A stretch of 64,000 nt of DNA. It comes from Fructobacillus papyrifericola. GTDB lineage: Bacteria; Bacillota; Bacilli; Lactobacillales; Lactobacillaceae. Where the stretch lies: positions 1 through 64,000 of the forward strand of contig NZ_JAAMFJ010000001.1 of assembly GCF_018437235.1 (NCBI RefSeq). Direction: 5' to 3'. Under the pieces are notes generated by a model. It searched no databases. It was not told the origin of the DNA and saw only the letters and a program-made list of their open reading frames with translations. Shown piece by piece: positions 1 through 64,000 of this stretch (its first letter is position 1; every line of letters begins with the position of its first letter). The position numbers and the translations under genes were made by a program.

Positions 1-57
1 AGCGCCAAAAGTAGTTGCCGGAACGCTGGCTGCGAGGATAGGACGACGCGATGCCTG
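1..57 (+). rRNA. 5S ribosomal RNA, 3' end (partial)
   Basis: The first ~57 bases match the 3' part of a bacterial 5S rRNA: the AGCGCC...GTAGTTG segment, a short hairpin, then the characteristic TGCGAGGATAGGACG block. The 5' part lies outside the window. The exact 3' end is uncertain by a few bases. It implies that an rRNA operon lies immediately upstream and that the following tRNAs are its distal cluster. Confidence 0.8.
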
Positions 58-83
58 TACATATAAAAATAAAGAAGAGTTTT

Positions 84-174
84 GGAGAGGTGTCCGAGTC
101 AGGCTTAAGGAGCACGGTTGGAAACCGTGTAAGCGGTTAACGCCGCTTCGAGGGTTCGAATCCCTTCTTCTCCA
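84..174 (+). tRNA. tRNA-Ser (GGA)
   Basis: Class II tRNA with a long variable arm. The anticodon stem-loop CACGGTTGGAAACCGTG gives anticodon GGA. The acceptor GGAGAGG pairs with CTTCTCC and the T-loop is TTCGAAT. CCA is not encoded. It is the first tRNA after the 5S end. Confidence 0.95.
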
Positions 175-181
175 TTCTTTC

Positions 182-254
182 GGACGCTTAGCTCAGCTGG
201 GAGAGCACCTGCCTTACAAGCAGGGGGTCACAGGTTCGATCCCTGTAGCGTCCA
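182..254 (+). tRNA. tRNA-Val (TAC)
   Basis: Full cloverleaf: acceptor GGACGCT pairs with AGCGTCC, the anticodon is TAC in CCTTACAAG, and the T-arm is CAGGTTCGATCCCTG. CCA is not encoded. Confidence 0.95.
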
Positions 255-277
255 TTTCTCATCTCTTTTTTATTTTT

Positions 278-326
278 ACAGCATGGACAAGAGTGTCTTG
301 TAGGGTGCGAGTCCCTAGCATGTTGT
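278..326 (+). other. tRNA-like three-way-junction relic
   Basis: Between tRNA-Val and tRNA-Trp, ACAGCATG (278-285) pairs with CATGTTGT (319-326). This encloses two hairpins: ACAAG/CTTGT (287-301) and AGGG-TGCGAGT-CCCT (302-316). The second hairpin resembles a T-arm, because its 7-base loop TGCGAGT differs from the TTCRANY consensus mainly at the second position. There is no D-arm. It is probably a decayed tRNA, or a small structured RNA retained in the tRNA transcript. Confidence 0.4.
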
Positions 327-351
327 TCAGTTTCTGACTGATTATTATACT
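323..351 (+). promoter_or_regulatory. Possible promoter for tRNA-Trp
   Basis: TTGTTC (323-328), a 17-base spacer and TATACT (346-351) form a reasonable sigma-A promoter. The predicted transcription start falls at about 357, the first base of tRNA-Trp, so the tRNA would have almost no 5' leader. The cluster may also be read through from the rRNA promoter. Confidence 0.35.
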
Positions 352-356
352 AACTT

Positions 357-430
357 AGGGATATAGTTTAATGGTAGAATAGCGGTCTCCAAAACCGTTG
401 ATGGGGGTTCGATTCCCTCTATCCCTGCCA
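357..430 (+). tRNA. tRNA-Trp (CCA), 3' CCA encoded
   Basis: Acceptor AGGGATA pairs with TATCCCT, the anticodon CCA lies in GGTCTCCAAAACC, and the T-arm is GGGGGTTCGATTCCCTC. The discriminator G427 is followed by an encoded CCA (428-430). It is the only tRNA in the window with a genomic CCA. Confidence 0.95.
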
Positions 431-431
431 T

Positions 432-505
432 GGCGGTAGTGGTGAAGTGGTTAACACACTGGTTTGTGGATCCAGCATGCGAGGGTTCGATCCCCTTCTA
501 TCGCC
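432..505 (+). tRNA. tRNA-His (GTG)
   Basis: The anticodon is GTG. The acceptor stem has 8 base pairs, GGCGGTAG with CTATCGCC, so the extra G-1 opposite C73 that marks tRNA-His is encoded. Only one base separates it from the end of tRNA-Trp. CCA is not encoded. Confidence 0.95.
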
Positions 506-531
506 CTAATAAAGTATTTATACTTTATATT

Positions 532-615
532 GCCCTTGTGGCGGAATTGGCAGACGCGCTGGACTCAAAATCCAGTGGTGGCAACACCGTGTGGGTTCGA
601 CTCCCACCGAGGGCA
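532..615 (+). tRNA. tRNA-Leu (CAA)
   Basis: Class II tRNA. The acceptor GCCCTTG pairs with CGAGGGC, the anticodon CAA lies in GGACTCAAAATCC, the variable arm is long, and the T-arm is TGGGTTCGACTCCCA. CCA is not encoded. It is the last tRNA of the cluster. Confidence 0.95.
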
Positions 616-621
616 TCAACG

Positions 622-651
622 AAAAGCAACTCAGCAATGAGTTGCTTTTTT
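622..651 (+). terminator. Terminator of the rRNA/tRNA cluster
   Basis: A perfect 12-bp hairpin (622-633 with 638-649, loop GCAA) ends in a T-run, immediately after tRNA-Leu. Confidence 0.85.
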
Positions 652-698
652 CGTGTAAAATAAAGAGATAGAGAAGATGTTTTCAAAAGGAGAGAAGC

Positions 699-1289
699 AT
701 GAAGAAAAGCCTAATTTGGACTTTGACAATTGCTCTGACGGTAGGAGTTGTTTGTCTAATGTTTGTTCTTGGAAAGAATAGTCGCCGAGAAGACGGTAAG
801 CAAGAAAATCGAACCAGTTCTGCTAAAATCACTTCTTCATCATCGGCCAAGAGCGGTTCGACGGCTGAAGAAGCAAATCGTTTTTGGTCAGAAAAGAAGA
901 ATCAAGTCCTTTCCTCATCAATGGCTGTCTGGCAGAAGTCAATGAAGCAGGAGTACGTTGGTACCTATGATGGTAAGGAACCAAATTATTACGGGATTTT
1001 ACTTCCGGAAGATCTTGAAAGCGGCCGTTTGACGAACCAAATGGTTTTTGAGGGTGAGCAACGAAAGGCTTCTTGGAATCCCACAGAGACTGAGCAAAAG
1101 GGGTTAAACGTCGTGGCTGTGGCAGCTGAAAGGTCACAGAGTATGAAAAGTATTCTGTACTTTTTTACTGTTGAAAATAATCAGCCCGTTGTCTATGTTT
1201 CCAAGACAAACAATGGCAGCCAACTTTATTTTGAAAAGAGTCAAAATGCCGATTTGCAAAGGGATTTTGCAAAGGCTTTCCATTCTTAA
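699..1289 (+). CDS. Membrane-anchored or secreted DUF4767-like protein
   Basis: 196 aa, function unknown. Residues 1-25 form a signal or anchor segment (KK followed by a 19-residue hydrophobic stretch). A Ser/Thr-rich linker follows (about 38-55), then an extracellular domain starting near residue 62. The pattern W...Q..L...M..W...M.Q.Y with a later YYGI-LP resembles DUF4767 of lactobacilli; this is family recall, not a search. There is no lipobox cysteine at the expected place, so it is more likely a signal-anchor protein than a lipoprotein. The start is supported by AAAGGAGAG 7 bases upstream. It stands alone between the tRNA terminator and its own terminator. Confidence 0.7.
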   Translation: MKKSLIWTLTIALTVGVVCLMFVLGKNSRREDGKQENRTSSAKITSSSSAKSGSTAEEANRFWSEKKNQVLSSSMAVWQKSMKQEYVGTYDGKEPNYYGILLPEDLESGRLTNQMVFEGEQRKASWNPTETEQKGLNVVAVAAERSQSMKSILYFFTVENNQPVVYVSKTNNGSQLYFEKSQNADLQRDFAKAFHS

Positions 1290-1336
1290 ATTGATTTCTT
1301 AAGCAGAAATTTTTAGGGCTTTTGACTTTTAAAAAT

Positions 1337-1368
1337 AAAAAAGCCAGGAGGGGAACTCTGGCTTTTTT
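1337..1368 (+). terminator. Rho-independent terminator
   Basis: A-rich flank, AGCCAG/CTGGCT stem extended by A/T pairs, then TTTTTT. It lies after the DUF4767-like gene. Confidence 0.75.
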
Positions 1369-1394
1369 GTTAGGAAAAAGAAAGGGCGATTCCC

Positions 1395-1423
1395 TTGATT
1401 ATCGGCTCTTTTTTAGGTATTCT
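1395..1423 (+). promoter_or_regulatory. Possible promoter of the rsmG-parAB run
   Basis: TTGATT (1395-1400), 17 bases, TATTCT (1418-1423), about 45 bp upstream of the rsmG start. The -10 match is moderate; other -10-like hexamers (GATAAT, TAAACT) lie just downstream. Confidence 0.35.
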
Positions 1424-1468
1424 TGATAATAGTAAACTAGGGAAAATGGCCTGGTTTGGAGGAAGAAT

Positions 1469-2185
1469 TTGAATCCAGAAAGTTTTAAAAATCAACTGGC
1501 CGAAGCTGGACTATCCCTGTCTGATAAACAGTTAAACCAATTCGAAACTTATTTTAATGAATTAGTTTTGGCCAACCAATCCTTTAATTTGACGGCCATT
1601 ACGGAAAAAGAAGAAGTTTATTTAAAGCACTTTTTTGATTCATTGACTTTGGCACTGAAGGTCCCAAACTTAAGAGAGGGGAAGGCCAGCTTGATTGACG
1701 TTGGCTCTGGAGCTGGTTTTCCTGCCTTGCCACTGAAAATCGCGCTACCAAACCTCCAAGTCACCATGGTTGATTCTTTAAACAAGCGGGTGAATTTCCT
1801 AAAGGAAATGGTAACAAAGCTTGGTTTAGATGGTGTGACCGTTTTGCACGGCCGTGCCGAAGGCCTTGGTCAGGACCAAAAGATGCGTGAGTCCTTTGAC
1901 TATGCAACGGCTCGTGCTGTTGCCCGCACTCAAGTCTTAGCCGAATATACACTGCCCTTTGTTAAAATTGGGGGCCAATTCCTGGTAATGAAGGGATCGG
2001 CCGGTCAAGACGAGATGAAGGCTGGTCAAAAGGCGCTTTTGACTTTGGGTGGTCAAATGGTTTCAGAAGACAGCTTCACCTTACCAAATGGCGATCCACG
2101 GGTCATCCAAGTTGTTGACAAGGTACAAAAGACGCCCAAAAAGTATCCAAGACAAGCTGGAACTCCCACGAAAAAACCCCTGTAA
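1469..2185 (+). CDS. rsmG: 16S rRNA (guanine527-N7)-methyltransferase RsmG
   Basis: 238 aa, the usual length. It methylates N7 of G527 in the 530 loop of 16S rRNA using S-adenosylmethionine. The SAM-binding motif LIDVGSGAGFP is at about 75-85. The N-terminal part has the family's LTAI...HFFDSL block (about 41-59), and the C-terminus is the usual basic P-x-K tail. The start is TTG at 1469, supported by GGAGG at 1458-1462, 6 bases upstream. parA follows after 22 bases. The rsmG-parA-parB order is the conserved Firmicutes gidB-soj-spo0J arrangement. Confidence 0.95.
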   Translation: MNPESFKNQLAEAGLSLSDKQLNQFETYFNELVLANQSFNLTAITEKEEVYLKHFFDSLTLALKVPNLREGKASLIDVGSGAGFPALPLKIALPNLQVTMVDSLNKRVNFLKEMVTKLGLDGVTVLHGRAEGLGQDQKMRESFDYATARAVARTQVLAEYTLPFVKIGGQFLVMKGSAGQDEMKAGQKALLTLGGQMVSEDSFTLPNGDPRVIQVVDKVQKTPKKYPRQAGTPTKKPL

Positions 2186-2207
2186 AACGATGTAAAGGAG
2201 CCGAACG

Positions 2208-2972
2208 ATGGCAAAAATCATTGCATTGGCCAACCAAAAAGGTGGTGTCGGAAAGACAACCACCAGTATTAACCTTTCTTCTGCCTTGGCAAAGGCGGGT
2301 AAGAAGGTTCTTTTAGTGGACGCCGATCCGCAGGGGAACGCCTCGTCAGGTGTGGGAGTTGACAAGTCCACGCTTGAGCATGACATCTATGATGTGTTGG
2401 TACAGGACTTTCCAGTACAAAAGGCCATCATGCCCTCTTCAACGGAAGGCCTAGACATTCTACCAACCACCATTCAGCTTTCCGAGGCCGAAGTCCAGTT
2501 GGTGGACATGCCCGAGCGTGAGTACCGCCTGTCGCAGGCTTTGACGAAGGTGCAAGGAAAATACGATTATGTCATTATCGATAATCCACCTTCGCTTGGT
2601 CTGTTAACGATTAATTCCTTTACAGCGGCCGATGCCGTGTTGATTCCCGTGCAGACGGAATTTTACGCGCTCGAAGGGTTGGGCCAGTTGATTAACACAA
2701 TCGAACTGGTTCGCCAGGGCTTAAACCCTGAATTGGAGATGGCCGGCATTCTCTTGACCATGTACGACAGTCGGACGAACTTAGCAAAGCAAGTTTCCGA
2801 ACAGGTCCGGGGCTACTTTGAGGACCGGGTTTACCAAACGGTGATTCCGCGTTCGGTTCGACTTTCAGAGGCACCATCTTACGGACAGGCCATTATTGAC
2901 TTTGATCCCAAGTCAACGGGTGCCCGTCTCTATACGGAATTTGCAAAGGAGGTCATCGAACAATATGGCTAA
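2208..2972 (+). CDS. parA: Chromosome-partitioning ATPase ParA (Soj)
   Basis: 254 aa. Deviant Walker A motif KGGVGKTT at 11-18 and VDADPQGN at about 37-44; the DNPPSLG block near 128 is the Walker B region. ParA/Soj binds DNA non-specifically as an ATP dimer and works with ParB in origin segregation and control of replication initiation. There is no long N-terminal extension, as expected for chromosomal Soj rather than plasmid ParA. AAAGGAG lies upstream. The 3' end overlaps parB by 8 bases, indicating translational coupling. Confidence 0.95.
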   Translation: MAKIIALANQKGGVGKTTTSINLSSALAKAGKKVLLVDADPQGNASSGVGVDKSTLEHDIYDVLVQDFPVQKAIMPSSTEGLDILPTTIQLSEAEVQLVDMPEREYRLSQALTKVQGKYDYVIIDNPPSLGLLTINSFTAADAVLIPVQTEFYALEGLGQLINTIELVRQGLNPELEMAGILLTMYDSRTNLAKQVSEQVRGYFEDRVYQTVIPRSVRLSEAPSYGQAIIDFDPKSTGARLYTEFAKEVIEQYG

Positions 2973-3867
2973 GCAAAAAAGTGGCTTAGGAAAGAACATG
3001 GATTCGCTTTTTGGATCCAACGGCATTTCCAAGCAAGCCCTCGAACATTCGAAAACGATTACCCGTTCGGCCGACGCCACTGAAAAAGTCGTTGACCTTC
3101 CCTTGGCTAAGATCGTGGCTAACCCCTTCCAACCACGCTTGCACTTTGACGAAGCATCAATTAAGGAACTAGCCCAATCAATTAAGGAAAACGGCCTCTT
3201 GACGCCAATCATCGTTCGAAAGGCCGGGGCGAACTACCAAATCATCGCTGGGGAACGTCGTTTCCGGGCCACCAAGACTCTGGGCGTTAAGACCATCACG
3301 GCCATTGTTCGTGAAACTAACGATGAGACCATGGCCACCCTTGCCTTGATTGAAAACTTGCAGCGCGACAACCTGGACCCGATTGAAGAGGCCCGGGCCT
3401 ATGCAAACTTGATGGGCCAACTGGACTTAACGCAGTCCAAGTTAGCCGACCGGGTCGGTAAGGAACGAACGACGGTGGCAAACGCCCTGCGTTTGTTGAA
3501 GCTGCCTGACAAAGTCCAGGAATTGGTCCAAGCAGGCCAACTGTCTATGGGACAGGCCCGTGCCTTGCTGGGCCTTGAAAAGGAGGCACAGTTAAACAGC
3601 GTCCTTTCAACTATCTTGAAGGAAGGTTTGAACGTTCGTCAGGTTGAAGCCCTCGTCAAGAAGGTTAACCAGGGCGATCAGCCGAAGAAGTCAGTTAAAG
3701 AGCCATCGCCATTTGCCGATGACTTGGCCCTCCGCCTGGAAGAAAAGTTTGGCACAAAGGTCAAAGTTAACGCCGGTAAAAAGGGTTCTGGAAAGATTGA
3801 AATTAATTACGTGTCCGCGCGTGACTTGGAACGCATCATGGAAATTCTTGCCATCGAGGTTGACTAA
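2965..3867 (+). CDS. parB: Chromosome-partitioning protein ParB (Spo0J)
   Basis: 300 aa with the ATG at 2965, chosen because AAAGGAGG (2945-2952) precedes it; a longer in-frame ORF upstream would overlap parA heavily. The CTPase/ParB-N box GERRFRA is at 96-102 and ENLQRDNL at 130-137. A helix-turn-helix for parS recognition follows at about 154-180, then a C-terminal dimerisation domain. ParB loads at parS, spreads as a CTP-dependent clamp and stimulates ParA. No complete parS (TGTTTCACGTGAAACA) was seen in the window. The stop overlaps the next start by one base. Confidence 0.95.
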   Translation: MAKQKSGLGKNMDSLFGSNGISKQALEHSKTITRSADATEKVVDLPLAKIVANPFQPRLHFDEASIKELAQSIKENGLLTPIIVRKAGANYQIIAGERRFRATKTLGVKTITAIVRETNDETMATLALIENLQRDNLDPIEEARAYANLMGQLDLTQSKLADRVGKERTTVANALRLLKLPDKVQELVQAGQLSMGQARALLGLEKEAQLNSVLSTILKEGLNVRQVEALVKKVNQGDQPKKSVKEPSPFADDLALRLEEKFGTKVKVNAGKKGSGKIEINYVSARDLERIMEILAIEVD

Positions 3868-4076
3868 TGGTTTTGAAAAAAGAGTATGGATTGGGCGACC
3901 TTGTCGAGATGAAAAAGCCCCACGCCTGTGGGACCAACGCCTGGATCATCAACCGCATGGGGGCCGATATTAAGCTGACTTGTTCAGCTTGTCAACGAAC
4001 CATCATGTTGACCCGCTTTAACTTCGATAAGCGTCTGAAAAAGGTCTTAGAAAAGGCCGACGAAAGAAAAGACTAG
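3867..4076 (+). CDS. DUF951 family small protein
   Basis: 69 aa, the family's normal size; molecular function unknown. It contains Cys21 (HACGTN) and a CSAC pair at Cys39 and Cys42, suggesting a small zinc-ribbon-like fold, with a basic C-terminal helix. It starts on the last base of the parB stop codon (TAATG) and precedes ychF by 20 bases. The parB-DUF951-ychF order is common in Bacilli, so translational coupling to parB is likely. A nucleic-acid-binding role is only a guess. Confidence 0.85.
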   Translation: MVLKKEYGLGDLVEMKKPHACGTNAWIINRMGADIKLTCSACQRTIMLTRFNFDKRLKKVLEKADERKD

Positions 4077-4096
4077 TCAAAAGAGGAGACACTCAC

Positions 4097-5197
4097 ATGG
4101 CTTTAACAGCTGGTATCGTTGGTTTGCCAAACGTTGGTAAATCAACACTATTTAACGCAATTACGAAGGCCGGGGCGGAAATGGCCAACTACCCATTCGC
4201 CACGATTGAACCAAACGTTGGGATTGTGGAAGTGCCAGACGACCGCTTGGCCCGCATTCAAGAATTAATTCCGGCTGACAAAGTCGTCCCAACGACTTTT
4301 GAATTCACCGACATTGCTGGAATCGTTAAGGGCGCTTCCAAGGGGGAAGGACTGGGGAACAAGTTCCTGGAAAACATCCGTCAGGTAAACGCCATTGTTC
4401 AGGTTGTCCGGGCCTTTGACGACGATGAAATCATTCACGTTAACGGAAAGGTTGACCCCCTGGATGATATCGAGACAATCAACACGGAGTTGATTTTGGC
4501 CGATTTGGAGTCGGTTGAAAAGCGCTATGCCAAAGTCGCCCGCCAAGCCAAGGGAAACGACAAGGCTGCCAAGGCTGAAGCCGCTGTTTTGGAAAAGATT
4601 CAGCCGGTTTTGGAAGCTGGTAAGGCCGTCCGCTCCATTGACTTTTCTGACGAAGAAAAGGCAGTCGTGAAGGGCTTGTTCTTGCTGACGTCAAAGCCAA
4701 CGCTTTACGTTGCAAACATTGCCGAAGACGACATGGCTGATCCGGAAAACTCGCCCTACTTCAAGCAAATCAAGGAATATGCTGATAGCGAAAAGGCCGA
4801 AGTCATCGCCCTTTCAGCCAATGCCGAAGAGGAAATCGCGCAGTTGGACGATGATGAAAAAGCGGATTACTTGGAATTGGCCGGTGTTTCCGAACCTGGC
4901 TTGAATAAGTTGATTCGTTCCGCCTACCACCTCTTGGACTTGCGGACTTTCTTTACCGCTGGTGAAAAGGAAACCCGGGCCTGGACTTTCAAGGCTGGGG
5001 CGAAGGCACCACAGGCAGCCGGTGTGATTCACTCCGACTTTGAACGTGGCTTTATCCGTGCCGAAACCTTTGCCTTCTCCGATTTGGACAAGTATGGTTC
5101 CGAAAAGGCCGTGAAGGAAGCGGGGAAGCTTCGTTCAGAAGGTAAGGAATACGTAGTTCAAGATGGCGACATCATTGAATTCCGATTTAACGTCTAA
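4097..5197 (+). CDS. ychF: Redox-regulated ATPase YchF (Obg/OLA1 family)
   Basis: 366 aa, full length. G1/P-loop GLPNVGKS at about 9-16 and switch II DIAGIVKGASKGEGLGN at about 72-88. The helical insert lies mid-protein, and a C-terminal TGS domain ends in the typical DGDIIEFRFNV. Family members bind ribosomes and hydrolyse ATP in preference to GTP. AGAGGAG lies 7-8 bases upstream. It ends the conserved rsmG-parAB-DUF951-ychF block; the DUF1129 gene follows after 21 bases. Confidence 0.95.
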   Translation: MALTAGIVGLPNVGKSTLFNAITKAGAEMANYPFATIEPNVGIVEVPDDRLARIQELIPADKVVPTTFEFTDIAGIVKGASKGEGLGNKFLENIRQVNAIVQVVRAFDDDEIIHVNGKVDPLDDIETINTELILADLESVEKRYAKVARQAKGNDKAAKAEAAVLEKIQPVLEAGKAVRSIDFSDEEKAVVKGLFLLTSKPTLYVANIAEDDMADPENSPYFKQIKEYADSEKAEVIALSANAEEEIAQLDDDEKADYLELAGVSEPGLNKLIRSAYHLLDLRTFFTAGEKETRAWTFKAGAKAPQAAGVIHSDFERGFIRAETFAFSDLDKYGSEKAVKEAGKLRSEGKEYVVQDGDIIEFRFNV

Positions 5198-5218
5198 AGA
5201 TAGAAAAAAGGTGAGACG

Positions 5219-5929
5219 ATGACAGAAGTCGAACACAAATTAACAAAGAAGAACCAGGATTTTCTTTTCCGCTTAAACAAGGGCTTGGCTGACAACGACC
5301 AACTTTCCGAAGAGGAAAAAGAGGAACTCTTAGGGGAAGTGGAAGAAAAGCTAGCCGAAGGGCAAAAGCTTGGCCACACGGCCGCCCAACTCTATGGGAC
5401 GCCAGCCGAAGCGCTGCAAAAGTTCTTGAACCCGGCTCGCTGGGCCAAGGGCTTCCACGATTACTCCTTTGCCTTTCTGGCAGCGGACACGACCCTTGTG
5501 TTGATTATGTTCCTGACTGGTTTCTTCACCGTGACAATGGGCTTTTCTGGCTCAAAGTCAGGTTCGGAAGGCATCGGGATTACGTCGACTTTGTTGCTGG
5601 CCATTTGGGGTGGAATCATCTACACCAAGGCCATGCAATTTTTGGTGCCTGGCCGAGCTGAAGAAGCAAAGCCAAAGAAAATTCCAAATTGGCTACTGCT
5701 AATCATCGTTGCTTTGCTTTGGATTGGTGGCTTTACTTTGATTCTGTTCTTGCCAAAGGTCATTAACCCAATCTTGCCAGTCGTTGGCAACGCCGTTGTC
5801 TTCTTCATCGCCTTTGCCATCTACTTGCTCAACCGTAAGCAGGCTGGCTTGAAGCAGGGTGGTATCTTGGCCATCTCGAAGTTGGCCCAACAGGAACGGC
5901 TGAAGCAAGAGGAAGAAAAGCGAGGCTAA
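5219..5929 (+). CDS. DUF1129 family membrane protein
   Basis: 236 aa, function unknown. The N-terminal ~85 residues are cytoplasmic, acidic and helical, with the repeated L-x-E-E-K-E-E-L pattern typical of DUF1129. About four transmembrane segments follow (roughly 85-110, 122-142, 157-178, 185-203) and a charged C-terminal tail. The response-regulator start codon comes 1 base after its stop, so it is probably co-transcribed and coupled with the two-component system. It might act as an accessory membrane component of that system; this is inferred from position only. Confidence 0.8.
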   Translation: MTEVEHKLTKKNQDFLFRLNKGLADNDQLSEEEKEELLGEVEEKLAEGQKLGHTAAQLYGTPAEALQKFLNPARWAKGFHDYSFAFLAADTTLVLIMFLTGFFTVTMGFSGSKSGSEGIGITSTLLLAIWGGIIYTKAMQFLVPGRAEEAKPKKIPNWLLLIIVALLWIGGFTLILFLPKVINPILPVVGNAVVFFIAFAIYLLNRKQAGLKQGGILAISKLAQQERLKQEEEKRG

Positions 5930-5930
5930 C

Positions 5931-6620
5931 ATGAAAATTTTAGTTGTTGATGACGATCAAGAGATCGCTGAATTACTAGAAATTTACTTAAAAAACGAAG
6001 GCTACGAACCGCTCATTGCAAAGGATGGCAAGGAAGCCTTGTCAAAGTTCAACACCAATCCTGACATTGCCTTGATGGTTCTAGACATCATGATGCCAAA
6101 CATGACTGGTTTCGATGTTTTGAAGGAAGTCCGTAAGGATACCCACATTCCAATCTTGATGCTCTCGGCCAAGTCTTCTGACATGGATAAGATCCAGGGC
6201 TTGATCTCTGGTGCCGATGATTATGTAACCAAGCCATTCAACCCCTTGGAAGTCATGGCCCGGATTCGTTCGTTGATTCGTCGTTCACAAAACGCGGTTC
6301 AGGAACAAAAGCCAGACGTCTTGACAGTGGCCTCCCTTGTGATTAACAAGGATTCCCACGACGTGAAGACGGCCAATGGCGAACTGGTGAATTTGACGGC
6401 TCTGGAATTTGGTATCCTCTACCTCTTGGCTTCACACCCCAACCGGGTCTTTTCTGCTGACGATATTTTTGAACGTGTTTGGCAGCAAGAATCCGTGGTA
6501 TCAGCCAAAACGGTTATGGTCCACGTGTCTCACCTTCGTGACAAGTTGGAAGAAGCGACCGGTGGCGACCAAGTCATTCAGACCGTCTGGGGCGTTGGCT
6601 ACAAAATTGAAGTGAATTAA
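5931..6620 (+). CDS. OmpR/PhoB-family response regulator
   Basis: 229 aa. The receiver domain (1-118) has the acidic pair at 7-9, phospho-acceptor Asp52 in LDIMMP, and Lys in YVTKPF near residue 100. The C-terminal winged helix (about 130-228) has the TALEFGIL and VWGVGYKI signatures. It is followed 1 base after the stop by its histidine kinase and then by a D,D-carboxypeptidase gene, resembling VanRS-type cell-envelope systems. WalR was considered, but the kinase lacks HAMP and PAS domains, so this is not WalRK. Confidence 0.9.
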   Translation: MKILVVDDDQEIAELLEIYLKNEGYEPLIAKDGKEALSKFNTNPDIALMVLDIMMPNMTGFDVLKEVRKDTHIPILMLSAKSSDMDKIQGLISGADDYVTKPFNPLEVMARIRSLIRRSQNAVQEQKPDVLTVASLVINKDSHDVKTANGELVNLTALEFGILYLLASHPNRVFSADDIFERVWQQESVVSAKTVMVHVSHLRDKLEEATGGDQVIQTVWGVGYKIEVN

Positions 6621-6621
6621 C

Positions 6622-7713
6622 ATGGTCAAAAAAGCAACAATTCTCATGCAGGCCCTTTTGAAATTAATGATTGCGGCCGGCTTTATCCTGGCAGCGGCTT
6701 GGGTGCTTTTCTTTGACCTCTTAAAAGCAAGGCCCAGCTGGTCATCTTGGACTGGCTGGCCTGCTTTTTGCCTTTTTGTTGGCCTCTTCTTCTGCCTCTC
6801 TTTGGTCCTTGTCTTGAACCAGGCCAGGCAGAAGGTGCGCCTGTCAAAGTTGCAAGCAAAATTGCGTCAAACCCTGCTTGAAAAAAATCAGCAGTTCGAG
6901 CTACCAAAGGCTAAAAAGGCGGCCGATCGCGATTTAGAAGCCCTCTTTGAGCTGACGCTAGCCCGTTTTGAAGAAGAACACCAGGAGCAGTTAAAGGAAG
7001 CGGCCTCCAAAGAGGAAATGATGACCAACATTTCCCACGATTTGCGAACCCCTTTGACGGCCATTATTGGCTACTTGGGCTTGGTGGTGACGGCCAACAC
7101 GGCTTTAGCAAAGGAAGACCAGCAGAAGTATTTGGAAACGGCCTACCATAAGGCCAACCAGATGAAGATGCTGGTCGAAGACCTCTTTGAGTTCGCCAAG
7201 CTGCAGTCCTCACAGATTTCGTTGAACATCAACGACTTTTCACTGGGTGACCTCTTTGACCAAGTCTTAGCAAACTACGCCGTTGAAGCGGAAAAGAAGG
7301 GGATTCGCCTCACGACACAGCTCGCTCCAGAACTGATTGTGATGGCTGGCGATTCCGAAAAGCTGGCCCGGGTCTTGATCAACTTAGTTGAAAACGCCCT
7401 TAAGTACGGTCAGGGCGCTTCCTTTATTAAGCTAACCGGTCAGGCCAAAGAGAATGGGCAGGTTGAAATTCGGGTGGTCAACGATGGACCAGCCATTCCA
7501 GAGGATTCCTTGAACCGGCTCTTTAACCGTTTTTACCGGGTCGAATCCTCAAGAAACACCAAGACCGGTGGTACCGGCCTTGGCCTGTCCATTGTCAAAG
7601 GCGTCGTCGACAAGCACCATGGTCAGGTACGAGCGGAATCGAGTGACGAACTAACGGCCTTCATCATTAACCTGCCTCAGAAACAAGAAAAAGAAGAACA
7701 GTCACATGTTTAA
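6622..7713 (+). CDS. Sensor histidine kinase (VanS-like)
   Basis: 363 aa. Two transmembrane segments (about 8-30 and 47-66) with only a ~15-residue outer loop, so it is likely an intramembrane-sensing type. A coiled linker follows. The dimerisation/phosphoacceptor box SHDLRTPLTAIIGY contains His139. The ATP-binding domain shows NLVENALKYG (N box) and GGTGLGLSIVKG (G2 box). It overlaps the downstream carboxypeptidase gene by 8 bases. The signal is not evident; the neighbouring peptidoglycan enzyme suggests envelope stress. Confidence 0.9.
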   Translation: MVKKATILMQALLKLMIAAGFILAAAWVLFFDLLKARPSWSSWTGWPAFCLFVGLFFCLSLVLVLNQARQKVRLSKLQAKLRQTLLEKNQQFELPKAKKAADRDLEALFELTLARFEEEHQEQLKEAASKEEMMTNISHDLRTPLTAIIGYLGLVVTANTALAKEDQQKYLETAYHKANQMKMLVEDLFEFAKLQSSQISLNINDFSLGDLFDQVLANYAVEAEKKGIRLTTQLAPELIVMAGDSEKLARVLINLVENALKYGQGASFIKLTGQAKENGQVEIRVVNDGPAIPEDSLNRLFNRFYRVESSRNTKTGGTGLGLSIVKGVVDKHHGQVRAESSDELTAFIINLPQKQEKEEQSHV

Positions 7714-9031
7714 GAAGAAAAAAACAGCGCAGTTCCAACCGGTCAATGGTCGGAACCATAAGAAAGCCCACTTGATTTGGGCCAGCATTGCCCTGGTTAT
7801 TGCCGTTTTGGCAGCCCTGACCATGGTCTTTTGGCCAAACGTTCATAAGACGGTCGTGCAGACCACGGCTAAGACTGAAGAACCGGTCAAGCTGTCTGTT
7901 GATGCCAAGTCGGCTCTGGTGGTTGATTTGACAACCGGTCAGGTTCTTGGTGAAAAGAACGCGGACAAGCAGGTGGCGATTGCCTCGCAATCAAAGATGC
8001 TAGTTGCCTACGGCATTTTAAAGGCCATTGATGAAAAGAAGATGAATTGGTCGGATAAAGTTACCATTCCATCTTCCGCTGATCTATCCAGTCAAAACAA
8101 CTCGCTCTACTCCCACCTTTCCATTAAGGCGGGGGATAAGGTTTCGGTACGAGACCTTTACTGGGCCATGTTTACCAATTCCGCTAACGACGCGGCCTTT
8201 GCCTTGGTTACTTACTTGTCTGGTGACCAGTCAAAGGATCAAGCAACCCTGCAGTCGCTTGCCAAGGAACTGAAGTTAACGGGGTCTGAATGGTACAACG
8301 GAGCTGGACAGAAAAACGGGGACGCCTTTGATAACGAGATTTCGTCGGCCTCCTCTTCTGCTTATAACCATGCTTCGGCCCGTCAAGTGGCGCAAATCGC
8401 CATGAAGATTGTGCAAATGGACCCTAGCCTGTTGACGCTGACCAATTCGGCCAACTTGACTTATACCAAGAACAAGGCCAAAGTCAGCCAGGCGTCCGAC
8501 TTTGGTGCTTCCTTTGCTAGCATGCAAGCCGGTTTGGATAATCCAAACAACCTCCAGTTGCTGGGCTTGAAGACCGGGTCAACCCCCGAATCCGGGGCCT
8601 CCTACACGGGAATTGTGAAGGATAAGGACGGCCACCTCTTCTTGACAGTAATTAACGGTGCGGCCGATTACACCGATAAAGTCGAGCGTTTCCAAAAGAC
8701 CATCGATATGGTTGGCGATGTCTTAGACGGCATGAACGCCCACGATTACAAGGCCGGCTCGACTTTGTCAGGAGTTTCGACCTTGGCAATCAAGAACGAG
8801 AAAGTCCGTGCCAAGGTGCAGGTTGCGCAAACAACGACCTTCTGGACCAGGTCTAAGAAGGGCTTGAAGCTGATGGAAGCACCAACTTTGTCCAAGAAGC
8901 CAAACGGTAGTGAAACCAGCACGCTGGCGCACATCGCTGTCAACTTTAAGGCCAAGTACTTGCCAGGAACGTCCGAAGAACAGAAGGAAATTCCGCTGGA
9001 ATTAGCTGGCCAACCAACTGATAATGAATAA
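7706..9031 (+). CDS. dacA: D-alanyl-D-alanine carboxypeptidase (PBP5/DacA family)
   Basis: 441 aa. A short basic cytoplasmic N-terminus precedes a transmembrane or signal segment (about 23-43), so the enzyme is outside the membrane. The penicillin-binding motifs are SxxK at Ser94-Lys97 (SQSK), SxN at Ser159-Asn161 (SAN), and KTG in LKTGSTPESG. A C-terminal PBP5_C-like beta domain follows. It removes the terminal D-Ala of pentapeptide stems. There is no obvious C-terminal amphipathic anchor, so membrane attachment would be N-terminal. It overlaps the kinase gene, so expression is tied to the two-component system. Confidence 0.9.
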   Translation: MFKKKKTAQFQPVNGRNHKKAHLIWASIALVIAVLAALTMVFWPNVHKTVVQTTAKTEEPVKLSVDAKSALVVDLTTGQVLGEKNADKQVAIASQSKMLVAYGILKAIDEKKMNWSDKVTIPSSADLSSQNNSLYSHLSIKAGDKVSVRDLYWAMFTNSANDAAFALVTYLSGDQSKDQATLQSLAKELKLTGSEWYNGAGQKNGDAFDNEISSASSSAYNHASARQVAQIAMKIVQMDPSLLTLTNSANLTYTKNKAKVSQASDFGASFASMQAGLDNPNNLQLLGLKTGSTPESGASYTGIVKDKDGHLFLTVINGAADYTDKVERFQKTIDMVGDVLDGMNAHDYKAGSTLSGVSTLAIKNEKVRAKVQVAQTTTFWTRSKKGLKLMEAPTLSKKPNGSETSTLAHIAVNFKAKYLPGTSEEQKEIPLELAGQPTDNE

Positions 9032-9034
9032 AAT

Positions 9035-9078
9035 GAAGGGATTTGTTTATTAAATTTAAACAAGTCCTTTCTTTTTTT
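9035..9078 (+). terminator. Terminator after dacA
   Basis: An imperfect long hairpin (AAGGGATTTGTTTA against TAAACAAGTCCTTT) is followed by CTTTTTTT. It ends the long rsmG-to-dacA run. Confidence 0.75.
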
Positions 9079-9083
9079 ACAAA

Positions 9084-9092
9084 TGCTATAAT
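9084..9092 (+). promoter_or_regulatory. Extended -10 promoter of pgi
   Basis: TGCTATAAT gives TATAAT at 9087-9092 with the extended TGn motif. No good -35 is visible because the dacA terminator T-run lies there. The predicted start is about 9099. Confidence 0.6.
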
Positions 9093-9134
9093 GAGGATGA
9101 AGAGAAACGATTACAAGTGCGAAAGGAGCCCGCG

Positions 9135-10484
9135 ATGACCGCCATTCAATTCGATACCTTCGGCCTTGCCCCCTTTATAAAAGAGCATGAATACGAGGAA
9201 TTAAAGCCCCAACTGGCCCTTGCCCAAAAGCTGCTCTTTGAAAAGAAAGGGGCGGGGGCTGCCTACACCGATTGGCTGAACTGGGCCTCCAATTTTGACC
9301 CGGCCGAAGAAGCAAAGATTTTGCAATTAGCCAAAAAGGTTCAAAGCGAATCAAAAGTCCTGGTAGTGATTGGCATCGGTGGTTCCTATCTTGGTGGTAA
9401 GATGGCCCTCGAATTTATGCGCTCGCCTTGGTACAACGACTTGGCAGAAGAAGATCAAACCAAGGTCTACTTTGCTGGGAACCAGATGTCTTCGATGGCC
9501 TTGACGCAGTTACTGCGGGTGATTGGGGATGCCGACTTTTCGGTAAACGTGATTTCCAAGTCGGGGCAGACAACCGAGGCTGCCTTGGCCTTCCGCTTCT
9601 TTAAAGAAGAACTGGTTAAGCGTTACGGGCAGGCCGGTGCCGCCAAACGCATCATCGCTACGACGGATGCTAAGCAGGGGACTTTACGGGCGGAAACGGA
9701 GGCAGCCGGTTATGACAACTTAGTGGTGCCAAACGACATTGGTGGCCGCTTCTCCGTCTTAACCGCCGTTGGCTTGCTGCCCTTGGCCGTGGCCGGCATC
9801 GATATCAAGGCGCTTTTGGCAGGGGCTGCCGCTGCTGAAACCCTCTATTCTGAAAAGAAATTGGAAGAAAATCCCGCTCTGCAATACGCCGCGAGTCGGC
9901 GCATCCTCTATGACAAGGGTTATACCACGGAAATTTTGGCCAACTGGGAGCCGTCACTGCAGTATTTTGCCGAATGGTGGAAGCAGCTGATGGGGGAATC
10001 GGAAGGCAAGAATCAAAAGGGAATCTACCCAACTTCTGCTAACTACTCGACTGACTTGCACTCCTTTGGTCAGTACATTCAAGAAGGCCGTCGGGACCTC
10101 TTTGAGACCGTTGTCCGCTTGGATCAAGTGGCAGAGGATTTGGCCATTCCAAAGCTTGAAGGCAATGAGGATGGCTTAGCCTACTTGGAGGGGAAGACTT
10201 TAAACGAGGTCAACCAAACGGCAGCCGATGGTGTGGCACTGGCCCATATCGACGGGGGTGTCCCCAACATGGCGGTTCGCCTGGCCAAGCAAGACGAATA
10301 CAGCTTGGGTGAGTTGATTTACTTCTTTGAAATGAGCGTGGCCATTTCCGGCTATCTCTTCGCCATCAACCCCTTTAATCAACCAGGTGTCGAAGCCTAC
10401 AAGACGGCCATGTTTGCCCTCTTGGGTAAGCCGGGCTACGAAGATGAAACGAAGCGTTACCAAGACCGGTTGAACCGATCATAA
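9135..10484 (+). CDS. pgi: Glucose-6-phosphate isomerase
   Basis: 449 aa from the ATG at 9135, which follows AAAGGAG (9123-9129). An in-frame GTG at 9117 lies upstream of that ribosome-binding site and is unlikely. It interconverts glucose-6-phosphate and fructose-6-phosphate. It has the phosphate-binding SKSGQTTE loop, the active-site GESEGKN block containing the catalytic Glu, and the C-terminal family region with NPFNQPGVE and the catalytic Lys near AYK. The length is typical of the short Gram-positive form. It is monocistronic between its own promoter and terminator. Confidence 0.95.
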
Positions 10485-10505
10485 TCAGCTAAATTGACAG
10501 TAAAG

Positions 10506-10537
10506 AAAAAGGCAGACCAAGCGGTCTGCCTTTTTTG
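10506..10537. terminator. Bidirectional terminator between pgi and busR
   Basis: AAAAAGGCAGACC-AAGC-GGTCTGCCTTTTTT is a perfect 13-bp stem with A- and T-rich flanks. It can serve pgi (+) and busR (-), whose 3' ends converge here. Confidence 0.9.
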
Positions 10538-10544
10538 ATGCTAG

Positions 10545-11174
10545 CTAATTGTTGTTTGGTCCATCAAAGAACTGCTGCATGGCTTCGACGGTCTTATCGG
10601 AACCGATAAAGTAAATAGTATCACCAGGTAAGATGTTGGCGTATGGCCCGGGCGATAGAATCAAATCGTCATCGTGAAGGATGGCGACAATCGTTGCCCC
10701 AGTGTTTTGCCAAACGTTTAACGAACCAATCGATTGGTTGAGCTTATCGGAAGTGCTACTTGGCACGAATTCAAAGGGGGACATGGGGTTTTGTGAACGA
10801 ACCCGCTGGGTTTGGTCAAGCAGAAGGGAAAAGGCCTGGTCTAAGTTAAGAAGGCCTTCTTTTTGCTGGGCAATCAATTCCTTGATTTCACTGTGCGTTT
10901 CCTGGAGGTTTCTAGACTCCTTGGCCTGGGCTAAGAAGTCACGAGCCCGTTCCCTGGAAAGGACCTCAACGCCGGAACCGTGGACGGGCTTGACGATGTC
11001 CAAATCGGCTAAAACCGAGATGGCTTTGCGGGCTGTTTCAGCCGAAACGCCAAAGGTCGCGGCCAAGGTTGACCGTGCGTGAAGTTTTTGGCCAACTTCA
11101 AATTTTTTGGTAACGATTGCTTCTGCAATATCCTGTGCAATCTTGTGGTAGCGGGGTTCTTTGATTTTAGGCAT
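10545..11174 (-). CDS. busR: GntR-type osmolyte-transport repressor BusR (c-di-AMP receptor type)
   Basis: 209 aa. The N-terminal GntR winged helix (about 5-70) contains TLAATFGVSAETARKAI and the wing VHGSGVEV. A helical linker (about 75-120) is followed by a C-terminal RCK_C/TrkA-C-like domain (about 125-205). This winged-helix/coiled-coil/RCK_C order is that of BusR, which represses busA/opuA betaine uptake when c-di-AMP is bound. The gene is divergent from opuAA-opuABC, as in Lactococcus and Streptococcus. AAAGGA precedes the start. Response to c-di-AMP is inferred from family architecture. Confidence 0.85.
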   Translation of the reverse strand: MPKIKEPRYHKIAQDIAEAIVTKKFEVGQKLHARSTLAATFGVSAETARKAISVLADLDIVKPVHGSGVEVLSRERARDFLAQAKESRNLQETHSEIKELIAQQKEGLLNLDQAFSLLLDQTQRVRSQNPMSPFEFVPSSTSDKLNQSIGSLNVWQNTGATIVAILHDDDLILSPGPYANILPGDTIYFIGSDKTVEAMQQFFDGPNNN

Positions 11175-11218
11175 CTTGTGAAATCCTTTAACAAAGTAAT
11201 GAACGTTTTAATCTTCAT

Positions 11219-11246
11219 TTGACAAAAGTGCCCATTCCTGTAATAT
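11219..11246 (+). promoter_or_regulatory. opuAA-opuABC promoter
   Basis: TTGACA (11219-11224), 16-base spacer, TAATAT (11241-11246). The first BusR operator candidate starts 4 bases after the -10, over the predicted start site. Confidence 0.6.
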
Positions 11247-11249
11247 AGT

Positions 11250-11294
11250 AGGTGGTCACTATTGCCCATCTGACTTTTTATACAGGTGGTCACT
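11250..11294 (+). promoter_or_regulatory. Paired BusR operator candidates
   Basis: An exact 11-bp direct repeat, AGGTGGTCACT, occurs at 11250-11260 and 11284-11294, with a 34-bp period (about three helical turns). Each copy contains GTG-GT-CAC, a short inverted element. The pair lies downstream of the -10 in the busR/opuA intergenic region, where a repressor would block opuA transcription. BusR is reported to bind a bipartite site as a tetrameric ruler, and the two-copy layout fits that. Confidence 0.65.
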
Positions 11295-11342
11295 TGTTAG
11301 TTTATTTTAAATTAATAAGATAGTCAACTTATAGGAGGATTT

Positions 11343-12539
11343 ATGCCAAAAGTGCAAATCAAGCACTTAACCAAAATCTTTGGTAAGAAGCAGAAGGCTG
11401 CTTTGAAGATGGTTAAGGAAAATAAGTCTAAGAACGAAATCTTTGAAAAGACTGGTTCGACGGTTGGTGTTTACGACATTAACCTCGAAGTGAACGAAGG
11501 GGAAATCTTCGTCATCATGGGTCTTTCTGGTTCCGGTAAGTCAACGTTGATTCGTTTGCTAAACCGGTTGATCGAACCAACCTCTGGTCAGATCATCTTA
11601 GATGGAAAAGACATCACCCACTATAACAAGAAGGAAATGTTGGACATTCGTCGCAAGAAGATGTCCATGGTCTTTCAGAACTTCGCCCTCTTCCCACACC
11701 GGACAATTCTTGAAAACACGGAATACGGTTTGGAAATCCAGGGTGTTCCAGCAGCAGAACGTAAGGAACGGGCTGAAAAGGCTTTGAAAAACTCAAAGTT
11801 GATTTCCTTTAAGGATCAGTACCCCTCACAGTTGTCTGGTGGGATGCAGCAGCGTGTCGGACTTTCCCGTGCGTTGACGAACGATCCGGACATTTTGCTG
11901 ATGGACGAAGCCTTCTCGGCTTTGGATCCCTTGGTTCGTCACGAAATGCAAGACGAACTCTTGGATTTGCAGCAAAACGTGAAGAAGACAATTATCTTTA
12001 TCACCCACGATTTGAACGAAGCCCTTCGTTTGGGTGACCGCATTGCCATCATGAAGGATGGTCAGTTGCAGCAAATCGGTACCGGTGAAGAAATCCTGAC
12101 GAACCCGGCTAATGATTACGTTGAAAACTTCGTGGAAGACGTTGACCGTTCAAAGGTTTTGAATGCCGAATCAATCATGTTCCCAGGCCTGACGGTCAAC
12201 ATTGACTCTGACGGACCTAACGTGGCCTTGCACCGCATGCAGGAAGAAGAAGTTTCCGGTTTGGTTGCTGTCGATGGTCAGCGTAAGTTTGCCGGTTACA
12301 TTACCTCAGACGCCGCCGTGAAGGCCCGTCGTGAAAAGCTCAACCTCCGCGATGTCATGTCTGACATGCCAACGGTTAAGCCGGATACGCTGGTGGCTGA
12401 CATCATGACCATCATTTACGACGCCCACACGCCAGTGGCCGTTGTTGACGATGATAACAAGCTCCGTGGAATCATTATCCGTGGTGCCGTGATCGAAGCC
12501 TTAGCACAAACGGAAGGAGACGGACAAGAGAATGCCTAG
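11343..12539 (+). CDS. opuAA: Glycine betaine/proline ABC importer, ATP-binding subunit
   Basis: 398 aa. Walker [10 protein letters not shown] at 60-68, signature [15 protein letters not shown] near 164-178, Walker [14 protein letters not shown] following, and the H-loop THDLNEAL. The C-terminal ~120 residues form a tandem CBS module (about 270-390), which in OpuA senses ionic strength and, in some species, c-di-AMP. The ~40-residue N-terminal extension before the core is the OpuAA/ProV type. ATAGGAGG lies upstream. It overlaps opuABC by 8 bases and energises osmoprotectant uptake. Confidence 0.95.
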
Positions 12540-14247
12540 TTTATTTTCCATTGCTAAAATGCCATTGGCCCAATGGGTCTCTGATGGCGTGAACTGGATG
12601 ACAAAGAACTGGTCTGGTTTCTTTGATGCCATTCAAGGGGCTGGCCAAGCCTTTATGGATGCCATGACCAACTTCTTGTCAGCCGTTCCACAACCCATTT
12701 TCATCATCACCTTGGCGCTTTTGGCCTGGTTCACAACGCCAAAGAAGTACGGCTTGCCAACCTTGGTAGTGCTTGGTTTGGCCTTGATTGCCAACCAGGG
12801 CCTCTGGTCGGATTTGATGCAAACGATTACCTTGGTCTTGACCTCTTCAATCGTTGCTCTTGTCATCGGAATTCCTTTGGGAATCTGGACGTCAAAGTCG
12901 GAAAAGGCCTATGCCGTTATCAAGCCAATCCTTGATTTCATGCAGACCATGCCCGCCTTCGTTTACCTGATTCCAGCCGTTGCCTTCTTTGGTATCGGAA
13001 TGGTGCCAGGAACCTTTTCTTCGGTTATCTTTGCTTTGCCACCGGTAGTGAATTTCACATACCTTGGTTTGAAGCAGGTCCCCGAATCATTGTTTGAAGC
13101 AGCTGATTCCTTCGGATCAACGACTTGGCAAAAGCTTTTCAAGTTGGAATTGCCTTCCGCTAAGCCTTCCATCATTGCCGGTTCAAAGCAGACGATTATG
13201 TTGGCTTTGTCCATGGTCGTGACGGCTTCCATGATTGGTGCACCAGGCCTTGGTCGTGGTGTGCTGTCAGCTGTGCAACACGCCGACGTTGGAGCTGGCT
13301 TTGTTAACGGAATCTCTCTGGTTATCCTGGCCATCATCATTGATCGTTTCGTTCAAAAGATGAACACTAACCCAGTGACAACACCAAAGTTGCCAAAGTG
13401 GCGCAAGCTGGCCGCTTGGGCAATGGTCGCCATCTTTGTTATCTCCGGTGCCGTTGGGGCTTTCACAGCCGCACAACAATCCGGTAAGAAGGTCAACCTG
13501 GGTTACGTTGAATGGGATTCCGAAGTTGCTTCAACAAACGTTTTGGCTGAGGCCATGCGTCAGCACGGTTACGACGTAACGACGACGCCTTTGGACAACG
13601 CGGTTAACTGGCAATCCGTTGCCAACAAGCAAATCGATGGAACGGTTTCCGCTTGGTTGCCAACGACCCACAAGGCCATGTTGCAAAAGTATAAGGACCA
13701 GGTTGATGTTCTTGGGACCAACTTGTCAGGCGTGCGTTTGGGACTCGTTGTTCCGGACTATATGGACGTGAACTCGATTTCTGATTTGACTAACCAGGCC
13801 AATAAGGAAATCGTTGGTATCGAAGCCGGAGCCGGTGTGATGAACGCTGCGCAAAAGACCATTGATAGCTACTCAAACTTGAGTGGTTGGAAGTTGACGG
13901 CTTCATCATCGGGTGCCATGACGGCTGCCCTTGATAAGGCTTATAAGGACAAGCAACCAATCGTTGTAACGGGTTGGACGCCACACTGGATGTTCAATAA
14001 GTACCACTTGAAGTTCCTGCAAGACCCTAAGAAGACAATGGGTGGTGAAGAATCCATTAAGACGGTGGTTCGTAAGAACCTGAAGTCAACCAACCCTGAC
14101 GTCTACAAGGTAATGAAGAACTTCCACTGGACGCAAGATGACATGCAGTCCGTGATGCTTGAAATCCAAAACGGTAAGTCACCTAAGCAGGCTGCCGATG
14201 ACTGGATCAAGGCACACAAGAGACAGGTTAACGCTTGGTTTAAGTAA
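12532..14247 (+). CDS. opuABC: Glycine betaine ABC importer, fused permease and substrate-binding protein
   Basis: 571 aa. The N-terminal permease half (about 50-285) carries the binding-protein-dependent transport signature ([20 protein letters not shown]). A further transmembrane segment (about 298-316) follows. The C-terminal half (about 325-571) is an OpuAC-type betaine-binding domain, beginning [13 protein letters not shown] and including AWLPTTH, placed on the outer face. The permease-receptor fusion is the BusAB/OpuABC arrangement of lactic acid bacteria. It shares the BusR-controlled promoter with opuAA. Confidence 0.95.
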
Positions 14248-14262
14248 TTCATTAAAGTATTA

Positions 14263-14300
14263 AAAAAGGACCAATCCGTAAGGATTGGCCCTTTTCTTTT
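14263..14300. terminator. Bidirectional terminator between opuABC and the ABC exporter genes
   Basis: AAAGG-A-CCAATCC-GTAA-GGATTGG-C-CCTTTTC hairpin with A- and T-rich flanks. It lies between the converging opuABC (+) and the ABC-2 permease (-). Confidence 0.75.
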
Positions 14301-14314
14301 GCTGTTAAAGTCGC

Positions 14315-15559
14315 TTAGGACTTTTTCTGCTTCCACTTCTTTGGCAAGATGGAAGCTAGCAATTGCTTGGTAATGTTTTCTTCGGAGTAAGACAGGACGT
14401 TCTTCTTATACAGGCGTAGTCCGAAGTGGAGTAAGAAGACCAGCCCGACTACTGCAAGAAGGAGGGAGAGGCTTGCCTGCCACCAGTTGGCATAGTGATT
14501 GGCCACTTGGCTTGGCATGATGGACTGGCCCATCAGGGGAATGTAGGAGAGGACTTTGACAAAGGTGTTGTTACCGGAGGACGCTGAGCTTGAGATGGCG
14601 ACCACGTAGGGAATCAAAGCCAACATGGAAACCGGTGTCATGGCCTGTGAAATCTGGCTCTGGTCGTTGACCAAAGAAGCTGCGATGGCGGCAATGACCA
14701 AGTAGGAGGCCGTGGCAATTACAATCAAGCAGAGGGTGAAGAACCAGAAGCCGGGTGTCAAAGCAGACAGGTAAGGGGCGATGCCCTTGGCCCAGGAAGC
14801 GTTCATTGAAAAGACAACGGCGGTTGTTCCAGCAACGGCGTAAATACCAATTTGCGTGAGAAGAAGGCCGGCGACACCGATAATCTTACCGTAGTACTGG
14901 GCCTTCGCTGACGAAGCGGCCAGGAGCGTTTCCATGATCCGCGAGGACTTTTCATTGGCAATTTCGTTTCCGATGATGGAAGCGTAGATGGAAACAATGA
15001 CAAAGACCAGAATACCGATGGCCATGGTCAGCATTTGCTTGACGGTGTCAGCGGCTTCGGAGTTCTTGCTCTGGTTCTTGTCTTGAACCTTTGCGGTCAG
15101 TTTGAAGGGGGCCGTCAAATCGACCAACTGTTCTTTACTGAGCTGGTACTTAGCGGCCTTTTCGGACAATGACAAAGTCGACAGGAAAGTCTTTAATTTC
15201 GAGGTATCAACGTCTTCGGACTTTGGCTGGGTCAGTAGGGTTCCCTGATCATCTTTGATGATCAAGACCGCGTCGATGTCCTCTTTTTCAAGGGCCTTCT
15301 TCGCCTTTTCCTCATTGTCTTCGTTGTTCACCTTTAGCTTCAGTTCCTTTTGATCGCTCTTAATGGCCTGACGCATTTGTGTGGGGGCAATCACGGCGAT
15401 TTCGGCGCTCTTGTCTGACGAGAAGAAGGAAACGGCAAAGCCGACGACAGCCCCAACCAGAACCGGTGCAAAGGGGGCGAGCAAAAGCCACCAGAAGGAC
15501 TTTTTCTTAATTCGGCTCAGGTAGGTGTGTTTGGCGACGAGTTGGATTTGCTTATTCAT
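14315..15559 (-). CDS. ABC-2 type permease (NatB/YhaP-like)
   Basis: 414 aa. One N-terminal transmembrane segment (about 21-47) is followed by a ~120-residue extracytoplasmic loop (about 50-170), then five or six transmembrane segments from about 178 to the C-terminus. This is the ABC-2 family layout of NatB and YhaP. The conserved block IGNEIANEKSSRIMETLLA lies in the first cytoplasmic loop after the extracellular domain. It overlaps the ATPase gene by 8 bases. The substrate is unknown; sodium or drug export is possible by homology only. Confidence 0.85.
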   Translation of the reverse strand: MNKQIQLVAKHTYLSRIKKKSFWWLLLAPFAPVLVGAVVGFAVSFFSSDKSAEIAVIAPTQMRQAIKSDQKELKLKVNNEDNEEKAKKALEKEDIDAVLIIKDDQGTLLTQPKSEDVDTSKLKTFLSTLSLSEKAAKYQLSKEQLVDLTAPFKLTAKVQDKNQSKNSEAADTVKQMLTMAIGILVFVIVSIYASIIGNEIANEKSSRIMETLLAASSAKAQYYGKIIGVAGLLLTQIGIYAVAGTTAVVFSMNASWAKGIAPYLSALTPGFWFFTLCLIVIATASYLVIAAIAASLVNDQSQISQAMTPVSMLALIPYVVAISSSASSGNNTFVKVLSYIPLMGQSIMPSQVANHYANWWQASLSLLLAVVGLVFLLHFGLRLYKKNVLSYSEENITKQLLASILPKKWKQKKS

Positions 15560-16448
15560 GGGTCATGACCTCCGTCTTGAAAATTTCGGCCAGAGTTGGT
15601 GGCTGTTGGGAGAAGGCGGGGATGTAGCCGTTTTTTGTCACCTGATCGAAGATGGTGTGACCGGCTGCTTCATCTTTTAGGTAGAGCAGGTAGCCAACCC
15701 CTTGCTTTTGCACGCGTTCGACCCCATTCATGGCGGAGTAATCAGCTTCGGTCAAGTCGGGTGCCTCCACGTACAGCCGGGTTCGCCCGAAGGATTCGCG
15801 AATCGCTTGGACATTACCCTGGAGAACCGTTCGGCCCTGTTTGAGCATGACCAAGTGGTCGGAAATTTCCGTCACGTTATCCATGTTGTGGGAGGAGAAG
15901 ATAATCATGGCGCCCTGCTTTTTCAGTTCCTTGATGGTGTCCATGAAGATGCCGGCGTTGACCGGATCTAAACCAGAAAAGGGCTCGTCTAAAATGATAA
16001 AGCGGGGCTTAAAGATAAGGGCCAGAATCATTTGGACTTTTTGGGCGTTTCCCTTTGACAAAGTCTGGACCAGGTCGTCGACTTTTCCCACGACCTGGAG
16101 TTTGTTCATCCAGTCGGTTAGCGCTTCTTTAGCAGCTTGCTTGTCCATGCCGTGCAGGGCTGCGAGGTAAAGAACTTGTTCTTCAATTGATTCCTTTTGA
16201 TAGAGACCACGTTCTTCTGGCAAAAAACCAATTTGCCGCCGTTCTTCGTCTGAGATCGGCTGACCGTCCCAAGTAATGCTGCCAGAATCGGCCTCAATAA
16301 AGTCTAAAATCATGCGGAAAGTCGTGGTCTTTCCAGCACCGTTTTGGCCAATCAAGCCAAGAACTTCGCCCGGCTTAATCGTAAAGGACAAATCGGCGAC
16401 TGCCTGATGGTCGCCGAAGGACTTGTTCAGGTGCGAAACGTTAATCAT
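15552..16448 (-). CDS. ABC transporter ATP-binding protein (NatA/YhaQ-like)
   Basis: 298 aa. Walker A GQNGAGKTT at about 34-42, Q-loop region GFLPEERGLY, signature LSKGNAQKVQ (a degenerate LSGGQ, as in the NatA/YhaQ subfamily), Walker B FIILDEPFSGLDP and H-loop SSHNM. The C-terminal ~80 residues look like DUF4162. AAAGGAG lies before the ATG. It is the first gene of a two-gene exporter operon read leftwards, probably from the TATAAT at 16506-16511. Confidence 0.9.
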   Translation of the reverse strand: MINVSHLNKSFGDHQAVADLSFTIKPGEVLGLIGQNGAGKTTTFRMILDFIEADSGSITWDGQPISDEERRQIGFLPEERGLYQKESIEEQVLYLAALHGMDKQAAKEALTDWMNKLQVVGKVDDLVQTLSKGNAQKVQMILALIFKPRFIILDEPFSGLDPVNAGIFMDTIKELKKQGAMIIFSSHNMDNVTEISDHLVMLKQGRTVLQGNVQAIRESFGRTRLYVEAPDLTEADYSAMNGVERVQKQGVGYLLYLKDEAAGHTIFDQVTKNGYIPAFSQQPPTLAEIFKTEVMTHE

Positions 16449-16505
16449 CGTGCTGCTCCTTTAATTGGATTCGGTGCGACTGGTTGTGGCACCCTATACA
16501 GCCCC

Positions 16506-16511
16506 ATTATA
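16506..16511 (-). promoter_or_regulatory. -10 element for the ABC exporter operon
   Basis: On the minus strand this reads GTATAATGG, about 60 bp upstream of the ATPase start. No strong -35 is seen at 17 bp. Confidence 0.4.
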
Positions 16512-16637
16512 CGGGAAAAGGGGGCTTATTTTGGATTCCGTTTCTGAATCTTACCTTTTCTTAGAAAAGTTGATAGCTAAAGCGGGAGTCGAACCGTAGC
16601 CAGAAATAAAATAACTGGCTAAAAGCGCCTTCCCATC

Positions 16638-16666
16638 TTGACCGACTATGGAGAATTTAGTAAACT
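16638..16666 (+). promoter_or_regulatory. tRNA-Glu promoter
   Basis: TTGACC (16638-16643), exactly 17 bases, TAAACT (16661-16666). It ends 19 bp before the tRNA, so a short leader would be processed. Confidence 0.6.
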
Positions 16667-16685
16667 AGTGTAGTGCTAATTTGAT

Positions 16686-16757
16686 GGCCCTATGGTCAAG
16701 TGGTTAAGACGTCGGCTTCTCAGGCCGAAATCGAGGGTTCGACTCCCTCTGGGGCTA
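16686..16757 (+). tRNA. tRNA-Glu (CTC)
   Basis: The anticodon loop TTCTCAG within TCGGC/GCCGA gives CTC. The T-arm is GAGGGTTCGACTCCCTC. The acceptor GGCCCTA pairs with TGGGGCT, including the G1-U72 wobble usual for tRNA-Glu. CCA is not encoded. It is a single-gene unit with its own promoter and terminator. Confidence 0.95.
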
Positions 16758-16764
16758 TGACTTG

Positions 16765-16797
16765 AAAGCAGTGATCGGAAGATTGCTGCTTTTTTTG
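16765..16797 (+). terminator. tRNA-Glu terminator
   Basis: AAAGCAGTGATC-GGAA-GATTGCTGCTTT, a 12-bp stem with two wobbles, followed by a T-run. Confidence 0.85.
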
Positions 16798-16872
16798 TTT
16801 CGTTAATTTATTTACAGGTTCTTGTCAATTTGACTACTCTCCTTCTTTTTATTACCTCTTTCTGTAGAATGA

Positions 16873-16895
16873 AAAGGTATTGTTTTTATACCTTT
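16873..16895 (+). repeat. Inverted repeat upstream of the nuclease gene
   Basis: AAAGGTAT (16873-16880) and ATACCTTT (16888-16895) are perfect 8-bp arms around a 7-base loop, 26 bp before the nuclease start. It could be an operator or a 5'-UTR hairpin. No T-run follows, so it is not a terminator. Confidence 0.5.
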
Positions 16896-16921
16896 AGAGA
16901 GAAAAAGTATAAGAGGTGGGT

Positions 16922-18316
<1,395 letters not shown>

Positions 18317-18324
18317 TTTTTTAT

Positions 18325-18366
18325 AAAGCCCCCAACCTAACAATTCTGTTAGCGCGGGGGCTTTTC
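18325..18366 (+). terminator. Terminator after the nuclease gene
   Basis: AAAGCCCCC and GGGGGCTTTT arms with an inner CTAACA/TGTTAG stem, followed by TTTT. Confidence 0.85.
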
Positions 18367-18413
18367 TTCTCTTGCTACAATAATGGAAGATTATAGCGTT
18401 AAGGAGTATGAAA

Positions 18414-19193
18414 ATGTCATATCTGAAAAAGGGGATGACCACTTTTGATGTGAAAATCCTCGGAATTATTTTGATGGTTGTCGACCACGTGCACCAAATG
18501 TTTTTTACCGTTGTGCCAACTTGGGTGGATTACTTTGGTCGGCCGGTGGCCACGCTTTTCTTCTTTTTGTCTGTTGTTGGCTTTAGCCATACGCACAGCA
18601 AAAAGAAGTACATGTGGCGCTTGTATTCAGGGGTGGTCATCATGTCTCTTGGAAACATGGCCATGAGTCAGCTTTTTCCTTCGGCGGTCGGGGTTGAATT
18701 AATCAACAATATTTTCCGCGACTTGTTCTTGGGAACGGTGCTGATGGCTGGGATTGATGCCTTTGCGACTTTTAAAGCAGATAAGAAAGTCGGCCAGCTG
18801 TTCAAGGGTGTTTTTCTCATGCTGCTCCCCCTCCTGTTAGCCATCCCGGTTTTGCTTATTACAGCGCTGCCAGGAACGTTTGGACCGGTCCTGGCCCAAG
18901 TCATGATGACCTTTGTGCCGAACGCCGCCTTAGCGGAAAATTCGATCATGATTTACATGATTCCCTTGCTTTACTTAGCCCGCAATTCCAAGCCTTGGCA
19001 GATGGGAATTATCAGTCTTTTTGCGGTCCTGTATCTGCTGACCGGTTCCTACCAATGGCTAATGATTTTTGCCTTGATTCCAATCGCCCTCTACAATGGG
19101 CAAAAGGGCCCGGGTGTTAAAAACTTTTTCTACGTCTTCTATCCAGCCCATATTTGGGGACTGTACCTGCTGTCTTATTTCTTGATGCGCTAG
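18414..19193 (+). CDS. TraX family membrane protein
   Basis: 259 aa from the ATG at 18414; AAGGAG (18401-18406) sits 7 bases upstream, whereas an ATG at 18408 would leave only 1 base. The opening FDVKILGIILMVVDHVHQ matches the TraX family, and the protein has about seven or eight transmembrane segments. TraX of the F plasmid N-acetylates pilin. Chromosomal Gram-positive homologues are common and of unknown substrate, probably membrane acyltransferases. No conjugation genes are nearby, so a pilin role is unlikely. Confidence 0.8.
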   Translation: MSYLKKGMTTFDVKILGIILMVVDHVHQMFFTVVPTWVDYFGRPVATLFFFLSVVGFSHTHSKKKYMWRLYSGVVIMSLGNMAMSQLFPSAVGVELINNIFRDLFLGTVLMAGIDAFATFKADKKVGQLFKGVFLMLLPLLLAIPVLLITALPGTFGPVLAQVMMTFVPNAALAENSIMIYMIPLLYLARNSKPWQMGIISLFAVLYLLTGSYQWLMIFALIPIALYNGQKGPGVKNFFYVFYPAHIWGLYLLSYFLMR

Positions 19194-19248
19194 AAGTTGT
19201 GTTAAAATAATGTTGCTATAGTAACGAGTGAATGGATTCATCCTTTCC

Positions 19249-19283
19249 GAAAAGCCACCGTGGGGACGGTGGCTTTTTCTTTT
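19249..19283 (+). terminator. Terminator after the TraX-like gene
   Basis: AAAAGCCACCGT-GGGG-ACGGTGGCTTTTT, perfect stem and T-run. It shares the 14-base core ACCGTGGGGACGGT with the terminator at 22178. Confidence 0.85.
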
Positions 19284-19396
19284 TCAATACATAAAAAGAA
19301 GCGAAATCAACGATGCTAGTTGCGCTTGCTTTCCAAAGGCTAGTCTTTCTTGCTAGTATTAAGAGTGGAAAATGACTTTAATGTTAGGAGAAAGAG

Positions 19397-20143
19397 ATGA
19401 GCTTTGAAGCAGATATTAAACAATTACGCGAAGAACATTCTTTAACCCAGCAGGAACTAGCGGACAAAGTCCACGTCAGCCGGCAGACGGTTTCGACCTG
19501 GGAGCGCGGGAAGAATTATCCAAGCCTGGATGTCTTGCGTGAGTTGAGTCAGCTTTTTGGTCTCTCTTTTGAAAAACTAGTGTTTGGAGAAGAACAAATG
19601 ACGAAAAAAGACGACACCATCGCTAACCGAGTGAATGGTGACCGCAAGAAAAAGAAATGGTACAAGAAGACGACGGTTGCCCTTGCAGCTATCATTGGAC
19701 TAATCGTCATCTGGGCTGGAACACTGACTTTTGGCTACCAAAACGGGTTCGAACAGATTGATCGGGTCAATCCGTTCTTGAGCTATCAGACGGCTTATAC
19801 GAAGCTTCCTGAAGAAAAAGTCGTGAAGCCCACGAACAAGAACAGAGGGCAATGGACGGCTTGGTTCACCGATAACCTGATGGGTTCGGAATGGTGGAAG
19901 CTGACCCTTTCAACCGGTGTGAATCCTGGCTATGACGATCCCTACGTCATGGTTGTGCACAAGGGTTCCTATGTCAAAGTCGCCCGAATCGTACCGGGCT
20001 CTTCGGTTAGTGAATTAAATAAGAAGGATTTGGCCGCCTGGAATCAGTTATTGGAAAACAAGGATAAGGATTCTGTTGTGCGAGCTGAAGTGAACAAAAT
20101 CAAAAACAAAAAACACCTTTCCGACTACCAGGTGAATGGCTAG
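19397..20143 (+). CDS. Membrane-tethered XRE-family regulator
   Basis: 248 aa. The N-terminal Cro/CI-type helix-turn-helix (about 5-60) includes LTQQELADKVHVSRQTVSTW. A basic linker (about 85-93) precedes one transmembrane segment (about 94-114), and ~135 residues at the C-terminus would be extracytoplasmic. The outer domain is not recognised. The topology suggests a one-component regulator that reads an outside or membrane signal. No target operator was identified; the LPXTG gene downstream is the nearest candidate. AGGAGAAAG lies upstream of the ATG. Confidence 0.8.
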   Translation: MSFEADIKQLREEHSLTQQELADKVHVSRQTVSTWERGKNYPSLDVLRELSQLFGLSFEKLVFGEEQMTKKDDTIANRVNGDRKKKKWYKKTTVALAAIIGLIVIWAGTLTFGYQNGFEQIDRVNPFLSYQTAYTKLPEEKVVKPTNKNRGQWTAWFTDNLMGSEWWKLTLSTGVNPGYDDPYVMVVHKGSYVKVARIVPGSSVSELNKKDLAAWNQLLENKDKDSVVRAEVNKIKNKKHLSDYQVNG

Positions 20144-20170
20144 GGCGGAAGGAGGATTAGAGGCGGAGGC

Positions 20171-20198
20171 ACGGGAAGGTGACCCTCGTCTTTTTTTC
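20171..20198 (+). terminator. Terminator candidate 1 after the XRE gene
   Basis: ACGGG...CCC-T-CGT hairpin with one bulge, followed by CTTTTTTTC. The stem is imperfect. Confidence 0.5.
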
Positions 20199-20204
20199 TA
20201 AATG

Positions 20205-20243
20205 AAAAGTCTGCCGTTTCGACTAATGGGACGGCTTTTTTAT
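20205..20243 (+). terminator. Terminator candidate 2 after the XRE gene
   Basis: GCCGT (20213-20217) pairs with ACGGC (20231-20235), followed by TTTTTTA. Stretch 20144-20480 holds only these two terminators, the promoter below and an AT-rich leader. Confidence 0.55.
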
Positions 20244-20378
20244 TCTAAATAACAAAACATCAAGGAATCGTCCGGAAATTAAAAGAAACTTGGAAAAAAG
20301 CATCAGCAAGCGGTTGGACTGTTGAATGCGAATTTGTTTAAAAATTTTATTATTTATAATGAAATTATCTTGTAACAC

Positions 20379-20407
20379 TTGAAAAAATACGGAAAAGGTC
20401 CCATAAT
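20379..20407 (+). promoter_or_regulatory. Promoter of the LPXTG protein gene
   Basis: TTGAAA (20379-20384), 17 bases, CATAAT (20402-20407). The ~67-base leader contains an inverted repeat, TTAATTAGAA-ATG-TTCTTAATTAA (about 20424-20447), which could be an operator or hairpin. Confidence 0.6.
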
Positions 20408-20480
20408 AGAAACATAGAAAGAGTTAATTAGAAATGTTCTTAATTAATCGGCTAAATTTATTTAAAGAGAGGTTCACAGC

Positions 20481-21977
20481 ATGTCAACACGTTTAACACG
20501 TTATGAAGAAGTTCGTGAGCACCGTATTTTACACAAAGTTAAGAAGAACTGGGTTGTTCTAGCAGTTGCTTCATTTGCCGTAATGGGTGCGGCTGCTAGT
20601 CTGCCACAGACTAGCCAGCTGTTTTCAAGTAATATGATTGTTGCCCACGCGGACGATACTTTTAATTACTTTATCAATGCAAGCAGCTACCCATCTGATG
20701 GAACATACGACGAAAGCAATACCGGTGGAATTCCTGCTGGACTGTTCACCTTGAATTTCCCAATGGATGTCACGATTAATGTTGACGGTAAAGAGTATCA
20801 ACACGTTTACAAAACCTTTACCTTGCATCGAAAGGCTTTTGTTAAGACTGAAGATGGTGTCAAAAAAGTCTATTGGACTGCTTATACTCAAGACAATAGT
20901 GATGCTAATGTTATTAATAATGCTGTTAATAACGATTCCTCAACGACCTGGGGTCACCAGCAAGCATTGTCCCACTTTGGTGGCTACTGCTGGTTAAATG
21001 GTATTGTTTATCAATTACCACTAACAAGCGATCAGGTTTCCTTTGATTCAACAACCGCCAATGTGACGATGCAGGGAACTCCCCTTAATTCATCCTCAAC
21101 TGGTCAAGCCTATCAAGATGGGTCGGAAACGGTGAATGGTAACTATTTCTTTAATAGCAGTATTATTTATGCGGATAAATTGAATACTAGTACGCCTTTT
21201 AAAACCATTGATGGCAATCTGGTTGCAGATGTACCGGTAAATGATTCAGCAGTTAATGTTTATGGAAGTTCTTACCTTGGTACTGGTAGCAACGATCAGT
21301 TTACCATCAATTACAAGTCCAAGACTCAAACTACCACGGAACACAAGACCGTTAAGCGGACGATTAACTATCTGGACGCAAATGGTCAGGCAATTGCAGG
21401 ACAGAAGTCAACAGAACAGTCCATTTCATACCACCGTGAGGTGACAAAGAACCTCTTTACTGGTGAAGAAACCAAGGGCGACTGGGTGGCTGATGATGCT
21501 TCACAAAGTGAACTGCCAGCAGTCACGGTTCCAAGCGAAATCGATAACCGTTACACAAATCCAAAGGTTAACGGCCAGTCCGTTTCATCAATTGCGGATG
21601 AAAAGCCAACGTTGGATGACGAAAGTGAACAGGACGAGACCGTTAACGTTGTCTATTCGGATAATGCTTCCAAGGATTCAAACAAGACGAATGGATCAAA
21701 TGGTTCAAACAACGCCAATGGTTCTGATAACACCAACGGCTCCAAGAGTTCGGACAATTCGTCAACGAATTCAAATGCATCCGATAAAACGAATGCCGCA
21801 ACTAGGACGAACGATACGACACAGTCAACTGTTAATCATTCCACAGCAAGTACGCAATCAGCGACTACTCCTTTGCCAAGCACGGGCAAGAACGGGGTTG
21901 CTGGATTTGGCCTTATGGCCAGCGTTTCAGCAGGACTTGCTGGATTAGCCTTCTTCTTAACTAAGAAGAATCAATAA
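20481..21977 (+). CDS. LPXTG-anchored surface protein with MucBP-like domain
   Basis: 498 aa. An extended Sec signal peptide (long charged N-region, hydrophobic core about 28-45, likely cleavage after AHA near residue 58) is followed by an unrecognised ~215-residue domain containing one Cys (about 59-280). A MucBP/MLD-like unit (about 285-395) has the RTINYLDANGQAI opening and ends TVNVVYSD. A low-complexity Ser/Asn/Thr spacer (about 395-462) precedes the sortase signal LPSTG at 465-469, a hydrophobic stretch and KKNQ. It is exported and covalently attached to peptidoglycan by sortase A. Adhesion is inferred from the MucBP-like unit. Confidence 0.85.
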   Translation: MSTRLTRYEEVREHRILHKVKKNWVVLAVASFAVMGAAASLPQTSQLFSSNMIVAHADDTFNYFINASSYPSDGTYDESNTGGIPAGLFTLNFPMDVTINVDGKEYQHVYKTFTLHRKAFVKTEDGVKKVYWTAYTQDNSDANVINNAVNNDSSTTWGHQQALSHFGGYCWLNGIVYQLPLTSDQVSFDSTTANVTMQGTPLNSSSTGQAYQDGSETVNGNYFFNSSIIYADKLNTSTPFKTIDGNLVADVPVNDSAVNVYGSSYLGTGSNDQFTINYKSKTQTTTEHKTVKRTINYLDANGQAIAGQKSTEQSISYHREVTKNLFTGEETKGDWVADDASQSELPAVTVPSEIDNRYTNPKVNGQSVSSIADEKPTLDDESEQDETVNVVYSDNASKDSNKTNGSNGSNNANGSDNTNGSKSSDNSSTNSNASDKTNAATRTNDTTQSTVNHSTASTQSATTPLPSTGKNGVAGFGLMASVSAGLAGLAFFLTKKNQ

Positions 21978-21990
21978 TTAAAGTAAGTAA

Positions 21991-22022
21991 AAAAGCCGTT
22001 CACGAGAGTGAACGACTTTTTA
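21991..22022 (+). terminator. Terminator after the LPXTG gene
   Basis: AAAAG-C-CGTTCAC-GAGA-GTGAACG-A-CTTTTT hairpin with one mismatch and a T-run. Confidence 0.85.
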
Positions 22023-22072
22023 ATATGTTCTGTTTTCTTAACCTCATAGCACAGGCCATTTACCGATATAAA

Positions 22073-22203
22073 GACCCCCGACGGGGAATCGGGGGACACG
22101 AAAATTTACATGATGAGTAGATGGTGTTATATTTCAGTCAGAACTTTAAGAATAGTTGTTTGACCAACTTTCAGAAGACACCGTGGGGACGGTGTTTTTT
22201 TAT
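22073..22203 (+). ncRNA. Candidate small RNA between the LPXTG gene and thyA
   Basis: A GC-rich hairpin CCCCCGA-CGGGGAA-TCGGGGG (about 22075-22095) stands in otherwise AT-rich non-coding DNA. About 80 bases later there is an intrinsic terminator. A -10-like TATAAA is at 22067-22072, but no convincing -35 is visible. No ORF above 20 codons was found in 22023-22200. Confidence 0.3.
22178..22203 (+). terminator. Orphan terminator
   Basis: ACACCGT-GGGG-ACGGTGT followed by TTTTTT, 156 bp beyond the LPXTG gene's own terminator. Either a backup terminator or the end of an unannotated transcript. Confidence 0.75.
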
Positions 22204-22208
22204 TGCAC

Positions 22209-22238
22209 AAAAAAGGCCCAATATTATTGGGCCTTTTT
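22209..22238 (-). terminator. thyA terminator (bidirectional form)
   Basis: AAAAAAGGCCCAAT-ATT-ATTGGGCCTTTTT; on the minus strand it is followed by a T-run, suiting thyA. Confidence 0.75.
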
Positions 22239-22313
22239 AAAATGATGATTTTTTGTGAACTTGTACTAGTTTTTGTTAAATCGACGAGGAAAAAGAATCA
22301 CTTTTGATGGGAT

Positions 22314-23276
22314 TTAAACAGCCACCGGTGCCTTGATAGCTGGTTCTGATTCATAGTCGACCAACTTGATGTCGTCCATGGTGTAATCAAAGATGGACTT
22401 CACTTCTGGGTTCAGCCAAATCTTAGGTAGCTGGTGCATGGGCCGGGAAAGCTGTTCCTTGACCTGATCAACGTGGTTCTTGTAGATGTGCGTGTCCCCA
22501 ATCGTGTGGACAAAGTCGCCGACTTCGAGCCCCGTTTGTGCCGCAATCATGTGAATCAGCAGGGAGTAGGAAGCGATGTTAAAGGGCACGCCCAAGAAGA
22601 AGTCGCCCGAGCGCTGGTATAGTTGGGCGGAAAGCTTGCCATCGGCCACGTAGAATTGGGAAAGGACGTGGCAGGATGGCAGCGGTGCTTGCGGCGTTGT
22701 TTCGGCATTCCAGGCCGTTAAAATCAAACGACGAGAATTGGGGTTGGTCTTGATTTGTTCAATCAGGTTTGAAATCTGGTCCACTTCTTGACCGCCGGGC
22801 TTCACCGATGCCCATGAACGCCAGAGCTTCCCGTAAACTTCACCAATGTAGCCAAACTTTTCCATGAAGTCGTCGTCTTCCAAGATGAGCTGGACAAAGC
22901 GGTCCTTTTGCTTCAAGTATTCGGCTTTGAATTCCGGATCCTTTTCGGCTCTTAGACCAAAGTCAGTCATGTCCGGTCCATCGTATTCGTCTGATGAAAC
23001 CCACTGTTGAAAGGCCCACTCATCCCAAATGTGGTTGTTGTGCTGCAAGAGGAAGCGGATGTTGTTGTCACCACGCAAGAACCAGAGAAGCTCGGACTTA
23101 ATGAGCTTGAAGAAGACCTTCTTGGTGGTTAACATTGGAAAACCTTCTGATAAATCAAAACGCATCTGCGTTCCAAAAATCGAATAGGTCCCCGTTCCTG
23201 TACGATCACCCTTCTCGTGGCCCTCGTCTAAAATCCGTTGGGCCAGGTTTAGGTACTGTTCTTCATTCTTGCTCAT
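22314..23276 (-). CDS. thyA: Thymidylate synthase
   Basis: 320 aa, the long Lactobacillus-type form. It converts dUMP to dTMP with methylenetetrahydrofolate. Present are the N-terminal [12 protein letters not shown] block, [10 protein letters not shown], the active-site Cys in [12 protein letters not shown], and the dUMP-binding [20 protein letters not shown] (20 residues) with GDTHIYKNH after it. A long insert (about 85-140) marks the lactobacillar form. GAGGT precedes the start. It lies downstream of the dCMP deaminase gene, separated from it by a terminator-like hairpin. Confidence 0.95.
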
Positions 23277-23360
23277 GTGACAACCTCAATTCCTTGCAAA
23301 TTCTTCTATTAAGTATGCAAAACTTTTGCGACTTTTACAAGCTGCAAAAACTTTCTGGCC

Positions 23361-23395
23361 AAAAGAAAAGGAACAACCCGATGGTCATTCCTTCT
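23361..23395 (-). terminator. Terminator/attenuator between dCMP deaminase and thyA
   Basis: On the minus strand AAGGAATGACC-ATCG-GGTTGTTCCTT is followed by TTCTTTT. It can limit read-through from the deaminase gene into thyA. Confidence 0.6.
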
Positions 23396-23872
23396 TTATT
23401 TAATGAATTGGGCTAAATTAATTTGATCGGCCGTCTGCGCTTCGAAAGGCACCTGAACCAGAGGAACCTGCTTTTCTTCCAAAAGCTTTTCGGCAAAGTC
23501 GTCATTGCGGTAATCGCGCATGAAATTAATCTTTTGAATCCCAGCCTGCAGAAGCAACTTCGTGCAAAAGACGCAGGGGGCGTCGGTGACGTAAAGGGTC
23601 GAGCCCTCAACCGGAATACCCATGGAAGCGGCCTGCATGAGGGCGTTTTGTTCGGCGTGAACGGCCCGAATGCAGTGGCCGTCAACAATGTAATCGCCGA
23701 CTTCGGTACAGTGGGGAGTTCCGGAAACGGCCCCGTTATAACCGGAAGCGATGATTCGGTGATCCTTTACCAAGATGGCGCCAACGTGCCGTCTCGTGCA
23801 GGTTGAACGGGTTGAGAGGATGGCGGATTGCGCGATAAAATACTGGTCCCAAGAAATTCGTTGATCGGCCAT
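23396..23872 (-). CDS. dCMP deaminase
   Basis: 158 aa. Zinc-dependent deaminase converting dCMP to dUMP, the thyA substrate. Zinc ligands and the catalytic Glu are visible in VHAEQNAL and in PCVFC. The N-terminal STCTRRHVGAILVKD block is typical of the ComEB/dCMP deaminase family. AAGGAG precedes the ATG. Its position upstream of thyA on the same strand, beside folD, makes a dTMP-supply cluster. Confidence 0.9.
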   Translation of the reverse strand: MADQRISWDQYFIAQSAILSTRSTCTRRHVGAILVKDHRIIASGYNGAVSGTPHCTEVGDYIVDGHCIRAVHAEQNALMQAASMGIPVEGSTLYVTDAPCVFCTKLLLQAGIQKINFMRDYRNDDFAEKLLEEKQVPLVQVPFEAQTADQINLAQFIK

Positions 23873-23911
23873 GGTTTCTCCTTAAGTGTTACTGCTTTGT
23901 TAAAATGCTTC

Positions 23912-23939
23912 TGCTAAAATAAATAATAAACTTATTTTA
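23912..23939 (+). promoter_or_regulatory. folD promoter with overlapping inverted repeat
   Basis: Extended -10 TGCTAAAAT (23912-23920). TAAAATAA (23915-23922) and TTATTTTA (23932-23939) form a perfect 8-bp inverted repeat overlapping it. The predicted start is about 23927. Confidence 0.45.
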
Positions 23940-23978
23940 CAACAGTTGTGCCGGTTCGGCGAGATGAAGGAGCAAAAA

Positions 23979-24827
23979 ATGGCCAAGATTTTAGATGGTA
24001 AGGCAGTTGCCAAAAAAATGCGGGAACAGTTGACGGTCCTGGTCGAAAGGGCGGAAGTTAAGCCGACTTTGGCAGTGGTTTTTGATCCAAATGACGACGG
24101 CTCACGACTCTATGTCGGAATGAAGCAGCGAGCAGCCGCCAAAGTCGGAATCCAAACTCGAGACATTGCGGTTGCCCCCGATGCCACGACGGCATCGATT
24201 GAACGGATTGTCGCCGAATTAAACGCCGATGAATCGGTCAACGGGATTTTGATTCAAGCTCCTCTGCCAGCCGGTGTTGACGATGCGGCGGTCTTCGCCA
24301 TGGTCGCCCCGGAAAAAGACATTGACGGCTTAGGTGTCACGAATCAGGGCCGGCTCTTTGCAAACGAGACGAGCACTTATCCGGTTGCGGCTACACCGAA
24401 GGGGGTCATGACCCTCTTGAACCACTACGGGATTGACCCCCGTGGTAAGAAGGCGGTCGTGGTCGGCCGTTCACAACTCTTCGGCCGGCCAATGGCGGCC
24501 CTGCTCTTAAATGCCGACGCAACAGTCACGATTGCCCACCGTTATACGGATGAGCAAACGCTGACGGCCCTCTTGCAAGAGGCCGATATTGTGGCAGTTG
24601 GCGTGGGAATCCCCGGTTTCATCAAAAAAGAACAAATTAAAGAAGGGGCCGTGGTGCTGGATGTCGGCATGAACTTGGTAGATGGTAAGGCCTGCGGGGA
24701 TGTTGAAGCCGCCGTTGCCGACCGGGCCGGCTGGCTGACACCGGTGCCAGGGGGCGTTGGGCCGATGACCATTGCGACCCTGCTCGAATCGACCTTTGAA
24801 GCCACCCTCGCCCAAGGGCAAGAATAA
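23979..24827 (+). CDS. folD: Bifunctional methylenetetrahydrofolate dehydrogenase/cyclohydrolase
   Basis: 282 aa from the ATG at 23979, which has AAGGAG at 23967-23972; an upstream in-frame start would precede that site. It interconverts methylene-, methenyl- and formyl-tetrahydrofolate with NADP. Motifs are the catalytic Lys region YVGMKQRAA, GILIQAPLP, the nucleotide-binding VVVGRSQLFGRPMA and the C-terminal PVPGGVGPMTIATLL. It has its own promoter and terminator and is divergent from the dCMP deaminase/thyA pair, which uses the same folate pool. Confidence 0.95.
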   Translation: MAKILDGKAVAKKMREQLTVLVERAEVKPTLAVVFDPNDDGSRLYVGMKQRAAAKVGIQTRDIAVAPDATTASIERIVAELNADESVNGILIQAPLPAGVDDAAVFAMVAPEKDIDGLGVTNQGRLFANETSTYPVAATPKGVMTLLNHYGIDPRGKKAVVVGRSQLFGRPMAALLLNADATVTIAHRYTDEQTLTALLQEADIVAVGVGIPGFIKKEQIKEGAVVLDVGMNLVDGKACGDVEAAVADRAGWLTPVPGGVGPMTIATLLESTFEATLAQGQE

Positions 24828-24840
24828 TTGAATTCAACTG

Positions 24841-24871
24841 GAAAAGTCGTTTTTTGAAAACGGCTTTTTTT
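24841..24871 (+). terminator. folD terminator
   Basis: AAAAGTCGTTTT-TTG-AAAACGGCTTTT then a T-run. Confidence 0.85.
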
Positions 24872-24926
24872 GTATGTCTTTTTTGATTGCAAACCGTGGT
24901 ATTGAAATAAAGGGGGATGGTAAGCG

Positions 24927-25814
24927 ATGGCAAGAAAAGAAGTGACTTGGCCAAGGGCTGACGGTGGGCTTTTGGTGGCCGATTATTTGGATAACTTGTT
25001 AGCGACCGCCTTATCAAAGCGTTTCTCCGACCTCTTTTTACTACCAAAGAAGGGCGGCTACCAGTTGTCCGGGCAGGGGCCGGCTGGACTGGTGGTCATT
25101 GACTGGCTAGCTGAGAACTTTGCCCAGTCGCTGATGGCCTTGTTGAAATACCGGGCTCGCATGGATTTGGCTGAAAACCGGCGACCGCAGCTGGGCCGCT
25201 TTGCCCTTGGTGCTGCCTTTGTTCGAGTGTCTGCCGTTGGCGACTTTTTAAATCGGGCCAGTATGGCCTTGCGGATTATTGGCAACCAGCTGATTGAGCA
25301 GCGTTTTCAAGAGAAAACAGAGTGGCAGCGTTTGCTGGACCAGCGACCGCCAGCCGGACTCTTTGTGCTGGCTGGTCCAATCGGATCGGGGAAGACAACG
25401 TCGCTTTACGCCCTTTTGAATGTCTGGGGACGGGGCCGCTTGGTTTTAACCGTCGAGGACCCGGTCGAGGTGGTGCAGCCGACTTTCTTACAACTGCAGG
25501 TCAATGAAGGAGCCGGTGTTTCTTATGAAGAGCTCGTCAAAGTCGCCCTGCGACACCGCCCCGACATCCTAGCAATTGGCGAAATCCGGGATGGCCAAAC
25601 GGCCAAGGCAGCTTTGCAGGCGGCCCTGTCCGGGCACCTTGTGCTGACAACTATTCACGCTAATTCTGCCCGGCAGGTTCTGCACCGCCTGGTTGATCTG
25701 GGACTTTCGGAAGCACTGGTTCGTGAAGCCTTGCTGACCAGTGTTTATCAGCGCTTGGAAAGGGATTCGGCGGGTGGTTTCCGGGCGACTTTGGAACGGG
25801 TGGATTGGCAGTGA
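24927..25814 (+). CDS. comGA: Competence pseudopilus assembly ATPase ComGA
   Basis: 295 aa, GspE/PilB-type ATPase. Walker A GPIGSGKTT at 150-158, Walker B-like ILAIGEIRD at about 213-221, and the His box LVLTTIHANS. It powers assembly of the type IV-like competence pilus that takes up DNA. There is no tetracysteine zinc motif, as is usual for ComGA. First gene of a seven-gene comG operon with overlapping ORFs. No ComX/CIN box was recognised in the 55 bp between the folD terminator and the start. Confidence 0.9.
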   Translation: MARKEVTWPRADGGLLVADYLDNLLATALSKRFSDLFLLPKKGGYQLSGQGPAGLVVIDWLAENFAQSLMALLKYRARMDLAENRRPQLGRFALGAAFVRVSAVGDFLNRASMALRIIGNQLIEQRFQEKTEWQRLLDQRPPAGLFVLAGPIGSGKTTSLYALLNVWGRGRLVLTVEDPVEVVQPTFLQLQVNEGAGVSYEELVKVALRHRPDILAIGEIRDGQTAKAALQAALSGHLVLTTIHANSARQVLHRLVDLGLSEALVREALLTSVYQRLERDSAGGFRATLERVDWQ

Positions 25815-25827
25815 GGAGGGGTGGTTA

Positions 25828-26853
25828 ATGAAAAGAAGAAAAAAACTGTTGAAACAGGGCGAACAGACGGCGTTTTTAACTAGTTTGGCCGAACTAATGG
25901 CCTCGGGCTATCCGCTTGGGCAGGGCTTAGACATGCTTTCAAGTAGTCAGGAAAAGTGGCGGCCGGCCATTTCGCTTTTGCAGAGCAGGCTGGCTGCTGG
26001 AAAGCCCCTGGACAAGGCTTTTGAGGATATCTTGGCCGATGGCTTGCTGGATTATTTGACTCTGGCAAGGGCTCACGGTCGTTTTTCAGAAACCCTGTCG
26101 CAATTGGCTATGAAGATGAATCAGCTGAAGCGTTATCAGAGACAGTTGAAACAGGCCCTGACTTATCCGGTCTTTCTTATTTTCTTGCTCTTTTTGATGA
26201 CCCTTGGCTTGGAAAAGACGCTTTACCCAGTCTTTGAGCAGTTGACCCAGGTTTCGGTTCAGGCAGGCCAAGGCAATTTCGCCTTGCTGGCCTTGCACGG
26301 TCTCTTTTTCTTCTTGATGTTCTTTGCTATTGGCTTGGGGATTTTATACTGGGTCCTGCTCAAAATGCCGGCGCTCAAGCGCTTGCTCTTGCTTTCAGGT
26401 CTGCCCGTTTTGGCTTCGCCTGTTCGTTTTTTGATGACGGCTTTGTTTGCTGAACAGTTAGGGCTGTTGCTTGGGGCCGGGCTGCCTCTGCCCGAAATCA
26501 TTGCTTTTTATGCTAAGGACTCGAATGAAAAAGCTTCGTTAAACCGTTCGGTCGCCTTAGCGGCCCAGGAGTTCTTAGCGGCTGGCGGTAGCCTAGAGGA
26601 TTTTTTAAGGCAGCAGCAATACTTGCAACCGACACTTTCGGCCTATCTGAACCGCGGCTTTGATGAGCAGACCTTGGCCGCCTACCTGACCTACTATGCC
26701 AAAGTCGAATTCGACCACTTCGACCGATTCGTGAAACGTTTTTTCACCCTCTTGCAGCCGGTTCTCTTTGCCCTCGTTGGCTTGATTATTCTCTTGATTT
26801 ACTTAGCCATGTTACTGCCCCTTTATCAAAATTTGGGAGGTTATCCAGTATGA
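25828..26853 (+). CDS. comGB: Competence pseudopilus membrane platform ComGB
   Basis: 341 aa from the ATG at 25828, preceded by GAGGAGGGG; in-frame codons further upstream lie inside comGA. GspF/PilC family: two soluble helical domains separated by transmembrane segments (about 118-140 and 165-195), and a C-terminal transmembrane segment (about 312-334). It is the inner-membrane platform energised by ComGA. Its stop overlaps the comGC start by 4 bases (ATGA). Confidence 0.9.
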   Translation: MKRRKKLLKQGEQTAFLTSLAELMASGYPLGQGLDMLSSSQEKWRPAISLLQSRLAAGKPLDKAFEDILADGLLDYLTLARAHGRFSETLSQLAMKMNQLKRYQRQLKQALTYPVFLIFLLFLMTLGLEKTLYPVFEQLTQVSVQAGQGNFALLALHGLFFFLMFFAIGLGILYWVLLKMPALKRLLLLSGLPVLASPVRFLMTALFAEQLGLLLGAGLPLPEIIAFYAKDSNEKASLNRSVALAAQEFLAAGGSLEDFLRQQQYLQPTLSAYLNRGFDEQTLAAYLTYYAKVEFDHFDRFVKRFFTLLQPVLFALVGLIILLIYLAMLLPLYQNLGGYPV

Positions 26854-27182
26854 AGAAGCGCTTATCGAAAGGTTATTTTTTACCAAAGGCCAGGCCGGCC
26901 TTCACACTGATTGAAGCAACGGTCGTCCTCTTTATCATTGCCTTATTAATGCTGCTTGTCCTACCAAATCTGAACAAGCAGCGGGACCGGGCGGAACAAA
27001 CCCATCAAAAGGCCATGGTTGGAACGGTTCAGACACAGGTTGATTTGTATCTAAATGACCATCCGGATCAGGCAAGTGTTTCCTATGCCGATTTAGAGCG
27101 AGAAAAGTATTTGACCGCTGCTCAGCTGAAGAAGGCCAAGGAACTAAAGATTCGGATTCAGGGTCATGAAGCCCGTCTGTAA
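26850..27182 (+). CDS. comGC: Major competence pseudopilin ComGC
   Basis: 110 aa. Class III prepilin leader ending Ala17, then Phe18 as the first mature residue (ARPA/FTLIEA), with Glu22 as the conserved fifth residue. A ~20-residue hydrophobic helix follows. ComC prepilin peptidase would cleave here and methylate the Phe. The leader is long and basic. The residue before the cleavage site is Ala rather than the more common Gly. Overlaps comGD by 17 bases. Confidence 0.9.
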   Translation: MKKRLSKGYFLPKARPAFTLIEATVVLFIIALLMLLVLPNLNKQRDRAEQTHQKAMVGTVQTQVDLYLNDHPDQASVSYADLEREKYLTAAQLKKAKELKIRIQGHEARL

Positions 27183-27573
27183 GAAGCGGCTGGCCTTTAC
27201 CCTAGTTGAATCCCTCATGGTCTTATCGCTGGTGGCCTTGTTGATGACGCTTGGCATGACACTACCAAGGGGATCGCAAAGATCCTCTTTAGCCACCTTT
27301 GAAAGTCAGGTGACAGGGGGCTTGCAAGCTGCCCGAAAGAAGGCACAGGAACAAGGGATAAAAGAGGAAGTCGTTTTTTCCAAGGAGGGAGTGCGGCTTT
27401 TGAACCAGCGGATTGATTATCCGAGGAACCTTCATCTTGAAAAGGAAGGGCGTGTTCGTGTGCAAGAAAGCGGCTTTATTAGTCCCCAGTCCCTTTATTT
27501 TAATAGGGGCAAGCAGCGCTTGCGTTTGGTCATTGTCTTTGGAGGTGGAAATGCATATTTTAAAGAAGAATAG
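27166..27573 (+). CDS. comGD: Minor competence pseudopilin ComGD
   Basis: 135 aa. Short basic leader, Ala10/Phe11 cleavage site (RLA/FTLVES) with Glu15 at mature position 5, then a hydrophobic helix and a small beta-rich domain. A minor pseudopilin thought to prime pilus assembly. Overlaps comGC and comGE. Confidence 0.85.
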   Translation: MKPVCKKRLAFTLVESLMVLSLVALLMTLGMTLPRGSQRSSLATFESQVTGGLQAARKKAQEQGIKEEVVFSKEGVRLLNQRIDYPRNLHLEKEGRVRVQESGFISPQSLYFNRGKQRLRLVIVFGGGNAYFKEE

Positions 27574-27796
27574 TCGTTCGGCCTTTGTCTTAGCCGAGGC
27601 TTTGCTTGCGTTAGCAATCGTAACGGTGGCCGTTTTGGCTGAAGCAGAAGATGCTAAGAACCAGCAAACGATAGTGCGGCGTGAGAAGGCTCGCTACCGA
27701 CAAACCCTAAAGGCTAAACAAGAGGCCTTGGAAAACTTTCAGCAGGTAAGAAAGGAGCTTGAGCGAAAAAATGACGAAGCACAGGTGGAAGGTTAG
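27551..27796 (+). CDS. comGE: Minor competence pseudopilin ComGE-like
   Basis: 81 aa from the ATG at 27551, with GGAGGTGG just upstream; longer in-frame possibilities lie within comGD. Prepilin-like N-terminus RSA/FVLAEALL with Glu16 at mature position 5, a hydrophobic helix, then a charged coiled-coil-like tail. Assigned as comGE from position and the prepilin motif; sequence conservation of this protein is poor in general. It overlaps comGD by 23 bases and comGF by 26. Confidence 0.75.
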   Translation: MHILKKNSRSAFVLAEALLALAIVTVAVLAEAEDAKNQQTIVRREKARYRQTLKAKQEALENFQQVRKELERKNDEAQVEG

Positions 27797-28217
27797 AACT
27801 TGGCCGGCCTTCACCTTTATTGAGGTGTTGGTGAGTTTGCTGGTGACAGCGGCTCTTCTAACCGCTCTGGTTGGACTAGAACAAGCACTAAAAAGTCGGC
27901 CAGCAATTCTTCAAGAAGAGGACCTGCAGGCGGCCTGCCAGCAAATCGAAGCCCAACATTATCGTTTGCTGGCGGAGGGAGTGCACGAATTGAAGCTGGA
28001 AAAGCAGGGGCAGAAGGGGAAAAGAAGGTTGCGGTTGCAAGGTGATCAATTGGTGATTGATGGTCGGCATAACGGTCGCATGGTGCTTTTAAAGGGGCTT
28101 TCTTCTTTGGACTTTGTCAGTCAGGAGAGCTATCAGGAGGTGAAGGTGACAAACCAAAAGGGGGACGTCTTACGAGCAATTTTGCTCTTGTCAAAGGAAA
28201 GCGGGGATAATCAATGA
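27771..28217 (+). CDS. comGF: Minor competence pseudopilin ComGF
   Basis: 148 aa from the ATG at 27771 (AAAGGAG 13 bases upstream; a TTG at 27759 is too close to that site). Prepilin-type motif WPA/FTFIEVL with Ala13/Phe14 and Glu18, a hydrophobic helix to about residue 35, then a beta-rich domain. Position between comGE and comGG supports the call. The stop overlaps comGG by 4 bases. Confidence 0.8.
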   Translation: MTKHRWKVRTWPAFTFIEVLVSLLVTAALLTALVGLEQALKSRPAILQEEDLQAACQQIEAQHYRLLAEGVHELKLEKQGQKGKRRLRLQGDQLVIDGRHNGRMVLLKGLSSLDFVSQESYQEVKVTNQKGDVLRAILLLSKESGDNQ

Positions 28218-28525
28218 AAAAGGGTAGAAAACGGCCGGCCTACATCCTGGTTCCCACCTTGCTCTTGTTAGTACTGCTGACCGTGTTATACCTGGCCCAA
28301 CTGGCCTTTTTTCAGATGCGTGTTCAAAGCATTAGGGCTGTAACAAGCAGACAGGAGCTTGACGTTGTGCAAATTAGGGCATTGGCCGACTACTTGGAAA
28401 GTCAAAGGGCGGAGGGGAAATGGGCTGGCTTTTCCTACTACATTGATTCTTTGAATGAGCGAATTTTAATTGAAGGAAAGACCGGTCAAGTCAGTCGCCC
28501 CCTTTTATCTGAAACGCTTGTCTAG
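28214..28525 (+). CDS. comGG: ComGG-like competence protein
   Basis: 103 aa. Basic N-terminus, one hydrophobic helix (about 10-32) and a small C-terminal region. There is no prepilin cleavage motif with Glu5, as in other ComGG proteins. The call rests on position as the last gene of the comG operon. Confidence 0.65.
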   Translation: MKKGRKRPAYILVPTLLLLVLLTVLYLAQLAFFQMRVQSIRAVTSRQELDVVQIRALADYLESQRAEGKWAGFSYYIDSLNERILIEGKTGQVSRPLLSETLV

Positions 28526-28546
28526 CAGGTTAAAAGGGGCTAAAAT
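28518..28546 (+). promoter_or_regulatory. Internal promoter at the comGG 3' end, for ytxK-ackA
   Basis: TTGTCT (28518-28523), exactly 17 bases, TAAAAT (28541-28546). The predicted start is at about 28553, the A of the methyltransferase ATG, giving a leaderless or nearly leaderless mRNA. It would uncouple the housekeeping genes from competence control. Confidence 0.5.
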
Positions 28547-28552
28547 AAGGGC

Positions 28553-29581
28553 ATGACAAAAGTAAATATTCCAGAACAATTCCAAGCAATCGATCAGGTT
28601 GTCAACACCGTCAAGAAGAGTGAAGGGGTGAGCCAACGTCAAGCGCTGGTTCAGACTTTGGCTACCTTGCAAGAAGAACGGTTAACCGAAAAGGATAAGG
28701 AAGTCCTGTCGGCCGATAGCCAGTTGGCCCTAAAGGAACTTTTTACCATTGACTGGTCTGCCTTTTCCTTTCAAGAGAAGCGTCACATCTTGCAACTCTT
28801 AATTTTAAAGGCCGATCGTGAAGATAAGGTGCCCGCGAACGACCAACTGACGCCCGATGGCATTGGCTATTTGCTTGGTGACTTGGTTGCCAAGACGGCC
28901 AACCTTGAAAAGAAGGATGGTCAAGTGGCGACGGTTCTTGACTTAGCGGTTGGCTCGGCCAACTTGCTGTGGACCGTCCAAGAAGTGCTCCAGGCTAAAA
29001 AGTCAGCCATCAAGACTGCCGGGATTGACATTGCGGATAGCCAACTGGCGTTAGCATCGGTGACGGCGGACTTACTGGCTGATAACCAGGCCGACTTTTT
29101 CCTGGGGGATGTCATTGGACTTCCTGATGGAGAGCTTCTTCCGGCAGACGTGGTTATTGGTGACCTGCCAATCGGCTACTACCCAAATGAAGCACCAAAG
29201 GGGATGGTGACGGCTTTTGCTGACGAAAAGTCTTACGCTCATTTCTTGATGATTGAAAAGGCGGTTGACCTGTTGAAAGAAGATGGTTGGGCCTACCTCG
29301 TGGTGCCTGCTGATATTCTTTCTGGCAACAAGCACGAAAGCATTTTGAAACTCTTTGCTAAAAAGGCTCAGCTGAAAGCCTTCTTGACTTTGCCAGCAAG
29401 CTTCTTTCAACAGCAAAATCAGCAAAAGGCTATACTCGTTTTGCGTAAGCACGGGGCCAAGCCAACGACGGAAGTCATGCTTGGTCAATACCCATCCGTA
29501 AAGGAGAGCCAGGCGCTGGAAGAATTTTTGCAAGATTTAGGCGACTGGGGTAAACTGAATAAAGAAAAAAGCGCTGATTAG
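28553..29581 (+). CDS. Class I SAM-dependent methyltransferase (YtxK-like)
   Basis: 342 aa. N-terminal helical region (1-90). The Rossmann methyltransferase domain has VLDLAVGSANLL near 126-137 and GDLPIGYYP near 202-210, in the position of the (N/D)PPY motif of adenine-N6 methylases. The family (B. subtilis YtxK) sits between comG and ackA in many Bacilli; its substrate is unknown. The ATG lacks a well-placed ribosome-binding site (AAAGGGG is 14 bases away), consistent with leaderless expression. ackA follows after 22 bases. Confidence 0.8.
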   Translation: MTKVNIPEQFQAIDQVVNTVKKSEGVSQRQALVQTLATLQEERLTEKDKEVLSADSQLALKELFTIDWSAFSFQEKRHILQLLILKADREDKVPANDQLTPDGIGYLLGDLVAKTANLEKKDGQVATVLDLAVGSANLLWTVQEVLQAKKSAIKTAGIDIADSQLALASVTADLLADNQADFFLGDVIGLPDGELLPADVVIGDLPIGYYPNEAPKGMVTAFADEKSYAHFLMIEKAVDLLKEDGWAYLVVPADILSGNKHESILKLFAKKAQLKAFLTLPASFFQQQNQQKAILVLRKHGAKPTTEVMLGQYPSVKESQALEEFLQDLGDWGKLNKEKSAD

Positions 29582-29603
29582 ACGAAGGATAGGTGGAAAA
29601 TTC

Positions 29604-30836
29604 ATGGCAAAGATTATGGCCGTTAACGCTGGTTCATCTTCATTAAAGTTCCAATTGTTGGAGATGCCTGCTGAAGAAGTGATTGCTCAAGGTTTGGTTG
29701 AACGAATCGGGATGGACGATGCCATCTTTACGATCAAGTTCGAAGCAAACGATAAGGCAGAGGCCAGTGACCAAGTGACGGTCAAGGGTCAAAAGGCCAA
29801 GTTCCAAACGACAACTGCAATCAAGGACCACAGCGTGGCCATTAACATGATGTTAGAGCAGCTGTCAGCACTTGACATCATTGAAGACTTTAACGAAATC
29901 GTTGGGGTTGGTCACCGTGTCGTTGCTGGTGGTGAATACTTTGACAAGTCCGTTTTGATCACAGATGACGTTTTGGCAAAGATTGATGAATTGGCCGACT
30001 ATGCGCCATTGCACAACCCAGCCAACGCCATGGGTATTCGCGTCTTCCAAAAGCTCTTGCCTAAGGCAACGGAAGTGGCTGTCTTTGACACCTCCTTCCA
30101 CCAGAGCATGCCAAAGGTGAACTACCTTTACTCACTTCCTTACAAGTACTATGAAAAGTACGGGGCTCGTAAGTATGGTGCCCACGGAACTTCTCACCGT
30201 TACGTTGCCGGTAAGGCAGCCGAACTCTTGGGTAAGCCTCTCGAAGACTTGAAGCTGATCACCCTCCACCTGGGTGCCGGTGCTTCGATTACGGCGGTTA
30301 AGAACGGCAAGTCCTTTGACACATCAATGGGCTTCACCCCATTGGCCGGTGTGACGATGGCTACTCGTTCTGGTGATGTGGACGCCTCTTTGGTTTCCTT
30401 CATTCAAGGTAAGGAAAACTTGTCAAACGATGACATGCTGACCGTTTTGAACAAGCAATCTGGTTTGCAGGGAATCTCTGAATTGTCTTCTGACATGCGC
30501 GACTTGCGTGCCGCTCGTAAGGACAATGACAAGGCGGAATTGGCCATTAACATCTTTGTTGACCGTGTGGTTTCCTACATCGGGCAATACGTGGCCAAGA
30601 TGGATGGGGCCGACGCCATTGTCTTCACTGCTGGTATCGGTGAAAACGCCGACTGGGTTCGTGAAGAAGTCGCTGACCGTCTCGGTTACTTTGGCATCAA
30701 GATTGATGCGAAAAAGAACGAAGGCTGCCGAGAAGAAGCCGACATTTCGGCTGCGGATGCCAAGATTAAGACCTTGGTTGTCCCAACGGATGAAGAGTTG
30801 ATGATTGCTCGTGATGTGCAGTCATTGATGAAGTAA
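29604..30836 (+). CDS. ackA: Acetate kinase
   Basis: 410 aa. It phosphorylates acetate reversibly and yields ATP from acetyl-phosphate in the phosphoketolase pathway. The ASKHA-fold signatures are VNAGSSSLKFQ at the N-terminus, GVGHRVVAGGEYF, FDTSFHQSMP, LHLGAGASI and FTAGIGENA. AGGTGGA lies upstream. Probably co-transcribed with the YtxK-like gene; a terminator follows. Confidence 0.95.
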   Translation: MAKIMAVNAGSSSLKFQLLEMPAEEVIAQGLVERIGMDDAIFTIKFEANDKAEASDQVTVKGQKAKFQTTTAIKDHSVAINMMLEQLSALDIIEDFNEIVGVGHRVVAGGEYFDKSVLITDDVLAKIDELADYAPLHNPANAMGIRVFQKLLPKATEVAVFDTSFHQSMPKVNYLYSLPYKYYEKYGARKYGAHGTSHRYVAGKAAELLGKPLEDLKLITLHLGAGASITAVKNGKSFDTSMGFTPLAGVTMATRSGDVDASLVSFIQGKENLSNDDMLTVLNKQSGLQGISELSSDMRDLRAARKDNDKAELAINIFVDRVVSYIGQYVAKMDGADAIVFTAGIGENADWVREEVADRLGYFGIKIDAKKNEGCREEADISAADAKIKTLVVPTDEELMIARDVQSLMK

Positions 30837-30856
30837 AAAGACGAATTGAAAATGAG

Positions 30857-30889
30857 ATAGACACCGCCTGTTAACCGGGGGTGTCTTTT
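30857..30889 (+). terminator. ackA terminator
   Basis: AGACACC-G-CC...GG-G-GGTGTCT followed by TTTT. Confidence 0.75.
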
Positions 30890-30915
30890 CCATGATAGGC
30901 AGGAAAGTCAAAACG

Positions 30916-32127
30916 ATGGAAACCGAATTTACAAAAAGAAGACGCAGTAAGCAAAAGCATCCGATTCGAAACGGCATCTTTGTGCTCTTGGCACTGCTGG
31001 TTCTTGGCGTGGGCGCTGGCCTTTATATTAACCACGAGGGTTATGCAGCCAAAAATCCCAACGACATGACTTTGACCGAGGTGAAGCTGTCTTCTTCGGA
31101 CTCCGTTGAACAAGTGGGGAAGAAGCTGCAGGCTAAGGGCTTGATCCGCAATGGCAAGTACCTGACTCGCTATGCCAAACGCTACGGGGCCAAGTCGATT
31201 TCGGCCGGTACTTATTTGTTCTCGCCCGTTCAAAGCATTGACAACGTCTACCAAGAATTAGCTCAGGGACCAAGTGAGGAACCCGTGCTTGATTCGTCCT
31301 ACACCTACATCGATGGCAACAAGACGGACAAGCAGACGGCGCAGACTTTGGCAGACGCAGCTAACGTTTCTAAATCAGCCCTTCTATCCGCCTATACGGA
31401 TAAGGACTTGATGAAGGAAATGAAGGAGAAGTATCCAAAGCTCTTCTTGAATGCCAAGTCTGGGTTGACCCTTTACGACTTGGTCATGCCGGGCATTTAC
31501 AAGATTAAGGACGAAAAGTCAGCCAACGACTTGGTTCGCGACTTGTTAAAGCGGACGGACAAGGAAATGCAGGGCTATTACGCTGCTTTGAAGGAAAACG
31601 GTTTGCCCGTTTCAACCGCTGTCTTGCTGGCTGAAAACGGAGGTAAGCAGGAGTTTAACCGCCGCTTGGCCTTCATTAAGAAGATTGCTTCTTATGCACA
31701 GGACTTGAAGAGCCAGTACGGTATCCTGCCTTCAATCTCAATTGCCCAGGCCATCCACGAATCCAACTGGGATGACTCTGAACTATCCTCGAAGTACAAC
31801 AACTTCTATGGTGTTAAGACAGACGATACAACGGCTGGCAAGTCCGTCGTCTTGGAAACCCAGGAAGTGGAAAACGGGCAGACGGTGACAAAGAAGGCGC
31901 GTTTTGCGGTTTACGCCTCCTATAAGGACTCCATGAAGGCCCACGCCAAGACCCTGGTTCAGGGAAACACTTGGAACAGTGATCAGTTTAAGGATGTTTT
32001 GGCAGCCACGAACTATCAAGACGCGGCCCAGGCCCTCTATGATGATTCGTACGCAACGGATCCCAATTATCCTGCAGCCATTATCCGGATTATTCAAAAC
32101 TGGAACTTGGCCAAATACGATAAGTAA
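30916..32127 (+). CDS. MltG/YceG-like membrane protein with C-terminal GH73 glucosaminidase domain
   Basis: 403 aa from the ATG at 30916 (AGGAAAG 8 bases upstream; the ATG at 30892 has no such site). A basic cytoplasmic N-terminus precedes a transmembrane segment (about 19-38). Residues ~50-125 resemble the LysM-like part of MltG (DSVEQVGKKLQAKGLIRN, then SAGTYLFSP). About 130-230 follow the MltG pattern (DKQTAQTLADAANVSK, YDLVMPGIYKIKD, LVRDLLKRTDKEM), but the conserved ASIVEKE catalytic segment is replaced by AVLLAENGGKQE. About 235-403 is a GH73-type domain: SIAQAIHESNW with the likely catalytic Glu, NNFYGVK, and a YASYKDSMKAHAKTL block. Probably a membrane-bound peptidoglycan hydrolase that trims or releases nascent glycan strands. 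Confidence 0.75.
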   Translation: METEFTKRRRSKQKHPIRNGIFVLLALLVLGVGAGLYINHEGYAAKNPNDMTLTEVKLSSSDSVEQVGKKLQAKGLIRNGKYLTRYAKRYGAKSISAGTYLFSPVQSIDNVYQELAQGPSEEPVLDSSYTYIDGNKTDKQTAQTLADAANVSKSALLSAYTDKDLMKEMKEKYPKLFLNAKSGLTLYDLVMPGIYKIKDEKSANDLVRDLLKRTDKEMQGYYAALKENGLPVSTAVLLAENGGKQEFNRRLAFIKKIASYAQDLKSQYGILPSISIAQAIHESNWDDSELSSKYNNFYGVKTDDTTAGKSVVLETQEVENGQTVTKKARFAVYASYKDSMKAHAKTLVQGNTWNSDQFKDVLAATNYQDAAQALYDDSYATDPNYPAAIIRIIQNWNLAKYDK

Positions 32128-32130
32128 AAG

Positions 32131-32158
32131 AAAAGTCGACCAAGTGGTCGACTTTTTT
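32131..32158 (+). terminator. Terminator after the MltG/GH73 gene
   Basis: AAAAGTCGACCA-AGT-GGTCGACTTTTTT, near-perfect stem and T-run. Confidence 0.85.
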
Positions 32159-32213
32159 ATATACCTTCAACTATGCTTTTTTGCAATAAATGTAAAATAA
32201 TTTTGAAAAAGGG

Positions 32214-32242
32214 TTGTGTAAGCGTTTACATTAAGTTACAAT
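32214..32242 (+). promoter_or_regulatory. Promoter of the sugar transporter gene
   Basis: TTGTGT (32214-32219), 17 bases, TACAAT (32237-32242). A catabolite-response element overlaps the -35 and spacer. Confidence 0.6.
32217..32230 (+). promoter_or_regulatory. CcpA-binding cre site
   Basis: TGTAAGCGTTTACA matches the cre consensus TGWAANCGNTNWCA at every position and is nearly palindromic. It overlaps the -35 region, the geometry of CcpA repression. Confidence 0.85.
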
Positions 32243-32276
32243 AATGGATGTAAACAAGTGAAAGGAGTCCACTAAC

Positions 32277-33221
32277 ATGGATTTTGCAATTATTATGGCG
32301 TTACTCCCCGCCTTGTTCTGGGGGTCAGTTGGTCTTGTCTCAACCAAGATGGGTGGCTCAGCCGCACAACAAACGCTGGGAATGTCAGCCGGAGCCTTGA
32401 TCTTCGGTTTGATCACGATGTTTGGCTATGTTTTGCCAAACGGCTTCTACATGGGAACGGACATCTGGGTTGTCGGTCTCTTGTCTGGTTTGGTCTGGGC
32501 AATGGGAATGGCCTTCCAGTTCTTGCTCTTTAAGGAAATGGGCGTCTCACTCGGTGTACCCCTTTCAACGGCCGGCCAGATCATCATGAACGCCTTGTTG
32601 GCGGCTACTTTGCTTGGTGAATGGACGTCTGCTGCAATGTGGCTTGTTGGAATCGTTTCAATCGGTTTGGTTGTAACGGGTGCCATCTTTATCTCAAAGC
32701 CTGACAAGTCCGCTGCAGAACCTTCCAAGATTGATTCAAAGTCAATTTTCTACTTGATCATGTCAACGGTTGGTTTCATGCTCTACTTTGTCTTTCCAAA
32801 CTTCTTGGCCAAGATTGGTTACGTTTCAGAGGAAGTCCGTTCGGCCGGTAACGGCTTGAACTACATGACGGCCATCGTTGGCCCACAGGCCATCGGTCAG
32901 GTCATTGGGGCGCTCTTCATCGCCGTCTTCGTACTCCGCGAAGGCAAGACAATGTTTGCAAAGCCAACTTGGAAGAACTTGGTAACCGGTTTGGTTTGGG
33001 CCCTTGGAAACATCTTTATGTTTGCTGCCGCTGCCAACCCTAAGATTGGTCAGACCATCGCGACGACTTTGTCACAGTTGTGCATCGTGGTTGGTACCTT
33101 CGGTGGTATTTACATCTTGAAGGAAAAGAAGAGCTCAACGCAGATGAAGGCCATCGTGATTGGTACGGTTCTGGTTGTGGTCGGTGCCATGATCATTGGA
33201 AACATTCACTCCTTTGCCTAA
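32277..33221 (+). CDS. GRP/DMT-family sugar uptake protein (GlcU/RbsU-like)
   Basis: 314 aa, about ten transmembrane segments. The opening ALLPALFWGSVGLVSTKMGG and the FKEMGVSLGVPLSTAGQ block match the glucose/ribose porter family (GlcU, RbsU). These proteins import glucose, ribose or related sugars by proton symport without phosphorylation. AAAGGAG lies 9 bases upstream. A perfect cre site overlaps its promoter, so CcpA should repress it when preferred sugars are present. Which sugar it carries cannot be told from sequence. Confidence 0.85.
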   Translation: MDFAIIMALLPALFWGSVGLVSTKMGGSAAQQTLGMSAGALIFGLITMFGYVLPNGFYMGTDIWVVGLLSGLVWAMGMAFQFLLFKEMGVSLGVPLSTAGQIIMNALLAATLLGEWTSAAMWLVGIVSIGLVVTGAIFISKPDKSAAEPSKIDSKSIFYLIMSTVGFMLYFVFPNFLAKIGYVSEEVRSAGNGLNYMTAIVGPQAIGQVIGALFIAVFVLREGKTMFAKPTWKNLVTGLVWALGNIFMFAAAANPKIGQTIATTLSQLCIVVGTFGGIYILKEKKSSTQMKAIVIGTVLVVVGAMIIGNIHSFA

Positions 33222-33239
33222 GAATGATTGAAGATAAAA

Positions 33240-33277
33240 TAAAAGAAGGAAGGCCCTCAGGGTCTTCCTTCTTTTTT
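33240..33277 (+). terminator. Terminator after the sugar transporter
   Basis: AAAAGAAGGAAGGCCC-TCAG-GGTCTTCCTTCTTTTTT, one mismatch near the loop. Confidence 0.8.
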
Positions 33278-33293
33278 CTGTTTTGGAGAAAAG

Positions 33294-33322
33294 AAAAAGG
33301 ACTGCTCAGCAGTCCTTTTTTG
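33294..33322 (-). terminator. greA terminator
   Basis: AAAAAGGACTGC-TC-AGCAGTCCTTTTTT between the convergent transporter and greA genes; symmetric, usable on both strands. Confidence 0.8.
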
Positions 33323-33323
33323 C

Positions 33324-33812
33324 TTACTTGGCCGTTTCGACCTTTAAAATCTTCACTTCGATATCGACACCGTTTGGCAAGGGGACCTTCACGGTTTCAC
33401 CCTGGCGCTTACCGATCAAGGCGTTTGCCATTGGTGATTCGTTTGAAATCTTACCAGACAATGGGTCGGCTTCAACTGAACCAACAATGGTGTAAGTTTC
33501 GGGTTCTTCATCGGGCAATTCCTGGAAAGTAACCGTCTTACCCATGGCAACTTCGTCAGCGGCAGAGTCATCAGCGGAAATGATTTCCGCGTTTTCAATC
33601 ATCTTACGCAAAGTCACGATGCGGCCTTCGACAAAGGCTTGTTCGTCCTTTGCTGATTGGTATTCCGAATTTTCGGAGAGGTCACCGTATGAACGGGCGA
33701 TTTGGATTCGCTTCGTAATTTCGGGACGTTGCCGGGTGATTAAGTCTTCCACCTCAGCTTGTAATTTGTCACGGCCTTCGGCCGTCATTGGGAATGTTTT
33801 TTCTTCCGCCAT
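33324..33812 (-). CDS. greA: Transcription elongation factor GreA
   Basis: 162 aa. The N-terminal antiparallel coiled coil (about 1-78) contains the paired acidic residues near the tip ([16 protein letters not shown]), which enter the RNA polymerase secondary channel and stimulate transcript cleavage. The C-terminal FKBP-like domain contains [24 protein letters not shown] lies upstream. In many Lactobacillales greA lies next to mltG; here the MltG-like fusion gene is 1.2 kb away and in the opposite orientation. Confidence 0.95.
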
Positions 33813-33864
33813 GATTTCATCCTTTCAATGCCTTTGGCATAAAAAATACAGCAAACTGACTATA

Positions 33865-36510
33865 TCACGGCCGCTTGCTAGGTGCAAGTGAGAACTTTCT
33901 TTTGCTCCAGAAAAGTAGCCAAACAATGCCTAGGCTAAGAATGGAAAGGCAAAGTCCCTGCCAGAAACGTGGCGGCGTGTAGGTTAAGACGACTTGGTGC
34001 TGGCCGGGATTTGTTTTTATGGCGAGCAGGCCGTTGGCAACGGTCTGCGTCTGAACTCTTTTGCCATCGACTTTTGCCTGCCAACCGGGGGCGGCTGGAA
34101 TGCTGGTCATAATCAAGGACTGGTCCTTGGTACTGGTGATTGTTCCCTCAATGCGCCGGGAATTGGCCTTTTTAATCTGCAAGGGGTGTTGCTTGAGCTT
34201 GGCTAGGTCTTCTTTGACCATCTGCTGGTCGAAGGCATAGAGGGCCAAGTCGTCGAGGTAACGGTTCTTCACACCAGGCGAAAGGGTGATGATCAACTGC
34301 TGTTCGCCGGTTTGCTGGCCGTTTCCTAAGTTTAGCGCCACCGTGTGGTTGTAGCCGCTTTCCTGCTTGAGCTTCTGCCCATTTAGACGCAAGGTGACAT
34401 TGGAAAGGCCCAGCGCGCCACCTAGGTTCAGGTAGTAGTTTTTACCTGCCTTAGCCTCGTAGGTTAAGACCAGAGAGGCCCCGTTTTTCTTATTAATCGG
34501 TGTCATGATGCCACCGGTAATTCGGTTCATGGGTTCCAGGTTGTTAGTGGCCGCTATGGTGAGTGGTTCCTGGGTCATGAATAGCTGCTTTTCTTGCCCG
34601 CTGAGGTAGGTCAGCAAGCGCTCTTGGTTAGCTAATGGGTAACGGGGGCTGATGGGCATCTTTAGGGCGTCCTTTGAAGCGGCGTAGGCGACGGGTAGGG
34701 CGTCGGTGTTTTCCTTAATGACCCAACCCTTACCAGCTGCAAAAGTCGGTGCTGAATCGTAGTCAAAGCGGGTACTTTTCTTTAAGGAGGCCGTCGACTT
34801 TTGCTGACGGTCCTTGCTCTCGGTCAAATAGTACTTATAGGAAAGTAAGCTGTCGAGCACGGTTGTCCCATTATTATAGGAAAGCTTGGAATCCCCTGAA
34901 ATCTGTCCCATCGTTTGGTAGAAGTTGGCCGATTGAGCGGGAAGGAGGGAGGAAAAGTGGGAACCGGCTTTGAAGTGACCGAGAAAGGCGTCGTTATAGG
35001 TTCGTCCCAGCCCTTCGGCCAAGCGGAACCAGGACTTGTCCTTGGAAAGGACTCGACCGGCCTGATCAACCTGCCGAGCTCCTGTTTGGTATTCCTTTTG
35101 GCTTAAGTAAGCCAAGTGATTCAACGTCATGGCCAGGTTGGCAAACAAGAAGGCGGCGGTTAAAACAAGAAGGAGGACTTTACGGACCTTGTTCTTTGAA
35201 AAGAGCAGGGCCAGTAAAAGCAGCAGGTAGCCGAAAAGGAAGGTAAGCAACTCCGGCTTATCCAGGTAGGTGACTTGGTCCAAGTAGAGGGAGCCGATAA
35301 TCGTAATGACCACCGGGCTGACCAAAAAGAAGAGTCGAGCTGGAATACTTGGCAGCCAGTTTTGCCCCTTTTCTTTTTGTTGATAGCCTTTGGCAGCCAG
35401 CGCAATCAATAGGAAGGAAATCAAAAAGGAGAAGCGGGCTGGGTACCAGACGGGGTACTGACCGCCGTGGAAGAGCAAGACGAGCGGTGTCCAAGTCGTG
35501 GCTAAGAAGAGAATGGCTAAGGCAAGAGTGGCCAGCGACTTTTCCAGCCAGGAGATGGTTCTTGCCGAAAAGAAGGCCCACAAAAAGAAAAGGACAATGG
35601 GGGCAACAAGGAAGTTGGCCTGGCCGGTTTGCATTTGGTCAAAGTCAAAGGAACCGGGGACGAATTTAAAGAAGAGAAAGGCCGGGTTGTTTTCAAAGCC
35701 AAGGGTCCAATTGGGCGCATGGGTTGTTTTACCTAATTGCAATTGGACCAAGGTTGGCAGCCAGAGCCAGGCGGTTAGACCAAGGGCTAGCAGGCTGGCT
35801 GGCAAGAGCTTTAAGAACAGGCGGCCGCTGCGCTTCCAGGCGCCCTCCATGGTGAGGGCCAAGGGCAAGTAGAGAATGGTAAAGAGCCCAATCATCCAAG
35901 CGATGTAGTAGTTGCAGATGAGAATACCGGCTAGGAGCAAAATAAAGAGGCCGGTTTTTTGCTTTTGAATAAAGCGGTGAAAAGACCAGATGTAAAGGGG
36001 CAGGAGAATGGCCGCGTCCAGCCAAAGGAGGTTTAGGGCGTTTGCGATGAACCAGGCTGAAAGGGGGTAGTTAATGGCCAAGAGGGTGATGGCATAGCCT
36101 TCAAGGTGGAAGACTTTCTTTAAGAAGAAGGCCATCGTTAAGCCGGCGGTGGCGACTTTTAACAGGGTGACCAGGAGAATCCAGGCCGGTAAGGTGCTGG
36201 CGTTTGCGAGCAGAAAGAAAAGGTTAAAGGGCGACATTAAATAGTAGGACCATTCGGCGACCATGTCTCCGCCTAGGCCAGAGGAAAAGGAGTAAAAAAA
36301 GGCCGATGGGTCCTTTAGCAAGGTTTCCTTAAACTGGGCGAAGTAGTCCAGGTACTGCTGGCCCAAATCGACAGTTAGAATGGTTGATGAACCAAAGGGG
36401 GCCATGTGGCGGTATATGAAATAGGTGAGCAGAAAGAAAAAAGGCAGCCAAAAAGAAAGGGCAACCGGTGAGTAAGTGATTTTTTCAAAAAGATTCTTAC
36501 GATTAGTCAT
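33865..36510 (-). CDS. YfhO family polytopic membrane protein
   Basis: 881 aa. About thirteen transmembrane segments spread over residues ~17-470, then a ~380-residue extracytoplasmic region and a final transmembrane helix (about 850-870) with a basic tail. The N-terminal FGSSTILTVDLGQQYLDYF and SFSSGLGGDM motifs are characteristic of YfhO, a GT-C-fold family linked to glycosylation of lipoteichoic acid and similar polymers. It has no strong ribosome-binding site (only TAAAG) before the ATG, suggesting low translation. No partner glycosyltransferase is adjacent. Confidence 0.85.
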   Translation of the reverse strand: MTNRKNLFEKITYSPVALSFWLPFFFLLTYFIYRHMAPFGSSTILTVDLGQQYLDYFAQFKETLLKDPSAFFYSFSSGLGGDMVAEWSYYLMSPFNLFFLLANASTLPAWILLVTLLKVATAGLTMAFFLKKVFHLEGYAITLLAINYPLSAWFIANALNLLWLDAAILLPLYIWSFHRFIQKQKTGLFILLLAGILICNYYIAWMIGLFTILYLPLALTMEGAWKRSGRLFLKLLPASLLALGLTAWLWLPTLVQLQLGKTTHAPNWTLGFENNPAFLFFKFVPGSFDFDQMQTGQANFLVAPIVLFFLWAFFSARTISWLEKSLATLALAILFLATTWTPLVLLFHGGQYPVWYPARFSFLISFLLIALAAKGYQQKEKGQNWLPSIPARLFFLVSPVVITIIGSLYLDQVTYLDKPELLTFLFGYLLLLLALLFSKNKVRKVLLLVLTAAFLFANLAMTLNHLAYLSQKEYQTGARQVDQAGRVLSKDKSWFRLAEGLGRTYNDAFLGHFKAGSHFSSLLPAQSANFYQTMGQISGDSKLSYNNGTTVLDSLLSYKYYLTESKDRQQKSTASLKKSTRFDYDSAPTFAAGKGWVIKENTDALPVAYAASKDALKMPISPRYPLANQERLLTYLSGQEKQLFMTQEPLTIAATNNLEPMNRITGGIMTPINKKNGASLVLTYEAKAGKNYYLNLGGALGLSNVTLRLNGQKLKQESGYNHTVALNLGNGQQTGEQQLIITLSPGVKNRYLDDLALYAFDQQMVKEDLAKLKQHPLQIKKANSRRIEGTITSTKDQSLIMTSIPAAPGWQAKVDGKRVQTQTVANGLLAIKTNPGQHQVVLTYTPPRFWQGLCLSILSLGIVWLLFWSKRKFSLAPSKRP

Positions 36511-36629
36511 GCTTTAAGAATACCAAAAAATCATCGAATTTTAGCGGAAAATTCGGTCAATATGGTAAAGTATAAGAGATTGAGAAGGAGTGTTTCACTC
36601 GAATTTTCTTGGAAAGACGAAGCGTTATT

Positions 36630-38672
36630 ATGAACCGTAACCGTTATTTCGAAGATGGCAACAAAAACGACGCCCGGGCCAACCTGCCTGGACGGCTAAA
36701 GCTCTTGTTTGGCCTCGTGATTGCCATTATTGCTGCCCTGTTAATTCAACTGGCTTTTTTGACCATTAAGCAGGGAGCTGGCTACCAATCTGAAGTGGAC
36801 CGTTCGGACCAAACCGTTGAAAAGGGGAACGCCCCCCGTGGCTTGATTTATGATTCAACCGGAAAAGTCATCACGGGCAATCAGTCGGCTTTGGCCATCA
36901 CCTACACCCGTGGGGCCACAACGACCACGACAAAGATTGCCGACGTGGCCCAAAAGTTATCCAAGTACATCAGCATTGACACCAGCCGTTTGAACCCCCG
37001 TTCAAAGGCTGATTACTACTTGGTGACAAATGAGAAGGCAGCCACAAAAGTCCAGACCGCCGTTAAAAAGGAAAACGCCAGTGAGGCCTCTGCCTGGTCA
37101 ACGACACAATTGAACACGGCCATGGCCCAGTACGTGATGAAGCACGACTTGGACAAGAACGTTGACGACAACGTGGCGATGATTTTCCAGAAGATGTCGG
37201 GGGCTTCGGCCTTATCGACAACTTATATCAAGGAGTCCGACATTTCAGACGACGCCGAGGCCAAGATTGCCGAACGGCTATCGTCCATGCCCGGTGTGAA
37301 GATTGGCGAATCCTGGTCCCGTAATTATCCTGAGGGCACGGACTTCCAGTCCTTGACTGGTACCGTGACCGACGAATCGGCTGGGCTGCCTGCTGACCGC
37401 CTGCACCGTTTGCTGGCCCAGGGCTACTCGCAAAACGAACCAGTAGGAACCTCGGCTTTGGAAAAGCAGTATGAATCCTTGCTGAAGGGTTCACCATCGC
37501 AGACGACGGTGACGACTTTGGGGAACTTGAAGACTTCATCGATTAAGTACGAGGGACAATCGGGTGATTCGCTTAAGCTGACCATCAACGCTGAGTACCA
37601 GAAGAAAGTCCAACAGATTCTTGAAGACAACCTGCCTGGTGGAAACGTTCAGGGTGCCTATTCAACGGTCATAAACCCCTACACCGGTGGCATTTACGCC
37701 ATGGCCGGGGTTAGTCGGGATTCTTCGACCGGAAAGAAGACGGCCAACCAGCTGGGGAACATTAACCAGGCAATTGTCATGGGGTCGGTTATCAAGCCAG
37801 CCGTTCTAGCAACCGGATTCCAGAAGGGCGTTGTGACGCCAACCTCCAACACCATGAACGATCAGGCGATTAAGATTCAGGGAACTCCTGAAATAACGTC
37901 TTACTGGAACAAGAACGGAACGCCGACGCCAATTGATGCCAGAACGGCTTTGGAAACGTCTTCCAACACCTACTTCGTTCAATTGGGGATGAAGATTGGG
38001 GGTCAGACTTACTCTTCTGGTTCTTCTCTGCACCTTCGTTCAGACGCCTTCCAGACGCTTCGAAATGGCCTGGGCCAGTTCGGCCTTGGAACCAAGACCG
38101 GCATCGATGTCGAAGGTGAAACGGCCGGTTATAAGGGGCTGACGACCGGAACCAACATCGGTAAGTATTTGTACGAGTCCTTTGGTCAGTATGATTCTTA
38201 CACGACCTTGCAATTGGCCCGTTACGTTTCGGCCATTGCCAATGGTGGATATTTGGTTCAGCCGCACTTGGTTGGCTCCGTTTTGCAGACGGACAAGGAT
38301 GGCAAGTACCAAAAGACGGTCTGGACCGCCGAACCACAATTACAGTCCCAGGTTTCCTTGACTGATGACGAGTGGAAAGTCATCAAGGATGGAATGTACC
38401 AAGTGGCCAACGGTTCTTCTTCTCACAACACGGGAACGGCCTTGCACAACATGACGCCAAAGGTCTATGCCAAGACTGGAACGGCCGAAACGTCGACTAA
38501 CGGGCACACGACTTTTACCGAATCAATGGTTGTCTATGTGCCGGGCACGCCTTTTGCCATGTCCTTGGCCATTCCAGGAATGGATTCCTATTTGGATGGA
38601 ACCAACGGACGAATTGCTAAGCAGATCATCGAAGCCTTCTGGCAGATGGTTGTGGCAAGCAACAATTCATAA
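36630..38672 (+). CDS. Class B penicillin-binding protein (PBP2B/FtsI-like transpeptidase)
   Basis: 680 aa from the ATG at 36630. Cytoplasmic N-terminus, transmembrane helix (about 24-46), dimerisation domain with the APRGLIYDSTGKVI pedestal motif, and a transpeptidase domain. The transpeptidase has SxxK in GSVIKPAV, SxN in ETSSNTYF and KTG in YAKTGTAE. It cross-links peptidoglycan in septation or elongation. No C-terminal PASTA repeats are present. The start is uncertain: GGAAAG is 13 bases upstream of 36630, a TTG at 36609 is in frame, and a better AAGGAG (36585-36590) lies too far up, inside a GAGTG/CACTC hairpin. Confidence 0.9.
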   Translation: MNRNRYFEDGNKNDARANLPGRLKLLFGLVIAIIAALLIQLAFLTIKQGAGYQSEVDRSDQTVEKGNAPRGLIYDSTGKVITGNQSALAITYTRGATTTTTKIADVAQKLSKYISIDTSRLNPRSKADYYLVTNEKAATKVQTAVKKENASEASAWSTTQLNTAMAQYVMKHDLDKNVDDNVAMIFQKMSGASALSTTYIKESDISDDAEAKIAERLSSMPGVKIGESWSRNYPEGTDFQSLTGTVTDESAGLPADRLHRLLAQGYSQNEPVGTSALEKQYESLLKGSPSQTTVTTLGNLKTSSIKYEGQSGDSLKLTINAEYQKKVQQILEDNLPGGNVQGAYSTVINPYTGGIYAMAGVSRDSSTGKKTANQLGNINQAIVMGSVIKPAVLATGFQKGVVTPTSNTMNDQAIKIQGTPEITSYWNKNGTPTPIDARTALETSSNTYFVQLGMKIGGQTYSSGSSLHLRSDAFQTLRNGLGQFGLGTKTGIDVEGETAGYKGLTTGTNIGKYLYESFGQYDSYTTLQLARYVSAIANGGYLVQPHLVGSVLQTDKDGKYQKTVWTAEPQLQSQVSLTDDEWKVIKDGMYQVANGSSSHNTGTALHNMTPKVYAKTGTAETSTNGHTTFTESMVVYVPGTPFAMSLAIPGMDSYLDGTNGRIAKQIIEAFWQMVVASNNS

Positions 38673-38683
38673 GCAAAATTAAA

Positions 38684-38720
38684 AGACCTCTTGGATTTTT
38701 ATCCAAGAGGTCTTTTTCGT
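38684..38720 (+). terminator. Terminator between PBP and fur-family gene
   Basis: AAAAGACCTCTTGGAT-TTTT-ATCCAAGAGGTCTTTTT, perfect long stem and T-run; may serve both convergent genes. Confidence 0.9.
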
Positions 38721-38729
38721 GTTTGATTG

Positions 38730-39131
38730 TTATTTAGCATCCGGTTCAACTCCGTACAAGTCGATGCGGTATTCCGTGATTTTGAGGCCGGTTGCAGCCT
38801 GAGCAGCCTTAATCAAGGGTGCTGGGTCAAAGTTGGCCGCATCGATGATTTCGTTGGTCTTGGTATTGATGACGTGGTAGTGGGGGTGGTCAGCAGCATC
38901 GTAGTGACGCTTGCCATCCGAAATACCATCAATAATCACAACCAGTTTTTTCTCAACAAACTTTTCCAAAGTGTTGTAAACGGTGGCTAAGGAAATGTGG
39001 GGCAAATCATTGTGGATCATTTCAGCGGTTGGGTGATTATCGTGGGTCATCATGTATTCAAGCAAGGTCAGACGCTGGCTAGTTGCTTTTAGCTGATGTT
39101 CTTGCAGAACGTTCTTTAATGGATTCAGCAT
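38730..39131 (-). CDS. Fur-family metalloregulator lacking structural cysteines
   Basis: 133 aa. The winged helix (about 10-80) has the Fur signature ISLATVYNTLEKF. The regulatory-metal region is retained: RHYDAADHPHYHVI provides the usual His/Asp ligands. There is no cysteine anywhere; the position of the first CxxC of PerR/Fur reads NTKT, and the C-terminal pair is also absent. It therefore cannot form the Cys4 zinc site. AGGAGG precedes the ATG. It is divergent from two VIT/CCC1 transporter genes, suggesting control of iron or manganese handling; PerR- or Mur-like activity cannot be assigned. Confidence 0.85.
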   Translation of the reverse strand: MLNPLKNVLQEHQLKATSQRLTLLEYMMTHDNHPTAEMIHNDLPHISLATVYNTLEKFVEKKLVVIIDGISDGKRHYDAADHPHYHVINTKTNEIIDAANFDPAPLIKAAQAATGLKITEYRIDLYGVEPDAK

Positions 39132-39143
39132 GTTAACCTCCTA

Positions 39144-39155
39144 GTTAATATTAAC
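39144..39155. promoter_or_regulatory. Palindrome GTTAATATTAAC upstream of the Fur-family gene
   Basis: A perfect 12-bp palindrome 12 bp upstream of the start codon. It is AT-rich like PerR/Fur half-sites and could allow autoregulation. Confidence 0.45.
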
Positions 39156-39173
39156 TTCATGTCAATTATAACA

Positions 39174-39214
39174 TTAGAATGAAACAATACAAACATTTCC
39201 TTAGAATGAAACAA
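39174..39214 (+). repeat. Direct repeat TTAGAATGAAACAA, candidate operator
   Basis: An exact 14-bp repeat at 39174-39187 and 39201-39214 (27-bp period) between the Fur-family gene and the first VIT gene. A related inverted copy, TTAGAACCATTCTTAA (39256-39271), covers the predicted VIT start site. Confidence 0.6.
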
Positions 39215-39223
39215 ACTAAATGA

Positions 39224-39252
39224 TTGACAGAAAAATGAATCCTTAGTATAAT
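39224..39252 (+). promoter_or_regulatory. Consensus promoter of the VIT genes
   Basis: TTGACA (39224-39229), 17 bases, TATAAT (39247-39252). This is a perfect sigma-A promoter, so strong repression would be expected. Confidence 0.85.
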
Positions 39253-39289
39253 AAATTAGAACCATTCTTAACAACAGAGGAGAACGCTG

Positions 39290-39964
39290 ATGGAGAAGCA
39301 ATCGTTAATGGCCCACAATAATTTGGTTCGGGCCGGTGTTATGGGAGGCAACGACGGGATTTTGTCCGTTGCTGGTATTATCGTCGGGGTCGCCGGAGCC
39401 GGTCAAAGTCTTGGGGCAATCATGCTGTCAGGCTTTGCTGGGACTTTGGCCGGGATGGTCTCGATGGCCATGGGGGAGTTCGTCTCCGTCCGGTCATCGC
39501 ACGATGCACAAGAAAAGGCCCGCCACAGTCAAGAATTGGCTTTGAAGAATAATTACGACGAAGAATTTAACTTTGTGAAAGAAAAGTACCGGGCCGATGG
39601 CATCTCAGAGGAACTGGCAACCCAGGCCACGGAAGAGATGATGAAGAAGGACCCGCTGGAAACAACGGTCCGTGAACGACACGGCTTCTCCTTGAAGTCA
39701 CAGGTGTCAGCCGGTGGGGCCGCCTTGGTGTCCTTTGTGACTTTTCCAACCGGGGCCGCATTGCCAATGGCCTTCATGGCGGTCGCCTCACCTAACTTGC
39801 GGATCATGGCAACTTTTTTGGCGGTGCTCATTGCTTTGCTGATTACCGGTTACCTGGCCGCCGTTGTTAACGGCGCCAACCGGACCAAGGGGGCCATCCG
39901 AAACCTCTTGTCTGGAATCTTGACGATGGTCGTGACCTTCTTAATTGGGTCACTCTTTAAGTAA
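39290..39964 (+). CDS. VIT1/CCC1 family Fe2+/Mn2+ transporter (first copy)
   Basis: 224 aa. Five transmembrane segments. The opening GVMGGNDGILSVAGIIVG is the family signature, followed by MAMGEFVSVRS and a cytoplasmic metal-binding helical hairpin rich in Glu/Lys (about 72-125), with Met residues in EEMMKKDPLE. The plant and yeast homologues move Fe2+ or Mn2+ into vacuoles; bacterial ones are thought to export these metals. GAGGAG lies upstream. The second copy follows after 11 bases. Confidence 0.85.
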   Translation: MEKQSLMAHNNLVRAGVMGGNDGILSVAGIIVGVAGAGQSLGAIMLSGFAGTLAGMVSMAMGEFVSVRSSHDAQEKARHSQELALKNNYDEEFNFVKEKYRADGISEELATQATEEMMKKDPLETTVRERHGFSLKSQVSAGGAALVSFVTFPTGAALPMAFMAVASPNLRIMATFLAVLIALLITGYLAAVVNGANRTKGAIRNLLSGILTMVVTFLIGSLFK

Positions 39965-39975
39965 GGAGTAGGAGC

Positions 39976-40692
39976 ATGACTGCAATCTTTAAAAAATGGC
40001 AGCAAAAGCGTGCCAATAAACAATCTGGTCAAACCATGGAAGAGCGCTTGAACACGATTCGAGCTGGAATTCTTGGATCAAACGACGGGATTTTGACCGT
40101 TGTCGGCGTGGTCTTTTCCGTAGCCGCCGCAACGTCCAACCGTTTGGTGATCGTTTTGGCCGGCCTTTCCGACCTCTTCGCCTGCGCCCTTTCAATGGGG
40201 TCTGGTGAGTTCGCCGCGGTTTCTTCCCAAGCCGATTCCGAAAAAGTCGCCGTTGTTCGCGAAAAGGCCCGGTTGAAGACCGACTTTGACGAACAGGTGG
40301 CAGACGTCGCCGCCTTTTACACGGATCGTGGGGTTAGTCCTGAAACGGCCAAAGCCATCGCCTGTGAATTGCTGGCTGAAAAGCCATTGGAAACGGTTTT
40401 GTCGGTTAAGTACGACATGACTCTGGGCCACTATGTCTCGCCAATTGCTGCTGCGGTTTCATCAACCTTTTCAGCAGCCCTCGGTGGGGTCTTCCCGCTG
40501 GTTGCCCTGCTGATTTTCCCGGTTGAATACCAGTATTTGGCAGCCATCTTGGCCACGGTAGTGGCTTCGGCCCTAACCGGCTTGCTTTCCGCCCTATTTT
40601 CACAGGGAATGGTTAAGCGTGCCATTTGGCGAAATATTTGGGTGGGCCTTGTTACCATCGCTATTCACTACGGCATCGGACTCCTGTTCTAA
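39976..40692 (+). CDS. VIT1/CCC1 family Fe2+/Mn2+ transporter (second copy)
   Basis: 238 aa. Same architecture as its neighbour: GILGSNDGILTVVGVVF, MGSGEFAAVSSQ, a cytoplasmic hairpin (about 90-145) and three C-terminal transmembrane segments. It has a longer basic N-terminus (about 28 residues). The two copies are clearly diverged, so this is an old duplication or a heteromeric pair rather than a recent one. Probably co-transcribed under the Fur-family-controlled promoter. Confidence 0.85.
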   Translation: MTAIFKKWQQKRANKQSGQTMEERLNTIRAGILGSNDGILTVVGVVFSVAAATSNRLVIVLAGLSDLFACALSMGSGEFAAVSSQADSEKVAVVREKARLKTDFDEQVADVAAFYTDRGVSPETAKAIACELLAEKPLETVLSVKYDMTLGHYVSPIAAAVSSTFSAALGGVFPLVALLIFPVEYQYLAAILATVVASALTGLLSALFSQGMVKRAIWRNIWVGLVTIAIHYGIGLLF

Positions 40693-40797
40693 TCAATTGG
40701 TTTAGTTTGGATTTTACGAAATTCGGGCTTTTCTTCTGTGATGAAACGAACTATAATAAACCTATCGAAAAAAGTTGAATTAATTGGAGGCTTTATT

Positions 40798-42159
40798 ATG
40801 AAAGTTGTTATTATTGGTGCATCCCACGGTGGACACGAATCCGCTCACGAACTCCTGACGCGCTACAGCGACGTTGACGTGACGGTTTACGAAGCGGGGG
40901 ACTTCATCTCCTTCATGTCCTGTGGAATGGAACTCTTCTTGGAGGGCAAGGTCACAGAACGTGACGCCGTGCGCAATTTCAAGCCTGCTGACATCGAACA
41001 ATACGGTGGTAAGGTTTTGGCCAACCACTTGGTCGAAGCTATTGACACAGACAAGCAAGAAGTGACGGTTTTGGATCAAACGACTGGTAAGAAGTTGACG
41101 GATTCATACGACAAGTTGATTATTTCGTCTGGTGTGTCACCAATGACTTTGCCAGTGCCAGGGGCTGATTTGGACAACGTCTTCTTGATGCGCGGCCGTG
41201 ACTGGGCAACCAAGATCGACGAAAAGTTGCACGACAAGGACGTGAAGAACGTCGTTGTTGTCGGAACGGGTTACATCGGAATCGAAGCCGCCCAAGTCTT
41301 TGCCGAAGCAGGCAAGAACGTAACGGTTATCGACATGATTAACCGTCCATTGGGGAACTACTTGGATGAAGAATTGGCCGGTCCAATCGCTGACGAATTG
41401 ACTTCACACGGTGTCAACTTGCACTTGGGCCACGGCGTTGCTTCCTTTGAAGGAAAGGGCGCGGTTTCAGCCGTAAAGGATGACGAAGGCAAGGCTTTTG
41501 ACGCCGACTTGGTCATCGTTGCTGCTGGTGTTAAGCCAAACACCAAGTACTTGGAAGGCACGGTTGACTTGGATGCCCGTGGCTTCATCAAGACCAACGC
41601 TTACTTGCAGACTTCTGCAAAGAACGTCTTTGCTATCGGTGATGCCATCAAGCCACTCTTTGCCCCAGCCCGTCAGGCTGCGCCAATCGCCTTGGCTTCA
41701 ACGGCTCGTCGGGAAGCACGCTACGTCGTTGAAAACATTGGTATTGACAAGCCTGCCCGCGCCTTTGCCGGCGTCAACGGTTCATCAGCCCTTTCCGTCT
41801 TTGACTACAAGTTGGCCACGACTGGTGTGAACGCCAACAACGCGTCAAAGATGAACTTGAACGTGGCTTCTGCCCTCTACAAGGCAACGGTTCGTCCAAC
41901 CTTCGTAACGGACGGTAACCCTGAAATCTTGGTTAAGTTGACCTTCAACCCTGAAAACCACGAAATCTTGGGTGGTCAGATTTTGTCAAAGCAAGACGTG
42001 ACGGCCCACGCCAACACGATTGCCTTGGCCATCAAGGGCAAGATGACTTTGGAAGACTTGGCCGAAGCCGACTTCTTCTTCCAGCCTGGCTTTGACCGCC
42101 AGTGGTCAGTTTTGAACTTGGCTGCTCAAACGGCCCTTGGTCAGATCCCATCCGTTTAA
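40798..42159 (+). CDS. nox: NADH oxidase / NADH peroxidase family flavoprotein
   Basis: 453 aa from the ATG at 40798, preceded by TTGGAGG; an in-frame ATG at 40738 has no such site. FAD-binding VVIIGASHGGHES at 2-14, redox-active Cys42 in SFMSCGM, NAD-binding VVVGTGYIGIEAAQ, and the second FAD motif FAIGDAI. It reduces O2 to water (Nox) or H2O2 to water (Npr) with NADH, regenerating NAD+ and allowing acetate formation via ackA. Oxidase and peroxidase cannot be separated by eye. TATAAT (40752-40757) lies upstream. Confidence 0.85.
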   Translation: MKVVIIGASHGGHESAHELLTRYSDVDVTVYEAGDFISFMSCGMELFLEGKVTERDAVRNFKPADIEQYGGKVLANHLVEAIDTDKQEVTVLDQTTGKKLTDSYDKLIISSGVSPMTLPVPGADLDNVFLMRGRDWATKIDEKLHDKDVKNVVVVGTGYIGIEAAQVFAEAGKNVTVIDMINRPLGNYLDEELAGPIADELTSHGVNLHLGHGVASFEGKGAVSAVKDDEGKAFDADLVIVAAGVKPNTKYLEGTVDLDARGFIKTNAYLQTSAKNVFAIGDAIKPLFAPARQAAPIALASTARREARYVVENIGIDKPARAFAGVNGSSALSVFDYKLATTGVNANNASKMNLNVASALYKATVRPTFVTDGNPEILVKLTFNPENHEILGGQILSKQDVTAHANTIALAIKGKMTLEDLAEADFFFQPGFDRQWSVLNLAAQTALGQIPSV

Positions 42160-42171
42160 TTAAATGAACAA

Positions 42172-42201
42172 GAAAAAAGAACGCCGAAAGGCGTTCTTTT
42201 C
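42172..42201 (+). terminator. nox terminator
   Basis: AAAAGAACGCC-GAAA-GGCGTTCTTTT with T-rich tail. Confidence 0.85.
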
Positions 42202-42204
42202 TTA

Positions 42205-42210
42205 TATAAT
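42205..42210 (+). promoter_or_regulatory. -10 element directly before the BrkB-like gene
   Basis: TATAAT ends 9 bases before the ATG at 42220, so transcription would begin at about 42217. No usual -35 is seen because the nox terminator occupies that place. Confidence 0.45.
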
Positions 42211-42219
42211 AAGAGTACT

Positions 42220-43077
42220 ATGACGAAATCAATCAAAAAATATTGGGGCTTCCTCGATCGAAAGCTCCACATTAATGACCTAGTCACCTACTTTTCCCGG
42301 TCCCAGGTTGGCATGGTGGGGCCGACTTTTGCCTACTACGTGCTCTTGACGCTTTTCCCGCTGTTAATCGCCGTCGTGCTCTTAATTTCGGCCCTGCACG
42401 TGTCAACGACCCACTTGACCAACATGATGGCCGACTTTTTACCAAGCTCGGTCAATGACTTTTTGAGCCCGGTGCTGACCTCGGTGGCTAAAACCAATAC
42501 TCAGTCCTACTGGTCCCTGTCGATTCTCTTTATTTTCTGGTCGCTGTCGCGGGTGATTACCGTCTTGCGCGAGGCCTTTAACCGAATCGCTGACGTGGAG
42601 GAGACCGGCCTGCCTATTTTGGCCCGGCTCTGGTCCTTCCTCTGGCTCCTATTGATGGTCGTGGCCTTCACGGTCATGGTCTTTGCCGGCAACATCTTGA
42701 ATGTTTACCTGCACGAGATTACCGGCCTGGCCTTCTGGGTGACGCCGACCCGTTGGCTGCTCTTGATTGGCCTCTGGCTCGTGATTCTCTGGATGAATTA
42801 CCAGCTACCAGCCAAAAATGCCCGGCCACCGTTCTTGGCTTCTTTGGCTGGATCACTCTTTGATTTGGCCTTGCTAAATGGACTGAACAAAGTTTTTGCG
42901 CTGCTGGCTAACTTTCAGTTTGGCAAGTACGGCTTTTACCAGTCCTTGACATCGATCATCGTCTTCTTGCTTTGGCTAAACTTAGTGGCTGCCATTTTGG
43001 TGATTGGTTTTGTCATCATGACCTGGTTATCGGAATTCCATTGGATGAGAGGAGAAAAGGATGTTTCAAAAGAGTGA
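42220..43077 (+). CDS. YihY/BrkB family membrane protein
   Basis: 285 aa, about six transmembrane segments. The conserved QVGMVGPTFAYYVLLTLFPL block (20 residues) and SIIVFLLWLNLVAAILVIG near the C-terminus mark the YihY/BrkB family (formerly called ribonuclease BN), of unknown function. Only a weak AAGAG precedes the ATG, consistent with a leaderless mRNA. It overlaps the DUF1054 gene by 17 bases. Confidence 0.85.
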   Translation: MTKSIKKYWGFLDRKLHINDLVTYFSRSQVGMVGPTFAYYVLLTLFPLLIAVVLLISALHVSTTHLTNMMADFLPSSVNDFLSPVLTSVAKTNTQSYWSLSILFIFWSLSRVITVLREAFNRIADVEETGLPILARLWSFLWLLLMVVAFTVMVFAGNILNVYLHEITGLAFWVTPTRWLLLIGLWLVILWMNYQLPAKNARPPFLASLAGSLFDLALLNGLNKVFALLANFQFGKYGFYQSLTSIIVFLLWLNLVAAILVIGFVIMTWLSEFHWMRGEKDVSKE

Positions 43078-43669
43078 TTTTGCCGTCTTTGACGACCAAA
43101 CTCTAGACGGTCGCATGGACAAAGTCCGCAAGGTAATCGACCCAAAGTTTGAGGCCTTTGCTGAAGCCGCCATGCCCATCTTGATGGCAGACGGCCGCCC
43201 CTGGGTGGCCCACGTGGCCAAGCACAAGATGCGCAAAGTCAACTCACCCGAAAACACCTGGGTGGCCTTTGCGCCAAACAAGCGGGGCTATAAGATGGAG
43301 GCTCACTTTGAATTAGGCATGTGGGAGGACCACCTCTACTTGTATTTGGCCATTGAAGAAAACATGAAGAAAGTCAAATCCGATGGCCCACGAATTGCCA
43401 AGCAGCTGATGGCCTTGGCGGATCAAGTCGCGGCCTTGCCCGACGACTTTGTCATCTCACAAGACCACATGCAAAACAACAAGCACGCCCTGGCCGAATA
43501 CCAGGAAGCAGTCGACCGTTATGGCCGGGTGAAGGCGGCCGAAGTCTTGGTTGGTCGTCAAATTCCAAAGGATTCGCCCTTGTTGAACGAAGACTCAGAT
43601 AAGCTCCTCGACTATTTGTTGGAGACACTAAAGAAACTCCTGCCACTGTACGAAGCACTGGCCGATTAA
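43061..43669 (+). CDS. DUF1054 (YktB) family protein
   Basis: 202 aa, cytoplasmic, function unknown. The start FQKSDFAVF-D---LDGRM with a later HVAKHKMRKVNSPENTWVAF block fits the DUF1054/UPF0637 family, normal in length. GAGGAGAAAAGG in the 3' end of the BrkB-like gene is its ribosome-binding site, so the two are translationally coupled. Confidence 0.85.
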   Translation: MFQKSDFAVFDDQTLDGRMDKVRKVIDPKFEAFAEAAMPILMADGRPWVAHVAKHKMRKVNSPENTWVAFAPNKRGYKMEAHFELGMWEDHLYLYLAIEENMKKVKSDGPRIAKQLMALADQVAALPDDFVISQDHMQNNKHALAEYQEAVDRYGRVKAAEVLVGRQIPKDSPLLNEDSDKLLDYLLETLKKLLPLYEALAD

Positions 43670-43675
43670 GGTATT

Positions 43676-43715
43676 AAAAAAAGCCTGACCGATTGATTTG
43701 GTCAGGCTTTTTTTA
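43676..43715. terminator. Bidirectional terminator
   Basis: AAAAAAAGCCTGACC-GATTGATT-TGGTCAGGCTTTTTTT between the convergent DUF1054 and antiporter genes. Confidence 0.85.
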
Positions 43716-45788
43716 TTCTTCTTCGCCTTCCCCTTGTTCCATGAGCAGGAGGGTTTGGGCTTGGTTAATTTCGGTATAGAGTTCGTTGGCGACGGCGGCC
43801 TTGACTTGGCCGGCGGCTAACTGTGTCGACAGATAGCTGTACTCGTCGGCGAAGGCCTGGATGTAGTCGGCTGTTTTGACGGAGACGGATTGCCTTTGGT
43901 AGTCGTGAGCGACGATGCGGAAGAAGCGTTCGAGTAATTGGCGTACTTCGGCCACGTTGTCCGTGTTTTCCTCTGCCTCCAGTTCTTCTTTTAGCGCTTG
44001 GGACAGGAGTTGGTCGGCAAGCTGTTGCACGTCTTCGTTTAGCTTGAGCATGGCCTGTCGACCATCCTTCCACTGGGCGACTATGGCCGCTACCTTGGGA
44101 TTGTGAGCCATGAGTTCTTCTTGGTAGCGAAGGCGTTGCCCCTTGGTGAAAGTCTTCGTCTTCCAGTGCCAGGCAAATTCGTGCTGGTAGTGGTGCAGGC
44201 GCTGGTTAATGCGGACCAGTGGGTGCCGAGAGGGGGCTGGCGTCAAAAGTCCCCGCTGCAGGAAGCGGCTGTAGCGCTCAATGATGTCTTGGTCGTAGCC
44301 CTCAGCAATCATGTCATCCAAGTGAGCCTGCAGTTGATCGGAGATCTTGGTCAACAATGCCAGGGAAGCTTGCTCGTGCTGCCCTCTTTTTGGGCTGCCA
44401 ACGGTAAGCTTTTGCGTTTGCAGGGTTTGGACAATGGCGGTCTTGATCGCATGGTCAGGAATTCGTTGTTCAGTTTTAATGATGGCCGCATCGATCATGG
44501 CCGTGGGGGCCTGATTTAATTCCTTTTCGCTATAGGCCTGTTCCTCTTTATCCAATAAACGTGGAAGAACAATGGTTGCCGCAACGAGCGAAATCAAAAT
44601 GACCAGTGTGGCCACCAGGAGAATTTCATTTTGGAAGGGGAGGGGCTTGCCGTTGACGGTGTTTGGCAGTGACATGGCCAAAGCCAAGGTAACGGCCCCG
44701 TGAACACCGGCAATGCCGAAAATCTGTGCTCGTTTCGCCCGGTCCTTGGTTTGGTAGTGACCAAAGAAGCCGACCAGTCGTTCCTGCTTTTGGAAGGAGA
44801 CCCAGAGGAAACGGGCAACGTACATGGCTCCGTAAATGAGGACGGCCAGCCAGAAGAGGCCGAGGGACTTTTGAAAGCCAAAGTCGCCAATCAGCTTGAG
44901 AATCTTTGGCAAGGAAAGACCCAAGATGACAAAGACGATTCCATTCAGCAGAGTTGTCAGGGTTTGCCAAATCGTTCCGGAAACCACCCGGGATTCCGTG
45001 GCGATTAGCTGCAGGCGGGACTGCTCGTAGTTATGCACAATGCCGGCCGCCACGACGGCCAGGATGCCGGAAAGGTGGAAGTGTTCGGCCAAGAGGTAGA
45101 TGGCAAAGGGAGTCAGGATGTTTAAAGGAATGGTGGTTGCCTGGGCCGAAGAGGCGTGGAAGGAAAGGTAGAGGCGCAGGGCAACAATCAAACCGGAAGC
45201 AAGCGCCCCGACAATCAGGCCACCTAAAGCAACAACGACAAAGTGGCCGATGGCGCTGACCAAGTCGAAGGAACCCTGCTGATAGACCGAAAGGGCCAGA
45301 TCCAAGAGGACGATTCCAGTGGCGTCGTTAAAGAGGGATTCCAATTCAAGGGATTGGTTTAGTCCCTTTGGCATCTTTAAACCGGTTGTCATGGACTTGA
45401 CGGCCACGGCGTCGGTTGGCACGACGATGGCGGCCAGGGCAATGGCCAAAGTCAGGGGCCAGGCCGATTGAATTTGGTCGGTCAAAAAGGCTACGACAGC
45501 GACAACGAAGAGGGCCAGTAGCACCGATAGTTGGAAGATGGCGTTAAAATGCTTCTTCATGGTGGCAAAGGAAATGCCCTGCCCCTCTTGGAACATCAAG
45601 GGCGCGATGATCAAGAAGAGAAAGAATTCCGGATTTAAGGAGAAGTCTCGAAAGACGGGGATGAAGGTGAAAAAGCCACCGACGGCAATGAGCACCAGGG
45701 CATCCGGGACGCGGGGGATGAAGGGTTTGACAACGTTGGCTGCGATGACGGCCAGTAAGAGTAGGGCAATTAAGTAGAGTTGGGACAT
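43713..45788 (-). CDS. CPA1-family Na+/H+ antiporter
   Basis: 691 aa. The N-terminal ~410 residues hold about twelve transmembrane segments with the CPA1 motifs VPTDAVAVKSM and LESLFNDATGIVLLDLAL; the Asp residues in these are the exchange site. The C-terminal ~270 residues are cytoplasmic, helical and charged, in a regulatory position. It exchanges Na+ (or K+) for H+. AAGGAAGG lies upstream. It is monocistronic and adds to the osmotic and ionic functions seen at busR-opuA. Confidence 0.9.
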   Translation of the reverse strand: MSQLYLIALLLLAVIAANVVKPFIPRVPDALVLIAVGGFFTFIPVFRDFSLNPEFFLFLIIAPLMFQEGQGISFATMKKHFNAIFQLSVLLALFVVAVVAFLTDQIQSAWPLTLAIALAAIVVPTDAVAVKSMTTGLKMPKGLNQSLELESLFNDATGIVLLDLALSVYQQGSFDLVSAIGHFVVVALGGLIVGALASGLIVALRLYLSFHASSAQATTIPLNILTPFAIYLLAEHFHLSGILAVVAAGIVHNYEQSRLQLIATESRVVSGTIWQTLTTLLNGIVFVILGLSLPKILKLIGDFGFQKSLGLFWLAVLIYGAMYVARFLWVSFQKQERLVGFFGHYQTKDRAKRAQIFGIAGVHGAVTLALAMSLPNTVNGKPLPFQNEILLVATLVILISLVAATIVLPRLLDKEEQAYSEKELNQAPTAMIDAAIIKTEQRIPDHAIKTAIVQTLQTQKLTVGSPKRGQHEQASLALLTKISDQLQAHLDDMIAEGYDQDIIERYSRFLQRGLLTPAPSRHPLVRINQRLHHYQHEFAWHWKTKTFTKGQRLRYQEELMAHNPKVAAIVAQWKDGRQAMLKLNEDVQQLADQLLSQALKEELEAEENTDNVAEVRQLLERFFRIVAHDYQRQSVSVKTADYIQAFADEYSYLSTQLAAGQVKAAVANELYTEINQAQTLLLMEQGEGEEE

Positions 45789-45918
45789 GGGCCTTCCTTT
45801 TTTTTACAAGAGATGGAGTTACTACTATTATCTGGGGCGACTTTGAAATGTGTCAAAAGTTTCAAAAAAGACAAGGGCGAAAGGGCGTGGCCCCCTTCCT
45901 TTTTACCGGTCGATTGGT

Positions 45919-45924
45919 TATAAT
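45919..45924 (+). promoter_or_regulatory. pepN -10 element
   Basis: TATAAT at 45919-45924, about 55 bp before the pepN start; the -35 is weak (TTCCTT). Confidence 0.5.
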
Positions 45925-45978
45925 GAATTCAACGTGAGATTTTATTCATAATTCTTTAATAAAAAGGTAGGTATATTG

Positions 45979-48513
45979 ATGGCAAATATTGAACGTCTCT
46001 ATGATTTCTTTGAACCGGAACACTATGATTTATTCATCGACGTGTCCCGCGCAGACAAGCTGATCAAGGGAAAGACCGTCGTGAACGGGGAGGCCAAGCG
46101 TGAAGCCATCGCCTTGCACCAGCACGACTTGAAGGTTTCTTCCGTCAAAGTCAACGACCGGGCCGTCGACTTTACGGTTGATGACGCAGCCGACCAGATT
46201 CGCTTTAACGTCGAAAAAGTCGGCCCACAAACCATCGAAGTCGAATACCAGGCGCCTTTGACCGACAACATGAACGGAATTTACCCTTCCTACTACCAAG
46301 TCGACGGGCAAGACAAGCAAGTCGTTTCAACACAGTTTGAGACTTACTTCTCCCGCCAGGCCTTTCCAGGGATCGATGAGCCAGAAGCCAAGGCGACTTT
46401 CTCATTGGCTTTGAAGTTTGACGAACAGCCTGGTGAGGTGGCCATTGCCAACATGCCAGAAGAACGCGTCGAAGACGGTGTCCACTACTTCGAAAAGACG
46501 GTCAAGATGTCAACCTACTTGGTGGCCTTTGCCTTTGGTGACTTCCAGTCGATTGAAACGAAGACCAAGTCCGGTATCAAAGTCGGCGTCTACGCAACCA
46601 AGGCCCACCCTGCAAAGGATTTGGACTTCGCTTTGGACATTGCCAAGCGCTCGATTGAATTCTACGAGGACTTCTACCAAACACCATACCCACTGGCTCA
46701 GTCCTTGCAAGTCGCCTTGCCAGACTTTTCAGCCGGGGCCATGGAAAACTGGGGAATGGTGACCTACCGGGAAGCCTACCTCTTGGTCGATCCCGATAAC
46801 ACGGAACTGTCCATGAAGCAGGTTGTTGCCACGGTGATCGCCCACGAATTGGCCCACCAGTGGTTTGGTGACCTGGTAACGATGAAGTGGTGGGACGAAC
46901 TCTGGTTGAACGAATCCTTTGCCAACATGATGGAATTCGTGGCCATTGACGCCATCGAACCCGACTGGCACATCTGGGAAAGCTTCAACGCAAACGACGT
47001 GCAAGCTGCCTTCCGCCGTGATGCCTTGCCAGGTGTTCAGCCCGTCCACGTGGCCGTGCACCACCCAGAAGAAATCGACGCCCTCTTCGATCCAGCCATC
47101 GTTTACGCCAAGGGCGCTCACTTGCTGGTCATGCTCCGTTCCTTGATTGGCGATGATGCCTTGCGTAAGGGCTTGAAGGCCTACTTCGACAAAAAGGCTT
47201 ACGGCAACGCTACTGGTGATGACCTCTGGGCCGCCCTCGGGGCTGCTTCCGGTCAAGACATCGGGGCCATCATGAAGACCTGGTTGGACCAACCGGGCTA
47301 CCCCGTTTTGTCCGTGGCCATCGAAGACGGTCGTGTCAAAGTCCGCCAGACACCATTTGTTCTTGGTGACAAGCAAGCAGACGACAAGCGCCTCTGGCAA
47401 GTGCCATTGGCTGCCTCAGCCCCTGGTTTGCCAAAGTTGCTGACGGAAAAAAGCGCCGACTTGGGTGATTGGGCAGAAATCAAGGCCGCTTCCGACGGAC
47501 CATTCCGTTTGAACGTCGGCAACGCCGGTCACTACATCGTTTCTTACGATGATGAGATTTTGGCCGAACAGGTCAAGGCGTTGACGACTTTGTCAGCCAT
47601 TGACCAGGCTCAGTTCCTGCAAAACGCCCTCTTGCTTGCCCAGGATAACCAGGTTGGCTATGCCGACATCCTGCCGGTCTTGCCACTCTTGGCCAACTCG
47701 GAATCGGCCCTTGTGCAAGACTTTGTCTACCAGGCCGTCTCTGCTGTCAAAGTCTTTGCCGAACCAGACTCCAAGACGGAAGCCTACTTGCAAGTCTTCA
47801 CCCGTGGCTTGTCGACAGAACGCTTTGAAGCCCTTGGCTTGGCCAAGAAGGCAAGCGATTCCGTTTCGGATGAACTGGCTCGGCCAGTGGTTGTGGGTGC
47901 TGCCCTCTTTGGTAAGAACCCAGCACTGTTAGAAGAGGCTCACAAGGCATTTGAAGCGGCTGGTTCCGCTCAAAAGCTGGCGGCTGATGGTCGCACCGAA
48001 GTACTGAAGAACGAACTGGTGAACTTCAATCAGCAAGAAACCTTTGCCGGTCTCTTGGCTGACTACCAGGAAACGTCAAACGCTTCCTTGAAGCGGGATT
48101 TGTCCGCTGCCTTGGCCGCAACGCCAAATCCTTTGCAAATTAAGGAATTGATTGCTGCCTTTAAGGACCCAGCTGTCATCAAGCCACAGGATCTGCGTAA
48201 CTGGTTTGCCGGTGTTTTGGCCAACCCCGTTGGCCAAGATGCTGCCTGGGCCTGGTTCCAAGAGAACTGGGACTGGTTGGTTGACCGCCTCGGTGGGGAC
48301 ATGTCCTTCTCTTCTTATATCACAGTGATTGCCCGCATCTTTAAGAGCCGTGAAAAGTTGGATGAATTCAACGCCTTCTTTGATGACAAGAAGGATCAGC
48401 CGGGAATCGCCCGCGAAATCGTGGTCGATGCCCAAATGATTGAAAACCGTGTCGAATTGGTGGAAGCACAGGAAGCCGCTGTTGTGAAAGCCTTGGACGG
48501 TTTGGTGAAGTAA
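45979..48513 (+). CDS. pepN: Aminopeptidase N (M1 family, lysyl aminopeptidase)
   Basis: 844 aa, the usual length in lactic acid bacteria. The exopeptidase motif GAMENWG at about 254 is followed by the zinc site HELAHQW with the distal Glu in NESFANMMEF. ERAP1-like C-terminal domain. A cytosolic zinc enzyme that removes N-terminal residues from peptides taken up from the medium. The ATG at 45979 (AGGTAGG upstream) is preferred over the in-frame TTG at 45976. No signal peptide. It is monocistronic. Confidence 0.95.
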   Translation: MANIERLYDFFEPEHYDLFIDVSRADKLIKGKTVVNGEAKREAIALHQHDLKVSSVKVNDRAVDFTVDDAADQIRFNVEKVGPQTIEVEYQAPLTDNMNGIYPSYYQVDGQDKQVVSTQFETYFSRQAFPGIDEPEAKATFSLALKFDEQPGEVAIANMPEERVEDGVHYFEKTVKMSTYLVAFAFGDFQSIETKTKSGIKVGVYATKAHPAKDLDFALDIAKRSIEFYEDFYQTPYPLAQSLQVALPDFSAGAMENWGMVTYREAYLLVDPDNTELSMKQVVATVIAHELAHQWFGDLVTMKWWDELWLNESFANMMEFVAIDAIEPDWHIWESFNANDVQAAFRRDALPGVQPVHVAVHHPEEIDALFDPAIVYAKGAHLLVMLRSLIGDDALRKGLKAYFDKKAYGNATGDDLWAALGAASGQDIGAIMKTWLDQPGYPVLSVAIEDGRVKVRQTPFVLGDKQADDKRLWQVPLAASAPGLPKLLTEKSADLGDWAEIKAASDGPFRLNVGNAGHYIVSYDDEILAEQVKALTTLSAIDQAQFLQNALLLAQDNQVGYADILPVLPLLANSESALVQDFVYQAVSAVKVFAEPDSKTEAYLQVFTRGLSTERFEALGLAKKASDSVSDELARPVVVGAALFGKNPALLEEAHKAFEAAGSAQKLAADGRTEVLKNELVNFNQQETFAGLLADYQETSNASLKRDLSAALAATPNPLQIKELIAAFKDPAVIKPQDLRNWFAGVLANPVGQDAAWAWFQENWDWLVDRLGGDMSFSSYITVIARIFKSREKLDEFNAFFDDKKDQPGIAREIVVDAQMIENRVELVEAQEAAVVKALDGLVK

Positions 48514-48520
48514 AAATAAT

Positions 48521-48549
48521 AAAAAAACGCCCCTAAGGGCGTTTTTTTA
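48521..48549 (+). terminator. pepN terminator
   Basis: AAAAAAACGCCC-CTAA-GGGCGTTTTTTT. Confidence 0.85.
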
Positions 48550-48572
48550 TTGGGTGATTCGTTTGATGTGTT

Positions 48573-48603
48573 AAAAAAGCAGGCCGCTGAGGCCTGCTTT
48601 TTT
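48573..48603 (-). terminator. Terminator of the HD-domain gene
   Basis: AAAAAAGCAGGCC-GCTGA-GGCCTGCTTTTTT, symmetric; it overlaps the HD gene stop codon by 2 bases. Confidence 0.8.
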
Positions 48604-49945
48604 AATCTTCACCCGGAATAAAGGTGTCGTTTTTAATGAGTGATTGAAAGTCCGCGTGGACCTCTGTGAAGAGGTCGTCCGGGCCATTGTCCAGCATCTC
48701 TCTTGGGAAGAAGAAGCGCTGATCCAAGGAAGCCCGGCCCTTGATGGCGCCAACCAAAGTCGACAGTTCAGACAACTCCTGGTGGCTGCCGTCGGCCAGA
48801 ACTAGTTCGATTTGCGTCCGAGGCTTTTTAGCCGCTGGCTTGTAATCGTCGTAGGGCAAGTCGTAGGCATCGTTGCGGGCTGTGTAGTAACGGGGGTCGA
48901 AGCCAGCCTCTTTGACAATCTTTTCCAGACTATCCAGGTGAGGGGCCGATTGCTCGTTGATTTGGATGGACTTGAGCGGCTTGCGGCGCAAGAAACGCTG
49001 GGAAAGGTCGGCCAAGATGGTATCATCGGCATCCTGCCAGCCGTTGATGGCCGTTAGGAAGAGGTTGTCGTCCAAGCGCAGGTATTCGTGAACCGTCAGG
49101 TCGTGGTCCTCTTGAAAGACCGGTGCCAGTAGTGGGCCGACCAGGGATTGGGGTTCTTCCCCGGCGGCTAAGAGCTCCTTCACTCGGCCGAGCAAGTGCT
49201 CCAAGAGAATTTCCATTCCTCTCGAAACGGGGTGGAAGTAGACTTGGAGATACATCTGGTAGCGGGCCACCAGGTAGGATTCGACGGCGTGCATGCCACC
49301 AATGTTGACGGCAATGCCGCCTTCGTATGGCCGCAGCATTCGCAAAATTCGCGACAGATCGAATTCACCGTAGGAAGCCCCGGTGTAGTAGGCATCACGC
49401 AGGAGGTAGTCCATGCGGTCAACGTCTAGCTGCGAGGAAATGAGCTGGACAACCTGTTGGTTGGGGTAAGTCTTGGCAATCACGGAAGCGACTTTGTTAG
49501 GAAAGTCTGGCCCTTCCTGGAGCAACACCTGGTGAATTTCGGTATCGCCCATGATGATTTGCTGGGTCATCGCCTCGTGATCCGTGTGAAAGAGGTGCTC
49601 GAAGGTGTGGGAGAAGGCCCCGTGACCAACGTCGTGTAGGAGGGCGGCGGCCAGGGTGACCATCCGCTCTTCGGGATTCCAAAGGCCATCGCCTTCTTCC
49701 TTAGTCGCGTAGTATTGGCAGAAGTAGTCAGTGACCCGCCGTGCTAATTCGTAGGCGCCGGCACAGTGACCGAAACGGTCGTGGGTGGCCCCGTGGAAAA
49801 TCGTGTTGGCCACACCAAGCTGCTGAACCCGGCGCAGGCGCTGGAATTCCTTGGTGTTAATCAGGTCCAAAATGAGTTGATCTTGAATGTGGATAAAGTC
49901 GTGAATGGGGTCCCGGAGGACTTTTTCTTGGGCTAGTTTTTCCAA
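48602..49945 (-). CDS. HD-domain phosphohydrolase (dGTPase-like, YwfO family)
   Basis: 447 aa from the TTG at 49945, which has AAAGGTG 6 bases upstream; an in-frame GTG at 49954 overlaps that site, and a much longer ORF would run through the promoter. The HD domain metal ligands are visible as RFGHCAGAYELARR and ALLHDVGHGAFSH, with a distal Asp in LDVDRMDYLLRDA. The SAMHD1/dGTPase-like fold and length match B. subtilis YwfO, reported to hydrolyse deoxynucleotide triphosphates. The nucleotide substrate here is inferred. Confidence 0.85.
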   Translation of the reverse strand: MEKLAQEKVLRDPIHDFIHIQDQLILDLINTKEFQRLRRVQQLGVANTIFHGATHDRFGHCAGAYELARRVTDYFCQYYATKEEGDGLWNPEERMVTLAAALLHDVGHGAFSHTFEHLFHTDHEAMTQQIIMGDTEIHQVLLQEGPDFPNKVASVIAKTYPNQQVVQLISSQLDVDRMDYLLRDAYYTGASYGEFDLSRILRMLRPYEGGIAVNIGGMHAVESYLVARYQMYLQVYFHPVSRGMEILLEHLLGRVKELLAAGEEPQSLVGPLLAPVFQEDHDLTVHEYLRLDDNLFLTAINGWQDADDTILADLSQRFLRRKPLKSIQINEQSAPHLDSLEKIVKEAGFDPRYYTARNDAYDLPYDDYKPAAKKPRTQIELVLADGSHQELSELSTLVGAIKGRASLDQRFFFPREMLDNGPDDLFTEVHADFQSLIKNDTFIPGED

Positions 49946-49974
49946 AAGTTTCACCTTTCCCTTCGTCGATATAC

Positions 49975-49986
49975 CTATTATAATAG
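49975..49986. promoter_or_regulatory. Symmetric bidirectional -10 element
   Basis: CTATTATAATAG is a perfect 12-bp palindrome containing TATAAT on both strands (plus 49979-49984; minus 49982-49977). It lies between the divergent HD-domain and DUF1934 genes, with the ribosome-binding site of each at a suitable distance. -35 hexamers on both sides are poor. Confidence 0.6.
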
Positions 49987-50020
49987 AAAGCAGCAAAACT
50001 TGCGAAAAATGAGGATAGAA

Positions 50021-50443
50021 ATGGTCGGACAAGCGGTTACAGTCAGCTTTGAATCAAAAATTTACCAAGACGAGGGGGATGAATCCTACCGAGTAGAAGC
50101 AGAAGGCCGCTTGGTGGCAAAGGGGGCCGCCTGGTATCTGACCTACGAAGAGGAACTGCCGGAACAACCGGTCACCAAAGTCCTGGTTAAAATCGAAGAG
50201 GGCCGCGTGGCCATTACCAGAACGAACCTGACTAAGACCCGGCTGGTCTTCGAAGAGGGCCTGGTCGAACACCAGCCCTACCAGACCGCTGCTGGCATGA
50301 TGCTGCTTGACACCAACACCCGTGATTTGCTGGTTGCCATTGACGAGCAGGCGGGCACTGGTAAAGTCCTGCTGAACTACGCCCTTTCAGCCAACGGGGA
50401 AGTTGTCGGACAATACCAGGTTTCCTTGCATTTTGTCCAATAA
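50021..50443 (+). CDS. DUF1934 (YwiB-like) family protein
   Basis: 140 aa from the ATG at 50021, with GAGG 6 bases upstream; in-frame TTG (50000) and ATG (50009) starts lie before that site. Predicted small beta-barrel protein of unknown function, with no signal peptide or membrane segment. The family is usually encoded just before argS or rpoE in Bacilli. Here rpoE follows after 44 bases. Confidence 0.75.
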   Translation: MVGQAVTVSFESKIYQDEGDESYRVEAEGRLVAKGAAWYLTYEEELPEQPVTKVLVKIEEGRVAITRTNLTKTRLVFEEGLVEHQPYQTAAGMMLLDTNTRDLLVAIDEQAGTGKVLLNYALSANGEVVGQYQVSLHFVQ

Positions 50444-50487
50444 TTCAGTATTATTAACTAGTTAGAAGTGCGAAAGGATATAAAGCC

Positions 50488-51039
50488 ATGTCACAAATTG
50501 AAAACGGTCAACTAAAAGAAGAAATGGCGCTTGTGGAAATTGCCACAGCCATCCTATCCGAGCAAAAGAAGGCCATGGCCTTTGCTGACTTGGTACAAGC
50601 CATCGAAAACTTCCTGGGTGTTGATGACGAAAGCTTCCGCTCTCGTTTGTCCCAGTTCTACACGGACTTGAACACGGATGGTTCATTCATTTCCCTTGGA
50701 AACAACGAATGGGCCTTGCGTTCATGGTATCCAGTCGATGCCATCGATGAATCAATCCACGAAATCGATGACGAAGAAGAAAAGCCAAAGAAGAAAAAGA
50801 AGACGGCCAAGAAGGTCAACGTCTTTGCCGATAACGCCAACGATGATGATGTTATCGATTACAACGACGACGATCCGGAAGACGACGACTTTGACGACGT
50901 TCCGGAAGAAGACAAGACGGACGATGATGACGACGCCGATGACGAAGACTCAAAGGACGAATCCATCGATGAGCACTTGACGGAACTGGCTGGTTCAGAC
51001 GACTTGGACGACCTTTCTGACGGTGACGAAGAGAAGTAA
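50488..51039 (+). CDS. rpoE: DNA-directed RNA polymerase subunit delta
   Basis: 183 aa. The folded N-terminal HARE-HTH domain (about 10-90) contains the conserved F-x-D-L and FYTDLNTDGSFISLG blocks. The C-terminal tail is intrinsically disordered: first a Lys-rich patch (about 98-110), then a very acidic Asp/Glu tract to the end. Delta lowers non-specific DNA binding and speeds RNA polymerase recycling. In most Bacilli pyrG is the next gene; here 12 kb intervene. Confidence 0.95.
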   Translation: MSQIENGQLKEEMALVEIATAILSEQKKAMAFADLVQAIENFLGVDDESFRSRLSQFYTDLNTDGSFISLGNNEWALRSWYPVDAIDESIHEIDDEEEKPKKKKKTAKKVNVFADNANDDDVIDYNDDDPEDDDFDDVPEEDKTDDDDDADDEDSKDESIDEHLTELAGSDDLDDLSDGDEEK

Positions 51040-51051
51040 TTTTTAAGAAAA

Positions 51052-51083
51052 AGTCCCTCAAAAACGCTTGCTTTTTTGAGGGG
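51052..51083 (+). terminator. rpoE terminator candidate
   Basis: CCCTCAAAAA-CGCTTGC-TTTTTTGAGGG hairpin; the T-run lies inside the stem rather than after it, so efficiency is doubtful. Confidence 0.5.
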
Positions 51084-51120
51084 GCTTCTGTAAACTATAT
51101 TACTGTGCTAAGCACTGATT

Positions 51121-51194
51121 GCTTCCGTAACTCAGTTGGTTAGAGTAGGGGATTTTTAATCCCAAGGTCCTCGGTTCGAATCCGAGCGGAAGCA
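51121..51194 (+). tRNA. tRNA-Lys (TTT)
   Basis: Acceptor GCTTCCG pairs with CGGAAGC, anticodon TTT, T-arm CTCGGTTCGAATCCGAG. CCA is not encoded. TATATT (51096-51101) upstream may be its -10. AGCACTGAT flanks the gene at 51111-51119 and 51191-51199. Confidence 0.95.
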
Positions 51195-51230
51195 CTGATA
51201 TTCTTATCAGGAGACCTTGGGTGATTTCCA

Positions 51231-51267
51231 AAAAAGCGTAAGACAGCAATGTCTTACGCTTTTTCTT
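51231..51267 (+). terminator. tRNA-Lys terminator
   Basis: AAAAAGCGTAAGACA-GCAA-TGTCTTACGCTTTTT, perfect stem. Confidence 0.9.
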
Positions 51268-51370
51268 TTGCCTTCAAATTAACAGCCCTTGCTACTTTTT
51301 TCATTTTTCTTTCATTTTTTATTTAAAAAGTCTTGCAATTCATTTTTTCATCGGATATGATAGACACAAC

Positions 51371-51607
51371 GTAAAGAGGACGAGTAAGTTAGCTCCGGTA
51401 TACAGCGACGTCATGGTTGGTGAGAATGGCGGTCGGGCTAAGTGAAGACTACCTCTTTTGAAACGACATACGAGTAGCGCGTGAAAGTATGCCCGGTTTG
51501 ACCAACCGTTACCTCGGTCAGATTAAGGTTACGTGTGTTAACGTAGCAAATTTGGGTGGTACCACGCGCCGGCGTCCCTAGCTTTTTGGCTAGGGACGCC
51601 TTTTTTG
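51371..51607 (+). promoter_or_regulatory. T-box riboswitch leader of the amino-acid permease gene
   Basis: Stem I base AAAGAGG pairs with CCTCTTT (about 51454-51460). The S-turn strand AGTA follows at about 51382, with a distal GGTTGGTGAGAATGG element. The T-box sequence AAATTTGGGTGGTACCACGCG is at 51548-51568, and the terminator GGCGTCCCTAGC...TAGGGACGCC-TTTTTT at 51571-51606. The specifier region reads GTGAAGACTACC. GAC (Asp) follows the S-turn GAA, but ACT (Thr) is in register with the conserved A before stem I, so the amino acid is unresolved. Confidence 0.9.
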
Positions 51608-51645
51608 TTAACACAAAACTGAACTGAAATTTAGGAGTGTCTCTT

Positions 51646-53022
51646 ATGGCAGAAAATAATAAAGAATTAAATCGCTCCCTTTCATCTTTCCAAATGGAAA
51701 TGATTGCATTGGGTGGCACGATTGGTGTTGGTCTCTTCATGGGGGCCTCCTCAACCATTGCCTGGACCGGACCATCCGTTATTTTGGCCTACCTGATTTC
51801 AGGTTTGGTTCTCTACATTGTGATGCGGGCCCTGGGTGAAATGTTGTATATCGATCCGGAGGTTGGTTCCTTTGCCAACTACGCTAAGCACTACATTCAC
51901 CCGGCGGCTGGTTATCTAACGGTCTGGGCCAACGTAATCCAGTGGCTGATGGTTGGAATTTCTGAAACGATTGCCGTTGGTGTCTACCTCGACTACTGGT
52001 GGCCGGGTATTCCAACTTGGGTAACCGGTGTGATTGTGCTGGCAACCTTGACGGCTGCTAACTTGGTTACGGTCAAGGCCTATGGTTCCATGGAATCCTG
52101 GTTCTCTTTGATCAAAGTCTTGACGATTGTCTTCATGATTATCCTGGGCTTCTTGGTCATCTTGCTTGGTGTTGGTAACCACGGTCACCCGCTTGGCTTT
52201 TCAAACCTTTGGTCACACGGTTCCTTCTTTGCTGGGGGAATCAAGGGCTTCATGTTCGCCTTGTCCATTGTCATGACCTCTTACCAGGCCATTGAATTGA
52301 TTGGAATTACTGCTGGTGAAGCCAAGGACCCACAGGTGGCGATTGTTAAGTCCATCAAGTCAATCGTGGCCCGTATCTTGATTTTCTACGTTGGTTCGAT
52401 CTTTGTGATTATCACGATTTACCCATGGAACCAGTTGGACCAAGTCGGTTCACCATTCGTTGAGACTTTCGCCCGTGTTGGAATTACGGCCGCTGCTGGA
52501 ATCATCAACTTCGTCATGATGACGGCGGCCATTTCAGCTTTGAACTCCGGGCTCTTCTCGTCATCGCGAATGCTTTACACGCTGGCTATGAACAAGGAGA
52601 TTTCACCTAAGTTCTTGAAGCTGTCCAAGCGTCGCGTGCCAGAAGTGGCGGTTTTGGCCATGTCGGCTGGAATCCTGCTCGGTATCGTCTTGAACGCCTT
52701 GTTACCACTGATCTGGCATGATTCGTCAAAGATCTTCGTCATGGTCTACTCGGCCTCGACTTTGCCAGGAATGGTCCCTTGGTTTGTCATCCTCTGGTCA
52801 CAGATTAAGTTCCGCAAGGAACACCCTGAGTACTTGGAAGGGCACCCCTTCAAGTTGGCCCTCTCGCCAATCTCCAATTACTTCGCCATGTTCATGCTGA
52901 TCATCACCCTGGTCTTCATGACCATCAACCCAGATACGCAGATTCCACTCTTGATTGGTTTCTCATTGCTGGCCTTGGTTTTGGTGGTTTACTTTATCAG
53001 GCACCGCAAGGATGCCAAATAA
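51646..53022 (+). CDS. APC-superfamily amino-acid permease (AAT family)
   Basis: 458 aa from the ATG at 51646 (AGGAG 8 bases upstream; the in-frame GTG at 51637 overlaps that site). Twelve transmembrane segments. MIALGGTIGVGLFMGA is the substrate-binding helix 1 motif, and the Y-x-x-x-E-L-IGITAGEAKDP block is typical of AAT permeases. Probably a proton-coupled amino-acid importer. The T-box leader means it is induced when one particular tRNA is uncharged; the specifier suggests Asp or Thr but is ambiguous. Confidence 0.85.
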   Translation: MAENNKELNRSLSSFQMEMIALGGTIGVGLFMGASSTIAWTGPSVILAYLISGLVLYIVMRALGEMLYIDPEVGSFANYAKHYIHPAAGYLTVWANVIQWLMVGISETIAVGVYLDYWWPGIPTWVTGVIVLATLTAANLVTVKAYGSMESWFSLIKVLTIVFMIILGFLVILLGVGNHGHPLGFSNLWSHGSFFAGGIKGFMFALSIVMTSYQAIELIGITAGEAKDPQVAIVKSIKSIVARILIFYVGSIFVIITIYPWNQLDQVGSPFVETFARVGITAAAGIINFVMMTAAISALNSGLFSSSRMLYTLAMNKEISPKFLKLSKRRVPEVAVLAMSAGILLGIVLNALLPLIWHDSSKIFVMVYSASTLPGMVPWFVILWSQIKFRKEHPEYLEGHPFKLALSPISNYFAMFMLIITLVFMTINPDTQIPLLIGFSLLALVLVVYFIRHRKDAK

Positions 53023-53026
53023 TTTT

Positions 53027-53056
53027 TGAAAAGACGCCTTCGGGCGCCTTTTTTGT
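53027..53056 (+). terminator. Permease terminator
   Basis: AAGACGCC-TTCG-GGCGCCTTTTTT with one mismatch. Confidence 0.8.
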
Positions 53057-53117
53057 TTGGAAAGTCCGGTTGAACATGTTACATTAGAGATACTTTATTG
53101 GAATCGTTGGAGGAAAC

Positions 53118-53837
53118 ATGACAAAGAGAGAAGTACGTCGTCAAATCAAGGCGAAGGCTAAGGAACAATTGGCAAACAACTGGATTTATTTGGTTCTTGT
53201 GACCCTGCCAGCCGTTATTTTTGGTTGGATTGGAGACCGGGCCTTCCAGACGATTGATACAGTAGCGATTGCAAACGGCCAATTCCCATGGCTGGATGGA
53301 ACGGGTAACTACTTGTCAGTCGGGGATGGTTCGGCCATGGGCATTCTGGCCTTCTTTGCCGGAACGGCGGCCACCTACTCCCTGTTGAACTTCTTCCGCA
53401 CGGAAGAAAAGCAGGCCCACCCATTTTTGCAGTCCATTGAAGTGTACCGGGAAAAGGGTCTCTTCTTGGGCACGATTGGGGTTGGCCTTTTGCAGTTCAT
53501 CTGGACCGTCCTATGGACCATGCTCTTCTTTGTACCGGGAATCATTAAGGGCCTTGCCTACTCGCAGGCCTTCTACGTTTACAAGGATGCCAAGGCTAAT
53601 GGGGAAGCTATCCGCTTCCGTGATGCCATCACCCGTTCCCGTCAGTTGATGAACGGTCACAAGTGGGAATACTTTGTTTTGATCTTGTCCTTCTTGGGTT
53701 GGTTGATTTTGGCTAACCTGGTCTTTGGACTTGGCATGATCATCTTGTTGCCATACATGTACTTGACTTACGCCGGCTTCTACGACTATTTGAAGCAGGA
53801 CCTGGCGGCTAAGCAGGCTGAAGCAGCAGCTGAATAA
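53118..53837 (+). CDS. DUF975 family membrane protein
   Basis: 239 aa, function unknown. It starts TKREVRRQIKAKAKEQLANN, the basic amphipathic segment typical of DUF975. About five transmembrane segments follow, with the GIIKGLAYSQAFYV motif and a C-terminal YMYLTYAGFYDYL. GGAGG lies upstream. It is monocistronic with a terminator after it. Confidence 0.8.
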   Translation: MTKREVRRQIKAKAKEQLANNWIYLVLVTLPAVIFGWIGDRAFQTIDTVAIANGQFPWLDGTGNYLSVGDGSAMGILAFFAGTAATYSLLNFFRTEEKQAHPFLQSIEVYREKGLFLGTIGVGLLQFIWTVLWTMLFFVPGIIKGLAYSQAFYVYKDAKANGEAIRFRDAITRSRQLMNGHKWEYFVLILSFLGWLILANLVFGLGMIILLPYMYLTYAGFYDYLKQDLAAKQAEAAAE

Positions 53838-53845
53838 TTAGGAAA

Positions 53846-53885
53846 AGGGTCTTTTAAAGTCGATTGATTTTGAAAGACTTTTTAA
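53846..53885 (+). terminator. Terminator after the DUF975 gene
   Basis: GTCTTTTAAAG-TCGATTGA-TTTTGAAAGAC, 11 pairs including wobbles, then TTTTTA. Confidence 0.75.
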
Positions 53886-53890
53886 TTGCC

Positions 53891-53919
53891 TTGTTTTCTT
53901 AAATAACAAGTGGTAAGCT
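53891..53919 (+). promoter_or_regulatory. pyr operon promoter
   Basis: TTGTTT (53891-53896), 17 bases, TAAGCT (53914-53919) with an extended TGn at 53911-53913. The predicted start is about 53926, leaving a ~225-base leader before pyrB. Confidence 0.45.
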
Positions 53920-53943
53920 AGAAAAAATCGAATCACACCTTTA

Positions 53944-54069
53944 ATGCTGATCAGAGAATCACCAAGGTATGCGATTGCGGTTGACCCCTCCCGGGCGAAC
54001 TGGGAGCAGTCCATCAAAAAAGATGAAGACGGACAGCTTTTTTGTGCAAGCAAAAAGCCAAGCTGTTAG
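53944..54069 (+). CDS. Possible 41-codon leader ORF in the pyr leader
   Basis: ATG at 53944 to TAG at 54069 inside the pyrB leader. The product begins MLIRESPRYAIAVDPS and ends KKPSC. There is no recognisable ribosome-binding site. The ORF contains a TTTTTT tract (54038-54043) and stops 31 bases before the attenuator stem. It may be chance, a leader peptide or a gene remnant; no homologue is recognised. Confidence 0.25.
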   Translation: MLIRESPRYAIAVDPSRANWEQSIKKDEDGQLFCASKKPSC

Positions 54070-54130
54070 CGGAAGGCCCCAATAAGATATCAAACGGTAA
54101 AGCTCTGATCGCAGATCAGGGCTTTTTTTG
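53949..54130 (+). promoter_or_regulatory. pyr operon transcription attenuator
   Basis: The terminator AGCTCTGATC-GCA-GATCAGGGCT (54101-54123) is followed by TTTTTTT. The upstream segment GATCAGAG (53949-53956) is fully complementary to its left arm CTCTGATC (54103-54110) and can act as an antiterminator. Hairpins CTCCC/GGGAG (about 53988-54005) and CAGCTT...AAGCTG (54034-54065) lie between. No PyrR-binding-loop consensus (ARUCCNGNGAGGYU) was found. Confidence 0.6.
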
Positions 54131-54150
54131 TCGGGTAAATGGGGGAAGAG

Positions 54151-55086
54151 ATGGCAGTTGAAGTAGAAAACATGGTGGATTTAGCGGACTTGTCCAAGGA
54201 GGACTTGCTGGCCTTGGTCGACTTGGCTCTGGCCTATCAGGATGGTCAGGCGGTGCCGACTTTGAAGCGGGCGGTCTCGGTGGCCAACCTCTTCTTTGAA
54301 AATTCGACGCGGACGGTGACCTCCTTTCAAATGGCGGAGCAGCGCCTTGGCTTGCAGCGCTTTGACGTGAACGTCAACGGCTCCTCGGTAAAAAAGGGGG
54401 AAAGCCTGGCCGACACGGTCAAGACGGTGCAGGCCATTGGCATGGACTTGGCCGTTATTCGCCACACTCAAACCGGTTGGTACAAAGACTTGGTGCAGGA
54501 TGACCGAATTCAGCTGTCCATGGTTAACGCCGGTGACGGTGCTGGGGTCCACCCTTCACAAACCCTGCTTGACCTCATGACCATCAAAAAGGCCTTCGGC
54601 CACTTTCAAGGTATTCGGGTAGCCATCGTCGGGGACCTGAGTCACTCCCGGGTGGCCAAGTCCGATGCCAAAATCTTCAAGGAACTGGGCATGGAGCTGA
54701 CTTTTGCGGGGCCGAAAGCATGGTGGTCGGAGGACTTAGCCGCCTACGGAAGTTTTAAAATGGTCGACGAATTACTGCCCGAAGTCGACGTCTTCATGTG
54801 CTTGCGGGTCCAATTGGAAAGAATGCAAGCAGCCGGGGTGGCCACTTATACGGCGAGCGATTATCACGAGGCCTACGGGCTGACGAAGGAGCGGGCCAAG
54901 CACCTGAAGGATTCGGCCATCATTATGCACCCGGCTCCGGTAAACCGCGGGGTGGAAATTGATTCGGACTTGGTTGAAAGCGAGCATTCCCGGATCTTTG
55001 CCCAAATGCAAAACGGGGTTTATGCCCGGATGGCCATTTTGAGTCGAATCCTTGAAAAGCGGGGCTTAGTGGAGAAGAAATCATGA
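54151..55086 (+). CDS. pyrB: Aspartate carbamoyltransferase, catalytic chain
   Basis: 311 aa from the ATG at 54151, with GGGGGAAGAG directly upstream; an ATG at 54139 is possible. It condenses carbamoyl phosphate and aspartate, the first committed step of UMP synthesis. The carbamoyl-phosphate loop FFENSTRT, the HPSQTLLDL motif and the C-terminal MHPAPVNRGVEI are intact. No regulatory pyrI is present, as in other Gram-positives. First gene of the operon; overlaps pyrC by 4 bases. Confidence 0.95.
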   Translation: MAVEVENMVDLADLSKEDLLALVDLALAYQDGQAVPTLKRAVSVANLFFENSTRTVTSFQMAEQRLGLQRFDVNVNGSSVKKGESLADTVKTVQAIGMDLAVIRHTQTGWYKDLVQDDRIQLSMVNAGDGAGVHPSQTLLDLMTIKKAFGHFQGIRVAIVGDLSHSRVAKSDAKIFKELGMELTFAGPKAWWSEDLAAYGSFKMVDELLPEVDVFMCLRVQLERMQAAGVATYTASDYHEAYGLTKERAKHLKDSAIIMHPAPVNRGVEIDSDLVESEHSRIFAQMQNGVYARMAILSRILEKRGLVEKKS

Positions 55087-56345
55087 ACAAAATTATTAAA
55101 AACGTTCGAATTAACGGCCATTTGTCCGCCATCGTCATCGAAGACGGGCGAATTGCTGGCGTGGGAGCTTCTGTAGCGGCCTGGCCCGGTGCCGAAATCA
55201 TCGATGCCAAGGGGCTGACCGCCCTCCCCGGCCTGGTCGATGTGCACGTTCACTTTCGCGAACCGGGGCTGACCGAAAAGGAAACGATTCGAAGCGGTTC
55301 GGCAGCTGCTGCAGCCGGCGGCTTTACCACGGTCTTGGCCATGCCAAACGTGCTGCCGGTCGTGGATCAGGAGGGGCGGCTGAAAGAACAGCTGGCCTTA
55401 AACGAGGAAAAGGGCCTGGTGAAGGTTGGCCAAATCGCTGCAATCACCGAGGATTTAACGTCTAACCGGTTGACCAAGCTGGCGGAATTAAAGGCCATCG
55501 GAGCGGCCGCCTTTTCAAACGACGGACACGGCATTCAAGAGGCCCAAACGATGTTGACCGCCTTAACGGCTGTTAAAAAAGTCAACGGCCTCCTCACCGT
55601 TCACCTGGAAGACAATGGCCTGGCCAATGGCGGCGTCGTTGATCCAAAGGCAGGGGAACGCTTGGGACTAAAGGGGCTAACGGCCCTGTCCGAAAGCACG
55701 CAACTGGCTCGTGATATCGAATTGGTCCGCGCAACTCAGGCCCGCTACCACGTGGCCCACGTCTCCAGTAAACAATCGGTCGACTTGATCCGCCAGGCCA
55801 AGCTAGCCGGATTGCCAATTACGGCCGAAGTGTCACCGCACCACCTTTTCTTGGACGAATCGATGGTTCAAGCAGATGACCCCAACTACAAAATGAATCC
55901 ACCCTTGCGCAGCAAGGAAGACCGCCAGGCTCTAATCGCCGGCTTGCTCGATGGCACCATCGATCTGATTGCCTCCGACCACGCTCCCCATACGGCCGAC
56001 GATAAGGCCGGCTCCATGGCCGACTGCGCCTTTGGCATCGTTGGCCTGGAGACGACTTTTGCCCTGGTTTACGAACACTTCGTGGCCTCTGGCCTGGTGG
56101 ACTTGGAGACGGCGGTGGCCTGGCTGAATCAAAAGCCAATCGAAGCCTTTGGCTTGCAGAATGCCGGGCAGCTACGGGCAGGGGATCCGGCCGACTTGGT
56201 TCTCATTGATGAAAAGACGACCTTCACCATTGACCCGAAAGACTTTCACTCCAAGGGGAAGAATACGCCCTTTGCCGGTCAAAAAGTCCACGGGCTGGTC
56301 GTGACGACTTTTGTAAACGGGGAAGCAGTATTTTCGAAGGATTGA
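55083..56345 (+). CDS. pyrC: Dihydroorotase (class I)
   Basis: 420 aa. Cyclises carbamoyl aspartate to dihydroorotate. The zinc ligands are in DVHVHFREPGLTEKE, with the later HVSS and SDHAPH motifs carrying further His and the catalytic Asp. It is the class I Gram-positive form, longer than E. coli PyrC. Its start overlaps the pyrB stop; carA follows after 10 bases. Confidence 0.95.
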   Translation: MNKIIKNVRINGHLSAIVIEDGRIAGVGASVAAWPGAEIIDAKGLTALPGLVDVHVHFREPGLTEKETIRSGSAAAAAGGFTTVLAMPNVLPVVDQEGRLKEQLALNEEKGLVKVGQIAAITEDLTSNRLTKLAELKAIGAAAFSNDGHGIQEAQTMLTALTAVKKVNGLLTVHLEDNGLANGGVVDPKAGERLGLKGLTALSESTQLARDIELVRATQARYHVAHVSSKQSVDLIRQAKLAGLPITAEVSPHHLFLDESMVQADDPNYKMNPPLRSKEDRQALIAGLLDGTIDLIASDHAPHTADDKAGSMADCAFGIVGLETTFALVYEHFVASGLVDLETAVAWLNQKPIEAFGLQNAGQLRAGDPADLVLIDEKTTFTIDPKDFHSKGKNTPFAGQKVHGLVVTTFVNGEAVFSKD

Positions 56346-56355
56346 GGAGGTAGGA

Positions 56356-57447
56356 ATGGCACGTTACTTAGTTTTAGAGAACGGTTCGATTTACCAGGGC
56401 GAGGCCTTTGGTTCAGATGAGGAATTGCTGACGGAAGTGGTCTTCTCAACGGGGATGACCGGCTACCAGGAAACGATGACCGACCCGTCCTATTACGGGC
56501 AAAGCATGGTCTTCACCTATCCCTTGATTGGTAATTACGGGATTAACTTGGACGATAATGAGGCCGACCAACCGGCGGTCGATGCCATCATCGTCAAGGA
56601 ACTGGCCAGGAGGCCGTCGAACTTCCGCTCCGTCATGTCCCTAGCCGAATACGCCAGTCAAAACGGCGTGGTGGGCATTCAGGGTGTCGATGCCCGGAAG
56701 CTGTCCAAGGAGATTCGACAAGAGGGGTCAATGAAGGCGGTCCTGGTCAACGACTTGGACCAAGAAAAAATTGACCGACTCTTTGCAGAAGATTACGAAC
56801 AGCTCTTGGCCGCACGCAGGGCCCGCCAGCAGCAGGCGGCCGCGTCAATCAAAAAAGAGGGGGCGCAGCTGCACGTTGCCCTGATCGACTTTGGCATGAA
56901 GAACTCGATTTTAAAGGCCTTAGAAAAGCGGGGCATTGCCGTCACGCTCTTTGACGCCAAGACATCCTTTGAAAAAGTCGCAGCCGAAAAGCCAGACGGT
57001 GTCCTTTTGTCAAACGGGCCGGGGAATCCGACCGACTACGCCTTTGCCTTTCCGCTGATTCGACAGCTGCAAGAAGCCTACCCACTCTTGGGCATCTGTT
57101 TAGGGCACCAGCTCTTTGCTCTGGCCAACGGTGCTCAAACTTATAAGATGAAGTTTGGCTACCGGGGCTTCAACCATGCCGTTTGGGACATTGACCAGCA
57201 GGCCAAGCACTTCACCTCGCAAAACCACGGCTATGCGGTGGCGGCCGAATCGCTGGAAGGCACGAACTTGGAAATCACCCACGAGGAAATCAACGCCCGT
57301 TCGGTCGAAGGGGTGCGCCTAAAGAACAAAGCCGCCTTTTCCGTTCAGTTTCATCCGGACGCCTGCCCGGGCCCACACGATAGTGAGTACATCTTCGACA
57401 ACTTTATCACCTTAATGCAAGGGGGAGGCCGCCATGCCAAAGCGTAA
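56356..57447 (+). CDS. carA: Carbamoyl-phosphate synthase small subunit (glutaminase)
   Basis: 363 aa. The N-terminal CarA domain is followed by a class I glutamine amidotransferase with the nucleophile Cys in LGICLGHQ and the His-x-Glu-type motif region FSVQFHPDA. It releases ammonia from glutamine for CarB. The position inside the pyr operon makes it the pyrimidine-dedicated enzyme (pyrAA in Gram-positive usage). Overlaps carB by 14 bases. GAGGAGG lies upstream. Confidence 0.95.
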
Positions 57448-60400
57448 GGATTTACATAAGATTCTAGTGATCGGTTCCGGACCAATTGTGATTGGTCAAG
57501 CAGCGGAATTCGATTACTCCGGGTCCCAAGCCTGCCTGGCCTTAAAAGAAGAGGGCTACGAAGTGGTTCTGGTCAATTCGAATCCGGCGACCATCATGAC
57601 CGATGAGGAAGTGGCCGACCGGGTCTACATGGAACCGCTGACCAAGGACTTTCTAACCAAGATTATTCGAAGAGAAGAGCCGGACGCCATTTTGCCAACG
57701 CTCGGTGGGCAAACCGGTTTGAACCTGGCCAAGGAGCTGGCCGATTCGAAGCTCCTGCAGGCCATGAACATTGAATTGCTGGGGACGAAGTTACAGGCCA
57801 TTGAACAGGCCGAGGACCGTCAGCTTTTTAAGGACTTAATGAACGAATTGGGTGAGCCGGTGCCGGAATCAGCCATTGCCGAAAGTCTGGATGAAGTTAA
57901 AAGCATTGCCCAAAAGATTGGCTTTCCCCTGGTTGTCCGCCCGGCCTACACCCTGGGTGGTTCGGGCGGTGGCTTTGTCCACGACGAAGAGGAGCTGCAA
58001 GCGATTGCCGCCCATGGCCTGGATCTGTCACCGGTCAACCAGGTGCTGATTGAACAGTCGATTGCCGGCTTTAAGGAAATCGAGTTCGAAGTTATGCGGG
58101 ATCGGGCCGACAACGCCCTGATTGTTGCCAGCATGGAAAACGTCGATCCGGTCGGGATTCACACCGGTGATTCCATTGTCGTGTCGCCGACTCAGACTTT
58201 GGCCGACCGGGAGTATCAAATGATGCGGGATTCGGCCTTGAAGATCATTCGGGCCCTGAAAATTGAGGGTGGTGTCAATATCCAGATGGCCCTGGACCCA
58301 ACTTCTTTTCACTACTACATCATCGAAGTCAATCCCCGGGTTTCTCGGTCTTCGGCCTTGGCCTCCAAGGCGACGGGCTATCCAATTGCTAAGATGGCGG
58401 CCAAGATTGCAACCGGTCTGACGCTAGACGAAATTAAGAACCCGATCACCAAGACGACCTGGGCGGTCTTCGAACCGGCCTTGGATTACGTGGTGACGAA
58501 GATTCCTCGTTTCCCATTCGATAAATTCAAGACGGCTGACCGGACCCTGGGCACGCAGATGAAGGCAACGGGTGAGGTCATGGCGATTGGCCGGTCTTTT
58601 GAAGAATCCTTGCAAAAGGCCGTCCGTTCCCTGGAAGTCGACCAAAAGGACCTGCTTGGCGAGCGCCTAGACAATCGGACGGATGAAGAACTTTTGGCAG
58701 AGCTGATGCCGGCCAAAGAAGACCGACTCTTCCTCTTGACTGAGCTGATTCGGCGGGGGAAGAGCATTGAAAGCCTGCATGCCATCACCAAAATCGACCT
58801 TTTCTACCTAGACAAGTTAGCTCACATTGTTGAAATTGAGCAGGCCTTTTTGGCCAAGCCGACCGACCGGACTTTGTTGGAAAAGGCGAAAATCTACGGC
58901 TTTTCCGATGCGACTTTGGCAAAGTTTGCTGGAAAAAGTGAGGAGCAGATGCGAGCGGAACGTTTGGCTGCTGACATATGCCCCGTTTACAAGATGGTCG
59001 ACACGGCCGCGGGGGAGTTCGAATCAAAGACGCCTTACTACTACGCTACTTACGAAGAGGAGAATGAGTCGGTGAAGACAAAGCGGCCATCCGTTCTGGT
59101 ACTTGGTTCGGGCCCAATTCGAATTGGGCAGGGTGTCGAGTTCGACTACGCCACGGTTCACGCGGTTAAAGCCCTGCAGGCGGTTGGCTACGAAGCCATC
59201 ATTCAAAACTCGAATCCGGAAACGGTCTCCACGGACTTTGCCATCTCTGACAAGCTCTACTTTGAACCGCTGACTTTAGAAGACGTGTTGAACGTTATCG
59301 ATTTGGAACAGCCAATCGGGGTCTTGGTGCAATTCGGTGGCCAAACGGCCATCAACCTGGCGGAAGGCTTGGCCAAGGCCGGTGTGAAGATTCTCGGCAC
59401 GGATCTGGCCATGATTGACCAGGCCGAAGACCGGGACCGCTTTAACCAAGTAATGCAGGAACTCGACCTGATTCAGGCCGAGGGGGCCTCGGCATCGACG
59501 GTCGAAGAGGCTCGAGCAGCAGCTGAAAAAATCGGCTACCCATTGTTGATTCGCCCCTCATACGTCATTGGTGGGCGGGGGATGGAAGTCCTAGACAAGC
59601 CCGCCGAACTGGAACGGTACATGACAGAAGCGGTCAAAGTCTCAAGGGACCATCCCGTCTTGCTCGATTCCTATTTGACTGGGCAAGAAGCAGAACTGGA
59701 CTTGATTGCCGATGGGCAGGACGTCTTGATTCCAGGAATCATGGAGCACGTCGAGCGGGCCGGTATTCACTCCGGTGATTCCATGGCCGTCTACCCACCC
59801 CAACAGCTGTCCTTTGCCATTCAGAGCAAGATGATTTTGGCGGCCACGAAGTTGGCCCGCCATTTGAAGGTGGTTGGTTTGATGAACGTTCAGTTCGTCA
59901 TCCACGAAAACGAACCCTACGTGATTGAAGTCAATCCCAGGGCTTCGCGAACGGTGCCCTTCCTGTCCAAGGTAACGAAGGTGCCGATGGCCCAGTTAGC
60001 GACTTTGGTCTCCTTGGGTCACTCCTTAAAAAGTCTGGGCTACTGCTCTGGATTAGCGCCGGAGGATCAGCAGGTGCACGTCAAGGCGCCGGTCTTCTCC
60101 TTTGAAAAGTTACCGGAAATCAACCAAACCCTGGGACCGGAAATGAAGTCCACCGGGGAGGCCATTGGCTCCGGTAATACCTATCTGGAAGCCCTGAAGA
60201 AGGCCTTCCTCTCGGCCAAGTTGCCCGACCTGCAGACGGGTAGCCGAATTTTCTTGGATCTAAATCCAAAAGAAGAAGCGCTGGCCAAAGGTGCGCTGAC
60301 CGAACTGGCTCAAGCCGACTGTCATTTTTTGGCAGGTGGGCAGACGGCCGACTGGTTGAGCAAAGAAGGCTTTGTTGTTGAACGAATTGAGGGAGAAGCG

Positions 60401-60613
60401 GCTCTAAGGGAGTGCTTTTCTAGTCAACAAGTTGATGTGGTTGTTGATACCAATGACTTGCTGGCAGAGGAGGCCAGCGAAAAGGAGGCCCTGCGGAAGC
60501 TGGCCCGGGATGAAGGGGTGGCCATGTTAACGGCCATTGATAGCTTCTTGGCATACTGCCAAACGTTGACAATTACTGTAGAAGAAATGGAAAGCCAAGC
60601 ATTAGGAGAATAA
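57434..60613 (+). CDS. carB: Carbamoyl-phosphate synthase large subunit
   Basis: 1059 aa. Two homologous ATP-grasp halves (about 1-550 and 551-935), each opening with the paired motif G-S-GPI-IGQ-EFDY. The first makes carboxy-phosphate and carbamate, the second carbamoyl phosphate. The C-terminal ~125 residues form the MGS-like allosteric domain. Length is typical of the Gram-positive PyrAB form. pyrD follows after 4 bases. Confidence 0.95.
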
Positions 60614-60617
60614 GAAG

Positions 60618-61553
60618 ATGACGAAGAAGAATTTGACCACCCAACTCGCCCAAGTGACTTTTGACGGACCGCTCTTAAATGCCTCAGGCATTCACTGCCA
60701 GACAAAAGAAGAGTTGGCAGACCTTGCAGCAACTAGCAACCTGGCCGGAATTGTGACCAAGTCTGCGACTCTTTTGCCACGAACAGGAAACGAGAGTCCG
60801 CGCTACTACGACCTGGCCTACGGTTCCATCAATTCGATGGGGCTGCCCAACCTGGGTTACCCCTTCTACTTGGATTACGTGCAGCAGGAAACGGCCAAGC
60901 CAACCATTCTTTCGGTGGCCGGACTGTCCGCAGAGGATGTTTTGGAAGTCTTAATGGACGTTCAGGACTCGGATTATCAGGGCATCACGGAGCTGAACCT
61001 GTCTTGCCCAAACGTTCCCGGTAAGCCGCAGACGGCTTACGACTTTGTCGCGACGCGTAAGCTCCTGGAGCGGGTCTTTGCCTTCTTCACCAAGCCAATC
61101 GGCGTGAAGCTGCCCCCTTACTTCGACCTGGTTCACTTCGATCAAATTGCGGCGGTCCTAAACGACTTTCCCATTACGCACGTTAACACGGTCAACTCGG
61201 TTGGAAACGGCCTGGTCGTCGACGTGGAAAAGGAACAGGTGGTGACGAAGCCAAAGGGTGGCTTTGGCGGCCTGGGTGGTGCCATGATTTTGCCAACGGC
61301 CTTGGCCAACGTTCGGGCCCTTCGTCAGCGCCTGAACGAATCGATTGCCATTATTGGAACCGGTGGGGTAACCAGTGGGGCCGATGTCTTCGCCCACATT
61401 CTCTGCGGCGCCGACATGGTTTCGGTCGGTACTCAGGTGATTAAGGAAGGCCTTGGTGTCTACGACCGCCTAACGGAAGAGTTGCAGGCCATTATGGCTG
61501 AAAAGGGCTACGAAAGTCTGTCGGATTTTCGTGGACAGCTGCGTGAACTGTGA
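60618..61553 (+). CDS. pyrD: Dihydroorotate dehydrogenase, class 1A
   Basis: 311 aa. FMN enzyme oxidising dihydroorotate to orotate. The [11 protein letters not shown] substrate loop and the catalytic Cys in [14 protein letters not shown] place it in class 1. The absence of a pyrK electron-transfer subunit gene and the N-terminal sequence fit class 1A, which uses fumarate as electron acceptor. There is no N-terminal membrane helix, excluding class 2. Overlaps the pyrF ribosome-binding region. Confidence 0.9.
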
Positions 61554-61564
61554 AAGGAAGCATG

Positions 61565-62296
61565 ATGAATCGACCATTAATGGTAGCTTTTGACCTGGCC
61601 AATCAGCAGGCGGCCATGGAATTGGCCAAGGCGCTTGGCCCAGACGGCCGTGGCAAGACGGTCAAAGTCGGCATGGAACTTTACTACAAAGAGGGGGCCC
61701 GGATTTTACAAAAACTCCAGGAACAGGGCTACGCCATTTTCTTGGATCTGAAACTCTACGACATCCCGCACACGGTTGAGAAGGCCATGCTGCAGCTGGC
61801 CCGCCTGGGTGTCGACTACGTGACGGTCCACGCCATGGGTGGCCAAGAAATGCTTCAAGCAGCCAAGCGGGGCTTGGCTGCTGGCGCTGCCGAAAGTGGC
61901 CTGCCCGCACCAAAGCTCTTGGCCATTACTGAACTAACTTCGGCTTCAGAAGAAGTCGTTTCCAAGGAGCAAAACTGCCGCCTTTCCTTAGAGGAGCAGG
62001 TCCTTTCCCTGGCTCAGTTGGCCAAGGATAGCGGCTGTGATGGCGTGGTTTGCTCGGCCTTGGAAGTTGAAGATTTAAGGCGGGTTTTAGGGGATGACTT
62101 TTTCTACCTGGTACCCGGCATTCGCATGTCAGATGATCAGGTTGGCGACCAGGTTCGGGTGGCCACGCCAGCAATGGCGCACAAGGCCGGGGCTTCGGCC
62201 ATTGTGGTTGGACGCCCAATCAATCAGAGTGCCCAACCAAAAAGGGCCTACGAACGGTATTTAGCAGACTGGCAAGACAGCTTGAAAGAAAATTAA
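61565..62296 (+). CDS. pyrF: Orotidine-5'-phosphate decarboxylase
   Basis: 243 aa from the ATG at 61565 (AGGA 6 bases upstream; the ATG at 61562 is also possible). TIM-barrel enzyme converting OMP to UMP. Catalytic motif FLDLKLYDIPHTV with the Asp-x-Lys-x-x-Asp charge network; C-terminal phosphate-binding VVGRPIN. The gene starts 12 bases after the pyrD stop. Confidence 0.95.
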   Translation: MNRPLMVAFDLANQQAAMELAKALGPDGRGKTVKVGMELYYKEGARILQKLQEQGYAIFLDLKLYDIPHTVEKAMLQLARLGVDYVTVHAMGGQEMLQAAKRGLAAGAAESGLPAPKLLAITELTSASEEVVSKEQNCRLSLEEQVLSLAQLAKDSGCDGVVCSALEVEDLRRVLGDDFFYLVPGIRMSDDQVGDQVRVATPAMAHKAGASAIVVGRPINQSAQPKRAYERYLADWQDSLKEN

Positions 62297-62308
62297 GGGG
62301 GCGTTTTG

Positions 62309-62938
62309 ATGACAATTGCAAAGACGATTATCGACCAGTTGATTGAGGAAAAGATTGTTCAATTTAAGGAAGAGGGCTTCTTTACCTTCGCCTCGGGCAT
62401 TCATTCGCCCATCTACACGGACTTGCGACAGACGATTTCCTATCCAAAGACCCGGCGTTTGATTACTGAAGCACTGGCGGATTTGGTTAAGACAGCCTAT
62501 CCGAAGACCACGGTGATTGCCGGCGTGGCCACGGCTGGCATTCCCCAGGCCGCCCTGGTGGCCGAAGCACTCGACCTGCCAATGGTCTACGTCCGCTCCA
62601 AGCCAAAGGACCACGGGACAAAGAGCCAGATTGAAGGGGTCTTAAACGAAAGCGATCAGGTACTCTTGATTGACGACTTGATTTCCACCGGTGGGTCGGT
62701 TTTAAAAGCCGCCAAGGCGGTTTCGCAAGCCGGCTACCAGGTGACTGGGGTGCTGAGCATCTTCTCCTACGGCTTTCCGGATGCTAACCAGAACTTTGCG
62801 GCGGCCGGGCTGACTTTTAAGCCCATCGTGACCTATTCGACGTTGCTGGCCGAATACCGTGACAAAGTCGGCTTGTCGGATGAAAAGACGGCGTCTTATG
62901 CTTCTTGGCACGCCGATCCCTGGCATTGGAAGGGCTGA
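62309..62938 (+). CDS. pyrE: Orotate phosphoribosyltransferase
   Basis: 209 aa from the ATG at 62309, with AAGGGGG 7 bases upstream; the in-frame TTG at 62306 is less likely. It transfers phosphoribosyl from PRPP to orotate. PRPP-binding motif VLLIDDLISTGGS at about 116-128, and the KPKDHGTKSQIEG loop with the catalytic Lys. Last gene of the operon. Only a weak AGAGAAA/TTTCTCT hairpin without T-run follows, so some read-through to pyrG is possible. Confidence 0.95.
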   Translation: MTIAKTIIDQLIEEKIVQFKEEGFFTFASGIHSPIYTDLRQTISYPKTRRLITEALADLVKTAYPKTTVIAGVATAGIPQAALVAEALDLPMVYVRSKPKDHGTKSQIEGVLNESDQVLLIDDLISTGGSVLKAAKAVSQAGYQVTGVLSIFSYGFPDANQNFAAAGLTFKPIVTYSTLLAEYRDKVGLSDEKTASYASWHADPWHWKG

Positions 62939-62981
62939 GAAATTGGTCTAGAGAAATCGGCTGACTTTCTCTGGAAACTTC

Positions 62982-63010
62982 TTGACATCAATAGGGGCAA
63001 TCAGTAATAT
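62982..63010 (+). promoter_or_regulatory. pyrG promoter
   Basis: TTGACA (62982-62987), 17 bases, TAATAT (63005-63010). The initially transcribed sequence GGGCTC begins at 63017, 7 bases after the -10. Confidence 0.85.
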
Positions 63011-63016
63011 ATATTA

Positions 63017-63075
63017 GGGCTCACATTTAATGTGAATACGTTTATAGCTCCCAAGCATTTGCTTGGGAGTTTTTC
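63017..63075 (+). promoter_or_regulatory. pyrG CTP-responsive reiterative-transcription attenuator
   Basis: The transcript would start GGGCTC (63017-63022), as in B. subtilis and L. lactis pyrG. The attenuator stem CTCCCAAGC-ATTT-GCTTGGGAG (63048-63069) is followed by TTTTTCT and has a CU-rich left arm. In the known system low CTP stalls polymerase at C4, extra G residues are added at the 5' end, and poly(G) pairs with the CU-rich arm to prevent termination. Confidence 0.85.
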
Positions 63076-63115
63076 TATTTTATATAAAGCGGTTGACCGA
63101 AACCCATCGGGATGA

Positions 63116-64000
<885 letters not shown>

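Follow-up and report, generated by a model that had tools for sequence, protein, structure and literature searches.

An MltG-Like Scaffold Carrying a GH73 Glucosaminidase Domain in Place of Its Catalytic Half in Fructobacillus and Related Genera

Introduction

Cutting new glycan strands near the membrane is a job thought to be shared by different glycosidases, namely MltG, MpgA (the muramidase form of MltG) and SagB. Normal MltG leaves 1,6-anhydro-MurNAc ends and the muramidase variant MpgA leaves MurNAc ends. SagB is membrane-anchored, while Listeria Auto and Enterococcus faecalis AtlA are secreted or surface autolysins. One article describes MpgA as an MltG homolog in which a single active-site change results in muramidase chemistry, with the host written as S. 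aureus (PMC8820737), and another names MltG/MpgA as a muramidase of the pneumococcal elongasome (PMC11481917). For S. aureus, SagB together with SpdC is proposed as a GH73 strand-releasing factor (PMC12272431).

Here, we analyze a gene of Fructobacillus papyrifericola (30916–32127, + strand; 403 aa plus stop, with relatives of the same build) that fuses an MltG scaffold to a GH73 domain. It lies in the window, i.e., the whole stretch of 64,000 nucleotides analyzed (NZ_JAAMFJ010000001.1, positions 1–64,000). The fusion is like MltG/YceG (PF02618) in its membrane helix, LysM-like domain, first YceG half and greA and yfhO neighborhood, but differs in the Gly at the catalytic Glu position and in the GH73 domain that replaces the C-terminal half. 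MpgA, like the fusion as predicted here, combines an MltG scaffold with altered bond chemistry; MpgA is said to differ by one active-site change inside YceG, whereas in the fusion the whole catalytic half is exchanged for another fold. GH73 and membrane anchoring are common to SagB and the fusion. Unlike the fusion, Auto (3fi7) and AtlA (7qfu) have no MltG part. Nearest among the best 80 of 522 relatives are small membrane-anchored GH73 proteins of Lactobacillaceae, whose domain is ~42–55% identical to that of the fusion and which have a short linker where the fusion has the MltG scaffold.

Domain Architecture of the Fusion

Residues are numbered according to the 411-aa ORF at 30892–32127 (+); subtracting 8 gives the position in the 403-aa protein. 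As judged from the sequence context, ATG 30916 is the likely start of the gene, giving 403 aa. We prefer it over 30892 because a ribosome-site-like run (caggaaag, noted by eye) is found ~10 bases 5' of it and because the nearest relative (L074, MMETEF) starts one codon 5' of the matching position.

The original prediction comprised a membrane helix, a LysM-like segment and the first part of a YceG/MltG domain, and all three are recovered. The helix (30961–31044, +; residues 24–51) is predicted and visible as a hydrophobic run in the sequence. It is followed by the LysM-like domain of MltG (31048–31272, +; residues 53–127), which is recognized by hhalign against full MltG (probability 99.3–99.5) and by a structure match to Lmo1499 (4iiw), and by the N-terminal half of the YceG catalytic domain, which lacks the catalytic Glu (31273–31662, +; residues 128–257; Pfam and hhalign). 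Pfam YceG (PF02618) matches residues 65–247 with profile positions 2–159 of 275 only (E = 1.4e-13, 51.4 bits, cut-off 32.4), and with 41.4 bits the protein stays under the cut-off (103.4) of the NCBIfam MltG model TIGR00247. The remainder is the GH73 N-acetylglucosaminidase domain (31663–32124, +; residues 258–411), for which the Pfam Glucosaminidase profile (PF01832) is complete (residues 267–406, positions 2–123 of 123, E = 1.1e-31, 110.4 bits, cut-off 30.2).

Whether the middle region aligns to YceG was a check proposed with the original prediction. Aligned by themselves to a profile built from 15 full MltG sequences, residues 128–257 yield hhalign probabilities of 99.6–99.8. The proposed comparison of a predicted structure with MltG points the same way. 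Since the structure matches for the whole protein were all GH73, the scaffold was folded and searched separately from the GH73 domain, and the predicted scaffold matches the MltG crystal structures (Lmo1499 4iiw; MltG 8yoa, 8yq7). A large rmsd (11.2) separates it from 4iiw, in our reading because the two sub-domains are turned differently. A middle region unrelated to YceG is ruled out by the hhalign result for 128–257 together with the structure match.

Junction and Active-Site Residues

At the junction, MltG VLTLASLVEREGV aligns opposite AVLLAENGGKQEF of the window protein. In MltG, the motif ASxVEKE contains the catalytic Glu (E218 in E. coli); its counterpart in the fusion is Gly251 (31642–31644, +), and GH73 begins within ~10 residues. 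The ASIVEKE segment had been predicted to be replaced by GH73. This holds insofar as the Glu has become Gly251 and GH73 follows directly, but the cut is not a clean one: the helix preceding the catalytic Glu is still recognizable in the fusion (VLLAENGGKQEF). In the alignment, the C-terminal half of YceG is absent from the fusion, including the SPYNxYxxxGxGPGP stretch of full MltG.

The GH73 domain with its own Glu in HESNW was likewise foreseen. This residue, Glu290 (31759–31761, +), is the GH73 catalytic acid by position; it aligns with the ES of Auto and AtlA and presumably acts as the catalytic residue. Glu325 (31864–31866, +) is a candidate second acidic residue, with a role that we assume by analogy with Auto E156. 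Each of the two is invariant in 30/30 aligned sequences. Both the catalytic Glu and the fold of GH73 are present, and both the catalytic residue and the C-terminal half of MltG are missing; by membership, as read from the alignments, the fusion is not an MltG but a GH73 protein. For annotation, a YceG match in the five genera with the fusion does not imply a lytic transglycosylase.

The catalytic position also varies among full-length MltG proteins. In 45 full-length rows from 43 genomes, 41 have Glu and four have Gln (L066 of G032, L027, L069 of G142 and L071 of G018), an exchange that would be expected to inactivate the enzyme.

Distribution of the Fusion

Among 151 Lactobacillaceae genomes, 144 have a YceG match, one apiece, and seven have none. 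A match was counted as full length if it reaches profile position 255 or beyond, which applies to 118 genomes; 17 have half-length fusions and nine have the first 66–83 profile positions only. The half-length build lies in a frame of 405–442 aa in each of the 17 genomes, with 0 stops within the YceG matches. They represent every sampled genome of five genera, i.e., Fructobacillus (g1, 7/7), Convivina (g6, two), the genus of Leuconostoc fallax (g7, one), Leuconostoc (g16, five) and g39 (two), which includes 'Lactobacillaceae bacterium L1_55_11'. Named fusion loci number 24 among the best 80 of 522 relatives (eight Fructobacillus, two Convivina, L1_55_11 and 13 Leuconostoc, one of them a fragment). 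A separate full MltG elsewhere in the genome had been named as a point to check. The window's own genome (1.30 Mb, nine contigs, 93% complete) has no other YceG match, and a second one was found in none of the 17 sampled genomes with the fusion.

Outside the family, the best YceG match is full-length in 129/129 genomes from eight other families of the order. In the phylum sample (101 genomes), 93 of the 100 genomes besides that of the window have a full-length match. Of the other seven, three have no match, two have short or tandem LysM-like matches only (G309, G358) and two have a split YceG, in G314 in neighboring frames and in G302 (78% complete genome) across two contigs, with YceG 3–165 in a 410-aa frame and the remaining profile on the other contig. 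No further YceG-GH73 fusion was recognized in these 129 and 100 genomes. Likewise, among the matches listed in open-license PMC articles, none describes this chimera of two known families, which is conserved over several genera.

Gene Order at the Locus

The order ackA, fusion, GlcU-like transporter, greA(−), yfhO(−) is shared by the window and 13 of the 16 loci retrieved from the five genera. The stretches of the other three (L040, L045 and L048) stop short of greA, and in L045 ~1.8 kb separate the fusion from GlcU. In the window, greA, the conserved neighbor of the mltG locus (Pfam, NCBIfam and synteny), is close by at 33324–33812 (−), as predicted, with the GlcU-like transporter in between. 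A PBP2b-like transpeptidase (36609–38672, +; Pfam and NCBIfam) lies downstream in the same neighborhood; besides the window, the stretch of L. citreum (L087) extends as far as pbp2b.

Among 15 stretches with full MltG, 14 contain greA, close by in 13 and ~2.8 kb off in L071; L068 has none. One genome of g18 with full MltG (G055) has greA(−), yfhO(−) and pbp2b in the order common to the fusion locus, and the other g18 stretch (L071) differs. The gene order shared by the fusion loci and the full MltG of G055 places the swap in the mltG locus. The predicted domain swap is confirmed, with a build that is kept across genera, lies in the mltG locus and comes with no second YceG match in the sampled genomes that carry it.

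Descent and Selection

A tree of the scaffold was built from 14 fusions and from all but one (L067) of 15 full MltG proteins. In it, the fusions form one clade (100/100) to the exclusion of the full MltG proteins, of which those of g18 are nearest, not firmly (93/91). The GH73 tree comprises 58 rows, namely 17 fusions (11 from the 17 sampled genomes and six of the 24 named loci), four of five Oenococcus proteins, 15 of 54 stand-alone loci among the best 80 of 522 relatives and 22 of 30 extracted GH73 proteins. L158, L164, L165, L173, L174, L176, L178 and L180 were dropped as short fusions, duplicates, broken, near-identical or of a long unrelated build. Again, the fusions form one clade (100/99). 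The closest outside sequences are those of Oenococcus and the stand-alone GH73 proteins from the side of Leuconostoc and Fructobacillus, and the larger group of all three is supported at 91/89. Oenococcus GH73 joins that of the fusions at 71/28 only, and two alternative placements are not rejected (p-AU 0.449 and 0.458).

The swap would date back to the ancestor shared by Fructobacillus, Leuconostoc and Convivina, and the GH73 donor was probably among the small membrane-anchored glucosaminidases of Lactobacillaceae. Such a protein of L. citreum has 209 aa and 23.84 kDa, which agrees in length and mass with Mur, an active wall hydrolase of this species. One article names Mur as a wall hydrolase of L. 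citreum and calls a 437-aa protein of 48.94 kDa, KGB51092, a muramidase (PMC4906094). Since its length and mass, as given there, fit the fused Leuconostoc proteins (427–444 aa, about 48–49 kDa), KGB51092 might be the fusion of L. mesenteroides.

Between close pairs, dN/dS is 0.009–0.154 for the YceG remnant and 0.005–0.031 for GH73 (each computable in five of seven pairs), and 0.010 and 0.060 for the LysM-like domain (two of seven pairs). These values are rough because dS is high in several pairs; in most of the pairs used it exceeds 1 or is not computable. By these low ratios, the YceG remnant is kept under purifying selection. It changes faster than GH73, which is the most conserved part of the fusion.

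Function of the Fusion

We consider it most probable that the protein is an MltG whose catalytic half has been replaced by GH73 and that, membrane-tethered in MltG's place, it cuts nascent strands as a glucosaminidase with SagB-like chemistry. Its place would be next to the elongation machinery of RodA and PBP2b, and the LysM-like and truncated YceG domains would keep GH73 at a set distance above the membrane. There, it would cut nascent glycan strands between GlcNAc and MurNAc, and the products would carry GlcNAc reducing ends rather than 1,6-anhydro-MurNAc or MurNAc ends. MreC is found in 39/39 genomes tested, including the 17 with the fusion. The window genome encodes two SEDS proteins, MreC, the PBP2b-like protein and two GH25 matches, and a profile search of it gave no match to SLT or Lysozyme_like. 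Selection on the YceG remnant and the presence of these elongasome parts fit a protein that has kept the localization of MltG and changed the bond, and on the sequence level this part of the original prediction is supported as well.

Less probably, the fusion works as an ordinary autolysin of the cell surface or as a glucosaminidase in cell separation; the MltG remnant would then serve as stalk and anchor only and have no role in nascent-strand release. In favor of this reading, conservation is much higher in GH73 than in the scaffold, Oenococcus has a short form without the YceG middle, and the GH73 domain has its closest relatives among small anchored enzymes, one of them matching Mur, the active wall hydrolase of L. 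citreum. Moreover, MltG stubs in four genomes and the seven family genomes without YceG suggest that Lactobacillaceae may tolerate the loss of MltG cutting, and thus the fusion may be a plain anchored autolysin. Against this, the remnant keeps a predicted MltG-like fold, is under purifying selection and stays in the mltG locus. The other GH73 proteins of these genomes bear on the question in two ways. Each of the 17 genomes has at least one further GH73 match, and hence the fusion is not the sole candidate glucosaminidase. From 15 of these genomes the second GH73 was extracted: 13 are proteins of 206–246 aa, that of the window's own genome has 295 aa with a long upstream frame and that of L. 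fallax is broken; the intact ones show, by eye, a membrane helix near the N-terminus. A stand-alone enzyme of this kind could do the strand release instead, but the presence of another GH73 in these genomes also counts against reading the fusion as a plain autolysin.

It is improbable that the retained MltG part is the functional one, as a structural or regulatory partner in the elongasome to which GH73 adds little. In two other genera, four genomes have stubs of helix and LysM-like domain at the mltG locus, which would agree with such a role, but GH73 is the most conserved part of the fusion and its two acidic residues are invariant. An assembly or gene-calling artifact has a negligible chance and is ruled out by the recurrence of this build in 24 named loci (among the best 80 of 522 relatives, with a fragment in one case) and in 17/17 genomes of five genera with stop-free YceG matches.

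On the reading of a glucosaminidase in MltG's place, a whole clade of lactic acid bacteria might have exchanged its membrane-proximal strand-trimming chemistry from YceG to GH73 while keeping the anchor and spacer of MltG, a generalization for which we see even odds. If true, what the elongation machinery needs would be an enzyme held by the MltG scaffold at the right place above the membrane, whichever bond it cuts. As the fusion places the enzyme type of one strand-cutter on the scaffold of another, it opens the question of place or chemistry to direct tests in food-grade laboratory strains.

Short Forms, Stubs and Losses

A shorter fusion of 286–291 aa is found in Oenococcus (g29; L051, L054, L055, L057 and L058, and the named loci L145 and L146). 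Here, the membrane helix and LysM-like domain are joined straight to GH73, without the YceG middle. In all five Oenococcus stretches, GlcU is absent and ackA lies ~3 kb away, and the order of ackA, short fusion, greA(−) and yfhO(−) is otherwise that of the fusion loci; pbp2b is present in three of the stretches. The short form could be due either to a later deletion or to a second fusion event.

In L. fallax, the stand-alone GH73 (G007:C11:16073-16477, L176) has a stop within the domain match, so that a larger share of the work may fall to the fusion there.

The MltG stubs (114–132 aa; membrane helix and LysM-like domain) occupy the mltG locus in four genomes of g34 and g5, at L050:4121-4516 (G034), L052:3994-4338 (G077), L053:3939-4322 (G130) and L056:4028-4369 (G104). 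They lie 3' of a pheT-like gene and 5' of udk-like and greA genes (names other than greA by eye); L056 has no udk-sized ORF. At E ≤ 0.001, no frame near the four stubs matches the catalytic half of YceG. Decay is possible in G104, where two stops fall within the YceG match. On its own, without any catalytic domain, the MltG anchor may still be useful.

Genomes without a YceG match are found in g26 (G026, G063, G120, G144), g37 (G098, G256, G264) and g5 (G005, G045), and other genomes of g26 and g37 carry full YceG. MreC is present in 7/7 tested among these nine. From the profile matches, MltG loss seems to be repeated within Lactobacillaceae.

Many other Bacillota have a second, short YceG match covering about positions 1–66 only (e.g., G275:C1:391130-391333). 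These are possibly SweC-type proteins; SweC is placed under PF02618 (PMC10653849) and has a LysM-like domain (PMC6705773).
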